From: a virus
Strand: one strand, 5' to 3'
IMG/VR virus record: IMGVR_UViG_3300027851_000054
Span: 1-43,125 of that record
DNA length: 43,125 nucleotides
Shown here: positions 1 through 43,125 of the stretch, piece after piece
Layout: each line of letters begins with the position of its first letter
Position numbering within the stretch: the first letter of the stretch is position 1
Position numbers and translations under genes: made by a program
The notes under the pieces: generated by a model
Seen by the model: the letters and a program-made list of their open reading frames with translations, nothing else
Databases searched by the model: none
What the model was told of the DNA's origin: nothing

Positions 1-117
1 CGGTTAGCCAACCGTTCAAACGAAAAAAGTTGGACGCCTTCCGGAAGCCACCCCCACCCCTTTTCAGGTTGAATTTTTCCACGGAAACCGGGTCCCTCCA
101 CGAGCCCCGGCTATATC

Positions 118-147
118 TTGATTTTCGTTGGCCGAACGTGCTACGAT
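118..147 (+). promoter_or_regulatory. candidate late promoter before the first rightward gene
   Basis: TTGATT at 118-123 and TACGAT at 142-147 are separated by 18 bases, and a TG one base before the -10 makes an extended -10. It sits about 30 bases upstream of the first rightward gene. The rest of 1-117 has no convincing gene. It contains a small inverted repeat at 1-14 (CGGTT/AACCG) and a palindrome CTTCCGGAAG at 39-48. The boxes were matched by eye. Confidence 0.4.
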
Positions 148-176
148 CCTCGGCACGAGTATATGGAGATAAGCAA

Positions 177-422
177 ATGGACCTTACGCTGAAGCATGTG
201 ATGCCTGATGGCACCTGCCGCATCATGGCTATCCTGGAAGCCGAATATTCCCGTGCATCAGAGCATGGGTCCCCCACGGTGACGGCGTACTATTCTGAGG
301 ATGAAGACGATTACGATGTGTTCACCGAGGGCACGTTCTACGTTATGAACAAATACGGGCAGACGATGCAGACGTTTCGTTTGAGCCCTCGACCGGAGTT
401 CCGTGATGCCAACCGTGACTAA
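177..422 (+). CDS. small acidic hypothetical protein, first gene of the late arm
   Basis: This is an 81-residue protein of unknown function with an acidic patch in its middle (EDEDDYD). I chose the ATG at 177 because GGAGAT lies about 8 bases upstream and the candidate promoter ends at 147. A longer version from a TTG at 30 would run through the promoter and begins with an unlikely Pro-rich stretch. It opens a chain of tightly packed small genes leading to the terminase genes. No domain was recognised. Confidence 0.7.
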   Translation: MDLTLKHVMPDGTCRIMAILEAEYSRASEHGSPTVTAYYSEDEDDYDVFTEGTFYVMNKYGQTMQTFRLSPRPEFRDANRD

Positions 423-483
423 GGTTTATACCCTGACGGCCCCGCCCCGCCGGTTCACGTTGCCGGTTCTGGTGCGAACATGA
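406..483 (+). CDS. possible 25-residue peptide in the overlap chain
   Basis: A 25-codon frame starts at ATG 406 inside the end of the preceding gene, 8 bases after GGAG, and its TGA overlaps the next ATG as ATGA. The arrangement fits translational coupling. The peptide (MPTVTKVYTL...) is too short to judge and may only be a coupling leader. Confidence 0.3.
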   Translation: MPTVTKVYTLTAPPRRFTLPVLVRT

Positions 484-656
484 TCGAGAATGACCGGGAA
501 TACATCGCTGCCCTGCGGGAAGTGTCCTGGTTGTGGAAGAGCCATCAGCCGGGCGCTGTGGAGCGGATTGATGCGCTGATCGAGCAGATCGAAGCGTATG
601 AGGCAAACCCGAAGGATTCGATTGCCCCCGGCCATATCGGGGATTTTGATGAATGA
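480..656 (+). CDS. small hypothetical protein
   Basis: This 58-residue protein looks helical, with Glu/Ile-rich text around residues 25-45 (AVERIDALIEQIEAYE). It begins at ATG 480, four bases inside the preceding frame, and ends in an ATGA overlap with the small-terminase gene. Its position directly before TerS suggests a packaging-region accessory protein, but no family was recognised. Confidence 0.6.
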   Translation: MIENDREYIAALREVSWLWKSHQPGAVERIDALIEQIEAYEANPKDSIAPGHIGDFDE

Positions 657-1246
657 GGCGCCCTACGCGGACGAGGATAAAGGGTACACGGGCCGAGATC
701 TTCTCGATCTGGTGTTCCCTGCCGCCTGAGCAGCGGGACGGGAATACGCTGGTCAAGGTTGTCCGTGAGCGGTATCTCACGGAAACCTCGGACAAGGACA
801 TCCTGTACTGGATGAAGCAATCGGACTGGAAGCGCCGTGCCGAACAGTTCGACGAAACCTTGCACAACCAGGTTGCGAATGAGGTGACAGAGGTCAAGGG
901 CGCCATCATACGTCCGATAATGGAACAGATGGTGGAGATCGAGGCCAAGGGTTGGGCCAAGTTGGCCTGGGCCGTGGAGAACACCAACGAGCGTGTTCTG
1001 TCAACGGACACCAAGGCGCTTGGCACCTTTGCCAAGGTGTTGCTGGACATCACGAAACTGCGGATTGTGCAGGAGGGCGGCGTCAGTGATCGCGTCGGCA
1101 TGGAAGTCAAGCGGCTTTCTGATGATGAACTGATCGCGGAGATCGAGGCGCTTACAGGGAAACTGGAAGGGACGGAAGTTAAGGACGACGCCGAAGATCT
1201 GGAATATGATCTGTTGGCGGATCTGGAAGAATTCGCTGAAAGCTGA
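653..1246 (+). CDS. terminase small subunit (putative)
   Basis: A 197-residue, mostly helical protein two genes' distance upstream of the large terminase. The N-terminal third is basic and includes WCSLPPEQRDGNTLVKVVRE, followed by an aromatic segment around WMKQSDWKRRAEQF, as in the DNA-binding part of phage TerS proteins. The middle (residues about 75-150) is a long helical region fit for ring assembly, and the C-terminus is very acidic (DDAEDLEYDLLADLEEFAES). TerS recognises the packaging site and regulates TerL. The start overlaps the previous stop as ATGA. The call rests on size, composition and position, so it is an inference. Confidence 0.6.
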   Translation: MRRPTRTRIKGTRAEIFSIWCSLPPEQRDGNTLVKVVRERYLTETSDKDILYWMKQSDWKRRAEQFDETLHNQVANEVTEVKGAIIRPIMEQMVEIEAKGWAKLAWAVENTNERVLSTDTKALGTFAKVLLDITKLRIVQEGGVSDRVGMEVKRLSDDELIAEIEALTGKLEGTEVKDDAEDLEYDLLADLEEFAES

Positions 1247-1257
1247 TGGAGGAGGAA

Positions 1258-1464
1258 ATGAAGGTGTCCGAGTTCAAGGCGTGGGCCGCCGGCTTTGTTG
1301 AAAACGTGGAGGGGCCGCCTTCGCAGAAGCAATGGGCTCGGTTTCTCGAAATGATGATGCGTTTGCAGGATGAACCTGAAACCGCAGTAGCGGCGTCCGA
1401 CCGCGCTTTCGACGCCATGCCGAGCGCGGTTTCGTGGGGCGGGAAGCCGGGGGCAAAACGGTGA
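1258..1464 (+). CDS. small conserved phage protein of the EF-WAAGF type
   Basis: This 68-residue protein begins MKVSEFKAWAAGF and continues into a Pro-Pro-x-x-x-Gln-Trp segment (GPPSQKQWARF). From memory, this pattern is seen in small uncharacterised proteins of proteobacterial phages near the terminase genes. I chose ATG 1258 because a strong GGAGGA lies just upstream. The ATG at 1246 overlaps the previous stop and would add four residues. Function is unknown. Confidence 0.65.
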   Translation: MKVSEFKAWAAGFVENVEGPPSQKQWARFLEMMMRLQDEPETAVAASDRAFDAMPSAVSWGGKPGAKR

Positions 1465-1667
1465 TACGCTGGAACGATATGGTACCGGAGAAACGCAGGT
1501 ATCCGTTTCGGCGGATTTTCTTGCCTCTTGCGGAAACGCCCCGTGCGGCCTTTTGGGTCTACGGACCCATGAGGTCGGTGTCTATTGAACCTTGGCTTGT
1601 AAGCGGGTACCGGGGCGGCGAATACGCGCGCCCGCCGCTGCGGCTGCCCGGAGGTAAACGTTCATGA
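1461..1667 (+). CDS. small basic hypothetical protein
   Basis: This 68-residue protein starts at a GTG (VIRWNDMVPEKRRYPF...) that overlaps the preceding stop by one codon step. ATG 1479 is the alternative start. It is Arg/Pro rich with several aromatic residues and ends in an ATGA overlap with the next gene. No domain was recognised. Its place between TerS and TerL suggests a head or packaging accessory. Confidence 0.5.
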   Translation: MIRWNDMVPEKRRYPFRRIFLPLAETPRAAFWVYGPMRSVSIEPWLVSGYRGGEYARPPLRLPGGKRS

Positions 1668-2344
1668 GCTATGTCGGGCAGGATTTCCCCCCGTGCGATA
1701 TCTCGGAAGTCCAGACATTCAGTCTGGACTTTTCGGCTATTCTGGTGCCGGGCGAAGAGATAATCAGCGCGGAGTGGAACGCCTACCTGCGCAGTGGCTC
1801 TGACCCGAACCCGGAGTATCATGTTTCCGGCGCCCCGACGTTTACGGCTACAGGCACGTCGCAACAGTTCGATTGGAGCGTGGGGACGAATGCCTTGGGC
1901 AACCGGTACACGATCCAGTGTATCGTGGTAACGAATGCCGGGAATACCTACGAGCAGTTTGCCGAATGCGAAATGGCGGTGATTTATGCCCCGCCGTTGA
2001 CGCCGGTTTCGCTGGCAGAGCGGTTCCGGTATCGCATGGTCTTTGCGTCCGGTGTCGGGCGAACGATTGCCAGTGCCACGGTTACGCCGGGAACTGGCGG
2101 AACGGGCATGGTTGACGAAGTTGAAGTTACCGATGACGAGGTGACGTGGATCATCGAGTGGCCCTGGTGGACTGAAGAGGTGGTCATTATCGTTGTCGTC
2201 GTGACCTATACGAATGGCGACAAGGAGGTCGTAACGCTGCCGGTTGAAGTGGTTCAGCCGCCGAACGTGGAGCCGGTTGACCCCGCTGACGTGTGCGCGG
2301 GCGTGTATCTGCCGGCACCATGGGACCGGATCAACATCGCGTAA
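1664..2344 (+). CDS. beta-rich putative virion protein
   Basis: A 226-residue acidic protein dominated by alternating Thr/Val/Gly and hydrophobic residues, as in immunoglobulin-like or other all-beta phage structural modules. Residues about 10-110 read as one domain (EVQTFSLDFSAILVPGEE onward). Residues about 120-200 form a second, with a strongly hydrophobic Val/Ile strand (VVIIVVVVTYTNG). It has no signal peptide. The start is coupled by ATGA to the previous gene and the next gene encodes another virion-like protein. It could be a head decoration or spike protein; the function is not established. Confidence 0.6.
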   Translation: MSYVGQDFPPCDISEVQTFSLDFSAILVPGEEIISAEWNAYLRSGSDPNPEYHVSGAPTFTATGTSQQFDWSVGTNALGNRYTIQCIVVTNAGNTYEQFAECEMAVIYAPPLTPVSLAERFRYRMVFASGVGRTIASATVTPGTGGTGMVDEVEVTDDEVTWIIEWPWWTEEVVIIVVVVTYTNGDKEVVTLPVEVVQPPNVEPVDPADVCAGVYLPAPWDRINIA

Positions 2345-2355
2345 GGGAGCGGGGC

Positions 2356-2922
2356 ATGGCGCTGCAGTATCCGTGGAAGTTGATGGCGGCGTCTCCGCAG
2401 ACCAGTGTGGCGGCTGATGGCGTACCGCCTATGGTGCCGTTGACGCGCTGGTTCCAGACGAGGCAGGCGTGCATTGATGCTTGCGTGAGCCTGTTTCTTG
2501 GGGAAACAGAAACGCCACCTTATGACGCCACATACCCGTCTGGCTATTACCGTGTGCTGGCGGAAGGCGTCTGTTCGTCCGCGTGGGGCGCCGTTATCAC
2601 GAACACGGATATCGGCGTACCGGATTCCGAAGCCGGAGAACTTTTTCTGGCGACGGCGGATAACCTCTATGGACCCCCGGCCCGATGTGTCAACGCCACG
2701 TTGAGTACGGTGATCGTGTCCGTGTACGGGCAGCTTTCGCTTTCCGGAACAAGGAATGGCTGCGTTATCGAAGATCCGGCGCAGCCGTGTGCGTTTATTC
2801 CGGGGTACCCCCCGAGTGAATATCAGATATCGGAATCCAATCGAATGTCATCGTTGGCGAGCGATTTCCAGCTTTCGCAGCCATACACGACGTATGTCTT
2901 TCAAAGGCTTCCTTACGCATGA
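2356..2922 (+). CDS. virion-like protein, paralogue of the product at 16484
   Basis: This 188-residue protein begins MALQYPWKL and ends VFQRLPYA. The product of 16484-16975 begins MALQYPWKL and ends LVQRLPYS, and both have a Cys-Val-Asn in the middle. The two are therefore diverged paralogues placed at two morphogenesis loci. The start at 2356 is fixed by the shared N-terminus and by GGGAG upstream. It overlaps TerL by ATGA. The conserved ends with a variable centre suggest a small structural protein with fixed attachment sites, which is inference. There are several Cys residues (positions about 39, 43 and 72). Confidence 0.7.
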   Translation: MALQYPWKLMAASPQTSVAADGVPPMVPLTRWFQTRQACIDACVSLFLGETETPPYDATYPSGYYRVLAEGVCSSAWGAVITNTDIGVPDSEAGELFLATADNLYGPPARCVNATLSTVIVSVYGQLSLSGTRNGCVIEDPAQPCAFIPGYPPSEYQISESNRMSSLASDFQLSQPYTTYVFQRLPYA

Positions 2923-4502
2923 CCAGAAGGGAACTCGAAGAGCGGGCCATGCGCGCCCGGAAGCTGAAGGAAGAACTGGAAAAACGCCTTGCGGAGCGGT
3001 CGCTGTATGAGTTCATCAAGCAGTTCTGGCATATCATCGAGCCAGGACGCAGTTTTGTGGGCGGGTGGCACATTGAAGCCTTGTGCGAACACCTGGAAGC
3101 CGTGACACGGGGGGAGGTCAAACGTCTTCTGGTTAACGTCCCGCCGGGATTCATGAAATCGCTGACGTTGAACGTGTTCTGGCCTGCATGGGAATGGGGT
3201 CCTCAGAATATGCCGACGATGCGGTATCTATGCGCCAGCTACGCGGAAACGCTAACCATTCGAGATAACGAGAAGTTCCGTTTGATCGTGAACTCGGAGC
3301 TTTATCAGAAGCGTTGGGGCGACCGGGTGATCATGAACTCGTACCAGAGTTCCAAGACCAAGGTCGGTAACGAGGCGACCGGGTGGAAGATGGCGACTTC
3401 AATCAGCGGCGTTGGCACAGGTGAACGCGGCGACCGTGTATTGATCGACGACCCTAACTCGGTCAAGGAAGCGGAATCGCAGGCCGTTCGCCAATCGACG
3501 CTGCAATGGTTCTCGGAGGTCATTCCGACACGTATCAACTCACCGAAAGAATCGGTGATCATCGTCATTCAGCAGCGGACCCATGAGGAAGACGTCAGCG
3601 GGTATATCCTGTCGAAGGACATGAACTACACGCATCTTTGTATTCCTATGAAGTTCGACCCGGATCGGCGCTGCGTTACGAGCATTGGGTGGGTAGACCC
3701 GCGAACGGCGGACGGTGAACTTGCGTGGCCGGAGCAGTACAGCGATGACTATGTAGCTAGACTTGAACGGGAGCTTGGCCCATACGCCGCCGCAGGGCAA
3801 CTTCAGCAGGCGCCTTCGCCGCGCGGCGGCGGTATCATCAAGCGCGAATGGTGGGGCGCGTGGGAGGATATCGCGCCTCCGGGCAGGGAAAACACCTACC
3901 CGCGTTTCAGCTATGTCGTGGCGACGCTGGATCCGGCATATACGGAAAAACAGGAAAACGACTACAGTGGCTTTAACATCTGGGGCGTGTTCCATGAAGA
4001 GGAACGTCACGCGGGATATAACGTTTCCGTCAGCAAGCCACGCGTAATGCTGATCATGGCGTGGCAGGATCGGTTGGCGCTTCACGATCTGGTCAAGCGC
4101 GTTGACGCTGATTGCAGGCGGTTCAAGGTGAATGACCTGTTAATCGAGGCCAAGGCCAGCGGGTTGAGCGTTGAACAGGAACTTCGGCGGCTGTTTGTGG
4201 ATAGCCCGTATGGCATCCGCATGGATAACCCGAAGGGCGATAAGGTTTCCCGTGTCCACGCCATCTCGCATTTCTTCTATGACGGGCTGGTCTACGCGCC
4301 GAACAAGCGGTGGGCCGAGGCCGTTATCGACCAAATGAGCACGTTCCCGAAGGGAAAGCATGACGATCTTGTTGACGCCGTGTCAATGGCGCTTTCGTAC
4401 CTGCGGAAATCCGGTGTTCTCGTTCGTAAGGAAGAAGCGTATAGTGCCATTGAAGATGAAGTGCGCCGCCCGGTGAGACGCGGGGCCTTGTACCCTTGCT
4501 AA
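2919..4502 (+). CDS. terL: terminase large subunit
   Basis: This is the packaging ATPase and nuclease that translocates DNA through the portal. It is 527 residues, the usual length. The Walker A-type loop is VPPGFMKS at residues 74-81. A coupling-type motif ASYAET is at about 106-111, and Walker B is VLIDDP at 174-179. The C-terminal RuvC-like nuclease shows the acidic motifs ATLDPAYT (about 334-341), LIEAKASG (about 408) and KHDDLVDA (about 480). All key residues are present. The start overlaps the previous stop as ATGA and the portal gene follows after 9 bases. By motif style it belongs to the Terminase_6 group. Confidence 0.95.
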   Translation: MTRRELEERAMRARKLKEELEKRLAERSLYEFIKQFWHIIEPGRSFVGGWHIEALCEHLEAVTRGEVKRLLVNVPPGFMKSLTLNVFWPAWEWGPQNMPTMRYLCASYAETLTIRDNEKFRLIVNSELYQKRWGDRVIMNSYQSSKTKVGNEATGWKMATSISGVGTGERGDRVLIDDPNSVKEAESQAVRQSTLQWFSEVIPTRINSPKESVIIVIQQRTHEEDVSGYILSKDMNYTHLCIPMKFDPDRRCVTSIGWVDPRTADGELAWPEQYSDDYVARLERELGPYAAAGQLQQAPSPRGGGIIKREWWGAWEDIAPPGRENTYPRFSYVVATLDPAYTEKQENDYSGFNIWGVFHEEERHAGYNVSVSKPRVMLIMAWQDRLALHDLVKRVDADCRRFKVNDLLIEAKASGLSVEQELRRLFVDSPYGIRMDNPKGDKVSRVHAISHFFYDGLVYAPNKRWAEAVIDQMSTFPKGKHDDLVDAVSMALSYLRKSGVLVRKEEAYSAIEDEVRRPVRRGALYPC

Positions 4503-4511
4503 GGTGAAGTC

Positions 4512-6674
4512 ATGGACCCGTTTACCATCTCCGCAGAAGCGCCGAAGCCTGACGAGATCGTCAGCGACGTTTTCCTTGAAGAGGACGCCGAAGACGAACT
4601 TGAGGCCATGGGGCTCGAAATCGAGAACGAGGACGGCTCGGTTACGATTACCATCGGCAGCACGCGGGATATGGAAGGCGCGGAAGACCACGAAGCCAAC
4701 CTTGCGCTGTTCATGTCGGATTACGATCTGGCCATGGTGGCGGAAGACCTGCTTGCCGGGATCGCGGATGACGATGCCTCGCGTCAGGAATGGCTACAGA
4801 CGCGGGCTCGCGGGCTGGAAATGCTCGGGCTCAAGCTGGAAGATCCGCGCGGGGATACCGGTCCCGGGTCAGCCCCTCTTGAGGGCATGAGTACCGTCAG
4901 GCATCCGCTCTTGCTGGAAGCCGTGCTTCGGTTTCAGGCGAACGCCCGTGGCGAGCTTTTGCCGGCTAACGGCCCCGTCAAGGTGCGGAATGATGGCGTC
5001 GGGACCAACGAGCAAGACGTTATGGCGTCCGCGTTGGAAAAATACCTGAATCATTACCTTACCTCGGTGGCCGTGGAGTACTACCCCGACACGGACAAGA
5101 TGCTGTTCGATGTCGGCATGGGCGGCAGCAGCTTCAAAAAGGTCTACAATGATCCGATTTTGCGCCGGCCTGTATCCTTGACTGTCGATGCAGACGATTT
5201 GATCGTCAACAATACGGCCACTTCCCTGTCAACGGCGAAGCGCATCACGCACAGAAGCGTGATGAAGCCTTCAACCTTGCGCCGGATGCAGCTTCTTGGG
5301 GCCTATCGGGACATTGATCTTGGTGTTCCGACGGACGAAACGGACATTCTGGAACAAACGAAGCGCGGCATCGAGGGCATAATCGCGTATTCCACCAACA
5401 TTGAGGACGTGGATTACACGATTTATGAGTGCTATTGCGAGTTGGACCTTCCCGGCTTCGAGCACGTCAACGAAGATGACGAGAAAACCGGGCTGGAACT
5501 GCCGTATATCGTGACATTGGAGCGCGATTCCCGGCAAATTCTGTCCATTCGGCGCAATTGGTCCGAAAAAGACGACATGAAACTGCCGGAAACGCACTTT
5601 GTCCGGTATGTTTACGTCGATGCCATCGGGTTTTACGGTATCGGGCTTCTCCATATCCTCGGAAACACCAATCAGGCGCTTACGGCGGGCTGGCGGGAGA
5701 TGCTGGACGCCGGGATGTTCGCCAGTTTCCCGTCTTTTCTGTATTCCGAGGCCATGGGGCGGCAGCAAACGAGCGATTTTCGCCTTGCGCCGGGCCAGGG
5801 CCAGCGAATTCAGACGGGTGAGAAGCCTATCGGGGCCGTGGTCATGCCGCTGCCCTACAAAGACCCTTCGCCGGCGACATTGGGGCTGATCCAGAGCATT
5901 GCGGAGACGGGTCAGCGCGTCGGGAACACGTCGGAACTCGCTGTAGGCGAAGGCCGGGCCGATGTTCCGGTGGGCACCACGCTCGCGATGATCGAGCAGG
6001 CATCCAAGGTCATGGATGCCGTACATAAGCGGCTTCACGCGGCGCAGGCGGCAGAGTTTGCCCTATTGAAGCGGGAATTTCTGCGAGACCCGGAGGCTTT
6101 GTTCCGGTATCGGAGTGGCGAGGACAGCCCGGATCAACGGGAAATGATCCTTATGGCGCTCAAGGACTATGATCTGGTGCCTTGCGCGGACCCTAACACG
6201 CCATCGCACACTCACAGGGTCATGAAGGCCACGGCTTTGCAGGCTTTGGTGACGCAGAATCCTGGCCTTTTTGACCAGAAGAAGGTTACGACCCGGATTC
6301 TGTACATGATGGGCATCGCAGACGTGGAATCGCTGTACGCCCCGCCGAAGCCCCCGCCGCAGCCCATGGTGGACCCGATCCGTGCCCAAGAGGTCCAGCT
6401 TAAGGCGCAGAAGCAGCAGATCGAAGCCCAACTGGCACAGCTTGAACTTGAGCTTAAGGCCAGAGAGCTTGAAATTGACGCGCAGAGAGATGCGGAACGG
6501 GTTAACCTTGACCGGCAGCGTCTTGCGGCGGAAACCGTCGGGTGGGCCAACGAAGTTGCAATTAAGCGGGAAGTGGCGCAGATTAATGCCCAGAAAGATG
6601 TTCTTCGGGGCGTCGAGAACAGTATTCGCAACGCGCAGGGCGGCATGATTGGCCCTCGAAATGGCGGAGTTTGA
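4512..6674 (+). CDS. portal protein
   Basis: This 720-residue protein directly follows TerL, as portals do, and its size fits the large portals of podoviruses. The dodecameric portal is the DNA gate at one capsid vertex and the platform for the short tail. The N-terminus is acidic (residues 1-75). The core has a typical head-clip/stem region, with text such as LLEAVLRFQANARGEL near residue 140. Residues about 622-690 form a Gln/Glu/Leu coiled coil (QLKAQKQQIEAQLAQLELEL), comparable to portal barrel extensions. AAGGTGA precedes ATG 4512. A TGATG-like junction leads to the next gene. Confidence 0.9.
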   Translation: MDPFTISAEAPKPDEIVSDVFLEEDAEDELEAMGLEIENEDGSVTITIGSTRDMEGAEDHEANLALFMSDYDLAMVAEDLLAGIADDDASRQEWLQTRARGLEMLGLKLEDPRGDTGPGSAPLEGMSTVRHPLLLEAVLRFQANARGELLPANGPVKVRNDGVGTNEQDVMASALEKYLNHYLTSVAVEYYPDTDKMLFDVGMGGSSFKKVYNDPILRRPVSLTVDADDLIVNNTATSLSTAKRITHRSVMKPSTLRRMQLLGAYRDIDLGVPTDETDILEQTKRGIEGIIAYSTNIEDVDYTIYECYCELDLPGFEHVNEDDEKTGLELPYIVTLERDSRQILSIRRNWSEKDDMKLPETHFVRYVYVDAIGFYGIGLLHILGNTNQALTAGWREMLDAGMFASFPSFLYSEAMGRQQTSDFRLAPGQGQRIQTGEKPIGAVVMPLPYKDPSPATLGLIQSIAETGQRVGNTSELAVGEGRADVPVGTTLAMIEQASKVMDAVHKRLHAAQAAEFALLKREFLRDPEALFRYRSGEDSPDQREMILMALKDYDLVPCADPNTPSHTHRVMKATALQALVTQNPGLFDQKKVTTRILYMMGIADVESLYAPPKPPPQPMVDPIRAQEVQLKAQKQQIEAQLAQLELELKARELEIDAQRDAERVNLDRQRLAAETVGWANEVAIKREVAQINAQKDVLRGVENSIRNAQGGMIGPRNGGV

Positions 6675-6676
6675 TC

Positions 6677-7888
6677 ATGTCGGATTACTTGTCGCAGGGC
6701 AACCGGAAGAGCCTTCTGAAGACGCTCACGGGCCGCGCTGATGGGGGTAAGGTTACCCCGGCGGGCGCTGTTCACAAGCATGAACGGATTATGCACCCCG
6801 GAAAGAAGCCGACGGCGTTCGCGTCAGGCGGAGGCGTCATGGACGACGATATCGATGGCTCGGCCCCGCTGGAACGCCTCGACAAGAAGAAACGCGGCAA
6901 GAAGAGCGGGAAGCCCGATATCACTATCGTTATCGAGACGGGCGTCAAGCCCGCACCGAACATGCCGTTTCCCCCAAACCCCCCGGCGCCCCCGATGCCG
7001 GCGCCGATGGCTCCTCCCATGAGCGGCGCTCCGGGTGGTATGCCGGGTGGTATGCCCCCGGCTCCGAAGCCTCCGATGCCGGCTCCGATGGGCGGCCCCC
7101 CGCCGCTGCTGGCCCGGCGAGACGGGGGCCGTGTGGCCCGCGCTGCGGGCGGGAAGGCGGACAAGACTTCGCGGTCTGAGGGTGACCTTACGCGCGGGCT
7201 CATCGAGGAACGGGAACCCAACCCCGCGCCCAAGGGGCAGTCGAACCCGATGGGTGGCGACCAGACCAAGGGGCTGAAGTGTGGTGGCCGGGCCAAACGC
7301 GCGTCTGGTGGCACTGTTGACCAGCGGACCCCGGACGACCGGGCGAGCGACGATTTCGTGAAGCAGATCGAGGCCATGAGCCCGGAAGAGCGGTCTTCCT
7401 ATTGGAAGGCGTTCAAGGAAGAGTCCGCCACTCCATCGCTCAATCTACGCAAGGATGGCGGGCGGGCCAAGCGGGCTTGGGGCGGCGCATCGAACTACCC
7501 TCAGGGGCACCCGAACGGCACCCCGGTCGGCAAGGCTGTTCCGAAACGTCTTGACCCGGCTGAACTGTCCACCGAAGAACTCGGACAGCGGGTAAAGGGC
7601 GGTTCCAAGGGTACGTGGGATAGCCGCCTTGGCGAAGTTCGCAAGAGCGGTGGCAAGGTTTCCGACAAAGCCCGCGACGAAAAGAAGGGCGTCGAGAAGA
7701 AACGAGAGGGGAAGAAGTTCGGCGGGGACGCCAATGGTATTCTCAAAGCGATCCCTTTGGGCATTCGCGGTCTTGAGCTTCTGGGTGGCAAGGCCACGGG
7801 CGGCGGTGTGGCCCCGAACGGAAAAGCCGGCGTCGATAGCGGTGTTGGCCGGCTAAATCAGGCCAAATACTATGCCCGCAAAGGTTAG
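6677..7888 (+). CDS. Gly/Pro-rich virion-associated protein with GGR motifs
   Basis: This is a 403-residue low-complexity basic protein. Residues about 95-145 are a Pro/Met/Gly tract (PMPAPMAPPMSGAPGG). The rest carries repeated short motifs of the form xGGRxxxAxGG (DGGRVARAAGG, CGGRAKRASGG, DGGRAKRAWGG), which also occur in the ejection-type proteins at 23331 and 24824. The start at 6677 has GGAG upstream; a TTG at 6671 is the alternative. It is followed 14 bases after the stop by a strong terminator. Its role is unknown. The location after the portal suggests a head component or ejected protein. Confidence 0.75.
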   Translation: MSDYLSQGNRKSLLKTLTGRADGGKVTPAGAVHKHERIMHPGKKPTAFASGGGVMDDDIDGSAPLERLDKKKRGKKSGKPDITIVIETGVKPAPNMPFPPNPPAPPMPAPMAPPMSGAPGGMPGGMPPAPKPPMPAPMGGPPPLLARRDGGRVARAAGGKADKTSRSEGDLTRGLIEEREPNPAPKGQSNPMGGDQTKGLKCGGRAKRASGGTVDQRTPDDRASDDFVKQIEAMSPEERSSYWKAFKEESATPSLNLRKDGGRAKRAWGGASNYPQGHPNGTPVGKAVPKRLDPAELSTEELGQRVKGGSKGTWDSRLGEVRKSGGKVSDKARDEKKGVEKKREGKKFGGDANGILKAIPLGIRGLELLGGKATGGGVAPNGKAGVDSGVGRLNQAKYYARKG

Positions 7889-8108
7889 TGTATTCCCGAA
7901 GAAGCGCCGCCCTTTACAGGGCGGCGCTTTCCAATCAGTGGCGGAGGACATTCTCTTCGGAATTGAGGGAGACGTTGACGCCTACGCGGTAATAGTATGG
8001 TATAGGGATGGCGCCCGGCTTAAGAACATTTCACCGGGCGCGATGGAAAAGTTGAAGCAGTTCATGGAAGACGAAGCGATAGGAGCAGAATATGGGGATG
8101 GCGCCTGA
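7872..8108 (+). CDS. small hypothetical protein overlapping a terminator hairpin
   Basis: This 78-residue frame begins inside the previous gene. Residues about 11-20 (KRRPLQGGAF) are encoded by the terminator hairpin at 7902-7929, so the true start may be the GTG at 7938, giving a 56-residue protein (VAEDILFGIEGDVDAYAV...). No strong ribosome site precedes either start. The downstream part looks like real protein, with balanced composition and a gene overlapping its end. Function is unknown. Confidence 0.5.
   Translation: MPAKVSVFPKKRRPLQGGAFQSVAEDILFGIEGDVDAYAVIVWYRDGARLKNISPGAMEKLKQFMEDEAIGAEYGDGA
7902..7931 (+). terminator. intrinsic terminator after the Gly-rich gene
   Basis: A perfect 12-bp stem (7902-7913 with 7918-7929) with a 4-base loop starts 14 bases after the stop at 7888. 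The T-run is short (TTT), so termination may be partial. It separates the terminase/portal group from the scaffold/capsid group. Confidence 0.7.
7975..8006 (+). promoter_or_regulatory. candidate internal promoter after the terminator
   Basis: TTGACG at 7975-7980 is followed by an extended -10, TGG before TATAGG at 8001-8006. The spacing of 20 is longer than ideal; TATGGT at 7996 gives 15. A promoter is expected here because a terminator lies just upstream and head genes follow. Confidence 0.3.
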
Positions 8109-8358
8109 TCGGGTTTCCCTCGGGGAAGAATGGGATTTTTGCGATGAAAGCGGCGAGGTCTTCAAAGGCCGAATCGTTGCATTATATGAGTTTGAGGGGG
8201 AGGAAGGCGCGTATTACGCCGATGTCCAGCTTCTGGCGCCGGGGCGTGAAAACGAAATCGTCTCGGTTCAGCTTTTCGGTATGGCCGGTACGGATGGGAC
8301 TTTGTACGAATTGAACGTAGGGTCTTCCAGCGGGCTACCCTCAGGGAGCGTCCATTGA
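8092..8358 (+). CDS. small acidic hypothetical protein
   Basis: This 88-residue protein is rich in Glu/Gly/Val with alternating polarity, suggesting a small beta-barrel (FKGRIVALYEFEGEEGAYYA). AGGAG lies 6 bases before ATG 8092; a second ATG at 8098 would remove two residues. Its stop overlaps the next start as TGATG. No family was recognised. Confidence 0.65.
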   Translation: MGMAPDRVSLGEEWDFCDESGEVFKGRIVALYEFEGEEGAYYADVQLLAPGRENEIVSVQLFGMAGTDGTLYELNVGSSSGLPSGSVH

Positions 8359-8546
8359 TGTACGCCGATTTGTTCTTGCAAAAGCTCTTCGCCGTTGTAG
8401 ATGAACGGATTGCAGAGCTAACGAAATCCGTCATGCAAGGGACGGAAGACTACGCGCATTACCGATATCTTTGCGGGCAGGTATACGCCTTGAAAAAGTT
8501 ATCGGATTACGCGGGCGAAGTAGCCAAGGAAATCGAAGGAGGTTGA
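8358..8546 (+). CDS. small helical hypothetical protein
   Basis: This 62-residue protein is probably all-helical (LFLQKLFAVVDERIAELTKS). It starts at ATG 8358 overlapping the previous stop, with GGGAG about 10 bases upstream. Its last codons contain the AAGGAGGT that serves as ribosome site for the GroES-like gene. Function is unknown. Confidence 0.65.
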   Translation: MYADLFLQKLFAVVDERIAELTKSVMQGTEDYAHYRYLCGQVYALKKLSDYAGEVAKEIEGG

Positions 8547-8548
8547 AT

Positions 8549-8941
8549 ATGGTTGCTGTGGCGATGCTGCATGAGGACGATCCCCGCGAGGAACTCAAAT
8601 CCAAGATCGGGGATCTTGGCGCGATTGATGTGTTCCATAACCAGGTTCTGGTGGCGACGTACAAGCGCCCCGAGAAGACCAAGAGCGGGTTGTACCTCGC
8701 GGATTCGACACGTAAGGAGGACGAATACCAAGGCAAGGTTGGGCTGGTTCTGAAGAAAGGCCCGGCGGCCTTTGTCGATGAAGGCAATATCCAGTTTCAC
8801 GGTATGTCCGTCGAAGTGGGTGATTGGGTCACTTATCGCTTCTCGGACGGGTTCCCGCTGGAAATCAACGGGGTTCACTGCCGCCTTCTTGAAGATTCGC
8901 ATGTCAAATTGCGCGTCGCTTCGCCGGATCTTATCCGATGA
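8549..8941 (+). CDS. GroES-like co-chaperonin (Cpn10 fold)
   Basis: This 130-residue protein follows the GroES plan. An N-terminal strand (VLVATYKRPEKTKSG) leads into what would be the mobile-loop region (GLYLADSTRKEDEYQG). Next come GKVGLVLKKGP, the conserved GDWVTYRFSDG and an ending strand with the ING/CRLL motif, matching the family pattern KSxGGI...GxVxAVGxG...GDxVxF. GroES caps the GroEL chamber. Phage versions such as T4 gp31 help fold capsid protein with host GroEL, and the location between portal and scaffold fits. A near-perfect AAGGAGGT precedes ATG 8549. No GroEL gene is in the window. Confidence 0.8.
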   Translation: MVAVAMLHEDDPREELKSKIGDLGAIDVFHNQVLVATYKRPEKTKSGLYLADSTRKEDEYQGKVGLVLKKGPAAFVDEGNIQFHGMSVEVGDWVTYRFSDGFPLEINGVHCRLLEDSHVKLRVASPDLIR

Positions 8942-9192
8942 CCCCGGCGGCTGTTCAGATGGGCAATATCCTGGCAATGGCTTACGAAAGCCGGATGCTC
9001 GGTCGGGGGGACGGAAGCAACGCTTTGGCGTTGTTTACCCGGCAGGTCGGGATTGACCCGAATTTCCTTGCGACGGCGAAGGCCAGACTGTCGGACCTGG
9101 AACGGATGGACACTCGGAGGTGCGTCGTCAGCAAGGTCCACAAAGATTTCTTGGAAATGGCGGTCGAGGCCGCGAAGGAGATCAGGCAATGA
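8938..9192 (+). CDS. small hypothetical protein
   Basis: This 84-residue helical protein is tied by ATGA overlaps to both neighbours, the GroES-like gene upstream and the scaffold downstream. It contains KARLSDLERMDTRR and ends in an Ala/Glu helix (FLEMAVEAAKEIRQ). It was not recognised. Strict coupling to the scaffold suggests a head-assembly role. Confidence 0.65.
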   Translation: MTPAAVQMGNILAMAYESRMLGRGDGSNALALFTRQVGIDPNFLATAKARLSDLERMDTRRCVVSKVHKDFLEMAVEAAKEIRQ

Positions 9193-10067
9193 CGGAACAG
9201 GTTTTGGAAATCGAAGATTCTTCGGAAGATGAGTTCATCGTCGAAGAGGAAGGCGCCGAAGAGCCGGTGCAGGGCAAGGATGAAGCCGATAAACTCATTA
9301 CCAAAGAATCCGTTGAAGGGGCTAACGACCTTCGCCGACATATCGAAGAACTACGCCGCCTGAATGACGCCAAGGAAGCCGCCCGGTTGGCTGCGGAAGC
9401 CCGCGCGCAAGAACGGGAAGCCGCTGCGCGCCGCTACCAGGAAGAGGCGGCCAACTCGCAATCGGTAGCCGTTGAGCAGGCAAAGGCCGGGCTCAAAGCG
9501 GAGGCGGATCGCCTTAGCGAAGCCGCGCGCGTCGCCATGGAAGAAGGCGACTTCAAGAAAGCGCAGGAGCTTAACCGCCGCCTGTATCAGGCGGAAGCCT
9601 ACCTGACGCAGCTTAATACGGCGCAAGTGCAGCGCCCGGTAGCCCCGGTCCAGCCGGCGGTGGACCCGTTTGAAACGGCCATATCGAATTATGATGATCG
9701 GACCAAGCAATGGCTTCGGGCGCACCCGGAGTATGTGAAGGACCGCCAGAAGGCCGCCAAGGCCATGTCTGCGCATTTCAGCGCGATCAGCGAAGGCGTT
9801 GACCCCGGCTCCGAGGAATATTTCGCTTTCATTGAGCGGTCGGTTGGTCTTGTTCCCACGGAGCAGGAGGAGCCGAAGCCGCGTAAGGCGGCGCCGGTCG
9901 CGGCCCCTGTGTCCCGGTCTGCTCCTACGAAGACGGCCCCCGCCGGGAAGCGCCATGTCCCTGCGCGTATCGTAAGCCTCGCCCGCGAGCAGGGCGTTGA
10001 ACTGAAAGACTGGATCAAACACCATGACGCCCTTGTCAAAAGCGGCGACATGGAACCCCTGTTTTAA
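9189..10067 (+). CDS. scaffolding / capsid assembly protein
   Basis: This 292-residue protein sits between portal and major capsid genes, the usual scaffold position. The N-terminus is very acidic (EIEDSSEDEFIVEEEGAEEP). Residues about 40-140 are Ala/Glu/Arg-rich coiled coil. A linker (VQRPVAPVQPAVDP) leads to a helical region, and the C-terminus is basic (residues about 240-292), like scaffold domains that bind coat protein. Scaffolds guide procapsid assembly and leave before packaging. ATGA overlaps the previous gene. No protease was seen nearby, consistent with a P22-like removable scaffold. Confidence 0.8.
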   Translation: MTEQVLEIEDSSEDEFIVEEEGAEEPVQGKDEADKLITKESVEGANDLRRHIEELRRLNDAKEAARLAAEARAQEREAAARRYQEEAANSQSVAVEQAKAGLKAEADRLSEAARVAMEEGDFKKAQELNRRLYQAEAYLTQLNTAQVQRPVAPVQPAVDPFETAISNYDDRTKQWLRAHPEYVKDRQKAAKAMSAHFSAISEGVDPGSEEYFAFIERSVGLVPTEQEEPKPRKAAPVAAPVSRSAPTKTAPAGKRHVPARIVSLAREQGVELKDWIKHHDALVKSGDMEPLF

Positions 10068-10079
10068 GGAGACAAAGGT

Positions 10080-10532
10080 ATGACCCGAACCAATCCTCGT
10101 TCCGAACCCCGTCTCGGTCCCCGTGAGGGAGAGGCCCGGCTCGTCCGCAAGCGTAAAGCTAACACCGACGCATACCACATTCCCCCGGAGCTTATTCCGC
10201 CGGGTGTGTCGTATGAGTGGAAACGTAAAGCCGTATATGGCCAGCCCGATCACGCACATATGCTTGGGTTGAAAGAGAACCACTGGACGGAAGTCCCGGT
10301 CAGCCGGCTTCCTCACATGATGCCGGAGGGCCACACGGGCTGCATCGAGCGCGGTGACCTGGTTCTCATGGAGCGCCCGGCCTATTTGACCGAAGAGGCA
10401 ATGCAGGAGATGCGTGAAGACGCTTTCCGCCCGATTCAGGCGCAGCAGGCACGGCTTGGGGATACGCCTTCGGGCACCCTTGAACGCACTGTGGCAAGGG
10501 TTCGCACGTCCTTTGACGATATTCCGGAATAA
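10080..10532 (+). CDS. conserved head-region protein of unknown function
   Basis: This 150-residue protein is basic at the N-terminus (RLVRKRKANTDAYHIPPE). A central region contains YEWKRKAVYGQPDHAHM and HMMPEGHTGCIERGDLVLME, and the C-terminus is helical. Similar proteins are common between scaffold and capsid genes in podoviruses of Proteobacteria, by memory of the pattern. TAAGGAGAC lies upstream of ATG 10080. It is possibly a minor head protein. Confidence 0.65.
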   Translation: MTRTNPRSEPRLGPREGEARLVRKRKANTDAYHIPPELIPPGVSYEWKRKAVYGQPDHAHMLGLKENHWTEVPVSRLPHMMPEGHTGCIERGDLVLMERPAYLTEEAMQEMREDAFRPIQAQQARLGDTPSGTLERTVARVRTSFDDIPE

Positions 10533-10536
10533 TGGC

Positions 10537-11115
10537 ATGACCCATGATGAAAAAACCATGCCCGTTGAAGAGTATCTGAAGGATATGCTTGGCGTTGACC
10601 CCAAGTTTTTCCAGGCACAGACCGGGGGAGCACCTGTTCGCGATACGTGGGTGTACTCCCCTCGCCTACTTGAAGACGAGTTGTGGGCCCGGATCAAATC
10701 GAGCTATACGACGGGCCGAACCAAAGGCTATATGGATACCCCGGAGGATTGGGCCGAGGCCCTTGCAAACGAAGAGCTTATCCGGGAATACAACAGCCGG
10801 GTGGGCCTTGATAGCGAAACCCTTCCGACGACGCTTCCCCCTGGCCTGTACAAAGATTACGTGAACGGTGTCCTTGTTGCGGATAGCACCAAGCCGATTT
10901 CGTGGCTTGATGTCGATACCATGGCTATCGCCTTGGCCGGAGAGACCGCAGAATCGGCGGTGGAAGCCGTGCAGAAGCACCTAGCGGAACGGCTCAAGGA
11001 CGGCGGGTGCGTGGTTTTCCGGGGAAAACCCACAACGCAGGTTATGAGCTTCTGTTTCCTGAAAAAGACGGCTGTCTTTATCCGGTATACCTGCGCATTC
11101 ATCCAGGAGAAATGA
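10537..11115 (+). CDS. head-region hypothetical protein with a possible -1 frameshift end
   Basis: In the annotated frame this is 192 residues. Residues 1-163 look like ordinary protein. From about residue 164 the text turns unusual (Cys/Phe-rich, CFLKKTAVFIRYTCAF). In the -1 frame from the same point the text is more protein-like (NAGYELLFPEKDGCLYPVYL), and that frame runs on to a TGA at 11169-11171. A phased slippery heptamer GGGAAAA lies exactly at the switch (11022-11028). The functional product may therefore be about 210 residues, or the locus may carry a frameshift mutation. The function was not recognised. Confidence 0.6.
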   Translation: MTHDEKTMPVEEYLKDMLGVDPKFFQAQTGGAPVRDTWVYSPRLLEDELWARIKSSYTTGRTKGYMDTPEDWAEALANEELIREYNSRVGLDSETLPTTLPPGLYKDYVNGVLVADSTKPISWLDVDTMAIALAGETAESAVEAVQKHLAERLKDGGCVVFRGKPTTQVMSFCFLKKTAVFIRYTCAFIQEK

Positions 11116-11171
11116 TCGGTTGGCACAAACGAAAACGCCGCTCTAACAAAGCGGCGTTTTTTTTTATTTGA
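11022..11171 (+). other. candidate programmed -1 frameshift site and extension
   Basis: The heptamer G GGA AAA is in the zero-frame X XXY YYZ phase of the gene starting at 10537. Seven bases downstream, CGCAGGT (11036-11042) can pair with ACCTGCG (11089-11095), a possible stimulatory stem with a long loop. A -1 shift continues translation for 47 codons, to 11171. The extension crosses the terminator hairpin at 11132, which is odd and weakens the case. Confidence 0.4.
11132..11166 (+). terminator. strong intrinsic terminator before the capsid pair
   Basis: An 11-bp stem, AAAACGCCGCT (11132-11142) with AGCGGCGTTTT (11150-11160), has a 7-base loop and continues into nine Ts. It ends the scaffold transcript and immediately precedes a TTGACA box. 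Confidence 0.85.
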
Positions 11172-11200
11172 CAACCAGTCTAACCTATGTACTTCATACT
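11168..11200 (+). promoter_or_regulatory. candidate promoter for the capsid genes
   Basis: A consensus TTGACA at 11168-11173 follows the terminator T-run. The -10 is unclear: ACTTCA lies at spacing 17 and CATACT at spacing 21. The leader to the next gene is about 80 bases with no other gene in it. The position between a terminator and the most highly needed virion gene supports a promoter. Confidence 0.45.
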
Positions 11201-11282
11201 TTACGGGTTATCACGCGCTTAACCCAAACCTTTTCTGGTCTGACAGCGCTTGTCTGGACCGACTGACGGTAAGGACCGAAAC

Positions 11283-11861
11283 ATGGCGAATTTCAACGCC
11301 CCGTTCGGTTTCACGCCGCTTCGTCGGCTTGACGGCGCTGCGTGGAACGCGACCATTGTTCCGGGGGCTATTGCCTCCAACAACTCGACCGCCATTTTCA
11401 AGGGCGATGTCGTGTCGCAGCTTGCGACCGGGTATATCACCAAAGCCACTCCGGGCACTGCGGTCATTCGCGGTATCTTCTGGGGTTGTGTGTACCAGAA
11501 CACCGTAACCGGTTACCCGCAGTACAGCCCCTATTGGCCTGGTTCTGGTACCTCGCAGGACGTCAACGCCGTGATCATCGATGATCCGAGCGTCATTTTC
11601 CTTGCGCAGGCGACCACGGGCCCCATTGGCTTCGCTGACATTGGCGCCGGCGTGCAGTTCACCGCTGGTTCGGGTAACACGACTACCGGCCTTTCCACCG
11701 CGTCGGTTGACAACGTTGGCACCGCCACCACGACCACGCTTCCTTTCCGGGTGTACGGTTTGGCGACTGGCGTTGGACCGGGGACGGATCACACTGCGGC
11801 CTACAATCAGGTCGAGGTCGTGTTCAACAACCAGTTCTTCAAGCAGCTTGCCGGCATCTAA
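11283..11861 (+). CDS. putative head decoration / capsid-associated protein
   Basis: This 192-residue Thr/Gly/Val-rich beta protein begins MANFNAPFGFTPLRRLDGA. This opening is typical, by memory, of small head proteins encoded just before the major capsid gene in podoviruses. It lacks a signal peptide and charged coiled coils. It sits 15 bases upstream of the capsid gene in what looks like a two-gene transcript bounded by terminators at 11132 and 12819. A capsid-stabilising decoration protein is the likely role. I chose ATG 11283 over the upstream frame start at 11250 because of the conserved N-terminus and GTAAGGA upstream. Confidence 0.7.
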   Translation: MANFNAPFGFTPLRRLDGAAWNATIVPGAIASNNSTAIFKGDVVSQLATGYITKATPGTAVIRGIFWGCVYQNTVTGYPQYSPYWPGSGTSQDVNAVIIDDPSVIFLAQATTGPIGFADIGAGVQFTAGSGNTTTGLSTASVDNVGTATTTTLPFRVYGLATGVGPGTDHTAAYNQVEVVFNNQFFKQLAGI

Positions 11862-11876
11862 GCGGGAGACTGAGAA

Positions 11877-12791
11877 ATGGCTATCAATCTTACCGCAATT
11901 AAAAACGAGCTTCTGCCGGGCCTCGCCGCCGTTACGGGCAAGTATGCCCTTAACCCTGTCGAGTACACCAAGCTCTTCACCACGCAGCAGTCGAAGATGG
12001 CGTTCGAGCGTACAACCTCGATGCGCTTCCTTTCGCTTCCGAAGCTCAAGGGTGATGGTCAGGCGGCTTCGTTTGACAACAATGCTGGCGAGCGGTTCAT
12101 GTACACCGCGCAGCATATCGAGATTGCGCTCGGTTTTGCGGTTACTCGCCGCACCATCGAGGACAACCTCTACAAGTCGCAGTTCAACCCGTCGGTTCTG
12201 AACCTGAACGAGTCGTTCGCCCAGGCGAAGGAAATCTATGCCGCTAACGTCCTGAACAGCGGCTGGACCTACGATCCCCGTATCGGTGGTGACGGCGTGG
12301 CGCTGTTCTCGACGGCGCACCCGATTGACGGTATGACCCTCGCCAACACCCCGACGGTGCAGGTTGAGCTTAACGAGTCTTCGCTGATCAACGCGCAGAC
12401 CGTTATCGGTTCCACTTTCCGGGACAACGCCGGTCTTCTGATCGCGGCGAAGCCCCGTCTTCTGGTCGTCCCCCCGGCGCTGGAAGCGGTGGCAGTCCGT
12501 CTTACCAAGACGGAACTTCGTCCGGGTACGGGTGATAACGACGTGAACGCTATCCGGTCGGTCGCGGGCGGCCTTCCGGAGGGTTACGTGGTTAACCACT
12601 ACCTGACCTCGGGTTCCACCTGGTTTGTAAAGACCAACCTGCCGGGCCTCATCCATTACGAGCGCCGGAGGTACGAAACTTCCATGGACGTTGACTTCAC
12701 CACGCAAAACCTTCTGGTCCTTGGCACGGAGCGTTACAGCTTCTCGTACAATGACTGGCGCGCGGTCTGGGGTTCGGCCCCCACCTCCTGA
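11877..12791 (+). CDS. major capsid protein
   Basis: This 304-residue protein fits the HK97-fold capsid class related to Mu-type major head proteins. It has an N-terminal helical arm (residues 1-35), TTSMRFLSLPKLKGDGQAAS (about 45-64), GERFMYTAQHIEIALGFAVT with RRTIEDNLY, then LFSTAHP near residue 144. LLIAAKPRLLVVPPALE near residue 190 is a hallmark P-domain/A-domain stretch. It ends with a beta-rich C-terminus. Between terminators and right after its companion gene, it is expected to be the most expressed virion gene. GGGAGACTGAG precedes ATG 11877. No N-terminal delta domain is visible, consistent with a separate scaffold. Confidence 0.9.
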   Translation: MAINLTAIKNELLPGLAAVTGKYALNPVEYTKLFTTQQSKMAFERTTSMRFLSLPKLKGDGQAASFDNNAGERFMYTAQHIEIALGFAVTRRTIEDNLYKSQFNPSVLNLNESFAQAKEIYAANVLNSGWTYDPRIGGDGVALFSTAHPIDGMTLANTPTVQVELNESSLINAQTVIGSTFRDNAGLLIAAKPRLLVVPPALEAVAVRLTKTELRPGTGDNDVNAIRSVAGGLPEGYVVNHYLTSGSTWFVKTNLPGLIHYERRRYETSMDVDFTTQNLLVLGTERYSFSYNDWRAVWGSAPTS

Positions 12792-12818
12792 TCGTCGGTT
12801 AGTGGACCTCATCTATTG

Positions 12819-12848
12819 GAAAAGGCGCTTTCGGGCGCCTTTTCTTTT
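12819..12848 (+). terminator. intrinsic terminator after the capsid gene
   Basis: A stem of GAAAAGGCGC with GCGCCTTTTC lies about 28 bases after the capsid stop, followed by a T-rich tail. It closes the decoration/capsid transcript. Confidence 0.85.
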
Positions 12849-12875
12849 GCTAGACGCCTCGCCGGGTGGTATCGT
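12847..12875 (+). promoter_or_regulatory. candidate promoter for the neck/tail genes
   Basis: TTGCTA at 12847-12852, a 17-base spacer, and TATCGT at 12870-12875 with TGG before it (extended -10) start in the tail of the terminator. The next gene begins 42 bases after the -10. Match quality is 4 of 6 for each box. Confidence 0.45.
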
Positions 12876-12916
12876 TTTTCAAGGAACTGTATCTCGGCCT
12901 GATTGGAGATCATAAA

Positions 12917-13822
12917 ATGTCGGTTACCGCGCATCAGGGCCCGTTGGTGGCCTTTGGAAAATCCAGCTACGGCGATTCCAACCCGCAAAGGGGTTCCTCC
13001 CTCTTCGATCAGGGCGTTGGCCTTATGGACCCTCGCCGTCCGTATGTGCCCGGCTCGTCCCCGTTGGCTAAGGCTTATGGCTTTTACGGCGTGACACAGA
13101 TCCCTGTTTTGGACGCTGTACCCGTTGCGACCGGCGCGGCTGTGCTGGCCGCTGCTGCTGTTCAGACCGCTGGCACGCCCATGACGCTGGTCTCGTCTTC
13201 CGGTTCCGGCATTACCGTAGGCGCATCTGTCCGTAATCTGAACACCGGGGTTCTGGCGACGGGCCTTCTGGCGATTGACGGTAGCGCCTCCGCTACCGCC
13301 ATGGGTCAGGATGGCACGATCAACCTGTATAACCCGGCCACGTTGGTTGCCCGTAATGTCACCATCACTTCTTCTGCGGATGATACCGGCGCCACGTTCA
13401 CTGTCGCTGGTTATGACATCTACGGCGCGCCTCTGGTGGAAACTATCACCGGCGTAAATGCCGGCACCGCCGTTGGCAAGAAGGCATTCAAATACGTCGC
13501 CAGCATTACCCCTGCGGGCACGCTCGCTGCGGGGCCGGCCACCGTGTCGGCTGGTATCGGCAGCGTATTTGGCCTCCCGCTTCGCGCGGACACCCTGGGC
13601 GACGTGTACATCTTCTGGAACAACGCCGTACAGTCCAACGGCACGTTCGTCGCTGCCGATGCGACCACCGCCACGGCTACCACGGGCGATGTTCGCGGCA
13701 CTTACGTCTTTTCGGGCGGTACGCTCGGCACCTCGCGGGTGCAGATGTTCATCACCCCGAAGCCGGCTAACATTGCCGCAGGCGCCACGGGTCTTTTCGG
13801 GGTTACGCAGTACGGCGGCTGA
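12917..13822 (+). CDS. putative virion structural protein (beta-rich)
   Basis: This 301-residue protein is rich in Ala/Thr/Gly/Val with long beta-strand-like text (TGATFTVAGYDIYGAPLVET). It resembles head-surface or fibre-like proteins encoded after the major capsid gene. The first 60 residues (GKSSYGDSNPQRGSSLFDQG) look like an attachment segment, and the remainder a beta domain. GGAGAT lies upstream of ATG 12917. It follows a candidate promoter and leads the neck-gene group. The exact function was not recognised. Confidence 0.65.
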   Translation: MSVTAHQGPLVAFGKSSYGDSNPQRGSSLFDQGVGLMDPRRPYVPGSSPLAKAYGFYGVTQIPVLDAVPVATGAAVLAAAAVQTAGTPMTLVSSSGSGITVGASVRNLNTGVLATGLLAIDGSASATAMGQDGTINLYNPATLVARNVTITSSADDTGATFTVAGYDIYGAPLVETITGVNAGTAVGKKAFKYVASITPAGTLAAGPATVSAGIGSVFGLPLRADTLGDVYIFWNNAVQSNGTFVAADATTATATTGDVRGTYVFSGGTLGTSRVQMFITPKPANIAAGATGLFGVTQYGG

Positions 13823-13833
13823 CGGAGATCACG

Positions 13834-14226
13834 ATGACCGACTATAGTAAAAAGGTTGACCCGTACTCAATCCCGAAAAAACGGGGCAACCCGGCTGTGA
13901 TCAAGGAAGCCGAGAGCGGGGATACGACATTCGCCCCCGCCTTGGCCCGCGCTTTCGGCGGCAAGGTGGATAAGTCGCCGAGGTTCGCTACGCTGGAACG
14001 TATTCCGGGCCGGTCCCCCAAAGGGCGGCTGGATCGGCCTAAGCGGAAAGACGGCGGTTGGATTACGGGGGCGACCGAAAACAAGGGTGGCCTCCACCGA
14101 TCCCTTGGTGTTCCCGAAGGGGAGAAGATCCCTGAAAAGAAGATCAAGGCCGCCGAGAAGTCGGACAACCCTAAACTCGCGAAGCAGGCTCGGCTTGCGG
14201 AGACGTTGAAAGGGCTGCGAAAATGA
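13834..14226 (+). CDS. basic hypothetical protein
   Basis: This 130-residue protein is very basic and Lys/Arg/Gly/Pro-rich, probably disordered (GRSPKGRLDRPKRKDGGWIT). It contains one GGK segment (AFGGKVDKSPRF) recalling the GG-motifs of other virion proteins here. GGAGATCACG precedes ATG 13834, and the stop overlaps the next start as ATGA. It may bind DNA or sit inside the head; function is unknown. Confidence 0.6.
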   Translation: MTDYSKKVDPYSIPKKRGNPAVIKEAESGDTTFAPALARAFGGKVDKSPRFATLERIPGRSPKGRLDRPKRKDGGWITGATENKGGLHRSLGVPEGEKIPEKKIKAAEKSDNPKLAKQARLAETLKGLRK

Positions 14227-14558
14227 GGTCTATCCGCCAGACTATTCCGGCCACCGCCACGGGCGCGCAGGACTATATCCTGCTTGATCCGTACATCTCG
14301 CCGTTTTCGGTTAACTCGTATATCGAAATCCCCGGCGGAACCACGGCCTCGCTGACGGTCCACACGACTATCGATGACGTGCAGGACACGAGCGTAACCC
14401 CCGTATGGGTGGCGGATGCCACCTACGGCACCGTTACCTCGTCCAAGGGGGCCTCGTATAGCCTGCCGATCACCGCCGTTCGCGTCACCGTTGGCTCCAT
14501 CTCGGGGGGCCCGGTATACTTCACCGTGCTTCAGGCGGGTCGGGTCGGCTACGTCTAA
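14223..14558 (+). CDS. small beta-rich structural protein
   Basis: This 111-residue beta-rich protein has several strands of alternating Thr/Val and no charged helices (TASLTVHTTIDDVQDTSVTP). It is of the type found in neck and head-fibre regions. ATGA overlaps the previous gene. No family name can be given. Confidence 0.6.
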   Translation: MRSIRQTIPATATGAQDYILLDPYISPFSVNSYIEIPGGTTASLTVHTTIDDVQDTSVTPVWVADATYGTVTSSKGASYSLPITAVRVTVGSISGGPVYFTVLQAGRVGYV

Positions 14559-14569
14559 GGGAGAACGCC

Positions 14570-14731
14570 ATGCGCGTCTTTGGCCTCGAAACGTATAGCG
14601 CGGTAACGCATGTGCTCTACGGAATTGTTATCGGGGCCACGGTCGCGTTGGTGGCTTTTGGCCTTGGGCTCGCTTCCTGGGACGTGATATTCGCCGCAGG
14701 GGCTATCATTGCGCTGTTAAGGGTGAACTGA
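14570..14731 (+). CDS. small membrane protein, two predicted TM segments
   Basis: This 53-residue protein has two hydrophobic stretches, residues about 15-34 (VLYGIVIGATVALVAFGLGL) and 38-50 (DVIFAAGAIIALL), and almost no charge between them. GGGAGAACGCC precedes ATG 14570. The stop overlaps the next gene's start (TGATG). A two-TM protein of this size could be a small holin-like or ejection-related membrane protein, but its place among neck genes is not a lysis context. Confidence 0.6.
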   Translation: MRVFGLETYSAVTHVLYGIVIGATVALVAFGLGLASWDVIFAAGAIIALLRVN

Positions 14732-15420
14732 TGGCCGTCTCTGGAACATATGATTTCAGCCCTACCATGGGTGAGCTTGTGCTGACGGCTTACGGGCGCC
14801 TTGGCGTTCGTCGAACTGCGATCACTCAAGAGCATATGGAAGACGCCCGTATGGGGGTTAACCTGTTGTTCTCCCGATGGAGTTCGCAGAACGGGCCGAA
14901 CCTTTGGAAGGTAGAGCTAGAGCCGATTGTGCTGGTTCCGTCTCAGGCGACCTATCTGCTTCCGAGGTACGTCACCAACGTTCTGGACGCCTACATCAGG
15001 ACGGGGGTGAATCCGCCCGTGGATCGCGTGATTACCAGCATCTCCCGAACGGAATACGCCGGTTTCCCGAACAAGACTACGCCGGGGCTTCCGACCGTTT
15101 ACTGGTTCGACCGGCAAATCACGCCGCGAATTACCGTGTGGCAACCGCCTGACGACAATCAGGTGTACACGCTTAACCTGTTCGCGGAATACCAGATCAT
15201 GGACGGCGGTTTCGCCAATGGGCAAACACCGGACATTCCTTATCGGTTTTACTCCGCTTTCGTGAGCGGGTTGGCCGCAGAACTGGCACGGACGTATCGC
15301 CCTGAACTGGTGGCGCAGCTTGATGGCATCGCGCTTAAGGACTGGAATGATGCTGCGCAGGATGACGTTGAGAACGCGCCTCTAACCATCGCCCCGGTGC
15401 TCACGGGATACTTCAGGTAA
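14731..15420 (+). CDS. head-tail adaptor, P22 gp4 / T7 gp11-like (putative)
   Basis: This 229-residue protein has the features of podoviral tail-adaptor proteins. An N-terminal helical part (TMGELVLTAYGRLGVRRTAI, then ARMGVNLLFSRWSSQ) is followed by a beta-barrel region (PSQATYLLPRYVTNVLDAYI). A late helix follows (FYSAFVSGLAAELARTYRPE). Adaptors dock under the portal and connect it to the nozzle. Gene order portal, scaffold, coat, adaptor, nozzle matches P22. The start overlaps the small membrane-protein stop. Confidence 0.75.
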   Translation: MAVSGTYDFSPTMGELVLTAYGRLGVRRTAITQEHMEDARMGVNLLFSRWSSQNGPNLWKVELEPIVLVPSQATYLLPRYVTNVLDAYIRTGVNPPVDRVITSISRTEYAGFPNKTTPGLPTVYWFDRQITPRITVWQPPDDNQVYTLNLFAEYQIMDGGFANGQTPDIPYRFYSAFVSGLAAELARTYRPELVAQLDGIALKDWNDAAQDDVENAPLTIAPVLTGYFR

Positions 15421-15423
15421 ACC

Positions 15424-15909
15424 ATGGCTTGGAATTTCCGCGCATATGCCAAGGTAAACCCGCAGAAGCCGGAAGCCGCCGGTATCTGTGACCGCTGCGG
15501 CGTGCGCTGGTCCTTGAACGCGCTGCAATGGCAGTTTGAATGGCGCGGCCCCAGGCTGATGAACACCCGGTTTCGCGTTTGCCCGAAATGCCTTGACGTG
15601 CCAGACGAGCACTTGCGCCCTATCATCACGCCCCCGGACCCCGTGCCCGTCAAAGATCCGCGTCAGCGCAACCCGGCTACCGTGGTTCCGGCTTTCTGGG
15701 ATCAGCCTAATCTTTTTTGGGACGGCGGTTATGGCGCCACTGCTTATCAGTGGGACCAGCAGCCTAACCCGCAGCAGAGCCCGTTTATCGCGCCTAACCC
15801 GACGATATGGGATAGCCCGTGGCCGGCGCCGCCGGAGCTAGGTACAGCGCAGAGCGAAACATGGGATGGCGAGACCATTCCCGATGACGTATGGGGACAG
15901 TGGAAATGA
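15424..15909 (+). CDS. zinc-ribbon-like neck protein
   Basis: This 161-residue protein has CDRCG (residues about 22-26) and CPKC (about 56-59), a four-Cys zinc-ribbon arrangement. Between them is LNALQWQFEWRGPRLMNTRF. The C-terminal half is Pro/Trp/Gln-rich and probably extended. The same CxxC-WRGPRL-CPxC pattern is familiar from uncharacterised podovirus proteins next to tail adaptors. It ends in ATGA overlap with the next gene. It is likely structural rather than DNA-binding, but this is inference. Confidence 0.7.
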   Translation: MAWNFRAYAKVNPQKPEAAGICDRCGVRWSLNALQWQFEWRGPRLMNTRFRVCPKCLDVPDEHLRPIITPPDPVPVKDPRQRNPATVVPAFWDQPNLFWDGGYGATAYQWDQQPNPQQSPFIAPNPTIWDSPWPAPPELGTAQSETWDGETIPDDVWGQWK

Positions 15910-16484
15910 CCAGCACGATTAATCCTACAGTCCCCGCCAGCACGCAGCCCTTGGCGTCGGCTCCGGTCAGGGATAACTTCCTTGCGGCGTATAACGACAT
16001 CAACGCCCTGCAAGGCGGCCTCGCGGCTACAGACGCCATCGTTAACCCGTTGCCGGCGCAAGTATCCGCGCTGGAAACCGATGTTCTCGCATTGCAGAAC
16101 GCTTCCGCGACGGTGCCGCCGCGTGCGGCCATCGGGAAGCTGATCGGCGCCAACCTTGCGCTGACCTCCGACCAACCTATCCCTGTTAATCACCTTACCT
16201 ACGGATATGACGTTGTTCGCATCATTGCTACGAATGTTGTTGGCACCCCGGTCGCGGCGCAGGGCGGCATCTACACCGCTACCTCGAAAGGCGGCACTGC
16301 GATTGTCGCGGCGTCGCAAAGCTACACGGGCCTGGTTAGCGGAACGACAATCATCAGTCTGACGCTTGCCTCCACGGGGGTAATCCGGTCTGGGGATACA
16401 CTGTACCTGTCGCTGACCACGCCGAATAGCACGGCTTGTACGGCGGACATCTACGTTTACGCGGATGTGCTAGGGGCTATCTGA
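15906..16484 (+). CDS. head- or tail-fibre-like protein
   Basis: This 192-residue protein opens with an attachment motif typical of podoviral fibres (STQPLASAPVRDNFLAAYND). A coiled-coil helix follows (residues about 45-70), then a beta domain rich in Thr/Ala/Gly. Such small fibres bind head or neck and are usually trimers. Start ATG 15906 overlaps the previous stop as ATGA; a GTG at 15891 is less likely. It is coupled to the paralogue gene at 16484. Confidence 0.65.
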   Translation: MTSTINPTVPASTQPLASAPVRDNFLAAYNDINALQGGLAATDAIVNPLPAQVSALETDVLALQNASATVPPRAAIGKLIGANLALTSDQPIPVNHLTYGYDVVRIIATNVVGTPVAAQGGIYTATSKGGTAIVAASQSYTGLVSGTTIISLTLASTGVIRSGDTLYLSLTTPNSTACTADIYVYADVLGAI

Positions 16485-16975
16485 TGGCCCTTCAATATCC
16501 GTGGAAACTGATCCAGACATACCGTTACCCGGGGTTTACCGAGCCGAATGAGCCCGTGCCTTTGGGGCAATGGTGGGAAGACGATATCGACGTAATCGCA
16601 TCGCTGGATACGATCTTCGGGCTTGACGAGAACCATCAGAAGTGGACGTTCAATTCCGTGGCGTATGATTCCGGGCTGATCGCTTCTGTTGTGACACCAC
16701 CGAACCCGAAAGCCACTTGGGAAGCGCTTCCTTTGGTATACCCCGGCATTACGCTGCGCGGCGCTTCGGCAGAATGCGTTAACTGGTCGCTGGCCACCCG
16801 GATTGGCATGGTAACGGTGACGACAAAGGTCAACAGTTACCCCCCGTCGTATCCAATCGAGTACCGGAACAAGAACTTGCAGGCAGCGGCGGCAAGTGCA
16901 ACCACGCTTTACGGCGTTCCGGCAGTCCCGTATATTGGTGCCGCGTATCTCGTGCAGAGGCTGCCGTACTCATGA
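16484..16975 (+). CDS. virion-like protein, paralogue of the product at 2356
   Basis: This 163-residue protein begins MALQYPWKL and ends LVQRLPYS. The protein at 2356-2922 shares the first nine residues and nearly the same last seven, and both have Cys-Val-Asn centrally, while the middles have diverged. The start at 16484 overlaps the preceding stop and the end overlaps the tail adaptor as ATGA. Its location between a fibre and a tail protein supports a structural role in neck or tail. Confidence 0.7.
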   Translation: MALQYPWKLIQTYRYPGFTEPNEPVPLGQWWEDDIDVIASLDTIFGLDENHQKWTFNSVAYDSGLIASVVTPPNPKATWEALPLVYPGITLRGASAECVNWSLATRIGMVTVTTKVNSYPPSYPIEYRNKNLQAAAASATTLYGVPAVPYIGAAYLVQRLPYS

Positions 16976-17688
16976 CGATGGATTATCAATCCTACATCAA
17001 TGACGTTGCGAATATTTCGCTCGTCAATCCGGTAGACGCGGCCTTTCAGGCGATCATCCCGCGAATGATTTCCTATGCGGAGCTTCGGATCTACCGAGAA
17101 CTGAATCTGCTCGAAACCATTACGCGGAACTCGTCCAACACGTTGACCGCCAACAGCCGAACATTCACGGTCCCGTCCGAATTCGTCGTGGTCGAAGGGA
17201 TGAATGTCATTACCCCGGCTTCTGCGCCCACCGCTGACGCCGGAACACGGCACCCGCTCACGCTTACAACGCGGGAGTACATGGACCACGTGTGGCCAAA
17301 CTCGACCGCGCCGTCCGCAGACTCCGTGCCGAATGCCGTAGCGCAGATTAACCAGAGCACATACATCGTTGGCCCCCCGCCGGGGCAGAACTTTCGGGTT
17401 GAAGTTATCGGGACTATTCGGCCTGCGCCGCTTTCGCCGCAGAACACCACAACCTTCCTGACAGAGCACCTACCGGACCTGTTTCTGGCGGCTTCCCTTG
17501 TCTTCGCCTTCGGGTATCAGCGCGATTTCGGGCAAATGAGTGATGATCCGAACACGGCTGTTACGTGGGAAGGCCAGTACCAGATTGCCTTCAAGTCCGC
17601 CGGGATCGAGGAATTGCGCAAGAAATGGGCGGCTGACGCATGGACGCCAAAGCAGCCTAACCCGGTCGCCACACCCACAAGGGGGTAA
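16972..17688 (+). CDS. tail adaptor / tail tube-associated protein (putative)
   Basis: This 238-residue protein has an N-terminal helical section (FQAIIPRMISYAELRIYREL), a beta section (ANSRTFTVPSEFVVVEGMNV) and a C-terminal helical section (LPDLFLAASLVFAFGYQRDF). This is the same helix-barrel-helix plan as the protein at 14731. It directly precedes the nozzle gene, the classic place of a T7 gp11 or P22 gp4-type adaptor. ATG 16972 overlaps the previous stop; ATG 16978 is an alternative. Confidence 0.7.
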   Translation: MTMDYQSYINDVANISLVNPVDAAFQAIIPRMISYAELRIYRELNLLETITRNSSNTLTANSRTFTVPSEFVVVEGMNVITPASAPTADAGTRHPLTLTTREYMDHVWPNSTAPSADSVPNAVAQINQSTYIVGPPPGQNFRVEVIGTIRPAPLSPQNTTTFLTEHLPDLFLAASLVFAFGYQRDFGQMSDDPNTAVTWEGQYQIAFKSAGIEELRKKWAADAWTPKQPNPVATPTRG

Positions 17689-17691
17689 ACA

Positions 17692-19707
17692 ATGCCGCTG
17701 GTGGACGTAACTCTAGCGCCGGGGATCAACGTCCAGAAGACGCAAACCCTTAATGAAGGCGGCTGGTCCAAATCCCAATTGATCCGTTTCAAGGACGGGC
17801 TTCCGCAGAAAATGGGCGGCTGGCGAGCCATGGATGTGTCGCCGATCTATGGCACGCCGCGAGCCCTGCACGCTTTTGCCGATCTTGCAGGTAATACGTA
17901 CCTTGCTGGTGGGTCTAACCAAGAACTCTGGCTGGAATCGGCCTATGGTACACAGAACATTACGCCTTTCCGGCATGTGACGAATGATCCCCCCGCGCTG
18001 TACACAACCGCCGGCTCCACTACCGTCGAAGTGCAAGACCCGAGCGCCGCCGGGATTGGGCTGGTTAACGGCGATTGGGTAAACTTCGTCGTCCCGGTTT
18101 ACGTTGGGGGTATCATCATATACGGGTCTTATCAGGTGTTTAACGTGTCGTCTGGCGGCGCCGCGTGGCGCTTTACGGCGGCAGACCCGGCCACGACAAA
18201 CGCGTACGCGGGTGGCGTCACCGCGTCGTTCCAGACCACCGCCGGAACAACTACGGTTGTCGTCACGGCGCCAAGCCATAGCCTTTGGACCGGGGACGAG
18301 TATACGCTTGCGCTACCGGTTACCGTGGGCGGGATTACGCTCTCTGGATCGTATATCATCACCTATTCAAACCTTGACCAGTTTACCATCGAGGCCGCCA
18401 CCGCCGTAAGCTCTGCAACGGCTTCCATGAATGCGGGCGAGCTTCGCATCGGTTATCTGCTCGGAAACGGGTTGGACGACGCATTGGAGAATGGCTCTTA
18501 CGGTGCGGGGCCTTATGGCTTCGGGCCGTATGGCATGGGGTCAAATATGTTTTACCTGCAAGGGGTTTCCTTGTGGTCGTTGGACAATTGGGGTGAACAA
18601 CTTATCGCCAACCGATACGGCGGTGGCATCTACGTATGGACGCCTCCGGCGTCTGGCGGGAATATTGCCACGCTGATCAATAACGCCCCGACTATCGCAA
18701 GCCAGATCTTCGTCTCGATGCCGGCGCGTATTCTCGTTGCCTTGGGCGCGGAGACCGCTGGCATCCGTGACCCGTTGCTCATTCGGTGGAGTGACGTGGA
18801 GGACTATAATACATGGGTCGCGTCTTCGACGAACCAAGCAGGGTCGTTCCGCCTTGGTACGGGTAACTATATCGTGGCGGGCGTGTCCAATTCGACCAAC
18901 GCCTATATCTGGACCGACGTTGGCCTTTGGCAGATGTCGTATATCTCAACGCCGTATATCTTCGGGTTCGACCAGCTTGCGACGAACTGCGGCCTTATCG
19001 CGCCGCACGCCTTCGCTCGCATGAACGACGACCTTTACTGGATGTCGCAGCGGCAGTTCTACGTGTTCAATGGCTCCGGGGTATCCGAGTTACCTTGCTC
19101 CGTATGGGACGAAATCTTCCAGAACTTGACCGAACTTCAGGCGTCGAAGATCACGGCGGGGTCTAACAGTTACTTCGGTGAAGTGTGGTGGTTCTACCCG
19201 TCGAAGGACAGCGACGAGAACGATTCCTACGTCAAATACAACATCTCCGCGCAAACATGGGACTATGGGACGCTGGACCGAACGGCGTGGATCGATCAAT
19301 CCGTGTTGGGGCCGCCTATTGGCGCCAATTCCGCGTTGGAAGTGTTCCAGCACGAGATAGGAACCGATGATAGCGGTTTACCGATCAATGCGGCCATCGA
19401 GACGGGTTACATCATGATCGCGGAAGGGGACATGTTCACTTACGTTGACCAGATCATCCCGGACGTGAAATTCGGCATTCCGACGTCCGACCAGAACGGC
19501 ACGGTAAACGTTACCGTGAAGATGGTGGATTACCCGACGGACGAGCCCCGGCTTTATGGCCCATATCCGGTCAACAAGCTGACGCCTTTCGTCACGATGC
19601 GGGCCCGTGGCAGACAGATGGCGCTCCGCTTTGAGAGCGATGATCTCGGCAGCTTCTGGCGTCTTGGGAAGATCCGCTATCGTGGCGCTCCCGCAGGGAG
19701 GCGATAA
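17692..19707 (+). CDS. tail hub / nozzle protein (P22 gp10 or T7 gp12-like)
   Basis: This 671-residue protein opens with APGINVQKTQTLNEGGWSKS and RFKDGLPQKMGGW, typical of podoviral nozzle proteins. It has a long all-beta body with repeated Gly/Tyr/Trp blades (GAGPYGFGPYGMGSN, LLIRWSDVEDYNTW, DLYWMSQRQFYVFNG). In P22 this protein (gp10) forms the DNA-conducting nozzle and stabilises packaged DNA. Residues about 130-245 look like an inserted beta domain. AAGGGGGT precedes ATG 17692. The next start overlaps the stop (TAATG). Confidence 0.8.
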   Translation: MPLVDVTLAPGINVQKTQTLNEGGWSKSQLIRFKDGLPQKMGGWRAMDVSPIYGTPRALHAFADLAGNTYLAGGSNQELWLESAYGTQNITPFRHVTNDPPALYTTAGSTTVEVQDPSAAGIGLVNGDWVNFVVPVYVGGIIIYGSYQVFNVSSGGAAWRFTAADPATTNAYAGGVTASFQTTAGTTTVVVTAPSHSLWTGDEYTLALPVTVGGITLSGSYIITYSNLDQFTIEAATAVSSATASMNAGELRIGYLLGNGLDDALENGSYGAGPYGFGPYGMGSNMFYLQGVSLWSLDNWGEQLIANRYGGGIYVWTPPASGGNIATLINNAPTIASQIFVSMPARILVALGAETAGIRDPLLIRWSDVEDYNTWVASSTNQAGSFRLGTGNYIVAGVSNSTNAYIWTDVGLWQMSYISTPYIFGFDQLATNCGLIAPHAFARMNDDLYWMSQRQFYVFNGSGVSELPCSVWDEIFQNLTELQASKITAGSNSYFGEVWWFYPSKDSDENDSYVKYNISAQTWDYGTLDRTAWIDQSVLGPPIGANSALEVFQHEIGTDDSGLPINAAIETGYIMIAEGDMFTYVDQIIPDVKFGIPTSDQNGTVNVTVKMVDYPTDEPRLYGPYPVNKLTPFVTMRARGRQMALRFESDDLGSFWRLGKIRYRGAPAGRR

Positions 19708-20738
19708 TGGTTCAAACGATTTCCTCTGAACGAAGCGTATCCACGGAAGCTCTTGGCCGGCAGATCATCGTTGCGCTGAACAATATCGCGGAATCATTCT
19801 CCGGTGGTGGGGGCGGAACGGGAACCGTGACCTCGGTTGGCGTGCAAAGCCCCTCAGGCGATATTTCGGTGACGGGCTCTCCGGTCACCACTTCTGGGGT
19901 TGTCGATATTGACCTGTCACCAAGCGGCGTCACGCCGGGGACTTACGGTAACGGGACGAACGTCGCCCAGGTCACCGTGGACGCAAAGGGCCGCGTTACC
20001 AGTGTCAGCGTTGTGCCAATCAGCACGCCCGGCTCTGGCACCGTCACCTCGGTTAACATTACGGGGGGAACCGCAATCACGGCATCCGGCGGGCCTGTCA
20101 CCACGTCCGGCTCGATCACGGTCAGCCATGCCGTTAGCGGAGTTTCCGCCGGAACGTATGGCAGCGCATCGAGCGTTCCGCAGTTCACCGTTGATGCCCA
20201 AGGCCATGTGACTTCGGTTTCTAATGTCTCGATTACTGCCGGCACGGTTACCTCGGTTGGACTCACTTCCACCGATTTGACCGTTAGCGGCTCTCCGATC
20301 ACGACCAGCGGCTCGATCACCGCGAATCTGACGACGACGGGCGTCAGCGCAGGTAGCTACGGCTCTGCGACGCAGGTTTCCACGTTCACCGTTGACGCGA
20401 AGGGGCGCTTATCCGCTGCCGGTTCCGCCACGATCACGACGCCGCTTTCGGTTCCGACGACAGTTGTTACGTCAGGTCCAACCTATAGCATTCTTACCAC
20501 GGATTATCTTGTGGTGATAAACTTGACCGTCCCCGGCGCCATGGGGGTAACGCTACCATCAACGCCGGCCACAGGGCGCATTGTTATCGTCAAGGACGGA
20601 AAGGGCGACGCTACGACAAACAACATTACCGTTTCCCCGGCGTCTGGTAACATCGACGGGGCGGCTACATTCGTTATCGCAGCCAATTACGGCGCCGTCA
20701 CATGTGTCTACAATGGAACGGAATGGAGTGTAGTCTAA
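19707..20738 (+). CDS. tail fibre protein with three repeat modules
   Basis: This 343-residue protein has a short N-terminal anchor (residues 1-38) ending in a Gly tract (SGGGGGTG). About three modules of roughly 68-72 residues follow, each starting GTVTSV and containing SGSP(I/V)TTSG, GTYG and VTVDAKGRVTS. The modules begin near 19824, 20040 and 20244. A C-terminal beta domain (residues about 255-343) ends it. Such modules form the extended shaft of trimeric fibres. The next gene carries the same modules at higher identity. GGGAGGCGATA precedes ATG 19707. Confidence 0.8.
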   Translation: MVQTISSERSVSTEALGRQIIVALNNIAESFSGGGGGTGTVTSVGVQSPSGDISVTGSPVTTSGVVDIDLSPSGVTPGTYGNGTNVAQVTVDAKGRVTSVSVVPISTPGSGTVTSVNITGGTAITASGGPVTTSGSITVSHAVSGVSAGTYGSASSVPQFTVDAQGHVTSVSNVSITAGTVTSVGLTSTDLTVSGSPITTSGSITANLTTTGVSAGSYGSATQVSTFTVDAKGRLSAAGSATITTPLSVPTTVVTSGPTYSILTTDYLVVINLTVPGAMGVTLPSTPATGRIVIVKDGKGDATTNNITVSPASGNIDGAATFVIAANYGAVTCVYNGTEWSVV

Positions 20739-21490
20739 TGGCTTACACGGGCAAACCCGGTAACGTTACACCCGGAACGTATGGCAACGGAACCAACGTT
20801 GCCCAGGTCACCGTCAACGCTCAGGGGCAGGTGACAGCCGTTACCAACGTTAGTATCTCGACGGGCGGTGGGGGAACGGTCACCTCGGTTGGGCTCACCT
20901 CTACCGACCTGACCGTTAGCGGTTCTCCGGTTACCACGTCTGGCACGATCACAGCTAACCTGACAACGACGGGCGTAAGCGCGGGTACCTACGGGGACGC
21001 CAGCAACGTTGCGCAGATCACGGTTGACACGAAAGGCCGTGTAACCTCCGTAACGAATGTCCCCGTCTCCGGGGGCGGCGGCTCTGGTACGGTCACCTCG
21101 GTTGGGCTCACCTCTACCGACCTGACCGTCAGCGGCTCGCCGGTTACCACGTCTGGATCTATAACGGCTAACTTGACAACGACGGGCGTTAGCGCGGGCA
21201 CTTATGGGGATGCCAGTAACGTGGCCCAATTTACCGTCGATGCGAAGGGCCGTATCACGTCAGCCACGAACGTCCCCGTCTCCGGGGGCGGTGGTTCCGG
21301 CACGGTCACCTCGGTTGGCCTTAGCTCCACGGACCTGACCGTCAGCGGCTCGCCGGTCACCACGTCCGGCTCTATCACAGCCAACTTGACGACGACGGGC
21401 GTCAGCGCAGGCAGCTATGGCTCGTCTTCCCAGGTCGCCACGTTCACCGTTGACGCGAAGGGCCGGTTAACGGCGGCCAGCAACGTGACG
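19824..21490 (+). repeat. tail-fibre module repeats, 213-bp period in the second gene
   Basis: Six copies of a module start with (A)CGGTCACCTCGGTT-like DNA at about 19824, 20040, 20244, 20876, 21089 and 21302. The last three are exactly 213 bases apart and nearly identical in DNA. Spacing in the first gene is 216 and 204. The near-identity across genes makes this a likely site for recombination and copy-number change. Confidence 0.85.
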
Positions 21491-22000
21491 ATACCTGTAA
21501 AAGTCTGGTCCCCGTTAGTAGGGGGGCAGAACATAGATACCACGGCATACGCGGCGAAAGGGGTATTCTTTACCCCCACGCAAGATACCACCGTCTACGG
21601 ACTTGGCGGGTCGCTTAGCACATCTTCCGGACAGGTATATAAGTTGATGCTGGTCACTTTGGATGGGTCTAACGTTGTTCAGGCCGCGTACAGCACTGCG
21701 TCCGTAACGGCTACGACTACCTCAACGCGCGGGTTTGTGTACTCCAATTTCGGGTCCCCGGTAACGCTTACGGCGGGGGTGCCATGCGCGGTACTTCTCG
21801 TCAGGACGGACGGCACGGGTACCAGCAGCGTGAGCGTAGCGTACCAGAACGCACGCCCTATCCCGCAGGCGTTCTGCGTGGATATCGCGACGGCTAACAC
21901 TTTTGCTAGGCTTGCCAGCGTAAACCCCGGTATCGGGGACACCATTGGCACCGACGGTTCCGTTAGCGTCGCCTCGTTGGGATTTCTCGTTGGAGCGTGA
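20738..22000 (+). CDS. second tail fibre protein with nearly identical repeats
   Basis: This 420-residue fibre begins with a partial module (VTPGTYGNGTNVAQVTV) matching the middle of the preceding gene. It then has three modules starting at 20876, 21089 and 21302, exactly 213 bases (71 codons) apart. The C-terminal domain (residues about 250-420) differs from the preceding gene (TTAYAAKGVFFTPTQDTTVY) and is a likely receptor-binding or tip domain. Two adjacent fibre genes built from one module family suggest duplication with tip exchange. ATG 20738 overlaps the previous stop. Confidence 0.8.
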   Translation: MAYTGKPGNVTPGTYGNGTNVAQVTVNAQGQVTAVTNVSISTGGGGTVTSVGLTSTDLTVSGSPVTTSGTITANLTTTGVSAGTYGDASNVAQITVDTKGRVTSVTNVPVSGGGGSGTVTSVGLTSTDLTVSGSPVTTSGSITANLTTTGVSAGTYGDASNVAQFTVDAKGRITSATNVPVSGGGGSGTVTSVGLSSTDLTVSGSPVTTSGSITANLTTTGVSAGSYGSSSQVATFTVDAKGRLTAASNVTIPVKVWSPLVGGQNIDTTAYAAKGVFFTPTQDTTVYGLGGSLSTSSGQVYKLMLVTLDGSNVVQAAYSTASVTATTTSTRGFVYSNFGSPVTLTAGVPCAVLLVRTDGTGTSSVSVAYQNARPIPQAFCVDIATANTFARLASVNPGIGDTIGTDGSVSVASLGFLVGA

Positions 22001-22001
22001 T

Positions 22002-22370
22002 ATGCCAGAAGAACCTATTGTTGATTTCGGTCTTATCCGAATCTCGGAGCCCGGCAGGACCGATACACGCAATGTGTCGCTGCCTAATGGCGCTTACGTG
22101 ATCCCGGCGGACATCGTTTCCGCCCTCGGGGAGGGTAACACCCTAGCCGGCGCCGCCGTGCTGGATAGCCTATTTCCGACCAGAACGGGAGGCGGCGCCC
22201 CCGTCCCGATCATCATCGCGGGCGGAGAATACGTTGTTTCTCCGGGGGATTGTCGGCGTGTTGGCGGGGGAAATGTCAAACACGGGCACGCTACCCTAGA
22301 CAAGTTCGTCCTGGATGTCCGCAAGCAGACCATCAATGAACTGAAGAAGCTACCGGGACCGCAGAAATGA
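22002..22370 (+). CDS. conserved virion-region protein with an internal duplication
   Basis: This 122-residue protein carries two related segments, GAYVIPADIVSALGEGNT (about residues 30-47) and GEYVVSPGDCRRVGGGNV (about 76-93). Each is followed by a helix (LAGAAVLDSLF; KHGHATLDKFVLDVRKQ). The YVxPxxxxxxLGxG pattern is familiar from short modules in phage virion proteins. GGAGCG precedes ATG 22002. It overlaps the GNAT gene by ATGA. The molecular function is unknown. Confidence 0.65.
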   Translation: MPEEPIVDFGLIRISEPGRTDTRNVSLPNGAYVIPADIVSALGEGNTLAGAAVLDSLFPTRTGGGAPVPIIIAGGEYVVSPGDCRRVGGGNVKHGHATLDKFVLDVRKQTINELKKLPGPQK

Positions 22371-23326
22371 ACCAGACCGAGGAAGTTCAGAGCAATAACA
22401 GGAAACAGAAGTATAGCCCCATTGTTCGGGCGAAACCGGAAGACGTGAAAGACCTGCGGCTCCATCTCCGGGCCATCAAGGAAGGTTTCAGCGGTTCTGC
22501 GCCGTCGCTGGAAGAGATTGATAGCGTTACCGACATGATCGCCCGGAATGATGGCGCTGTGGCTGGAATCGCTCGTGAAAACGGGAAAATCGTCGCATCT
22601 ATCGGGCTAACGGTGAACCGGCTTTGGTATAGCGACGAATTCCTGCTCGCCGATGCTTGGCATTACGTCGTTCCGACCCGCCGCCGCAGCCCTTATGCCA
22701 AAGCCCTTATCCGTTTCGCGAAGACATACGCCGATACGGCGGGGGTTCCCCTCGTTATGACCATTGAGAACACGCCGGCCCTGGCTCCGAAAATAGGCTT
22801 GTACACCCGAGAACTGGAAGCCTATGGGGGCTTGTTCCGTGCGGCCCCTGGGGCACAGCCGGATCTCCCAGAGGGCGTGCACCTCGCTACCACGGCGATC
22901 TGGGATGATCTGGAACGGGTGTCCCGATGGATTGGTGCGGATAACTCAATCCTCCCGGTCAATTATCCGCGAGCCCTAGCGGAGATCCAGCAAGACGTGC
23001 TCCGGCAAGGTCAAGCAACGGGTCGCGCGGTTGTCGGGGTAGTCGGTCAACCGGGCAACATCAAAGGCATGATCATCCTTGGCGTTCAGGTTGAAGACGT
23101 GACCGGAAAGTGCTCGCTGGTCGAACGGTTCATCGCCGTACCTGAAGGCCAAGATACTTATGGTGCATCGGACAAGCTGATGCGCTTCGCGCAGTGGGCC
23201 TCCACAACGTTAAACCTCCCCCTTGACATCGGCGTTTCTTCTAGGAAAAAGCCGGAAGCCAAGATAAGATTGTACCGCCGAAGGTTCGGGGAGCCCCGAA
23301 AACTATTCTTCTTCCACAAGGGATAA
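22367..23326 (+). CDS. GNAT-family acetyltransferase, apparently tandem
   Basis: This 319-residue protein shows a GNAT pattern in its first half. DVKDLRLHLRAIKEGFSG leads in, VASIGLTVNRLWYSDEFLLA covers strands 3-4, and VPTRRRSPYAKALIRFAKTY is the acetyl-CoA loop and following helix, an RRxxxYAKAL variant of the usual RGxGxG. The second half repeats the plan in degenerate form (SLVERFIAVPEGQDTYGASD, then LMRFAQWASTTLNL). GNATs acetylate amines using acetyl-CoA; the target here is unknown. It sits among ejection-protein genes, where P22 has gene 14, so it may be packaged or act late. Confidence 0.7.
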   Translation: MNQTEEVQSNNRKQKYSPIVRAKPEDVKDLRLHLRAIKEGFSGSAPSLEEIDSVTDMIARNDGAVAGIARENGKIVASIGLTVNRLWYSDEFLLADAWHYVVPTRRRSPYAKALIRFAKTYADTAGVPLVMTIENTPALAPKIGLYTRELEAYGGLFRAAPGAQPDLPEGVHLATTAIWDDLERVSRWIGADNSILPVNYPRALAEIQQDVLRQGQATGRAVVGVVGQPGNIKGMIILGVQVEDVTGKCSLVERFIAVPEGQDTYGASDKLMRFAQWASTTLNLPLDIGVSSRKKPEAKIRLYRRRFGEPRKLFFFHKG

Positions 23327-23330
23327 AGCC

Positions 23331-24824
23331 ATGGGTTGCGGCGGCGGTTCCACGTCCTCTACTACTGTTCAGCAGATTCCCCCGGAAGTCCTCGAACAGT
23401 ACAAGAACCTGATCAGCAAGGCTAACGTTCAGTCGGAAAAGCCGTATGAACAATACTCCGGTGATCTGATCGCCGGAACGACGGGCTATCAGGATCAGGC
23501 GTATCAGAACCTCGCCAACCTGCAAGGACGCGGACAGGCGTACTATAACTCCGCAGCGGGTTACGCTGACGCCGGGGCTTCCCCTGTAACAGGGGAACAG
23601 ATCCAAGGTTATATGTCGCCATACCAGCAACAGGTCATCAACGCGACGATGGCCAACATGCAGGAGAACAACGCGCAGCAGGCCAACCAACTGACCGGTA
23701 ACGCCATCGCTTCGGGCGCATTTGGCGGGGACCGGGCAGGCGTGGCGCAGGCGGAACTTGCCCGGCAGCAATCCTTGGCGAATAACCAGACCTTGGCGGA
23801 CTTGTATAACAGTGGCTACTCGCAGGCGCTTTCGGCAGCGCAGCAGGATAAGCAGAACGCGTTGACCGCTGGCGGCCAATACCAAAACCTTGGCACCTCG
23901 GCATCCCAAACTGGGCTTAGCGAGGCGGACGCCCTATTGAACGCGGGCAACCAGCAGCAGCAGCAGGCGCAGAATATCCTCAATACACAGTATGAGCAGT
24001 GGCAGAACCAGCAACAGTATCCTTATGAGATGTTGACATGGTTGTCGCAACTTTCCACGGGCCTTGGCTCTAATATGGGCGGCTCGTCCACGACCACCTC
24101 GGACAGTGGCGGCAAGGCTACCGGCGGGCGGATTGGCCGCGCCGCAGGTGGCGCGTTGTCCACGTCGCTCGGAAAACTACAGTTCCCGCAGGGCGGAGCG
24201 AACCTTCCGACCGCGCCGGCTGTCCAGCCGAAGGGCGATCAGACACTCGCGACGCTGGCTAACGCGGCTAAAGTTGCGCTGATGTTCCTTAAGGACGGTG
24301 GCCGCGTTGGCCTTGCCACGGGCGGCGCGTTTACGCCCTCCATTTCACCCGCTATCGCGAGCACGGCGCAGGTGCCCGGCTTGTCTGGCACTTTCCTGCC
24401 CAAGCCGAAGACGCCGCTTTCCAGCTTGCAGCAGGGTAACTTCAGCCGCACCAACTTGCCCACGGCGCCCGCTGCCCCGCCCCCGAAGGACAATTCCGGG
24501 GACTTGATCAGCCTCCTGGGCAGTTCGCTTGCCCCGGCGGGGCGCGAAGACCCGAACGCGAAGACCGACAAGGCGCAGTATATCCCCGCCGGGGACGTTG
24601 GGCGGGTAACCGGCGCCTCGGCCCCTGTCGCGGGGCGAGGCGCGGGCGATGCGCTGAAGGCCGCCGCCACCGTAGCCACGGCGCCGGGGGATCCGAATGC
24701 GCTCCCGCAAGACCTTGATATGTTCGCTCGTTTCTGGAACGAAGCCAGCGGGCTCTTTGCGCAAGGCGGCGCCATTACGCCAAATGCGGGGGGCCTCGGC
24801 TTCCGCCGTGGAGGGGGCTTCTGA
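23331..24824 (+). CDS. ejection-type internal virion protein 1 (Gln/Gly-rich)
   Basis: This 497-residue protein begins MGCGGGSTSSTTVQQIPPEV, an opening I associate with podoviral internal proteins. Residues 10-240 are helical and very rich in Gln/Asn/Ala (NAGNQQQQQAQNILNTQYEQ). Residues about 262-275 (ATGGRIGRAAGG) and 321-331 (DGGRVGLATGG) carry the GGR motif also found at 6677 and 24824. The C-terminus is Pro/Ala-rich and probably disordered. By order (three consecutive large genes after nozzle and fibres) it corresponds to the first P22-like ejection protein. The MGC is not preceded by a signal peptide. Confidence 0.7.
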   Translation: MGCGGGSTSSTTVQQIPPEVLEQYKNLISKANVQSEKPYEQYSGDLIAGTTGYQDQAYQNLANLQGRGQAYYNSAAGYADAGASPVTGEQIQGYMSPYQQQVINATMANMQENNAQQANQLTGNAIASGAFGGDRAGVAQAELARQQSLANNQTLADLYNSGYSQALSAAQQDKQNALTAGGQYQNLGTSASQTGLSEADALLNAGNQQQQQAQNILNTQYEQWQNQQQYPYEMLTWLSQLSTGLGSNMGGSSTTTSDSGGKATGGRIGRAAGGALSTSLGKLQFPQGGANLPTAPAVQPKGDQTLATLANAAKVALMFLKDGGRVGLATGGAFTPSISPAIASTAQVPGLSGTFLPKPKTPLSSLQQGNFSRTNLPTAPAAPPPKDNSGDLISLLGSSLAPAGREDPNAKTDKAQYIPAGDVGRVTGASAPVAGRGAGDALKAAATVATAPGDPNALPQDLDMFARFWNEASGLFAQGGAITPNAGGLGFRRGGGF

Positions 24825-27367
24825 TGGGCTTCGCGCAGAACAAAGCCAGCGGGACCGATATGGCGTCTGTCCTCGCCGGTAAGAACGGAACCCGAGCCAC
24901 GGCCCCCGTAGCTTCTGCGACGCTTGGCGCCCAAGGCGTGTCTTCTTCCGCACCTAATTCCCTGAACAGCCTTATCGATACGCTGACGGGAGCCGGGCTG
25001 ACATTTGCCGGTAAGGGGAATGCCGTTACCACGCAGAACGGGAACACCAGCACCTCGGTCATGCCGTTGACCTTTAGCCGGACGTATCGCGGCACCCCTA
25101 CGATCCGGCAGGTGACCGGCGGGGGCGCTAACGGGCAAACGATGGTCGCGAACCCGGTGACCGGAGTTCCGACTCCTATGTTCAATTATACTGGCTCTGC
25201 CAACCTTAGCGCGGCACCTACGTCCAATTGGGCTCCCCCTTCCGCGACGGCATTGAGGGGGATGACTACCTACGGCGATTCCCTTTCCGGGTCAACCTCC
25301 GCCCCCGCAGCGGGCGGCAAAGCCACCGGGGGCCGTATCGGCTTCGAGTCCGGCGGGGCCCCTCGGTTTGACCCACTGCTTCCTAGCCCGGATGACCTCC
25401 TGCGAGGGCTTATGTTCGGGCAGACGGAGGCCCCGGAATCTCCCTCTACGGAGGCACCGCGAGGGATTGCCGGCGTTCCCCCCGGCGCGTCTGACGCGCT
25501 TATCGGGGGGCTGCAAAACCTGTTCTCCCGCTCGCAGGGGCCTACGCCGGAAGAGCGTAATAGTGCAGTTGACCCACTACGGGCTCAAGTAACGCCCGAT
25601 TGGCTGGCGCAAAACCCGCGCCCTGCCACTGTTGCGGCCACTGACGCGGCCAATATGGGCGGTTTTAGCCCCGGCCTCCTGAACGGCCCGTCGCTCGATG
25701 TCCCGTCTAACTTGGTCCCGCAGGTCCGGGAAACACCGTATTCGGCTCTCACCGACCCGGACAAGTTGGCGCGTATCATCTTGTCCGAAGCGGCGTCTAA
25801 CGATCCTCGGGAAATGGCGGCTATCGGCGCTTCTGTCATTAACCGTGCGGCCCAAGGCATGGGCGGGGATAACATCGCGGAGGTTGTCCAGAAGCCGTTC
25901 CAGTTTGAACCGATGAGCGACCCGGATAGCGTTATGGCCCGTGACCAGGATCCCCGGTACGCCCAGGCCCTCGCCGTGGCTAATGGTCTTTTGACCGGGG
26001 AGCTTAGCGACCCGACGGCGGGCGCCACCCATTTCTTTGCCGAGGATACCCAACGCGCTCTTGGCCGGCAGGCGCCGGAATGGGCCGCCGGACAAACCGG
26101 AGAGCGCATAGGCGATCACACGTTTTTCCGAGGCATTCCTGGCGTGGGCGGTTGGGGCGATGACGAAACGCCTTCGCGCTCTATCGGGGCCCCGCCCCCT
26201 GTGTTGGCCGCTGCGACGGATGCCGCGCCGCCGGAAACCGTTATCGGTGCTCCTTCCGGGCGCGGGATGGAACCCGGTCAGACGTACCAACGTGTCCGGG
26301 AAGAATCGTGGACGGATAGCCCGTGGTTGGCGCTGGCTGCGGGGCTTCTGTCGTCCTTGTCCTCCGGTAGCGTAGGAAAGGGCGGCCTTACCGGGCTTCA
26401 ATTCCTTCTTCAGCAGAGGGCTGCGCAGGGACAGCGCGATCAAGCTGAAGAAGAGGCCCGCCTTGCGCAATATCAGGCCGATACCTCGCGTATGGGCGCT
26501 GAAACCAGCCGTATGACGGCGGAAGCTAACGCGGCTAACCTGATCGAGGAAGCCCGGATTGCCCGCGAGCGGCTTGGTGTGGAACGGGAGAAGCTGACGA
26601 ATACAGGCACCAAACCCCCGGAAACGCTTCCGGCAGGGCTTGTGGGGCCGAACGGTTTTGCCCTTCAGCGGATGCCCGATGGCAGCGTGGTCGAGATCCC
26701 CGGCGTTCGCCCGGCACGCAGCGCGGCAGCCTCGATGGGTGACATGCCGCCGCATGTGTACAAGGATTATTCCAATACGGTGAACGGCCTTAACAGCAAT
26801 AACGATGCCATTCGTTCTCTGGAAACCGCGCGATCGCTTATTCCCAACATGTATAACGGCGCCTTGGCGGATACCCGCGCCACTGTCGCCTCACAATGGG
26901 GTGACGAACAAGCGGTCAATACATTGGAGTATCAGCGTATCCTCCGGGATGCGGTTTCGGCCACCCTTCGCGAGAAGTTCGGCGCGGCTCCGACGGAAGG
27001 TGAACGCAAGTATCTGGATTCCATCCAGGCTATGGCGAACACCACGACCGGGGAAAAGGAAGCGGCGCTTGATCGTGCCCTTCGCGTGCTAGAAAACATT
27101 CGTGCCCGGACCGAATATAAGGCTCGGTCGATCACGGAAGGCACTTATCAGACGCCGCAGTATCTGCAAGGCTTGCAGGATCTTGAAGCTAAGGCCAACG
27201 CTGATCTCGCGGAAGCCACCGCCGGTTCTGGTGCTCCGGCGAGCGAAAGGATCGGCGCGCCGGGTTACGCTTCTCCGGAGGACATGCTGCGGGCAAACCC
27301 TCAACTTCGAGGCGCTTACGATGAGAAGTACGGACCCGGCGCGGCGGCTAAAGTCTTAGGAAACTGA
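24824..27367 (+). CDS. ejection-type protein 2 with a SleB/CwlJ hydrolase domain
   Basis: This 847-residue protein has a disordered Ser/Thr/Gly N-terminus with the motif ATGGRIGFESGG near residue 166. A cell-wall hydrolase domain spans about residues 310-430. It shows LARIILSEAASNDPREMAAI (the Glu in SEA is the likely catalytic acid), SVINRAAQGMGG, FQFEPMSDPDS and TAGATHFFAED, matching Hydrolase_2 (SleB/CwlJ). Residues about 530-600 form a coiled coil. The likely role is local peptidoglycan opening during DNA injection. The start overlaps the previous stop (TGATG). Confidence 0.8.
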   Translation: MGFAQNKASGTDMASVLAGKNGTRATAPVASATLGAQGVSSSAPNSLNSLIDTLTGAGLTFAGKGNAVTTQNGNTSTSVMPLTFSRTYRGTPTIRQVTGGGANGQTMVANPVTGVPTPMFNYTGSANLSAAPTSNWAPPSATALRGMTTYGDSLSGSTSAPAAGGKATGGRIGFESGGAPRFDPLLPSPDDLLRGLMFGQTEAPESPSTEAPRGIAGVPPGASDALIGGLQNLFSRSQGPTPEERNSAVDPLRAQVTPDWLAQNPRPATVAATDAANMGGFSPGLLNGPSLDVPSNLVPQVRETPYSALTDPDKLARIILSEAASNDPREMAAIGASVINRAAQGMGGDNIAEVVQKPFQFEPMSDPDSVMARDQDPRYAQALAVANGLLTGELSDPTAGATHFFAEDTQRALGRQAPEWAAGQTGERIGDHTFFRGIPGVGGWGDDETPSRSIGAPPPVLAAATDAAPPETVIGAPSGRGMEPGQTYQRVREESWTDSPWLALAAGLLSSLSSGSVGKGGLTGLQFLLQQRAAQGQRDQAEEEARLAQYQADTSRMGAETSRMTAEANAANLIEEARIARERLGVEREKLTNTGTKPPETLPAGLVGPNGFALQRMPDGSVVEIPGVRPARSAAASMGDMPPHVYKDYSNTVNGLNSNNDAIRSLETARSLIPNMYNGALADTRATVASQWGDEQAVNTLEYQRILRDAVSATLREKFGAAPTEGERKYLDSIQAMANTTTGEKEAALDRALRVLENIRARTEYKARSITEGTYQTPQYLQGLQDLEAKANADLAEATAGSGAPASERIGAPGYASPEDMLRANPQLRGAYDEKYGPGAAAKVLGN

Positions 27368-27369
27368 CG

Positions 27370-30300
27370 ATGGCGAACCCCTTTGACGTTTTCGATAAAC
27401 CCCGAGAGCCGCAGGGCACAAACCCTTTTGACGTTTTCGATAAACCGAAACCTCAAGCGGCGTATACTGCTTGGGAAGAAGAGGGAGCGCCCGCCAGCCG
27501 GAGGTACATCGCAGGCGGTATCCCGCAAGAGAAGCAGCTTGCGTACCTGAAAACGCTTGACCCGAACGCTACGGCTTTCGGGGACGGAAATTACCTCTAT
27601 CGGGAACCGGATACCGGGAAAGTAACGCTCTATAATAAAGAGAGTTGGCTTCCGACATGGGGCGACATCGCCAGCGCGGCGCCGGAAATCTCCGAAATGG
27701 TTGGCGGCGCAGGCGCCGCCGTGGCCGCCGCTCCGGGGGCGTTGGCTTCCGCGCTACCGACGGCGGGCGCCTCTCTCCTGACGATTCCGGCGGCTTATGG
27801 TTTAGGCGCTGCCGGGGCGAAAGAGGCCGAAAACCTGATCGCCACGAACTTGCTTGGGCGCCCGGATGACCGGAGCACCGGCGAACGGCTTGGCGATGCC
27901 GCGTCTACCGCTGCGTGGAACGCGGCCTTTGAAATGGCAGGGCCTGTTGTCGGGAAACTCTGGACGGGCGCTAAAGAGGGCGTCAAATCCATTCTCCCCG
28001 GCGGGCAGAAGGCCATTGAGGAAGCGGCAGTAAAGAAACTGGCGTCCCAAGCGGAAAGGCCGCTTTGGCAGCTTCAGGATGACCTTAACTCGTTTGGTGA
28101 GGGGCAAAAGTACCTCAACACCGGGCTAGAACGCGGTACGGGCGCCTTGATTGACGCTCCTAACCTGTCCGCTGCGGAACGGGCTTTTGTTCGCGAACAG
28201 GAAAGCACGCTGGATGCATTGCGACGGGATCGCACCGCACAATTGTCCACGGCCTATGACCGGGTAGCCCCTTCCGGTGATGCACTAGCCCCGCAACGTA
28301 TGGCCGCCCAACGGGAAGCCGCGTTGAAGGCCGCGCTTGATGCTGAACGCGCTGCCCGTGAAGAGGCTTTGGCCGCCGCGCGCCGGCGAGGGGACGAGGC
28401 CGTAACCGCCGCACGGCAAACGGCTGATCAGACCTTGGCTTCGGCGGCGGAACGCGCGGCCCGGACGACGGATAGCGCCGCTGCCCGCATCGCGGAAGAA
28501 CGCGCCGCCTTGGCCGCGCGGCAAGCGGATGAAACGGATGCGGCTCGCGGGAACGTGGCTTCGCTTCTTACTCCGGGCCGAAGCGCCGCAGAGGCATCAG
28601 CGGAGGCGGCGGCGCGCGCGCTTGGTGAACGCGAAGTGCGCCGGGAAACCGTCCAAGGTCTTTATTCGCTGCCTGACAAGGCTGCGCTGGTCGATACGAC
28701 CCCCCTGCGTGAGACCGTGGAAGCCATGATGCGTGATCGTAACGCGTTGGTTGGCGCCGCGAGAAAGAAGAAATACTTTCCACTCGATTTCATTCGGGCA
28801 TGGGAGGGCACCGGGTTGCTGAACCGTTCTGCTCCGGCAGGGGCGTTGGAAGCGGAACGGTCTACCATTGGGCAAGCTATCCGGGAGGCGGAAAAAGGCG
28901 GTAATAACATCCTGCGGGCGCGGCTCCTTCAGCTTCGTTCCGCGCTAGACAACGCCGTTGGCTCCGTTCCCGAGTTCAAGGAGCCGATAGCCCGCGCTCG
29001 CGAATTCACAGCCAAAGAGTTCAAAGACCCCTACCTTAACGGGGTCTCGAAGATGGTCTTCAGCCCGGCTAACCAGGGGGGTTTGAAGGTAGCGCCCGAA
29101 AAGATGCTCGGGTATTTCATCCGCCCGGACTTGCAGGGCGGCGTGACCAATGCCGCGAAGCTCCTGTCCGCCCTGCCGAGCACGGCGGGGGCCAATGGCG
29201 AGCGGCTTGTTGAGCCGGAAGCTCTTCGCGCGGTACACGACTTCGTTTTGGACAATCTCCGCAAAGCGGTTGTCCGGGACGGGACAAAAGTTGACGGGAA
29301 TGCGCTAAACCGGTGGATCGCCGATCATCAAGGAACCATTCGGGCTATCCCCGGCCTTCAGGAAAAACTCGGTTCTGCTCAAGCGGCGGTGGCTTCGTTT
29401 GACAGCATGGCCGCGCGTCATGCCGAGGAAATCGCCGTGATGAACGCCGGGGCCAAAGAGACTACCAGCTTTGCGAAGCAGGAAGCCGAGGCCATCCTTG
29501 ACGAGGCCAAGGCGTCCGGGAAGCAAAGCATGGAGGAAGCCAAGGCTTGGGCCAAAGAGCTTGAGGCCATCGCCAGCGACAAGACCCTTTTGGAAGAGGC
29601 AACCCGGAATCTCGATGCCTTCCAGAAATCCGCCTTTGGCCGAAAGCTGGACGCAGACCCCAACGAATACGCCAACCAGTTTCTGACCAGCACGGAATGG
29701 CGCAAGGAACTCGCTTTCGCCAAGCAGGTTATCGGGGACGACAAGGCCGCCTTGGAGGGGTTCAAACGGGTAGTGTTTGACCGGGCATGGAAGGATCTTC
29801 AAGGCTTTCTTCTGGAAGGCGGAAATACCGCGTATGAGCGCATGTTGGCTCGCGTTCGTCCCCGTCTCCGTGCATTATTCGGCCCGGAAACAGCCCGGCA
29901 CTTCGATCTGATTGCGACTGATGTCATGCTCAATAGGGCGTCGTTCATCGGCCCCCGTAAATCAGTACACGAGACGATTCAGCAGGGCGACCCGCGATCC
30001 CTGGTCATGAAGTTCTTCCGCAGAGGCGGCGGTACGCTCTCCGCGCGGGCTATCGGGGCTATCATCGCTTCGTCCACCGGGGCTGTTGTTGGCGGCGTAC
30101 CGGGGTTCTTTCTTGGCACAGCGGGGGCCGGGCTTTCGTCGGGATACGAAACCGCCATGAACCGGTATTTGCGCCACATAGATGACCTGTATAAGGAAAT
30201 CGTGTTAGACCCGCAGAAGGCCCGAAGCCTTGTTGATCAGGTGATGACGCGGAGAAACGCCCCGAGCAAATTCCGGGACTTCATGCAGGCATACAACCGG

Positions 30301-30417
30301 GCAATGCTTCCGGGGTCAATCCCCATGACATACGACCCTTATTCGGATACACTGGCGGAACTGTTGCGCCCGGCCTTGCTCCGTCGCGGAGCCGCTGCGA
30401 CCTCGGAGACTGAGTGA
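27370..30417 (+). CDS. ejection-type protein 3 (large internal virion protein)
   Basis: This 1015-residue protein begins with a duplicated NPFDVFDKP motif (residues 3-11 and 18-26), familiar at the N-terminus of large phage injected proteins. A Gly/Ala-rich hydrophobic region follows (residues about 108-150), then a long Ala/Arg/Glu coiled-coil region (about 285-420) and a helical middle. A second hydrophobic Gly/Ala segment lies near 893-925 (GAIIASSTGAVVGGVPGFFL). The hydrophobic patches suit membrane insertion as an injection channel, as for P22 gp16. No enzymatic motif was recognised. AGGAAA precedes ATG 27370. Confidence 0.75.
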   Translation: MANPFDVFDKPREPQGTNPFDVFDKPKPQAAYTAWEEEGAPASRRYIAGGIPQEKQLAYLKTLDPNATAFGDGNYLYREPDTGKVTLYNKESWLPTWGDIASAAPEISEMVGGAGAAVAAAPGALASALPTAGASLLTIPAAYGLGAAGAKEAENLIATNLLGRPDDRSTGERLGDAASTAAWNAAFEMAGPVVGKLWTGAKEGVKSILPGGQKAIEEAAVKKLASQAERPLWQLQDDLNSFGEGQKYLNTGLERGTGALIDAPNLSAAERAFVREQESTLDALRRDRTAQLSTAYDRVAPSGDALAPQRMAAQREAALKAALDAERAAREEALAAARRRGDEAVTAARQTADQTLASAAERAARTTDSAAARIAEERAALAARQADETDAARGNVASLLTPGRSAAEASAEAAARALGEREVRRETVQGLYSLPDKAALVDTTPLRETVEAMMRDRNALVGAARKKKYFPLDFIRAWEGTGLLNRSAPAGALEAERSTIGQAIREAEKGGNNILRARLLQLRSALDNAVGSVPEFKEPIARAREFTAKEFKDPYLNGVSKMVFSPANQGGLKVAPEKMLGYFIRPDLQGGVTNAAKLLSALPSTAGANGERLVEPEALRAVHDFVLDNLRKAVVRDGTKVDGNALNRWIADHQGTIRAIPGLQEKLGSAQAAVASFDSMAARHAEEIAVMNAGAKETTSFAKQEAEAILDEAKASGKQSMEEAKAWAKELEAIASDKTLLEEATRNLDAFQKSAFGRKLDADPNEYANQFLTSTEWRKELAFAKQVIGDDKAALEGFKRVVFDRAWKDLQGFLLEGGNTAYERMLARVRPRLRALFGPETARHFDLIATDVMLNRASFIGPRKSVHETIQQGDPRSLVMKFFRRGGGTLSARAIGAIIASSTGAVVGGVPGFFLGTAGAGLSSGYETAMNRYLRHIDDLYKEIVLDPQKARSLVDQVMTRRNAPSKFRDFMQAYNRAMLPGSIPMTYDPYSDTLAELLRPALLRRGAAATSETE

Positions 30418-31454
30418 TGGCCTCTACATTTTCCACTAACAAGGACTATGAGCTTCAGTCTACCGGCGAGCATATCAATACCTGGGGGGCGGTACTCAAC
30501 CAGAACTTTCAGCTTATCGACGCAAACCTAGCCGGGTCGCTGAACCTGACCATTACCTCGGCTGACGTTACGCTCACCGAAGCGCAGGCGGCTAACCTTT
30601 CGTACCTTGTAACGGGCTCATTGACCGGCGATAGGGCGCTTATCTTCCCGCAGAACGGGGGCTTCTGGATTGTCCGTAACTCTACGTCGGGGGCGTATAG
30701 TCTGACCGTCAGGATGGCGACGGGCGCTTCGGTCGTGGTCCCCCAAGGCGAAGTTGCCTTTGTGTACTCCAACGGGGTTGACCTTGTGACGGCTGGGTCT
30801 AGCGCGGCTCAAATCCTCTCCGGGGCCGGAGCGCCAACGGCGGCGGCTCCGGATGATAGCGTCTACTACGACACAACGAATATCCGGTTTTATGTTCGCA
30901 TAGGCGGCGCTTGGGTTGCCGCAACCCCGTCCTATAGTGCCAAGGCGGCTAACACGGTTCTCGCCGGCCCTGTATCCGGCGCGGCGGCCACCCCGTCATA
31001 TAGGGCGCTCGTCAGCGACGATATTCCCCTCGCCACTACCTCGGCAAAGGGCGGCGTTCTTCTTGGCTCGGCAACGCCGCAAGCCCTGAGCACCGCAGCC
31101 GTGGGGACTTCTACGGCTATGGCGCGTGAGGATCACGTGCATAGCAATAACAACGTCGCCTTAGTGGGAACGCCTACCGCCCCGACCGCAGCGGTAGACA
31201 CGAACACAACGCAAATCGCTACCACTGCTTACGTGATCGGGCAGGCGGCGTCCGCCACCCCTGCGGCTATCGGCACGGCGGCGGTCGGCACGTCACTGCG
31301 CTATGCGCGGCAGGATCACGTTCACTCGGCAACGGCAATCGCGGTCGTTAACGTTCCAGCGACGGGGGTTATTTCAACCAACGTTCAAGGGGCTATCAAC
31401 GAGATAGGGGAGCAGGTGCTGTTCCTGTCCATTTGCAACGCTCTGGGGATTTGA
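30417..31454 (+). CDS. tail fibre / receptor-binding protein
   Basis: This 345-residue protein starts with a fibre anchor text (YELQSTGEHINTWGAVLNQN, then FQLIDANLAGS) common in phage tail fibres. A beta domain follows, then a shaft (residues about 190-330) with two copies of a motif, AMAREDHVHSN and RYARQDHVHSA. Such DHVH sites typically bind metal ions along trimeric fibres. The last 25 residues form a helix. ATG 30417 overlaps the previous stop (TGATG). Confidence 0.75.
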   Translation: MASTFSTNKDYELQSTGEHINTWGAVLNQNFQLIDANLAGSLNLTITSADVTLTEAQAANLSYLVTGSLTGDRALIFPQNGGFWIVRNSTSGAYSLTVRMATGASVVVPQGEVAFVYSNGVDLVTAGSSAAQILSGAGAPTAAAPDDSVYYDTTNIRFYVRIGGAWVAATPSYSAKAANTVLAGPVSGAAATPSYRALVSDDIPLATTSAKGGVLLGSATPQALSTAAVGTSTAMAREDHVHSNNNVALVGTPTAPTAAVDTNTTQIATTAYVIGQAASATPAAIGTAAVGTSLRYARQDHVHSATAIAVVNVPATGVISTNVQGAINEIGEQVLFLSICNALGI

Positions 31455-31457
31455 CCG

Positions 31458-31757
31458 ATGGCCCTTACTACTCTCGAAAACTGGAAGGTAACCAGCTACA
31501 CCAACGATACGCTGACCACATTGGTTACGGGTGCGCCTTCTGTCGTGGCATCGTTGGTCGCTTGTAACACCAACGCGGCTTCTTCGGTCGTTATCTCGGT
31601 GGAGGTCAACGGGGCCTCGATCATCTCGAACTACACCCTGACCGCATATTCATCCATCACCCTTGACCTCCGTTCCGTCGTGGTGAAAACCGGGCAGACG
31701 ATGCAGGTCAAGGCCAGCGCGGCTGGTGTCCATTTCACCGCCTCGGGGTCAGTCTAA
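31458..31757 (+). CDS. small beta-rich fibre-associated protein
   Basis: This 99-residue protein is almost entirely Ser/Thr/Val/Ala beta-strand text (VVISVEVNGASIISNYTLTA) with an immunoglobulin- or fibre-tip-like pattern. Its end overlaps the next start as TAATG. It lies between two fibre-type genes and is probably part of the same host-recognition apparatus. Confidence 0.6.
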   Translation: MALTTLENWKVTSYTNDTLTTLVTGAPSVVASLVACNTNAASSVVISVEVNGASIISNYTLTAYSSITLDLRSVVVKTGQTMQVKASAAGVHFTASGSV

Positions 31758-32536
31758 TGACGGCGCTCATTAAACAGACGCTGCTTCAGATCATCACCCC
31801 CAGCCAGTACGTGGCGCAGAGTGAAGCGATTTTCGCCCGTATGCAGAGCGCCGGGTCACTTCCGACGGCTGGACGCCGGACGCTCATTGATACAACGGTC
31901 AGAAAGTTGATCGAAGCGGGGATATGGCCGCTTGGCAAGGCATTGTGGGTTCTTCGCGCGGAAACCGCCATCCAGGCAAGCGTAAACTGGATTACGCCAT
32001 CAGCGTCGCTTCTGGTCCCGGTTAACAGCCCCGTGTTCACGGCTAACTCTGGCTATACGGGCGACGGCGTCTCCGCCTATATCACGACCGGCTTTACCCC
32101 GTCGTCGTCCAGCCAACAAGCTATTTCGGGCGAACTGGTGGCCGGGTCGAACAGCGCAGGCGGTGAAATATCCACGAACGACACGTCCTCGATTTTCACC
32201 CTCACGTTGCGGAATACAGCGGGGACGATCTTTGGCACGGTTCAACGGACAAACGGGCCTACCTATTCACTCCCCGGCTCCATTAACCCGTACATTGCCA
32301 CCGTTTCACGCGGCGCCACGGCGGCGCGTACTTTGTACCTAAACGGGGCCATCGTTGGCACAAACTCGACGGGTACTGACACGACGGCCATCGCCGCGCT
32401 GAACTTCCTCGGACAGCCGGCCCGGTCAAGCTACAGCGTCAATACGTTGGGCATGGCGTTCATTACGGATACCGTAACGGACACGCAAGCTGCCGCGATT
32501 AACACGATCTTTACCGCTTACCGCAACGGGGTCTAA
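31757..32536 (+). CDS. putative tail protein with a LamG/concanavalin-like domain
   Basis: This 259-residue protein has a helical N-terminal third (residues 1-75), then a beta-sandwich-like region. In it, YTGDGVSAYITTGFTP, STNDTSSIFTLTLRNTAGT and ARTLYLNGAIVGTN follow the jelly-roll plan of LamG-type carbohydrate-binding modules. It ends TDTQAAAINTIFTAYRNGV, a C-terminus familiar from phage fibre proteins. A sugar-binding role in adsorption is likely but inferred. Confidence 0.65.
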   Translation: MTALIKQTLLQIITPSQYVAQSEAIFARMQSAGSLPTAGRRTLIDTTVRKLIEAGIWPLGKALWVLRAETAIQASVNWITPSASLLVPVNSPVFTANSGYTGDGVSAYITTGFTPSSSSQQAISGELVAGSNSAGGEISTNDTSSIFTLTLRNTAGTIFGTVQRTNGPTYSLPGSINPYIATVSRGATAARTLYLNGAIVGTNSTGTDTTAIAALNFLGQPARSSYSVNTLGMAFITDTVTDTQAAAINTIFTAYRNGV

Positions 32537-32538
32537 CC

Positions 32539-32766
32539 GTGGAAATGCTCATCCTAAATGGAACGCAAGCCGCCGCCTTGACGGGGCCGACCGGTTTGGG
32601 TGCGGCGCTTAACCCGGTCCCCTTGGTCACCGGTGATGCTTGGGTGCTCCCTGCCGCCGTCCTGCTTGACCCTATGCACGCCCTTGTGGTCGAGAGATTA
32701 TCGGCCCTCCCGAAGCGGTACGTTCTTCATACTGAGTTGCCCCAACCTGTTAACGAAGAGGGCTAA
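32539..32766 (+). CDS. small hypothetical protein
   Basis: This 75-residue protein begins with GTG at 32539; ATG 32545 is an alternative two codons in. The text is hydrophobic and Pro/Leu-rich (PLVTGDAWVLPAAVLLDPMH) without a clear membrane segment. It lies at the junction between fibre and lysis genes. No family was recognised. Confidence 0.5.
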   Translation: MEMLILNGTQAAALTGPTGLGAALNPVPLVTGDAWVLPAAVLLDPMHALVVERLSALPKRYVLHTELPQPVNEEG

Positions 32767-32768
32767 CC

Positions 32769-33197
32769 GTGGATATTCCTATTGAGATTGGGGGCTTGAT
32801 CGGCTTGGGCGGTATCGCGATAACGCAATTCGCAAACGTCCTTATTTCCCGGTCCAAGACCAGCGCGGATCGTGTAAACGGCACCGCCGCAGCGCGGGCC
32901 ACCCGAGACGTTTCCGCCATCGAGGCGGAAACGGCCAGCCTTGCGCTGATCCGCGACCTACTTGAGAAGCGATTGGATCAGTGCGAGGCGCAGCATAAGA
33001 ATGCAGCGTCTCAATTGGCGGAACAGGCCGAACGCATCCATCGTCTTGACCGGCACTTGACATTGGCGCAGTGGCACATTGAGCTAATGCGGCAAGCGAT
33101 GGTAAAGGCCGGCATCGAGCCCCCTGAGCCGCCGGCCAATGTGACATCGGCCTCGGCACACCTGTTCCCTCTTACGGCGAAGCAGAAAGGCACATGA
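32769..33197 (+). CDS. membrane-anchored coiled-coil protein, lysis region
   Basis: This 142-residue protein starts at GTG 32769 and has one N-terminal hydrophobic segment (residues about 5-26, IEIGGLIGLGGIAITQFANV). A helical coiled-coil region covers about 45-115 and the tail is Pro-rich. It lies directly before the endolysin. It could be a lysis accessory or an atypical holin. A single TM with a long cytoplasmic coil is not a standard holin, so no firm call is made. Confidence 0.6.
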   Translation: MDIPIEIGGLIGLGGIAITQFANVLISRSKTSADRVNGTAAARATRDVSAIEAETASLALIRDLLEKRLDQCEAQHKNAASQLAEQAERIHRLDRHLTLAQWHIELMRQAMVKAGIEPPEPPANVTSASAHLFPLTAKQKGT

Positions 33198-33198
33198 C

Positions 33199-33891
33199 AT
33201 GCGCAGGGTTAACTCCCTTACGTTCGAGAAAATCAAGCAATGGGAGGGCTTTGTCCCCCATGCTTATGACGATGAAGACCCGAAGCACAGGCCCGTGGTA
33301 CCAGGGCAACAGGTCGTCGGCACGCTGACTATCGGGTACGGGCATACCGGCCCGGACGTTAAACCCGGCGACAAAATGACCGAGGCGCAAGCCACGCAGC
33401 AGTTGCTTATTGATCTTCAACGGGTTGAGACGGCGGTGCAGACCATGGTTACCGTCGATCTGACGGACAACCAATTCGGGGCATTGGTCGCTTTTGTGTT
33501 GAATATCGGTGTGGCCGCCTTCAGAAACTCCACGCTTCTGAAAAAGTTGAATGCTGGCGATTACGCCGCTGTTCCGGGGGAACTGGCGCGGTGGAACAAG
33601 AGAACGGTCAACAAGAAAAAGGTTGTGTCCCAAGGGCTGGTTAACCGCCGCGCTGTTGAAGCCGGGCTTTGGGCTACCGGGGGCTTCGTTTCCTCGAAGG
33701 GTGTACCCGTTGCGCCCGATACGGCCCCCGTTTTGTCCAAGGAAACGATGTCATGGGGCGCGGGCATTCTCGGTTCCATGGGCGCTCTGTTTACCGGGGA
33801 AGGCCCGGTCCAGTATGCCCTCGCAGCGGTTGTCGTGATCGGTTTCGCCGTTGGCGCGTGGTACTTCATCCAGAAGCGGAGGGCCGCATGA
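33199..33891 (+). CDS. endolysin, GH24 (T4-type) lysozyme with C-terminal TM
   Basis: This 230-residue protein has a lysozyme domain in residues 1-160. Catalytic Glu16 lies in KQWEGF, an Asp pair follows Tyr23, and the LTIGYGHTG signature is at about 43-51. Further on are DNQFGALVAFVLNIGVAAFR and ELARWNKR, all typical of GH24 enzymes that cut the glycan strand. An insertion (residues 25-41) separates the Asp from TIGYGH. Residues about 204-223 form a clear membrane segment followed by RRAA, an unusual C-terminal anchor. No N-terminal signal or SAR sequence is visible, so export probably needs a holin. Confidence 0.85.
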   Translation: MRRVNSLTFEKIKQWEGFVPHAYDDEDPKHRPVVPGQQVVGTLTIGYGHTGPDVKPGDKMTEAQATQQLLIDLQRVETAVQTMVTVDLTDNQFGALVAFVLNIGVAAFRNSTLLKKLNAGDYAAVPGELARWNKRTVNKKKVVSQGLVNRRAVEAGLWATGGFVSSKGVPVAPDTAPVLSKETMSWGAGILGSMGALFTGEGPVQYALAAVVVIGFAVGAWYFIQKRRAA

Positions 33892-34178
33892 ACAAGACAT
33901 CAGTTCCTAGGCTCCGCTCCGTGCGGACGAAAAACGGGGCCAGCATTCATGTTCTGCGGACGGACCCCGCATCCGAGATCCACGCCAATGCGGTTACTGA
34001 TGCGGCCCGCTTACGGGAAACCCAACCGGACCTAAAAGGGTACGTTATCTTCGGGTGGGGCGATGCCACCGACTCTCTGTTTTGCGAAATGAAGAAGGGG
34101 AACCCTTATCCGGCCTACGTGGTGCCTGAGTGGTTAAAACAGCGCCTGCGTGGTTATTTAGACGAAGCACGTTGGTAG
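33888..34178 (+). CDS. small conserved hypothetical protein, lysis region
   Basis: This 96-residue protein with mixed alpha/beta text (VIFGWGDATDSLFCEMKKGN) and a helical C-terminus (EWLKQRLRGYLDE) has no signal or TM. It is coupled to the endolysin by ATGA and followed by the spanin pair. Function is unknown. Confidence 0.65.
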   Translation: MNKTSVPRLRSVRTKNGASIHVLRTDPASEIHANAVTDAARLRETQPDLKGYVIFGWGDATDSLFCEMKKGNPYPAYVVPEWLKQRLRGYLDEARW

Positions 34179-34194
34179 GATGGGAGTAACCGTT

Positions 34195-34452
34195 ATGCTG
34201 CTATTCCTTAAGACGGCTATTGGCGACGCATGGGCGAAAGCCTTGCTCTATGGCGGCTTGACCATATCCGCCGTTGCACTGATATGGCAGGCGTATCGGG
34301 GCGTAAAGGCGTCCGGGCGAAAGGAAGCCGAAACCGAAACGACAAAACGAACCTTGTCCAATATGGAGACGGCAAATGCAGCGCGGCGTGAAGCGGAGCA
34401 GCATCAGGCGGATGACATTCACCCTGACGTGCGCAAGTTTTATCGGGATTAG
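34195..34452 (+). CDS. Rz-like inner-membrane spanin (i-spanin)
   Basis: This 85-residue protein has one N-terminal membrane segment (about residues 14-34, AKALLYGGLTISAVALIWQA), then a charged helical part (KEAETETTKRTLSNMETANA) in the periplasm. That is the i-spanin plan, though short. The outer-membrane partner gene is nested in its 3' end in another frame, as with lambda Rz/Rz1. I chose ATG 34195 because GGGAG lies 8 bases upstream; ATG 34180 would add five residues. Spanins disrupt the outer membrane at lysis. Confidence 0.7.
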   Translation: MLLFLKTAIGDAWAKALLYGGLTISAVALIWQAYRGVKASGRKEAETETTKRTLSNMETANAARREAEQHQADDIHPDVRKFYRD

Positions 34453-34591
34453 CGGGTGCAGTGGCACCGGCGGCGCGAATGACTTCTGCCTTATCGCCGA
34501 ACCGATCCCGAACAGCGCAAGAAACGTCGAGGCAACCCGTAACGCGGTTGACGCGCATAACCTTGTTGGCGTTCGACTGTGTGGCTGGTAA
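34412..34591 (+). CDS. Rz1-like outer-membrane lipoprotein spanin (o-spanin)
   Basis: This 59-residue lipoprotein has an N-terminal hydrophobic signal and a lipobox ISGC with Cys16 as the lipidation site. It ends with DFCLIAEPIPNSARNV and HNLVGVRLCGW, a pattern shared by many short phage lipoproteins of this type. It starts inside the Rz-like gene in a different frame and runs past its stop. It is not Pro-rich as lambda Rz1 is, but the nested arrangement supports the call. A terminator begins 3 bases after its stop. Confidence 0.75.
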   Translation: MTFTLTCASFIGISGCSGTGGANDFCLIAEPIPNSARNVEATRNAVDAHNLVGVRLCGW

Positions 34592-34594
34592 ACG

Positions 34595-34624
34595 AAAACC
34601 CCCGAGCATAATCTCGGGGGTTTT
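34595..34624. terminator. bidirectional intrinsic terminator at the convergence of the two arms
   Basis: A perfect 12-bp stem, AAAACCCCCGAG (34595-34606) with CTCGGGGGTTTT (34613-34624), has a 6-base loop. The A-run and T-run make it work for both strands. It ends the late transcript after the spanins and would also end leftward transcripts after they cross the repeat array. Confidence 0.9.
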
Positions 34625-35018
34625 CTCACTCTACCAAGTTGGTACGCTCCCATATATCGGCTCACTCTGCCAGGCTGGTACTCTTAAGGCTCCTGGTTCC
34701 CTCTATGCCAATGATACTCTTCTCTATTTTGGGTCACTAATCGGTCATGGCACGCTCATTGACCTAGGTTCACTTCCTTGATTTGGTACTCTCATCTATT
34801 GTGGTTCACTCGACCATCTTGGCACTCTCAAGGCAGCGGGTTCACTCGTCCGTCATGGCGCTCTCATTGTTCTAGGTTCACTCGACCGATATGGTACTCT
34901 AATAGCATTTGATTCACTTCCCCGCTTTGGTACTCTCATCTATTGGGGTTCACTCGGTCCTTTTGACAATCTTTCGGGCTGTGGTTCACTACCCTCTATT
35001 GGCACTCTCTTGGCACTC
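34623..35018. repeat. 22 x 18-bp phased repeat array (GSLxxx/GTLxxx in the + frame)
   Basis: The gene-free stretch 34592-35032 holds this array. It has 22 consecutive 18-bp units with no insertion or deletion, alternating GGTTCACTC-nine and GGTACTCTC-nine, so the higher-order period is 36. In the + frame the units read GSLxxx GTLxxx. Within the conserved nine bases, variation is concentrated at third codon positions (CTC/CTT/CTA, GGT/GGC/GGG). One in-frame TGA is in unit 9 (34779-34781). No ribosome site or start was found, and a terminator lies just upstream. Identical text recurs 144 bases apart (34783 and 34927). It is less GC-rich than its surroundings. Confidence 0.9.
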
Positions 35019-35032
35019 GGTTTAGCTCAAGT

Positions 35033-35830
35033 TCAGATCATATGGGCGTGGCCCAGAATCGCGATAGCGTAGGGCTTCGGTGCAGCGTTACCCGTGGCGA
35101 CCTCGTACCAGTAAGCGTGAAGGTGCGACAGGAAGATCTTCACCGCATAACGCCGGGCACGCGCGTGAATGTGCGCGGGCGGCAGCTTGCCAGAGGCATA
35201 CGCTTTGTAGGCTTCCGTGCTCTTGTCGTACTTCTTCCCCGCCAGAGCCTTCGCGGCCTGTTCAGCGAAGGCGCCGGCTTCATTCTTGGCGATTTCCAAG
35301 TCCTTCCGCTGGCGATACAGTTTCCCGTAAACGTCGTTCTCGTTATTCTGAACTTTGACGAAGCACTCGCCGGCCTTGAAACACAGGACCTTGAGCGAGG
35401 CGTTCCACGGGCGCTTTTCGCCTTTTTCCCAGGTTGACGTGGGGTCAAGGCCGGCGTATCGCCAGATATGCCCCGCCGTGGGGCACCTGGTAATATCGAT
35501 GTGGGCCAAGAGCCCCGCCGCGATAACGGGACCGATACCCGTGATTTCCTTGAGCCAACGCCCTACAGGATGCCCATCGGTGTACTTGTCCAACGCGCGC
35601 TTGATCTGGCTTTCCAAGACGGAACTTTGGTCTTCCAGCCACGAGAGAACCGCATTCGGTTCCGCCTCGCTTAACGCGCGGAGCCGGCCTTGGGCGCGCA
35701 GGCGATCCTCTTGCATCTGGTAATATGCATCAACCAGAAACCGGGCTTCGTGTCCGGACATACCCGAGGCCACGGCGGCCACATCGCGCTTAAGCCGGGC
35801 AACCGGCGTGAGGGTAATCGTATCAGTCAT
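35033..35830 (-). CDS. IS110-family transposase C-terminal-like HhH protein
   Basis: This 265-residue protein has a helix-hairpin-helix at about residues 93-110 (LKEITGIGPVIAAGLLAH). It is followed by HIWRYAGLDPTSTWEKGEKR, PWNASLKVLCFKAGECFVKV and KLPPAHIHARARRYAVKIFL. This matches the Transposase_20 (IS116/IS110/IS902) C-terminal domain. The N-terminal DEDD RuvC-like catalytic domain of IS110 enzymes is absent, replaced by 85 helical residues, and no element ends were seen. It is therefore probably a domesticated or phage-type DNA-binding protein rather than an active transposase. AGGAAG precedes the start, and a candidate promoter of its own lies upstream. Confidence 0.7.
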   Translation of the reverse strand: MTDTITLTPVARLKRDVAAVASGMSGHEARFLVDAYYQMQEDRLRAQGRLRALSEAEPNAVLSWLEDQSSVLESQIKRALDKYTDGHPVGRWLKEITGIGPVIAAGLLAHIDITRCPTAGHIWRYAGLDPTSTWEKGEKRPWNASLKVLCFKAGECFVKVQNNENDVYGKLYRQRKDLEIAKNEAGAFAEQAAKALAGKKYDKSTEAYKAYASGKLPPAHIHARARRYAVKIFLSHLHAYWYEVATGNAAPKPYAIAILGHAHMI

Positions 35831-35867
35831 TTGGCTTCCTGTTCTTCATGCGCTTGTCTATGGGGAG

Positions 35868-35896
35868 ACTATGACCAGTTTTTTATGCATTAGCAA
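35868..35896 (-). promoter_or_regulatory. candidate leftward promoter for the IS110-like gene
   Basis: On the - strand, TTGCTA (35896-35891), a 17-base spacer, and CATAGT (35873-35868) lie about 38 bases before the start codon in the 72-base gap after the polymerase gene. With it, the IS110-like gene and the repeat array would form a separate transcript. Confidence 0.4.
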
Positions 35897-35902
35897 GCGT
35901 TA

Positions 35903-38095
35903 TTATCTAAACCTTTCGCCGCTCCACCCGGCAACGGAAAGCGGAAGCCCTGCCGCCCAGGCCGGAACCTCACTCGCGATACGCAGGTATTCTTCAAGTG
36001 ACCCGAAGCCGATTTCCCGTTCGGAGACCAGTTCATCGTGTACGGACAAAACCACCCGATACCCGGCGGCCTCAAGACGCGCTTGCGCTTCAACCATCAG
36101 GTCACGGGCTAAACCCTGAGTTAGGTTTTCTACGAGCTTACCAGCATAGGTAAACTGTTCACCCCATTTCTTGGTGAAAGAGTCAATTGCCTTGAATACA
36201 AGCCCGGTTTTGGCGTCGCCTTCCGCCTCCCACCCCTGCTTCAACCAATACGCAAGGTCCGTTTCCTTGACCGGGCGCGCCATAGCGACGCCACCCTCCG
36301 TCTTGGAGATACGGACCACCTTGTGAAGACGTGGGTACGGGTACGCAAGCGCCCTGCCGCTCGGCAATCGGGCGAACAGGAAAGATCCGGCGGTTCGGAA
36401 CTTGAATGGCCCGGCGGTGTACGTGCTGCCCGGATTAGCCACGGCAGAGATAGCGGCGTCCTCCACGCCCCGCCAGAGCGCAACCACATTTGGGTGCGCC
36501 GCGCGCCACCGCAGCTTAATGGCCTCCGCCGCGAGCCAGCCCGGCTTGTCCATGCCTGACTTTTCCCCGCGCAAGCGGTAGCCCTCTTCTGCCTTCTGGA
36601 TTACGTCAGGCGGCATTTGCCCAAGCACCGTTTCGGCTTGTTCGCCAATCTTGAGACTATAGCCCAACGCCATTTTGTTGAACGCTGCGGGGCCACCGTG
36701 ATACCCAAGCGCCAATTCCGAAACCTTGCCAATCTGTCGCTGCGCTTTGCCGACATCCGCTGGCGCCTTCCCGAAGATGCTGCCGGCGGCCACTTTATAC
36801 AGATCCGGGCCTTCCCCCGCGTCATAGGCGCGGAAAGCATCGAGTTTCCAGTGCTCTCCGGCGGCCCATGCGAGCCCCCGGCCCTCGACGTTGGTAAAGT
36901 CGAAGTCGTATAGCTGGTTCCCCGGCGCGGCGGTCAGCAACCCCCGCAAGATGTCCGCTACCCCGAACATCGGCTGGCCGAACACCATGCGCACCATATC
37001 CGGGTTACCACCCATGACATAGCCGATGATCTCTAGCATTTGCTCATAGGCAAGGTCTTCGTCATCACCGTCAAGCAACACGGGGCGCGGGAGATTACCC
37101 GGCTGAATGCCTCTATGTGCTACGCGGCCCGTAGACGCGCCGTGGTATTGCATGGACCCCCGGACACGGCCATCCGCACTCCGCCGGGTCAGCATGGCGT
37201 CGATCTTGGCAACAGAGGACTTCCCGCCCTCTTGTCGAAGGGCCAACACTTGGCGCACGTCATCCGGCAAACCGGTCTGCCCCAGAAGATCGTCAATCTT
37301 GTCCTTGGCGAGGCTATCGACAGGGACTCCACGGGAAGCCAGCCATTCCTTGATCTGCCCGACATTCGTGATTGTCTGAACGGCGCCTTTGGTTACCTCG
37401 ATAATCTCGTCGTTGAATCCTTGCACCAAGGACGCGACAAACTTCTTGGCGGCGATGCAGGTCTCCCCGTCGATATAGATGCCTCTGTCATTGGCTCTTT
37501 CATTGAGGAACCAGACTTCCAGTTCAGCCGAGCTAAGGGGCAACAGGCACTTTAGCACCTTCCGGGTCAAGGCCACATCCTGGACGCAATAAGCGCGGGC
37601 TTGAGTGTACTTCGCCGCGTGCTCGGCTTCATCCCACCAGATAATTCCACCGTCCTTGACGGAGCGGGGCTTGGCCAATTGGAGGGCTACACGCTTACCC
37701 TTGTGGTCCTTGGTCTCGTTGAGGCCCAACGCCCCCGCCAAATCGTCCAGCGATGCGGGCAGGTTCATCGCCAGCCCCATGACCATGGTGCACCTGCACT
37801 GTTCGAGAGGTAGCGGGGGGAACCCGTATTTCTGAACGCATATCTGGTTCCAGATGATGCGGTCGAACGCGATGTTGTGCGCCGTCATCAGGCCGCCGGC
37901 CCTGACGTATTCCACCAGGTCTTCCGGCGGTTCCCCGAGGCTCGGGTACCACATCTGCACCGCATCATCGTCAAAACAATACCCTAGAGCCCATACATCC
38001 GCGTTAACCGAGGCGGAATACACGTAAACGTTGGACCCCTTTAGCTCAACGTCTGATCGGGTCTCGAAGTCAAAGACGCAGGTCTTCCAGTTCAT
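35903..38095 (-). CDS. family A DNA polymerase with 3'-5' exonuclease
   Basis: This 730-residue replicative polymerase has exonuclease motifs DFETRSD (Asp9, Glu11), TAHNIAFD (residues 71-78) and YCVQDVALT (near 170). The proofreading domain thus looks intact. Polymerase motif A is YDFDFTNVEGR (about 393-403), motif B region RQIGKVSELALGYHGG (about 455-470), and motif C VLSVHDELV (about 683-691, with catalytic Asp687). No 5'-3' exonuclease domain is present. It overlaps the methyltransferase gene by 26 bases on the same strand. The partner helicase and primase are not in the window. Confidence 0.93.
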   Translation of the reverse strand: MNWKTCVFDFETRSDVELKGSNVYVYSASVNADVWALGYCFDDDAVQMWYPSLGEPPEDLVEYVRAGGLMTAHNIAFDRIIWNQICVQKYGFPPLPLEQCRCTMVMGLAMNLPASLDDLAGALGLNETKDHKGKRVALQLAKPRSVKDGGIIWWDEAEHAAKYTQARAYCVQDVALTRKVLKCLLPLSSAELEVWFLNERANDRGIYIDGETCIAAKKFVASLVQGFNDEIIEVTKGAVQTITNVGQIKEWLASRGVPVDSLAKDKIDDLLGQTGLPDDVRQVLALRQEGGKSSVAKIDAMLTRRSADGRVRGSMQYHGASTGRVAHRGIQPGNLPRPVLLDGDDEDLAYEQMLEIIGYVMGGNPDMVRMVFGQPMFGVADILRGLLTAAPGNQLYDFDFTNVEGRGLAWAAGEHWKLDAFRAYDAGEGPDLYKVAAGSIFGKAPADVGKAQRQIGKVSELALGYHGGPAAFNKMALGYSLKIGEQAETVLGQMPPDVIQKAEEGYRLRGEKSGMDKPGWLAAEAIKLRWRAAHPNVVALWRGVEDAAISAVANPGSTYTAGPFKFRTAGSFLFARLPSGRALAYPYPRLHKVVRISKTEGGVAMARPVKETDLAYWLKQGWEAEGDAKTGLVFKAIDSFTKKWGEQFTYAGKLVENLTQGLARDLMVEAQARLEAAGYRVVLSVHDELVSEREIGFGSLEEYLRIASEVPAWAAGLPLSVAGWSGERFR

Positions 38096-39002
38096 TCATG
38101 TACTCCATGAAAGCGCGTATCACTTCTGTCGCGACTTGCGGGACGATAGCGTTACCGTAGCCCCGCAAGAGTCCCACTCTGGCGGGTATCCCATGAGCCA
38201 ACGGGAATGTGCCGGGTTCAACGGGCCGCCACCTGTCATCTCGGCATCGGAGCCAGTCAACAGATTGCCAGTGGCCGTTAACCGGGCCGGGGAGTCCCTG
38301 TCGATCATCGAAGCCCGCTGCGGCAGTGGGATACCCGTGTCGTGGGCCCGGATCGTTCCAGAGCCGCGCGCCGCGTCTGTCGCTGTCCTGGTTGGCCATC
38401 CCGCCAACCAGGACACGCGGCCCAACAACGCGTTCAACTGGACGTTCACGTTCGGATTGGCGCCGTCTTTCCAGTCCCGAGACGTCGCGGTCGGCCAGCC
38501 GGATCGCGCCCCAATACAAACGTGGTCTGATATGCGGGGCACCGAAGCCCGCAGCGCACAGATCCGCCGCCCCGACGGCATAACCCGTTCTTTCCAAGTC
38601 AGCTTGTACAACGTCGAACCAAGCGATGCCGTCTTTGCTCGCAACCTGTTCGCCAAAAACGAAGTCAGGTGTTCGCTGTTCGATAAGCCATTGGAACGCT
38701 GGCCACAAATGCCGCTCGTCAGCAAGGCCGCCTCTTTTGCCTGCCTGGCTGAAAGGTTGGCAGGGGCAACTCCCCGTCCAGGCGGGACGGTCATCTGGCC
38801 ACCCGGCCCCCCGAAGTGCGAGGCTCCAACCGCCAATTCCGGCGAAGAAATGGCATTGCGTGAATCCTTTAAGGTCAGACGGGCGCACATCTTCAATACT
38901 CCTTCGGTCCACGACGCCCGGCGCTATATGCCCCCGCGCTATCAACTGCTCAAGGAGATCTGCGGCGAAAGCGTCAATTTCGTTATAGTACACCCAAGCC
39001 AT
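38070..39002 (-). CDS. DNA cytosine-C5 methyltransferase (Dcm-like)
   Basis: This 310-residue protein transfers methyl from AdoMet to C5 of cytosine. Motif I is FFAGIGGWSLAL (residues 52-63), motif IV GSCPCQPFS with catalytic Cys81, and motif VI FGEQV (Gln instead of the usual ENV Asn). Motif VIII is HIRPRLYW (157-164), and the target-recognition region is about 165-280. The last motif is RGYGNAIVPQVA near the end. ATG 39002 is favoured because it overlaps the upstream stop (TAATG). No cognate restriction gene was seen, so it likely protects phage DNA. A second long frame overlaps it. Confidence 0.88.
   Translation of the reverse strand: MAWVYYNEIDAFAADLLEQLIARGHIAPGVVDRRSIEDVRPSDLKGFTQCHFFAGIGGWSLALRGAGWPDDRPAWTGSCPCQPFSQAGKRGGLADERHLWPAFQWLIEQRTPDFVFGEQVASKDGIAWFDVVQADLERTGYAVGAADLCAAGFGAPHIRPRLYWGAIRLADRDVSGLERRRQSERERPVERVVGPRVLVGGMANQDSDRRGARLWNDPGPRHGYPTAAAGFDDRQGLPGPVNGHWQSVDWLRCRDDRWRPVEPGTFPLAHGIPARVGLLRGYGNAIVPQVATEVIRAFMEYMNELEDLRL
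38120..38896 (-). CDS. overlapping frame inside the methyltransferase gene (possible dual coding)
   Basis: A 258-codon frame runs +1 to the methyltransferase on the same strand. It contains protein-like text I recognise from phage proteins adjoining Dcm genes: SFLANRLRAKTASLGSTLYK, LTWKERVMPSGR, GWPTATSRDWKDG and, near the end, NPAHSRWLMGYPPEWDSCG. These resemble real conserved sequences, not random translation. ATG 38896 has no strong ribosome site, so expression could depend on internal initiation, coupling or frameshifting. The antisense frame here is also open, a side effect of constraint on two frames. Held at moderate-low confidence as a gene. Confidence 0.45.
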   Translation of the reverse strand: MKMCARLTLKDSRNAISSPELAVGASHFGGPGGQMTVPPGRGVAPANLSARQAKEAALLTSGICGQRSNGLSNSEHLTSFLANRLRAKTASLGSTLYKLTWKERVMPSGRRICALRASVPRISDHVCIGARSGWPTATSRDWKDGANPNVNVQLNALLGRVSWLAGWPTRTATDAARGSGTIRAHDTGIPLPQRASMIDRDSPARLTATGNLLTGSDAEMTGGGPLNPAHSRWLMGYPPEWDSCGATVTLSSRKSRQK

Positions 39003-39205
39003 TATCGTGTTTCCGCCCGGCGCATAACCTGGCGATATACACTTTCGATAGCGCCGCAGAATGTCGCGGCCACGCCAACAATCCAAGCGTCTTCTGGCGT
39101 CCTGACACTGGCCTGCCATCCGTCCGCCGTTCGGAACACCCGTGCATTCTGGAAGCCCAGAATCTCTATATCGAGCAAAAGGGCTTCCAAGTCATCAGGG
39201 CTCAT
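39002..39205 (-). CDS. small hypothetical protein
   Basis: This 67-residue protein has mixed alpha/beta text (FQNARVFRTADGWQASVR, AWIVGVAATFCGAIESVY). It overlaps the gene upstream by ATGA and the methyltransferase by TAATG, so it is firmly inside the early operon. Function is unknown. Confidence 0.65.
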   Translation of the reverse strand: MSPDDLEALLLDIEILGFQNARVFRTADGWQASVRTPEDAWIVGVAATFCGAIESVYRQVMRRAETR

Positions 39206-39459
39206 CGGGAGGGATCCCGGCGTTCGCCAAGGCGCCCATCGTCGTAACCAACGTCATAGCCTGCGAGGTACCCCTCTTCGTATCCCTCTGCGTGCGCTTC
39301 CTCACCGGCGTCTACCACCAAAGTCTTTATCTCTTGGACTTCCCGAAGCAGGGTTTCGCATCGAGCGATAAGCCAAAGACCGGTCTCCTGGTCGAAGCTC
39401 TTCCGGAGCTTCAACCGTTCGAGCGTGCCAGTATCAAGGTCAAAGGTGTCCCCCAGCAT
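39202..39459 (-). CDS. small hypothetical protein with Gly/Tyr/Asp-rich C-terminus
   Basis: This 85-residue protein has an N-terminal helical half and an acidic C-terminal run with regular Tyr/Gly spacing (EGYEEGYLAGYDVGYDDGRL), recalling short xxGYxxGY helical repeats. It is coupled to both neighbours by overlaps. Function is unknown. Confidence 0.65.
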   Translation of the reverse strand: MLGDTFDLDTGTLERLKLRKSFDQETGLWLIARCETLLREVQEIKTLVVDAGEEAHAEGYEEGYLAGYDVGYDDGRLGERRDPSR

Positions 39460-39698
39460 TATTCGTCCCTCCCATTCGCCGCGCGGGCGTATTGCATGAA
39501 AAGCGCCGCAGCTTCGTGGGTGGCTTCGATTAGCTCGGCTTGAACACGCTGTAACTTCGTTGTGGCCTCGTACAAACCGAGCATTCGCGCGGAGCGCAGC
39601 ATGGCGATCAACGCCGCACGAGCCTTATGCGCGTCTTGCGGCTTGTATTTTTCGAGGAACAGATCCGCGTCTTCCTCGAACCAGTCATTATTGTCCAT
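39459..39698 (-). CDS. small helical hypothetical protein
   Basis: This 79-residue all-helical protein (KARAALIAMLRSARMLGLYE, EAAALFMQYARAANG) has an acidic N-terminus (NNDWFEEDADLF). GGAGAACAAGA precedes the start at 39698, and the stop overlaps the next gene. It was not recognised. Confidence 0.65.
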   Translation of the reverse strand: MDNNDWFEEDADLFLEKYKPQDAHKARAALIAMLRSARMLGLYEATTKLQRVQAELIEATHEAAALFMQYARAANGRDE

Positions 39699-39722
39699 TC
39701 TTGTTCTCCTAGCTGTGCGGGA

Positions 39723-39965
39723 TCAGAGTCCCAGGTTAGCTTCGTAGGTTTCCTTGACGGCGTTGAACTCCGCCAGTTCGTTGCGATCCTTGGCCCGGTC
39801 ACGCACGATGGCCCGGAGAACCTTCACGTCGAAACCGTTACTCTTCGCTTCGGCGTAAACCTCGCGAATATCCGCCATCAGGGCGGCCTTTTCCTCGTTC
39901 AAACGTTCAACGCGCTCTATGATCGCACGGATCTGGGACGCGGCGTTGTTACCAACATCGGCCAT
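39723..39965 (-). CDS. gapR: GapR family (DUF2312) nucleoid-associated protein
   Basis: This 80-residue protein matches the whole length of the alphaproteobacterial GapR/DUF2312 family: IRAIIERVERLNEEKAALMA, IREVYAEAKSNGFDVKVLRA, IVRDRAKDRNELAEF. GapR is a small coiled-coil protein that binds overtwisted AT-rich DNA ahead of replication forks and transcription, and helps topoisomerases. In a phage replication operon it may aid phage DNA replication or compete with the host copy. The family is a good host-lineage marker. GGAGATACGACC precedes the start. Confidence 0.92.
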   Translation of the reverse strand: MADVGNNAASQIRAIIERVERLNEEKAALMADIREVYAEAKSNGFDVKVLRAIVRDRAKDRNELAEFNAVKETYEANLGL

Positions 39966-39989
39966 GGTCGTATCTCCGTTTCAAGGGGA

Positions 39990-40015
39990 GGCCCCGGCGG
40001 CAAACCGCCGGGGCC
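39990..40015. other. GC-only intercistronic hairpin between ssb and gapR
   Basis: A perfect 11-bp G/C stem (39990-40000 with 40005-40015) with a 4-base loop lies 8 bases after the SSB stop, without a T-run on either strand. It is more likely an mRNA-stability or processing element than a terminator. Confidence 0.6.
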
Positions 40016-40023
40016 GTGTTGCA

Positions 40024-40623
40024 TCAGTCGAAAAGGCTATCCGCCGAATTCGAGCCTCCAGCGATGCCTTCAATCCCGATCTCGGCAAACGCTTCATCCG
40101 TATTGGTACGCGAGCCGACAAACGGCTCATCCTCGCGGATCAGCACGACCGACCGCAGGTCAAAGCTGATACCGGGGTTCTTGGGGTTCTTCCGCCAGTA
40201 CGGCTGAACGATGCCTTGCACCCAACAACCCGCGTACAGGTCCGCCTCGTCCAGGATAGGGAGGAGTTTGCCATCCGCGCCGCGCTTGGCGAATCGAAGG
40301 TCCGGCTTACGGTCGCTGGACGCGGAGAAATACGTCCACCCCGCCTCAAAGCCAACGTAATCCTTGAGGCCGGCGTCCTTGAACGGGAGCACCCGCGCTT
40401 TGTCACGGGCCACACCCGGCCACTTCGACTTGTCAGCGCCGAACTTCGAGATAACGACATTGAGGCATTCCTGCTTCAACACCTCAAAGTCAGTCTCCGG
40501 GGGCATGAGGAAGGTCCCGTCGTAGCGGAACTTCCCCGGGGTACCGTCATCGTTCTTCGTTGCACGCGGGCGAAAAACGTTGAGGAAGGCGCCCCGGCTA
40601 AGGGGAATCTTGACGTCTGCCAT
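40024..40623 (-). CDS. ssb: phage single-stranded DNA-binding protein (DUF2815 family)
   Basis: This 199-residue protein fits the DUF2815 phage SSB-like family. It has an N-terminal beta region (SRGAFLNVFRPRATKNDDGT), then KFRYDGTFLMPPETDFEVLK, DLYAGCWVQGIVQPYWRKNP and GISFDLRSVVLIREDEPF. The C-terminus is short and acidic (SADSLFD), as SSB tails that contact partner proteins often are. SSBs protect template strands at the fork. It lies between the Cas4-like nuclease and GapR, the usual neighbourhood with DUF2800. GAGGATTATAAA precedes the start. Confidence 0.85.
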   Translation of the reverse strand: MADVKIPLSRGAFLNVFRPRATKNDDGTPGKFRYDGTFLMPPETDFEVLKQECLNVVISKFGADKSKWPGVARDKARVLPFKDAGLKDYVGFEAGWTYFSASSDRKPDLRFAKRGADGKLLPILDEADLYAGCWVQGIVQPYWRKNPKNPGISFDLRSVVLIREDEPFVGSRTNTDEAFAEIGIEGIAGGSNSADSLFD

Positions 40624-40697
40624 TTTATAATCCTCTGGTTAGCTAATGCTCGTAAGCGAGGCGCACTATGCGCGGGTTATCCCGGGTTCACCGGAAT

Positions 40698-41906
40698 TCA
40701 GAATTCGGAAAACGCGTCGTCCGTATCCGTCTTGACAGAAGGACGCGGGTCTTCATCGGGGACGATGGCCGTGCTTTTGACTTCACGGGTAACCGCCGGT
40801 TGGTCATTGACCTTAAGGCCGTCCACGGCGGCTTTCGCGTCCTTGGCTTTATACCCGAGAGTCTTCAGGACAGCCTCGATTTGGGCCGGGGACCTGATTT
40901 CAGGTTCGGTGAGCAAAGCCGCCTCATCCAACCCGAATTCCACCGATAGCGAAGCGACGATATCCTCTGCACGCAACCCGGCGTTCCAGTTCCGCGTGGG
41001 GCGGCTTTCCACCTCCTTGAAGCCGGGCACAGGGCGACCCTGTTTGAACTCGTGTCGGACAAGGGTTTCGACCGAGTTAAGCCACGTCTTGATGATTTGC
41101 GCCTCGGCATACGCCTTGGCTAAGCTTTCAGGGGTGTAGTTATCCGTGCCCACGACAAACCGTCCTTCTTCATACCGTCCATTCGCTGCGTCCATCACTC
41201 TGGCCCTAAGGCCATCACATATTGGCGCCGCCGGGCAAAATTTGCAATGCTCCCCCGGCGTCGGGGCGTGATTTTCTTCCGTCCGTTTTGCCGCTTCCGC
41301 CACTTCCTCTGCCCAAAGCATAAGGTCAAGGGCAGTCACTTCCCACGTTTTCACGGGGTCGTTCGCCTGCCAGGACCGGGGTTGGACGATAGCGATCTCG
41401 ACGGCTTCCACGTCCCAATCGGGGCGGTTGTACCACGCCCCAAGAGCATAAATCATGGCCTGGTCATTACCTTCGGCCACTACGTCGATGTTAGCCCCGT
41501 ACTTAAGATCAATCACGTATAGCTTTTTCATCGCCGGCTTATACACGATCAGGTCTGCCGTGCCAGCGATGTCCGGGTGTACGGTTGAAACGTCAAACCG
41601 CGCCTCGACCTCCCACAAATCGCCCGGCCTGATCAATGCTCGCGCATAATCCAGATACACCTGAACATGCGCGGCCATGTCATGATCCACGGTAAACCCG
41701 TTGAAGACCTCTCCAATAAAGCGCTGGGCGTTGTACCCGTTCTCAAGGCACGCCTGCGCTAGCTCGTGCGCGGCGGTGCCTTCAGCGGCGTACACCCCGG
41801 ACTCGTTGGGCATCCCCTCTGACAGGCGAACGGAAGCCGGGCAGGCTTTCCACCGCTTTGCCGAGGACGGGGACAGGCGGGCGTGAGCCCGCTCTGCGTG
41901 TTGCAT
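40698..41906 (-). CDS. Cas4-like PD-(D/E)XK nuclease (DUF2800)
   Basis: This 402-residue protein is in the phage DUF2800 family. It has an N-terminal LSPSSAKRWKACPASVRL with Cys22, GTADLIVYKP and LYVIDLKYG (the Asp and D-x-K catalytic residues, about 116-136), and QAMIYALGAWY. HCKFCPAAPIC (about 220-230) supplies three more Cys. One early and three late Cys around a PD-(D/E)XK core are the iron-sulfur arrangement of Cas4/AddB-type nucleases. It is probably an exonuclease for recombination or DNA-end processing. It neighbours SSB as in other phages. The C-terminal 80 residues are variable and acidic. Confidence 0.88.
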   Translation of the reverse strand: MQHAERAHARLSPSSAKRWKACPASVRLSEGMPNESGVYAAEGTAAHELAQACLENGYNAQRFIGEVFNGFTVDHDMAAHVQVYLDYARALIRPGDLWEVEARFDVSTVHPDIAGTADLIVYKPAMKKLYVIDLKYGANIDVVAEGNDQAMIYALGAWYNRPDWDVEAVEIAIVQPRSWQANDPVKTWEVTALDLMLWAEEVAEAAKRTEENHAPTPGEHCKFCPAAPICDGLRARVMDAANGRYEEGRFVVGTDNYTPESLAKAYAEAQIIKTWLNSVETLVRHEFKQGRPVPGFKEVESRPTRNWNAGLRAEDIVASLSVEFGLDEAALLTEPEIRSPAQIEAVLKTLGYKAKDAKAAVDGLKVNDQPAVTREVKSTAIVPDEDPRPSVKTDTDDAFSEF

Positions 41907-41907
41907 G

Positions 41908-42228
41908 TCATTTCCTCCCTAGTGCCTTGACGTACACACGGAACGCCTTAAGCCCTTCATAATCCGGGAGCATTAACCGAACAAAAGCTACGCTCTCGGA
42001 GTTGTCTCTATACTCCTTCAACAGCGCGAGAGCACCGAGCACGGTGACGCGAACGCTATTGCCCCGTGTAGTGTCGGCAGTGAAGCTCACCTCGCTACCA
42101 TCATTGAAGCGGATACCCGTCCGCGTGCCCGGATCGCGTAATAATGCCGCAATGTCATGCTCAACTTCTTCCGAGTCATACCCTCGGCTCTCCAATGCTT
42201 CCTGGAGGCTAAGCCCTTCGCGTTGCAT
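41908..42228 (-). CDS. small hypothetical protein
   Basis: This 106-residue protein, starting MQREGLSLQEALESRGYDSE, has a helical N-terminus and a beta-alpha C-terminal half. I chose ATG 42228 because it lies one base after the preceding stop (TGACATG). An upstream start at 42297 would overlap the neighbour by 68 bases. Function is unknown. Confidence 0.65.
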   Translation of the reverse strand: MQREGLSLQEALESRGYDSEEVEHDIAALLRDPGTRTGIRFNDGSEVSFTADTTRGNSVRVTVLGALALLKEYRDNSESVAFVRLMLPDYEGLKAFRVYVKALGRK

Positions 42229-42229
42229 G

Positions 42230-42976
42230 TCACACCCCCAACCGGTCAAGTTCCGCCGAAAGCTCAGCGTAGAACTCGGCATAACGCCCCGGATCAAGTT
42301 GCGAAAGCCCGCGCGCGTTATACCCCTTCTGAAGCCGCGTCACGACCCAAGTCGTCGCGTAATCCTTGACGCTCTTTTCGGAAGCGCGGGCCGCCCGGTT
42401 AACCAGTCCGATCACATCCGCTTTCGTGACCTCGCGGTCTTCCAGGGAAACCCGGTCCTCGGGGGACACGCTGATATTCGGCTTCGGGTCTTCGTAGGTG
42501 TCGGTTTCCTCGGGAACATCATCAAAGAACGCGTCCGCCTTCGAGGGCGCGGTTACATGCGCCGCCAGGGGAGCGCCATCACGCGGAACGGCATAGCTAA
42601 GCGCGTCCGCCTCCGCCTCGCTTTTACCCTCGGCAAGAGCCGCCCGGTAAACGGCCATCTGTGCCTTGGTACGACGGCGAGGGGCGGGCGCCTCAGCCTT
42701 TTCCGGTTCGGCCTTTTCCGGTTCGGCCTTTTCCGGTTCGGCCTTTTCCGGTTCAGCCTTTTCCGGCTTCAACAGCGACGTCGCAGCGGCGACGAACTCT
42801 TCCGAAGGCTTCTCGGTTCCCTCCTTATACACGTTCCGGACAAGAGCCCCGCGCGGCGTGGCATCAGCGATGGCGTGATGCGCGGCCAAAGAGCAGGCAA
42901 GCGTTTTGAAAAAATCAGCGGCGGCCATAAGTTCTTCAACCGAAGAAGCCGCGTCATATTCAAAAGTAACCTTCAT
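42230..42976 (-). CDS. early protein with a KAEPE pentapeptide repeat linker
   Basis: This 248-residue protein has an N-terminal helical domain (residues 1-70), then five tandem KAEPE pentapeptides forming a charged linker (about residues 69-95). A basic segment follows (PRRRTKAQMAVYRAALAEGK), then an acidic part and a C-terminal helical domain (ADVIGLVNRAARASEKSVKD). The C-terminal part could bind DNA or nucleotides, but no family was recognised. It is upstream of the DUF2800/SSB pair. I chose ATG 42976 because AAGGAA lies upstream. Confidence 0.65.
   Translation of the reverse strand: MKVTFEYDAASSVEELMAAADFFKTLACSLAAHHAIADATPRGALVRNVYKEGTEKPSEEFVAAATSLLKPEKAEPEKAEPEKAEPEKAEPEKAEAPAPRRRTKAQMAVYRAALAEGKSEAEADALSYAVPRDGAPLAAHVTAPSKADAFFDDVPEETDTYEDPKPNISVSPEDRVSLEDREVTKADVIGLVNRAARASEKSVKDYATTWVVTRLQKGYNARGLSQLDPGRYAEFYAELSAELDRLGV
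42697..42771. repeat. five 15-bp tandem repeats
   Basis: Five consecutive 15-bp units (GCCTTTTCCGGTTCG on the + strand) encode the KAEPE repeats of the - strand gene. The units differ at only a few positions. Such a tract is prone to slippage in whole 5-residue steps. Confidence 0.95.
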
Positions 42977-42980
42977 TTCC

Positions 42981-43125
42981 TTACCCCTTCGTTTCGATTT
43001 CCACGACTTGATCCGCAACAACCGTCTGCATCTTCGCGGTCAAATGGTTGACCGGCTTGTCGAAGACCCCGGTGACTTCTTCCGTAATAGCGATGGCGAT
43101 AGCCTCATGCCATTCGGGTGTTCGG
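42981..43125 (-). CDS. partial early gene, start beyond the right edge
   Basis: The last 47 codons of a - strand gene are visible, ending TAA at 42981-42983, four bases before the next start. The text is helical (EWHEAIAIAITEEVTGVFDK) and ends VADQVVEIETKG. It is too short to identify. The frame stays open at the window edge. Confidence 0.6.
   Translation of the reverse strand, partial: RTPEWHEAIAIAITEEVTGVFDKPVNHLTAKMQTVVADQVVEIETKG

What the first reader, a model, noticed from the sequence alone, without database searches (positions are those of the whole stretch)
34623..35018. Perfectly phased 22-unit, 18-bp repeat array reading GSLxxx/GTLxxx, outside any recognisable gene
Twenty-two 18-bp units run without a single indel, and alternate units differ consistently (TCACTC against ACTCTC), giving a 36-bp super-period. 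Among the nine conserved bases, positions 3, 6 and 9 vary while the others are nearly fixed, which is the pattern left by selection on a protein in the + frame. Yet a terminator lies directly upstream, no start or ribosome site is visible, and unit 9 contains TGA where a sister unit has a CGC Arg codon. Two readings remain. It may be a decayed repeat protein (for example a fibre or hexad beta-solenoid), or a DNA/RNA element whose 18-bp unit only mimics codons. I know no phage element of this description.
Basis: partly seen in the sequence, partly recalled or inferred. Interest (0 to 1): 0.78.

Follow-up and report, generated by a model that had tools for sequence, protein, structure and literature searches.

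The report
TIGR guide-RNA array beside TasA gene
The repeat array is a phage-borne TIGR array (a string of paired 9-letter RNA guides) lying just behind the gene for its partner protein TasA, so it belongs to a recently described CRISPR-like but unrelated RNA-guided DNA-binding system; it is not a broken repeat protein.

Summary
The array is real: 22 phased 18-bp units with a 36-bp super-period, plus one truncated unit. It is not a decayed + strand protein. That gene's product is a Tas protein: NCBIfam TIGR_Tas 222.6 bits against a cutoff of 100; the 11 best solved-structure matches are all TasR or TasH. It has no nuclease domain, so it is TasA. The array has the published TIGR anatomy: edge repeat AGTGAACC, loop repeat AGAGTACCA, two 9-nt spacers per 36-nt unit, truncated edge repeats at both ends, and a strong terminator hairpin. 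It encodes 11 dual-spacer guides. Of 15 Tas relatives, 14 have a comparable array beside tas; some have 37-bp periods or 17-19-bp steps that would break a reading frame. Two closely related phages share tas and flanks but not spacers. The likely job is RNA-guided binding of foreign DNA without cutting; targets are unproven: no self-target was found, and database matches were at chance level. Two guide pairs resemble each other in both spacers. New member of a known kind.

The parts
35033..35830 (-). tasA: 265-aa Nop-domain TIGR-associated protein without nuclease domain
   Evidence: NCBIfam NF052498 222.6 bits, cutoff 100; phmmer to TasR 9mty E 3e-15 and TasH 21kl E 1.5e-8; AlphaFold2 pLDDT 85, 11 best PDB folds all TasR/TasH; Pfam PF02371 only
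34623..35027 (-). TIGR dual-repeat array: 12 edge repeats (first and last truncated), 11 loop repeats, 22 spacers of 9 nt, coding 11 predicted tigRNAs of 36 nt
   Evidence: anatomy as in PMC12045711
35019..35027 (-). 5'-truncated edge repeat (AGCTAAACC) that opens the array
   Evidence: [quoted passage not shown]
34983..34991 (-). first full edge repeat (TAGTGAACC; consensus GAGTGAACC), repeated every 36 bp downwards
35001..35009 (-). first loop repeat (GAGAGTGCC; consensus GAGAGTACC followed by invariant A = box C 'CCA'), repeated every 36 bp downwards
   Evidence: 11 of 11 loop repeats are followed by A
34623..34631 (-). 3'-truncated edge repeat (GAGTGA + terminator stem) that closes the array
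   Evidence: published arrays end in a 3' truncated edge repeat
34594..34625 (.). hairpin terminator; symmetric, so also able to serve the + strand lysis genes
   Evidence: RNA fold -30.1 kcal/mol, z -6.3; self-complementary match
34920..34955 (-). tigRNA unit 3 (spacers CCAATAGAT / AAAGCGGGG), similar to tigRNA unit 7 (34776-34811: ACAATAGAT / AAATCAAGG)
   Evidence: 14/18 spacer positions identical
34848..34883 (-). tigRNA unit 5 (spacers TAGAACAAT / ATGACGGAC), similar to tigRNA unit 8 (34740-34775: TAGGTCAAT / ATGACCGAT)
   Evidence: 14/18 spacer positions identical

Best explanation
It is a TIGR-TasA system carried by a tailed-phage genome. The minus-strand transcript of tasA would run on through the array to the terminator at 34594-34625 (inferred). 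In published systems the precursor is cut inside each edge repeat, in a Tas-dependent way, into 36-nt tigRNAs; here that would give 11 (inferred from homology). A TasA dimer would hold the AG and CC(A) box motifs of the edge and loop repeats and use spacer A and spacer B to pair with opposite strands of an 18-bp DNA site. TasA has no HNH or RuvC domain, so the likely outcome is binding, melting and sharp bending of foreign DNA that blocks transcription or replication of competing mobile elements, rather than cutting. Shown here: the family of the protein, the anatomy of the array, its partner-gene linkage, and spacer turnover against repeat conservation. Inferred: processing, DNA binding and the competitor target. 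The confidence given is for identity as a TIGR-TasA locus; for competitor interference as its role it is about 0.5.
For: Protein: NF052498 at 222.6 bits, TasR/TasH by sequence and fold. Array: 36-bp unit with two different 9-nt repeats and two 9-nt spacers, truncated edges at both ends and a terminator after the last, as in PMC12045711. Linkage: a similar array next to tas in 14 of 15 relatives, 13 from viral contigs and one from a bacterial MAG. L006 and L007: tas with leader 87% and downstream DNA 92% identical, yet no shared spacers. Spacer GC 0.46 against 0.59 for the genome, and no self-target, fit a foreign origin of spacers.
Against: No expression or binding data are available here. The promoter scan found no sigma-70 site at tas. 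No target could be shown: matches of one composite guide to T4-like gp6 are equalled by exact matches in control registers. The base after the edge-side CC is free (A in only 5 of 10), a departure from the TasR 'CCA' rule.
Confidence: 0.95

Rival explanations
1. Remnant of a + strand hexapeptide-repeat protein (GSLxxx/GTLxxx) that has lost its start and gained a stop.
For: One + frame has a single stop over 406 bp, and the variable repeat positions fall at codon position 3.
Against: No start or ribosome site; relatives show frame-breaking periods (37 bp; 17-19-bp steps) and stops in the equivalent frames; the same alternating structure lies beside tas in 14 of 15 relatives.
Confidence: 0.01
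2. The TIGR locus acts on the phage's own genome (self-regulation, packaging or segregation mark) rather than on competitors.
For: TasA lacks a nuclease, and TasA loci are sometimes in operons with ParB-like genes (PMC12045711).
Against: Best matches of all 11 composite guides in the 43-kb genome are 12-14 of 18, the same as shuffled guides, in both possible target arrangements; no ParB-like gene is adjacent.
Confidence: 0.1
3. VIPR-type array (GGY/NN vrRNA with a RAMP protein).
For: The + strand shows GGT/GGC at most units; VIPR systems are also phage-borne (PMC13142463).
Against: The partner protein is Nop-type Tas, not RAMP; the repeats are 9+9+9+9 and not an alternation of GGY and NN.
Confidence: 0.01
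4. Decayed or silent TIGR array: repeats have drifted so that only some units are processed.
For: Some repeats deviate (loop AAGATTGTC at 34965; edge GAGGGAACC at 34695).
Against: Box bases AG and the final C are invariant in all full repeats, and the tas frame is intact over the whole family model.
Confidence: 0.07

Closest known systems
TIGR-TasA dual-repeat systems (Faure et al. 2025, PMC12045711; e.g. Flavonifractor plautii FpTIGR)
   Same: Solo Nop-domain protein; adjacent array of alternating edge and loop repeats with 9-nt spacers, 36-nt units, truncated end repeats, terminator
   Different: Box D-like start is AG rather than the UG of TasR arrays; the base after the edge-side CC is free here; spacer pairs 3/7 and 5/8 are similar to each other
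TIGR-TasR / TIGR-TasH (PDB 9mty; 21kl, 9w04)
   Same: Same Nop fold and same kind of array
   Different: No RuvC or HNH domain here, so no cleavage is expected
IS110 / IS621 bridge-RNA transposases
   Same: Related Nop-like RNA-binding domain; Pfam PF02371
   Different: No DEDD catalytic domain, NCBIfam IS110 model far below cutoff (32 of 140 bits), array instead of a single bridge RNA
CRISPR arrays
   Same: Repeats interspersed with variable guides next to a partner gene
   Different: Two alternating short repeats, two short spacers per guide, no Cas effector or adaptation genes; evolutionarily separate

Membership tests
TIGR-Tas | Nop-domain Tas protein encoded next to the array | tested here: met
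   NF052498 222.6 bits over a cutoff of 100; fold search; 5-nt gap between tas stop and array
TIGR-Tas | Two distinct alternating repeats of 8-12 nt with about 9-nt spacers | tested here: met
   Edge and loop repeats, 36-bp period
[quoted passage not shown]
   35019-35027 and 34623-34631; hairpin z -6.3
TIGR-Tas | Box C/D motifs shared between edge and loop repeats | tested here: met
   AG start and CC end in both repeats; loop CCA 11/11, edge CCA 5/10
TIGR-Tas | Array processed into 36-nt tigRNAs | not testable with these tools
   Needs small-RNA sequencing
TIGR-Tas | Spacers A and B pair with opposite strands of one DNA site | tested here: inconclusive
   No target above chance
TasA subgroup | No HNH or RuvC domain | tested here: met
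   265 aa, Pfam finds only PF02371; alignment to TasR starts at chain residue 153 and to TasH at 115
IS110 transposase | DEDD catalytic domain and IS110 model score | tested here: not met
   32.1 bits against a cutoff of 140, C-terminal part only
Hexapeptide-repeat protein | Open frame with start, conserved frame in relatives | tested here: not met

The most novel reading that the evidence does not exclude
The array is a set of guides against competing phages in which some sites are covered more than once by guides matched to different variants of the same target (tigRNAs 3/7 and 5/8). It would then record an arms race between phages and give a way to find natural TIGR targets.
Probability: 0.25. 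Interest if true: 0.6.

Novelty: new member of a known kind. Interest (0 to 1): 0.33.

Why it matters
It explains a striking repeat as a phage-borne RNA-guided system and adds a clean 11-guide TasA locus with a set of relatives to a family whose natural targets are unknown. The very long array in relative L009 and the spacer turnover between L006 and L007 are useful material for the open question of how TIGR arrays grow and what they aim at.

Tried and rejected
Protein remnant: rejected on frame-breaking periods and stops in relatives. Rfam: no relevant match. VIPR: rejected on partner protein. Self-targets: none above shuffles. Targets among 270 kb of related loci: 7 and 1 hits of 16/18 in the two arrangements, against about 4 expected by my own estimate. 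IMG/VR scans of composite guides: tigRNA 7 in the [B][rcA] arrangement matches 18/18 a T4-like gp6 homologue in 13 or more contigs, and a T4-like terminase matches tigRNA 8 at 16/18 in frame; but the shifted and reversed registers used as controls also gave exact tigRNA 7 matches in unrelated proteins, so I treat these as chance. The names gp6 and terminase rest on my reading of the sequences and, for the terminase, on annotated relatives. BLAST of concatenated 18-mers in cultured phages found nothing; the two 90-nt queries were probably too long for an exact 18-mer to reach E 10, so they are weak. Close relatives of the phage through its DNA polymerase: none found.

Full report
OBSERVATION. 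The array is as described. From 34623 there are 22 units of 18 bp without indel up to 35018. At lag 36 the region matches itself at 57% of positions, at lags 35 and 37 at 23%; 2,000 shuffles never exceeded 36% at any lag from 30 to 42. Tandem Repeats Finder reports part of it.

PARTNER GENE. On the minus strand an ORF of 265 aa (35033-35830) ends 5 nt before the array begins. Pfam gives only PF02371, a domain of IS110-type transposases. NCBIfam gives TIGR_Tas (NF052498) at 222.6 bits against a curated cutoff of 100, while the IS110 model scores 32 against a cutoff of 140. By sequence the best solved structures are TasR (9mty, E 3e-15) and TasH (21kl, E 1.5e-8), then IS621. A model made from the window protein and 14 relatives (mean pLDDT 85, pTM 0.82) has TasR or TasH as its 11 best matches in the PDB. 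The protein lacks the N-terminal nuclease part: its match starts at residue 153 of TasR and at 115 of TasH. It is therefore of the TasA type, although the NCBIfam model name says 'endonuclease'.

ANATOMY. Read on the minus strand the array is: a 5'-truncated edge repeat (AGCTAAACC); then eleven times spacer A (9 nt), loop repeat (GAGAGTACC), spacer B (9 nt), edge repeat (GAGTGAACC); the last edge repeat is cut short (GAGTGA) and runs into a hairpin terminator (34594-34625; -30.1 kcal/mol, z -6.3). This is the anatomy given for TIGR arrays by Faure et al. (PMC12045711): alternating edge and loop repeats of 8-12 nt, 9-nt spacers, truncated edges at both ends, terminator after the last. Bases 2-3 (AG) and 9 (C) are invariant in all full repeats, and all 11 loop repeats are followed by A, matching the box C 'CCA' of TasR arrays; after the edge repeats that base is A in only 5 of 10. 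The apparent codon pattern comes from relaxed positions 1, 4 and 7 of the repeat.

RELATIVES. A scan of viral contigs with the Tas protein gave 14 loci at 35-58% identity, and one bacterial-genome contig at 64%. In 13 of the 14 viral loci a 36- or 37-bp periodic array lies close to tas, with edge and loop repeats such as GAGCGAGCCA and GAGAGAACCA; only L015 showed none. The bacterial contig L041 has one too. L009 has a 37-bp period, and L005, L007 and L008 have steps of 17-19 bp, so no protein frame can be kept. Stops occur in most frames of most arrays. L006 and L007 share tas and leader (87%) and the sequence after the array (92%), but their spacers are only slightly more alike than random (5.6 against 4.5 of 9); L012 and L016 show no clear excess. 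Conserved repeats with fast-changing spacers is what a guide array should show and a protein should not.

TARGETS. In published work spacer A pairs with one DNA strand and spacer B with the other over 18 bp. The published 8-nt 3' overhang and 'C - 5' rule suggest to me the arrangement [spacer B][reverse complement of spacer A]; another sentence of the paper reads differently, so I tested both. There is no self-target: the best matches in the window are 12-14 of 18, as for shuffled guides. Scans of IMG/VR gave an exact match of tigRNA 7 in T4-like gp6 homologues and a 16/18 in-frame match of tigRNA 8 in a T4-like terminase. But other registers, which served as controls, also gave exact matches in unrelated proteins. 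I conclude that no target is shown. Two facts point to foreign targets without proving them: spacer GC is 0.46 against 0.59 for the genome, and tigRNA pairs 3/7 and 5/8 agree at 14 of 18 spacer positions, which column shuffles reached for two pairs in none of 3,000 trials. The second could reflect guides against variants of one target, or duplication and drift inside the array.

MECHANISM. Shown here: family, anatomy, linkage, spacer turnover. Inferred from published TIGR systems: transcription with tas, processing to 36-nt tigRNAs, dimeric TasA holding one tigRNA, pairing of the two spacers with opposite strands, DNA bending. Because TasA has no nuclease, the effect is most likely interference by binding, which the authors of PMC12045711 offer as a possibility for TasA in general. 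The genome context is that of a tailed phage: terminase, portal, virion and DNA-ejection proteins, lysozyme, DNA polymerase A, exonuclease, cytosine methyltransferase.

VERDICT. A clean, new member of a known kind. It is much less mysterious than first thought, but a good example of a system whose natural role is still open.

Noticed in passing
L009:10951-14720: A relative from IMGVR_UViG_3300027821_000007 has a TIGR array with a 37-bp period and about 96 copies of GAGCGYAGCCG, i.e. on the order of 95 guides; the paper gives 5 to 15 as usual.
   Followed up: partly
L006:2236-2490 and L007:5795-6015: Two related phages share tas and both flanks of the array but not the spacers; a natural pair for studying spacer turnover.
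   Followed up: partly
74 Mycobacterium phage records, e.g. KX522649.1:45778-46386: Mycobacteriophages carry a protein 28-30% identical to the central part of TasA, annotated as transposase or DNA-binding protein; whether they have guide arrays was not examined.
   Followed up: no
L015:4847-5803: A Tas relative (35% identity) without a detectable 36-bp array within 2.5 kb; it might use the stem-loop type of array.
   Followed up: no
window 20876-21420: 213-bp tandem repeat, 2.6 copies at 84% matches, inside a long ORF next to a tail-fibre-like match; probably a tail or fibre repeat.
   Followed up: no
window 42696-42766: 15-bp near-perfect repeat, 4.7 copies (GCCTTTTCCGGTTCG), 98% matches.
   Followed up: no
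window 40698-41906 (-): Phage exonuclease family protein (PHROG 69) with a weak Cas4 match below cutoff.
   Followed up: no

What the first reader, a model, noticed from the sequence alone, without database searches (positions are those of the whole stretch)
34595..35896. Stand-alone leftward unit: promoter, IS110-like HhH protein, then a 400-nt repeat 3' UTR and terminator
On the - strand a TTGCTA-17-CATAGT promoter precedes the IS110 C-terminal-like gene. The repeat array starts 14 bases after its stop and the next terminator is beyond the array. The array would thus be transcribed as the long 3' end of this mRNA. IS110-family transposases are known to work with structured non-coding RNA from the element ends. 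Here the transposase-like domain survives without the DEDD catalytic domain and next to a repeat-rich RNA. A protein-RNA or protein-DNA partnership is a speculative but specific hypothesis.
Basis: inference. Interest (0 to 1): 0.7.

Follow-up and report, generated by a model that had tools for sequence, protein, structure and literature searches.

The report
Phage TIGR-TasA guide-RNA array
This uncultured phage carries a small Nop-domain protein and an 11-unit guide-RNA array of the recently discovered TIGR-Tas kind, which probably steers the protein to matching DNA in rival mobile elements; in one relative the guides match a phage-satellite-like element in the same bacterium.

Summary
The leftward gene (35830-35033) and the repeats behind it (35027-34625) form a TIGR-TasA system. 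The protein passes NCBI's TIGR-Tas model (222.6 bits, cut-off 100). Its predicted fold matches TIGR-TasR and TasH cryo-EM structures best, and it has no nuclease or DEDD domain. [quoted passage not shown] Truncated edge repeats stand at both ends, followed by a 13-bp terminator. Relatives were fetched by protein only; 100 of 113 loci carry such an array, usually beside the gene. The proposed promoter is weak.

No target of this array was found. In a relative (prophage of Acidobacteriaceae KBS 96), unit 2 matches 16/16 and unit 5 14/16, 0.9 kb apart, in the excisionase-like and replication genes of a 10.2-kb element integrated at a tRNA-Glu gene. The element encodes capsid genes and is satellite-like. 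Decoy pairings gave no hit. If confirmed, this is a natural TIGR target and points to silencing of rival elements. Six other hosts gave no convincing target.

The parts
35033..35830 (-). tasA: 265-aa Nop-domain Tas protein without nuclease domain
   Evidence: NCBIfam NF052498 TIGR_Tas_endo 222.6 bits (cut-off 100); phmmer to TasR 9mty E 3e-15 and TasH 21kl E 1.5e-8; AF2 model pLDDT 85, top Foldseek hits TasR/TasH
34625..35027 (-). TIGR dual-repeat array, 11 units of 36 nt (unit k starts at 35027-36(k-1)): edge repeat xAGTGAACC, spacer A, loop repeat xAGAGTRCCA, spacer B
   Evidence: dissection; column conservation; lag-36 identity 0.58 against at most 0.41 elsewhere
35019..35027 (-). 5'-truncated edge repeat (AGCTAAACC) that opens the array
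   Evidence: same arrangement in published arrays (PMC12045711) and in relatives
34625..34631 (-). 3'-truncated edge repeat (GAGTGAG) that closes the array
   Evidence: Salicola phage CGphi29 array ends the same way
34594..34625 (-). intrinsic terminator, 13-bp perfect stem, 6-nt loop, T tract; symmetric, so it can also end the rightward lysis operon
   Evidence: I4; fold -30.4 kcal/mol, z -6.2
   Evidence: letters present; not reported by the scan
35903..38095 (-). DNA polymerase gene directly upstream on the same strand (possible operon partner)

Best explanation
This is a TIGR-TasA locus of a tailed phage. The leftward transcript carries tasA followed by the array. By analogy with tested systems, host RNase plus TasA cut the array in each edge repeat into eleven 36-nt tigRNAs. 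Each tigRNA loads a TasA dimer, and spacers A and B pair with opposite strands of one short DNA site, which reads B + reverse-complement(A) on one strand. TasA has no nuclease, so it would hold and bend the site and block transcription, excision or replication there. The most likely targets are rival mobile elements in the same host, meaning satellites, prophages or co-infecting phages. Shown here: family membership, array anatomy, conservation of the pair, and in one relative two guides that match neighbouring early genes of a satellite-like element. Inferred: expression, processing, binding and silencing in the window's phage, and its targets.
For: Protein: NF052498 well above cut-off; TasR/TasH structures are the top sequence and fold hits, ahead of IS621/ISCro4. 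Array: 11 x 36 nt with two alternating conserved repeats, truncated edges and a terminator, the same plan as in PMC12045711 and in the positive control Salicola phage CGphi29. Association: 100 of 113 relatives found by protein alone carry the array. Target logic: in KBS 96 (relative, 65% identical) a BLAST of the six B+rc(A) sites against the 6.7-Mb genome gives two hits only, unit 2 16/16 and unit 5 14/14 contiguous, 0.9 kb apart. Eleven decoy sites gave none. In the element, true pairs need 4,0,3,4,2,3 mismatches, while 102 decoys never get below 3. The hit genes are excisionase/regulator-like and replication-O-like, in an element with integrase, TerS, protease and capsid genes, bounded by a 26-bp repeat at a tRNA-Glu 3' end.
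Against: No target was found for the window's own array: none in its own genome at 3 or fewer mismatches, and no contig with two matching units in IMG/VR. The satellite match rests on one lysogen. Halomonas, Propionivibrio, Pyrinomonadaceae, WY4.bin103, Solibacteraceae and Bryobacterales hosts gave nothing convincing, and 36 relatives of the satellite's capsid locus gave no further target. The published TasR did not stop phage or conjugation in E. coli. No expression data.
Confidence: 0.75

Rival explanations
1. TIGR-TasA acts on the phage's own genome or the host chromosome, as an RNA-guided regulator or integration aid, rather than on rival elements.
For: TasA lacks a nuclease, so own-genome binding would be harmless; PMC12045711 suggests aid to integrases because the complex bends DNA.
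Against: No site with 3 or fewer mismatches in the window; KBS 96 guides hit no core-genome site in the BLAST search; the window's phage shows no recognised integrase. The Halomonas and Pyrinomonadaceae chromosomal hits are single and at chance level.
Confidence: 0.15
2. The array is not RNA but a protein-coding hexapeptide repeat (GTLxxxGSLxxx) on the + strand, or a DNA-binding-site array (iterons).
For: A + strand frame is open over much of the array because the period is a multiple of 3; a relative's array reads as a 155-aa SEPxxxREP ORF.
Against: The window frame has an in-frame TGA and stands just beyond a bidirectional terminator; arrays with 34, 35, 37 and 38-nt periods cannot keep a frame; variable blocks stay at 8-9 nt and the array goes with the tas gene.
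Confidence: 0.02
3. The gene is a decayed IS110 transposase that kept its C-terminal domain beside unrelated repeats, as the first reader half suggested.
For: Pfam Transposase_20 matches residues 92-131; PHROG 4285 is named transposase.
Against: IS110 equivalog model far below cut-off (32 against 140 bits) and TIGR-Tas model far above; the solo Nop form is conserved at 50-65% identity over about 265 aa in dozens of viral contigs with arrays.
Confidence: 0.02

Closest known systems
TIGR-TasA with dual-repeat array, e.g. FpTIGR of Flavonifractor plautii (Faure et al. 2025, PMC12045711)
   Same: Solo Nop-domain protein, adjacent array of alternating edge and loop repeats with roughly 9-nt spacers, truncated edge repeats at the ends, terminator, phage context.
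   Different: New locus in an uncultured phage; repeat sequences and spacers differ; the window's edge repeat lacks the final conserved A in about half of the units.
TIGR-TasH of Salicola phage CGphi29 (SpTIGR)
   Same: Edge repeat family (GAGCGAGCCA-like), about 8-nt spacers, 36-nt period, end fused to the terminator.
   Different: TasH has an N-terminal HNH nuclease; the window protein has none and is only about 24% identical.
IS110/IS621 bridge-RNA recombinase
   Same: Nop-like RNA-binding C-terminal half, weak sequence and fold match.
   Different: No DEDD domain; array of many guides instead of a single bridge RNA; NCBI IS110 model below cut-off.
Phage-borne CRISPR against satellites (ICP1 against PLE; recalled, not tested here)
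   Same: In the KBS 96 relative, phage guides match a satellite-like element of the same host.
   Different: Split 8+8-nt guides, no Cas genes, no nuclease, no adaptation genes.

Membership tests
TIGR-Tas (dual-repeat) | Nop-domain protein of the Tas family | tested here: met
   NF052498 222.6 bits, cut-off 100; TasR/TasH top hits in sequence and fold
TIGR-Tas (dual-repeat) | Adjacent array of two alternating 8-12-nt repeats with roughly 9-nt spacers | tested here: met
   11 units, repeats of 9-10 nt, spacers of 8-9 nt
TIGR-Tas (dual-repeat) | Array opens and closes with truncated edge repeats and ends in a rho-independent terminator | tested here: met
TIGR-Tas (dual-repeat) | Protein and array associated across relatives | tested here: met
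   100 of 113 loci, five more with 34-38-nt periods
TIGR-Tas subtype TasA | No HNH or RuvC nuclease domain | tested here: met
   265 aa, no nuclease family in Pfam, first helix of the model begins at residue 15
TIGR-Tas (dual-repeat) | Array transcribed and processed to 36-nt tigRNAs bound by Tas | not testable with these tools
   Needs small-RNA sequencing and pull-down
TIGR-Tas (dual-repeat) | Spacers A and B pair with opposite strands of one DNA site | tested here: inconclusive
   No target of the window's array; supported in the relative KBS 96
IS110 transposase | DEDD catalytic domain | tested here: not met
   Absent; NF033542 32.1 bits against cut-off 140
CRISPR array | One repeat of 25-36 nt with spacers of similar size | tested here: not met
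   Two alternating repeats of 9-10 nt, spacers of 8-9 nt

The most novel reading that the evidence does not exclude
Phages use nuclease-free TIGR-TasA as a programmable repressor of competing mobile elements, in particular phage satellites. It silences their excision and replication genes through pairs of 8-nt guides, and the KBS 96 match would be a first natural target of a TIGR array.
Probability: 0.5. Interest if true: 0.85.

Novelty: new member of a known kind. Interest (0 to 1): 0.55.

Why it matters
The locus itself adds one more member to a family described in 2025. The work around it bears on what that paper calls open: natural targets of TIGR arrays and the role of nuclease-free TasA (PMC12045711). 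The KBS 96 prophage and satellite-like element sit in one genome, so the hypothesis that TasA silences satellites can be tested directly. More than 570 relatives in IMG/VR and misleading 'transposase' labels (PHROG 4285, Transposase_20) suggest the system is widely misannotated in phages.

Tried and rejected
Coding reading of the array (+ strand GTLxxxGSL): rejected because of the in-frame TGA and arrays with periods that are not multiples of 3. 'Synonymous-codon' idea from units 5 and 8 (ATG ACG GAC / ATG ACC GAT): no 3-nt periodicity among 151 related unit pairs (33 of 139 distances, 25% expected), and the leading A belongs to the loop repeat; dropped. Self-targets: none. All-against-all of relatives' guides against about 1.5 Mb of relatives' DNA: true geometry not above the control geometry. 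Exact scans of IMG/VR for units 3, 5, 7, 8 of the window: 4, 2, 47 and 18 contigs, none with a second matching unit. Other hosts: Halomonas 15/16 in a ccmF-like host gene, Pyrinomonadaceae AT-rich host sites, Propionivibrio, WY4.bin103, Solibacteraceae, Bryobacterales: nothing convincing. Relatives of the satellite capsid locus: no further targets. Rfam: no match. PADLOC: no match. Polymerase relatives in IMG/VR: none found with the peptide patterns.

Full report
What was checked. The window is a whole IMG/VR virus record of 43,125 bases. It encodes a large terminase subunit and a head-to-tail connector (portal) related to Roseobacter, Caulobacter and Pelagibacter phages, a lysis cassette on the + strand, and a leftward gene block with a DNA polymerase. 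The host is not known; several of the closest named relatives infect Alphaproteobacteria. No integrase was recognised by eye in the ORF list and there is no tRNA.

The observation. On the - strand a 265-aa ORF (35830-35033) is followed by repeats and then a terminator. Read on the - strand, the repeats are 11 units of 36 nt. Each has edge repeat xAGTGAACC (9 nt), spacer A, loop repeat xAGAGTRCCA (10 nt) and spacer B (8 nt). Column counts of 11: edge 6,10,10,10,10,11,9,10,11; spacer A 4-7; loop 7,11,11,9,10,10,6,9,11, then the first A of what follows 11 of 11; the rest of spacer B 4-8. The array opens with a 5'-truncated edge (AGCTAAACC, 35027-35019) and closes with a 3'-truncated edge (GAGTGAG, 34631-34625) that runs into a 13-bp terminator stem (34625-34594; fold z -6.2). 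Lag-36 identity is 0.58 over 360 nt, against at most 0.41 at any lag 20-79 elsewhere in the window. The promoter letters exist but match only 8 of 12 consensus positions, and the scan lists no promoter. The gene starts 72 nt after the polymerase gene, so it may be read from an operon.

The protein. Pfam sees only the HhH part of Transposase_20 and PHROGs says 'transposase' (phrog_4285, E 1.9e-51). NCBIfam is precise: NF052498 TIGR_Tas_endo at 222.6 bits with cut-off 100, while the IS110 model reaches 32 of 140. phmmer against PDB sequences puts TasR (9mty, 3e-15) and TasH (21kl, 1.5e-8) before IS621. The AlphaFold2 model (pLDDT 85) matches TasR and TasH complexes first (E 1e-7 to 1e-6) and IS621/ISCro4 second (E 2e-3). 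There is no HNH, RuvC or DEDD domain: it is the solo-Nop form, TasA.

Relatives. Searches by protein only gave 14, then 80 viral loci (571 confirmed, 80 kept) and 16 bacterial or archaeal genome loci. Together with three phage records, this makes 113 loci, some of them overlapping pieces of the same contig. An automatic test found a 36-nt-period dual-repeat array in 100 of 113. Five more have arrays with periods of 34, 35, 37, 37 and 38 nt. Typical repeats are GAGCGAGCCA or GAACGAGTCA (edge) and GAGAGAACCA, GAGAGTACCA or GATAGTAACA (loop) with 8-nt spacers. Salicola phage CGphi29, a locus characterised in the TIGR-Tas paper, serves as positive control and shows the same plan and the same edge-terminator junction.

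Mechanism from the literature. Faure et al. (PMC12045711) showed for TasA, TasR and TasH that arrays become 36-nt tigRNAs cut within edge repeats, and for TasR and TasH that spacers A and B pair with opposite strands of one DNA site without a flanking motif. They state that natural targets and the role of TasA are open. From their 8-nt 3' overhangs and cut rule I derived that one target strand must read B + reverse-complement(A), with a gap of 0-2.

Search for targets. The window's array has no site with 3 or fewer mismatches in its own genome. All-against-all in relatives' DNA gave no excess over the wrong order. IMG/VR scans for four units gave no contig with a second matching unit. Two unit pairs in the window array (3/7 and 5/8) are alike in both spacers (13 of 17 positions; 0 of 5000 column shuffles give two such pairs). 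They are either duplicated units or guides to related sites; this is unresolved.

A target in a relative. Acidobacteriaceae bacterium KBS 96 carries a prophage with a TasA 65% identical to the window's and six units. BLAST of the six B+rc(A) 16-mers against its 6.7-Mb genome gave two hits only: unit 2, 16/16, at 6,329,962, and unit 5, 14/14 contiguous (14 of 16 in all), at 6,329,052. My analytic estimate for such a pair within 1 kb by chance is about 4e-6, before allowing for the handful of hosts tried. Eleven decoy sites (edge-centred mispairs and wrong order) gave no hit. Within the element, true pairs need 4, 0, 3, 4, 2 and 3 mismatches; 102 mispaired or wrong-geometry decoys never fall below 3. 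Unit 3's 3-mismatch site lies just outside the element, so the support comes from units 2 and 5.

What is targeted. The sites lie in an excisionase/regulator-like gene (HTH_17, phrog_66; codons 9-14) and in a replication-O-like gene (weak, phrog_345 E 0.004) of an element with a tyrosine integrase, HTH regulator, TerS, prohead protease and major capsid protein. A 26-bp direct repeat at 6,321,951 and 6,332,103 overlaps the 3' end of a tRNA-Glu gene, so the element is about 10.2 kb. I saw no large terminase, portal or tail gene within the repeats, though not every small ORF was scanned; the content resembles capsid-forming satellites (recalled). Its capsid protein (68% aa identity) and the C-terminal half of its Rep (59%) resemble those of the TIGR prophage, as expected for a parasite of that phage or a decayed relative of it. 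The prophage's own rep differs at the unit-5 site, so the guide separates rival from self.

Limits. This is one lysogen. Six other hosts gave nothing convincing, but most are fragmented MAGs. Nothing here shows expression, processing, binding or silencing. The literature library holds no report of a natural TIGR target that my searches could find, but many papers are not in it.

Verdict. The window feature is a TIGR-TasA locus, a new member of a known kind. The most interesting consequence, RNA-guided silencing of satellites or other rival elements by a nuclease-free phage protein, is suggested by the KBS 96 match and is directly testable.

Noticed in passing
L118 (Acidobacteriaceae KBS 96, C1:6321951-6332128): 10.2-kb integrated element at tRNA-Glu with int, HTH, excisionase-like, rep, TerS, prohead protease and capsid genes; two guides of the co-resident TIGR prophage match it.
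   Followed up: yes
window 34625-35027, units 3/7 and 5/8: Two pairs of units are alike in both spacers (13 of 17 positions), far beyond column shuffles; duplicated units or guides to related sites.
   Followed up: partly
L103 9728-10057; L112 709-1268: Other arrays also hold near-duplicate units (for example GAAATAAC/CACTGGTA and GAAGTAAC/CACTGGTA in L103).
   Followed up: no
L008, L027, L062, L094, L110: Tas relatives with array periods of 37, 37, 35, 38 and 34 nt instead of 36; spacer or repeat lengths must differ.
   Followed up: no
L002 6835-7302: A TIGR array reads as a 155-aa ORF (SEPxxxREP repeats); such arrays are likely annotated as repetitive hypothetical proteins.
   Followed up: no
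L018 (Mycobacterium phage Bircsak and 73 other mycobacteriophage records): Tas-like proteins annotated as transposase or DNA-binding protein; no 36-nt dual-repeat array was seen near the gene in Bircsak, perhaps the stem-loop type or none.
   Followed up: no
L016 (Microcystis phage Mvi-JY20, record 21463-22059): A Tas relative with a 36-nt array downstream in an isolated cyanophage, annotated hypothetical; a tractable lab system.
   Followed up: partly
L056 7799-8279, 11198-11416 and 17551-18691: Several TIGR arrays on both strands, up to about 8 kb from the tas gene.
   Followed up: no
window 20876-21420: Tandem 213-nt repeat within a tail-fibre-like gene.
   Followed up: no
window 42696-42766: 15-bp tandem repeat (4.7 copies, 98% match) coding AEPEK repeats in the 263-aa ORF 42230-43021 (- strand).
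   Followed up: no
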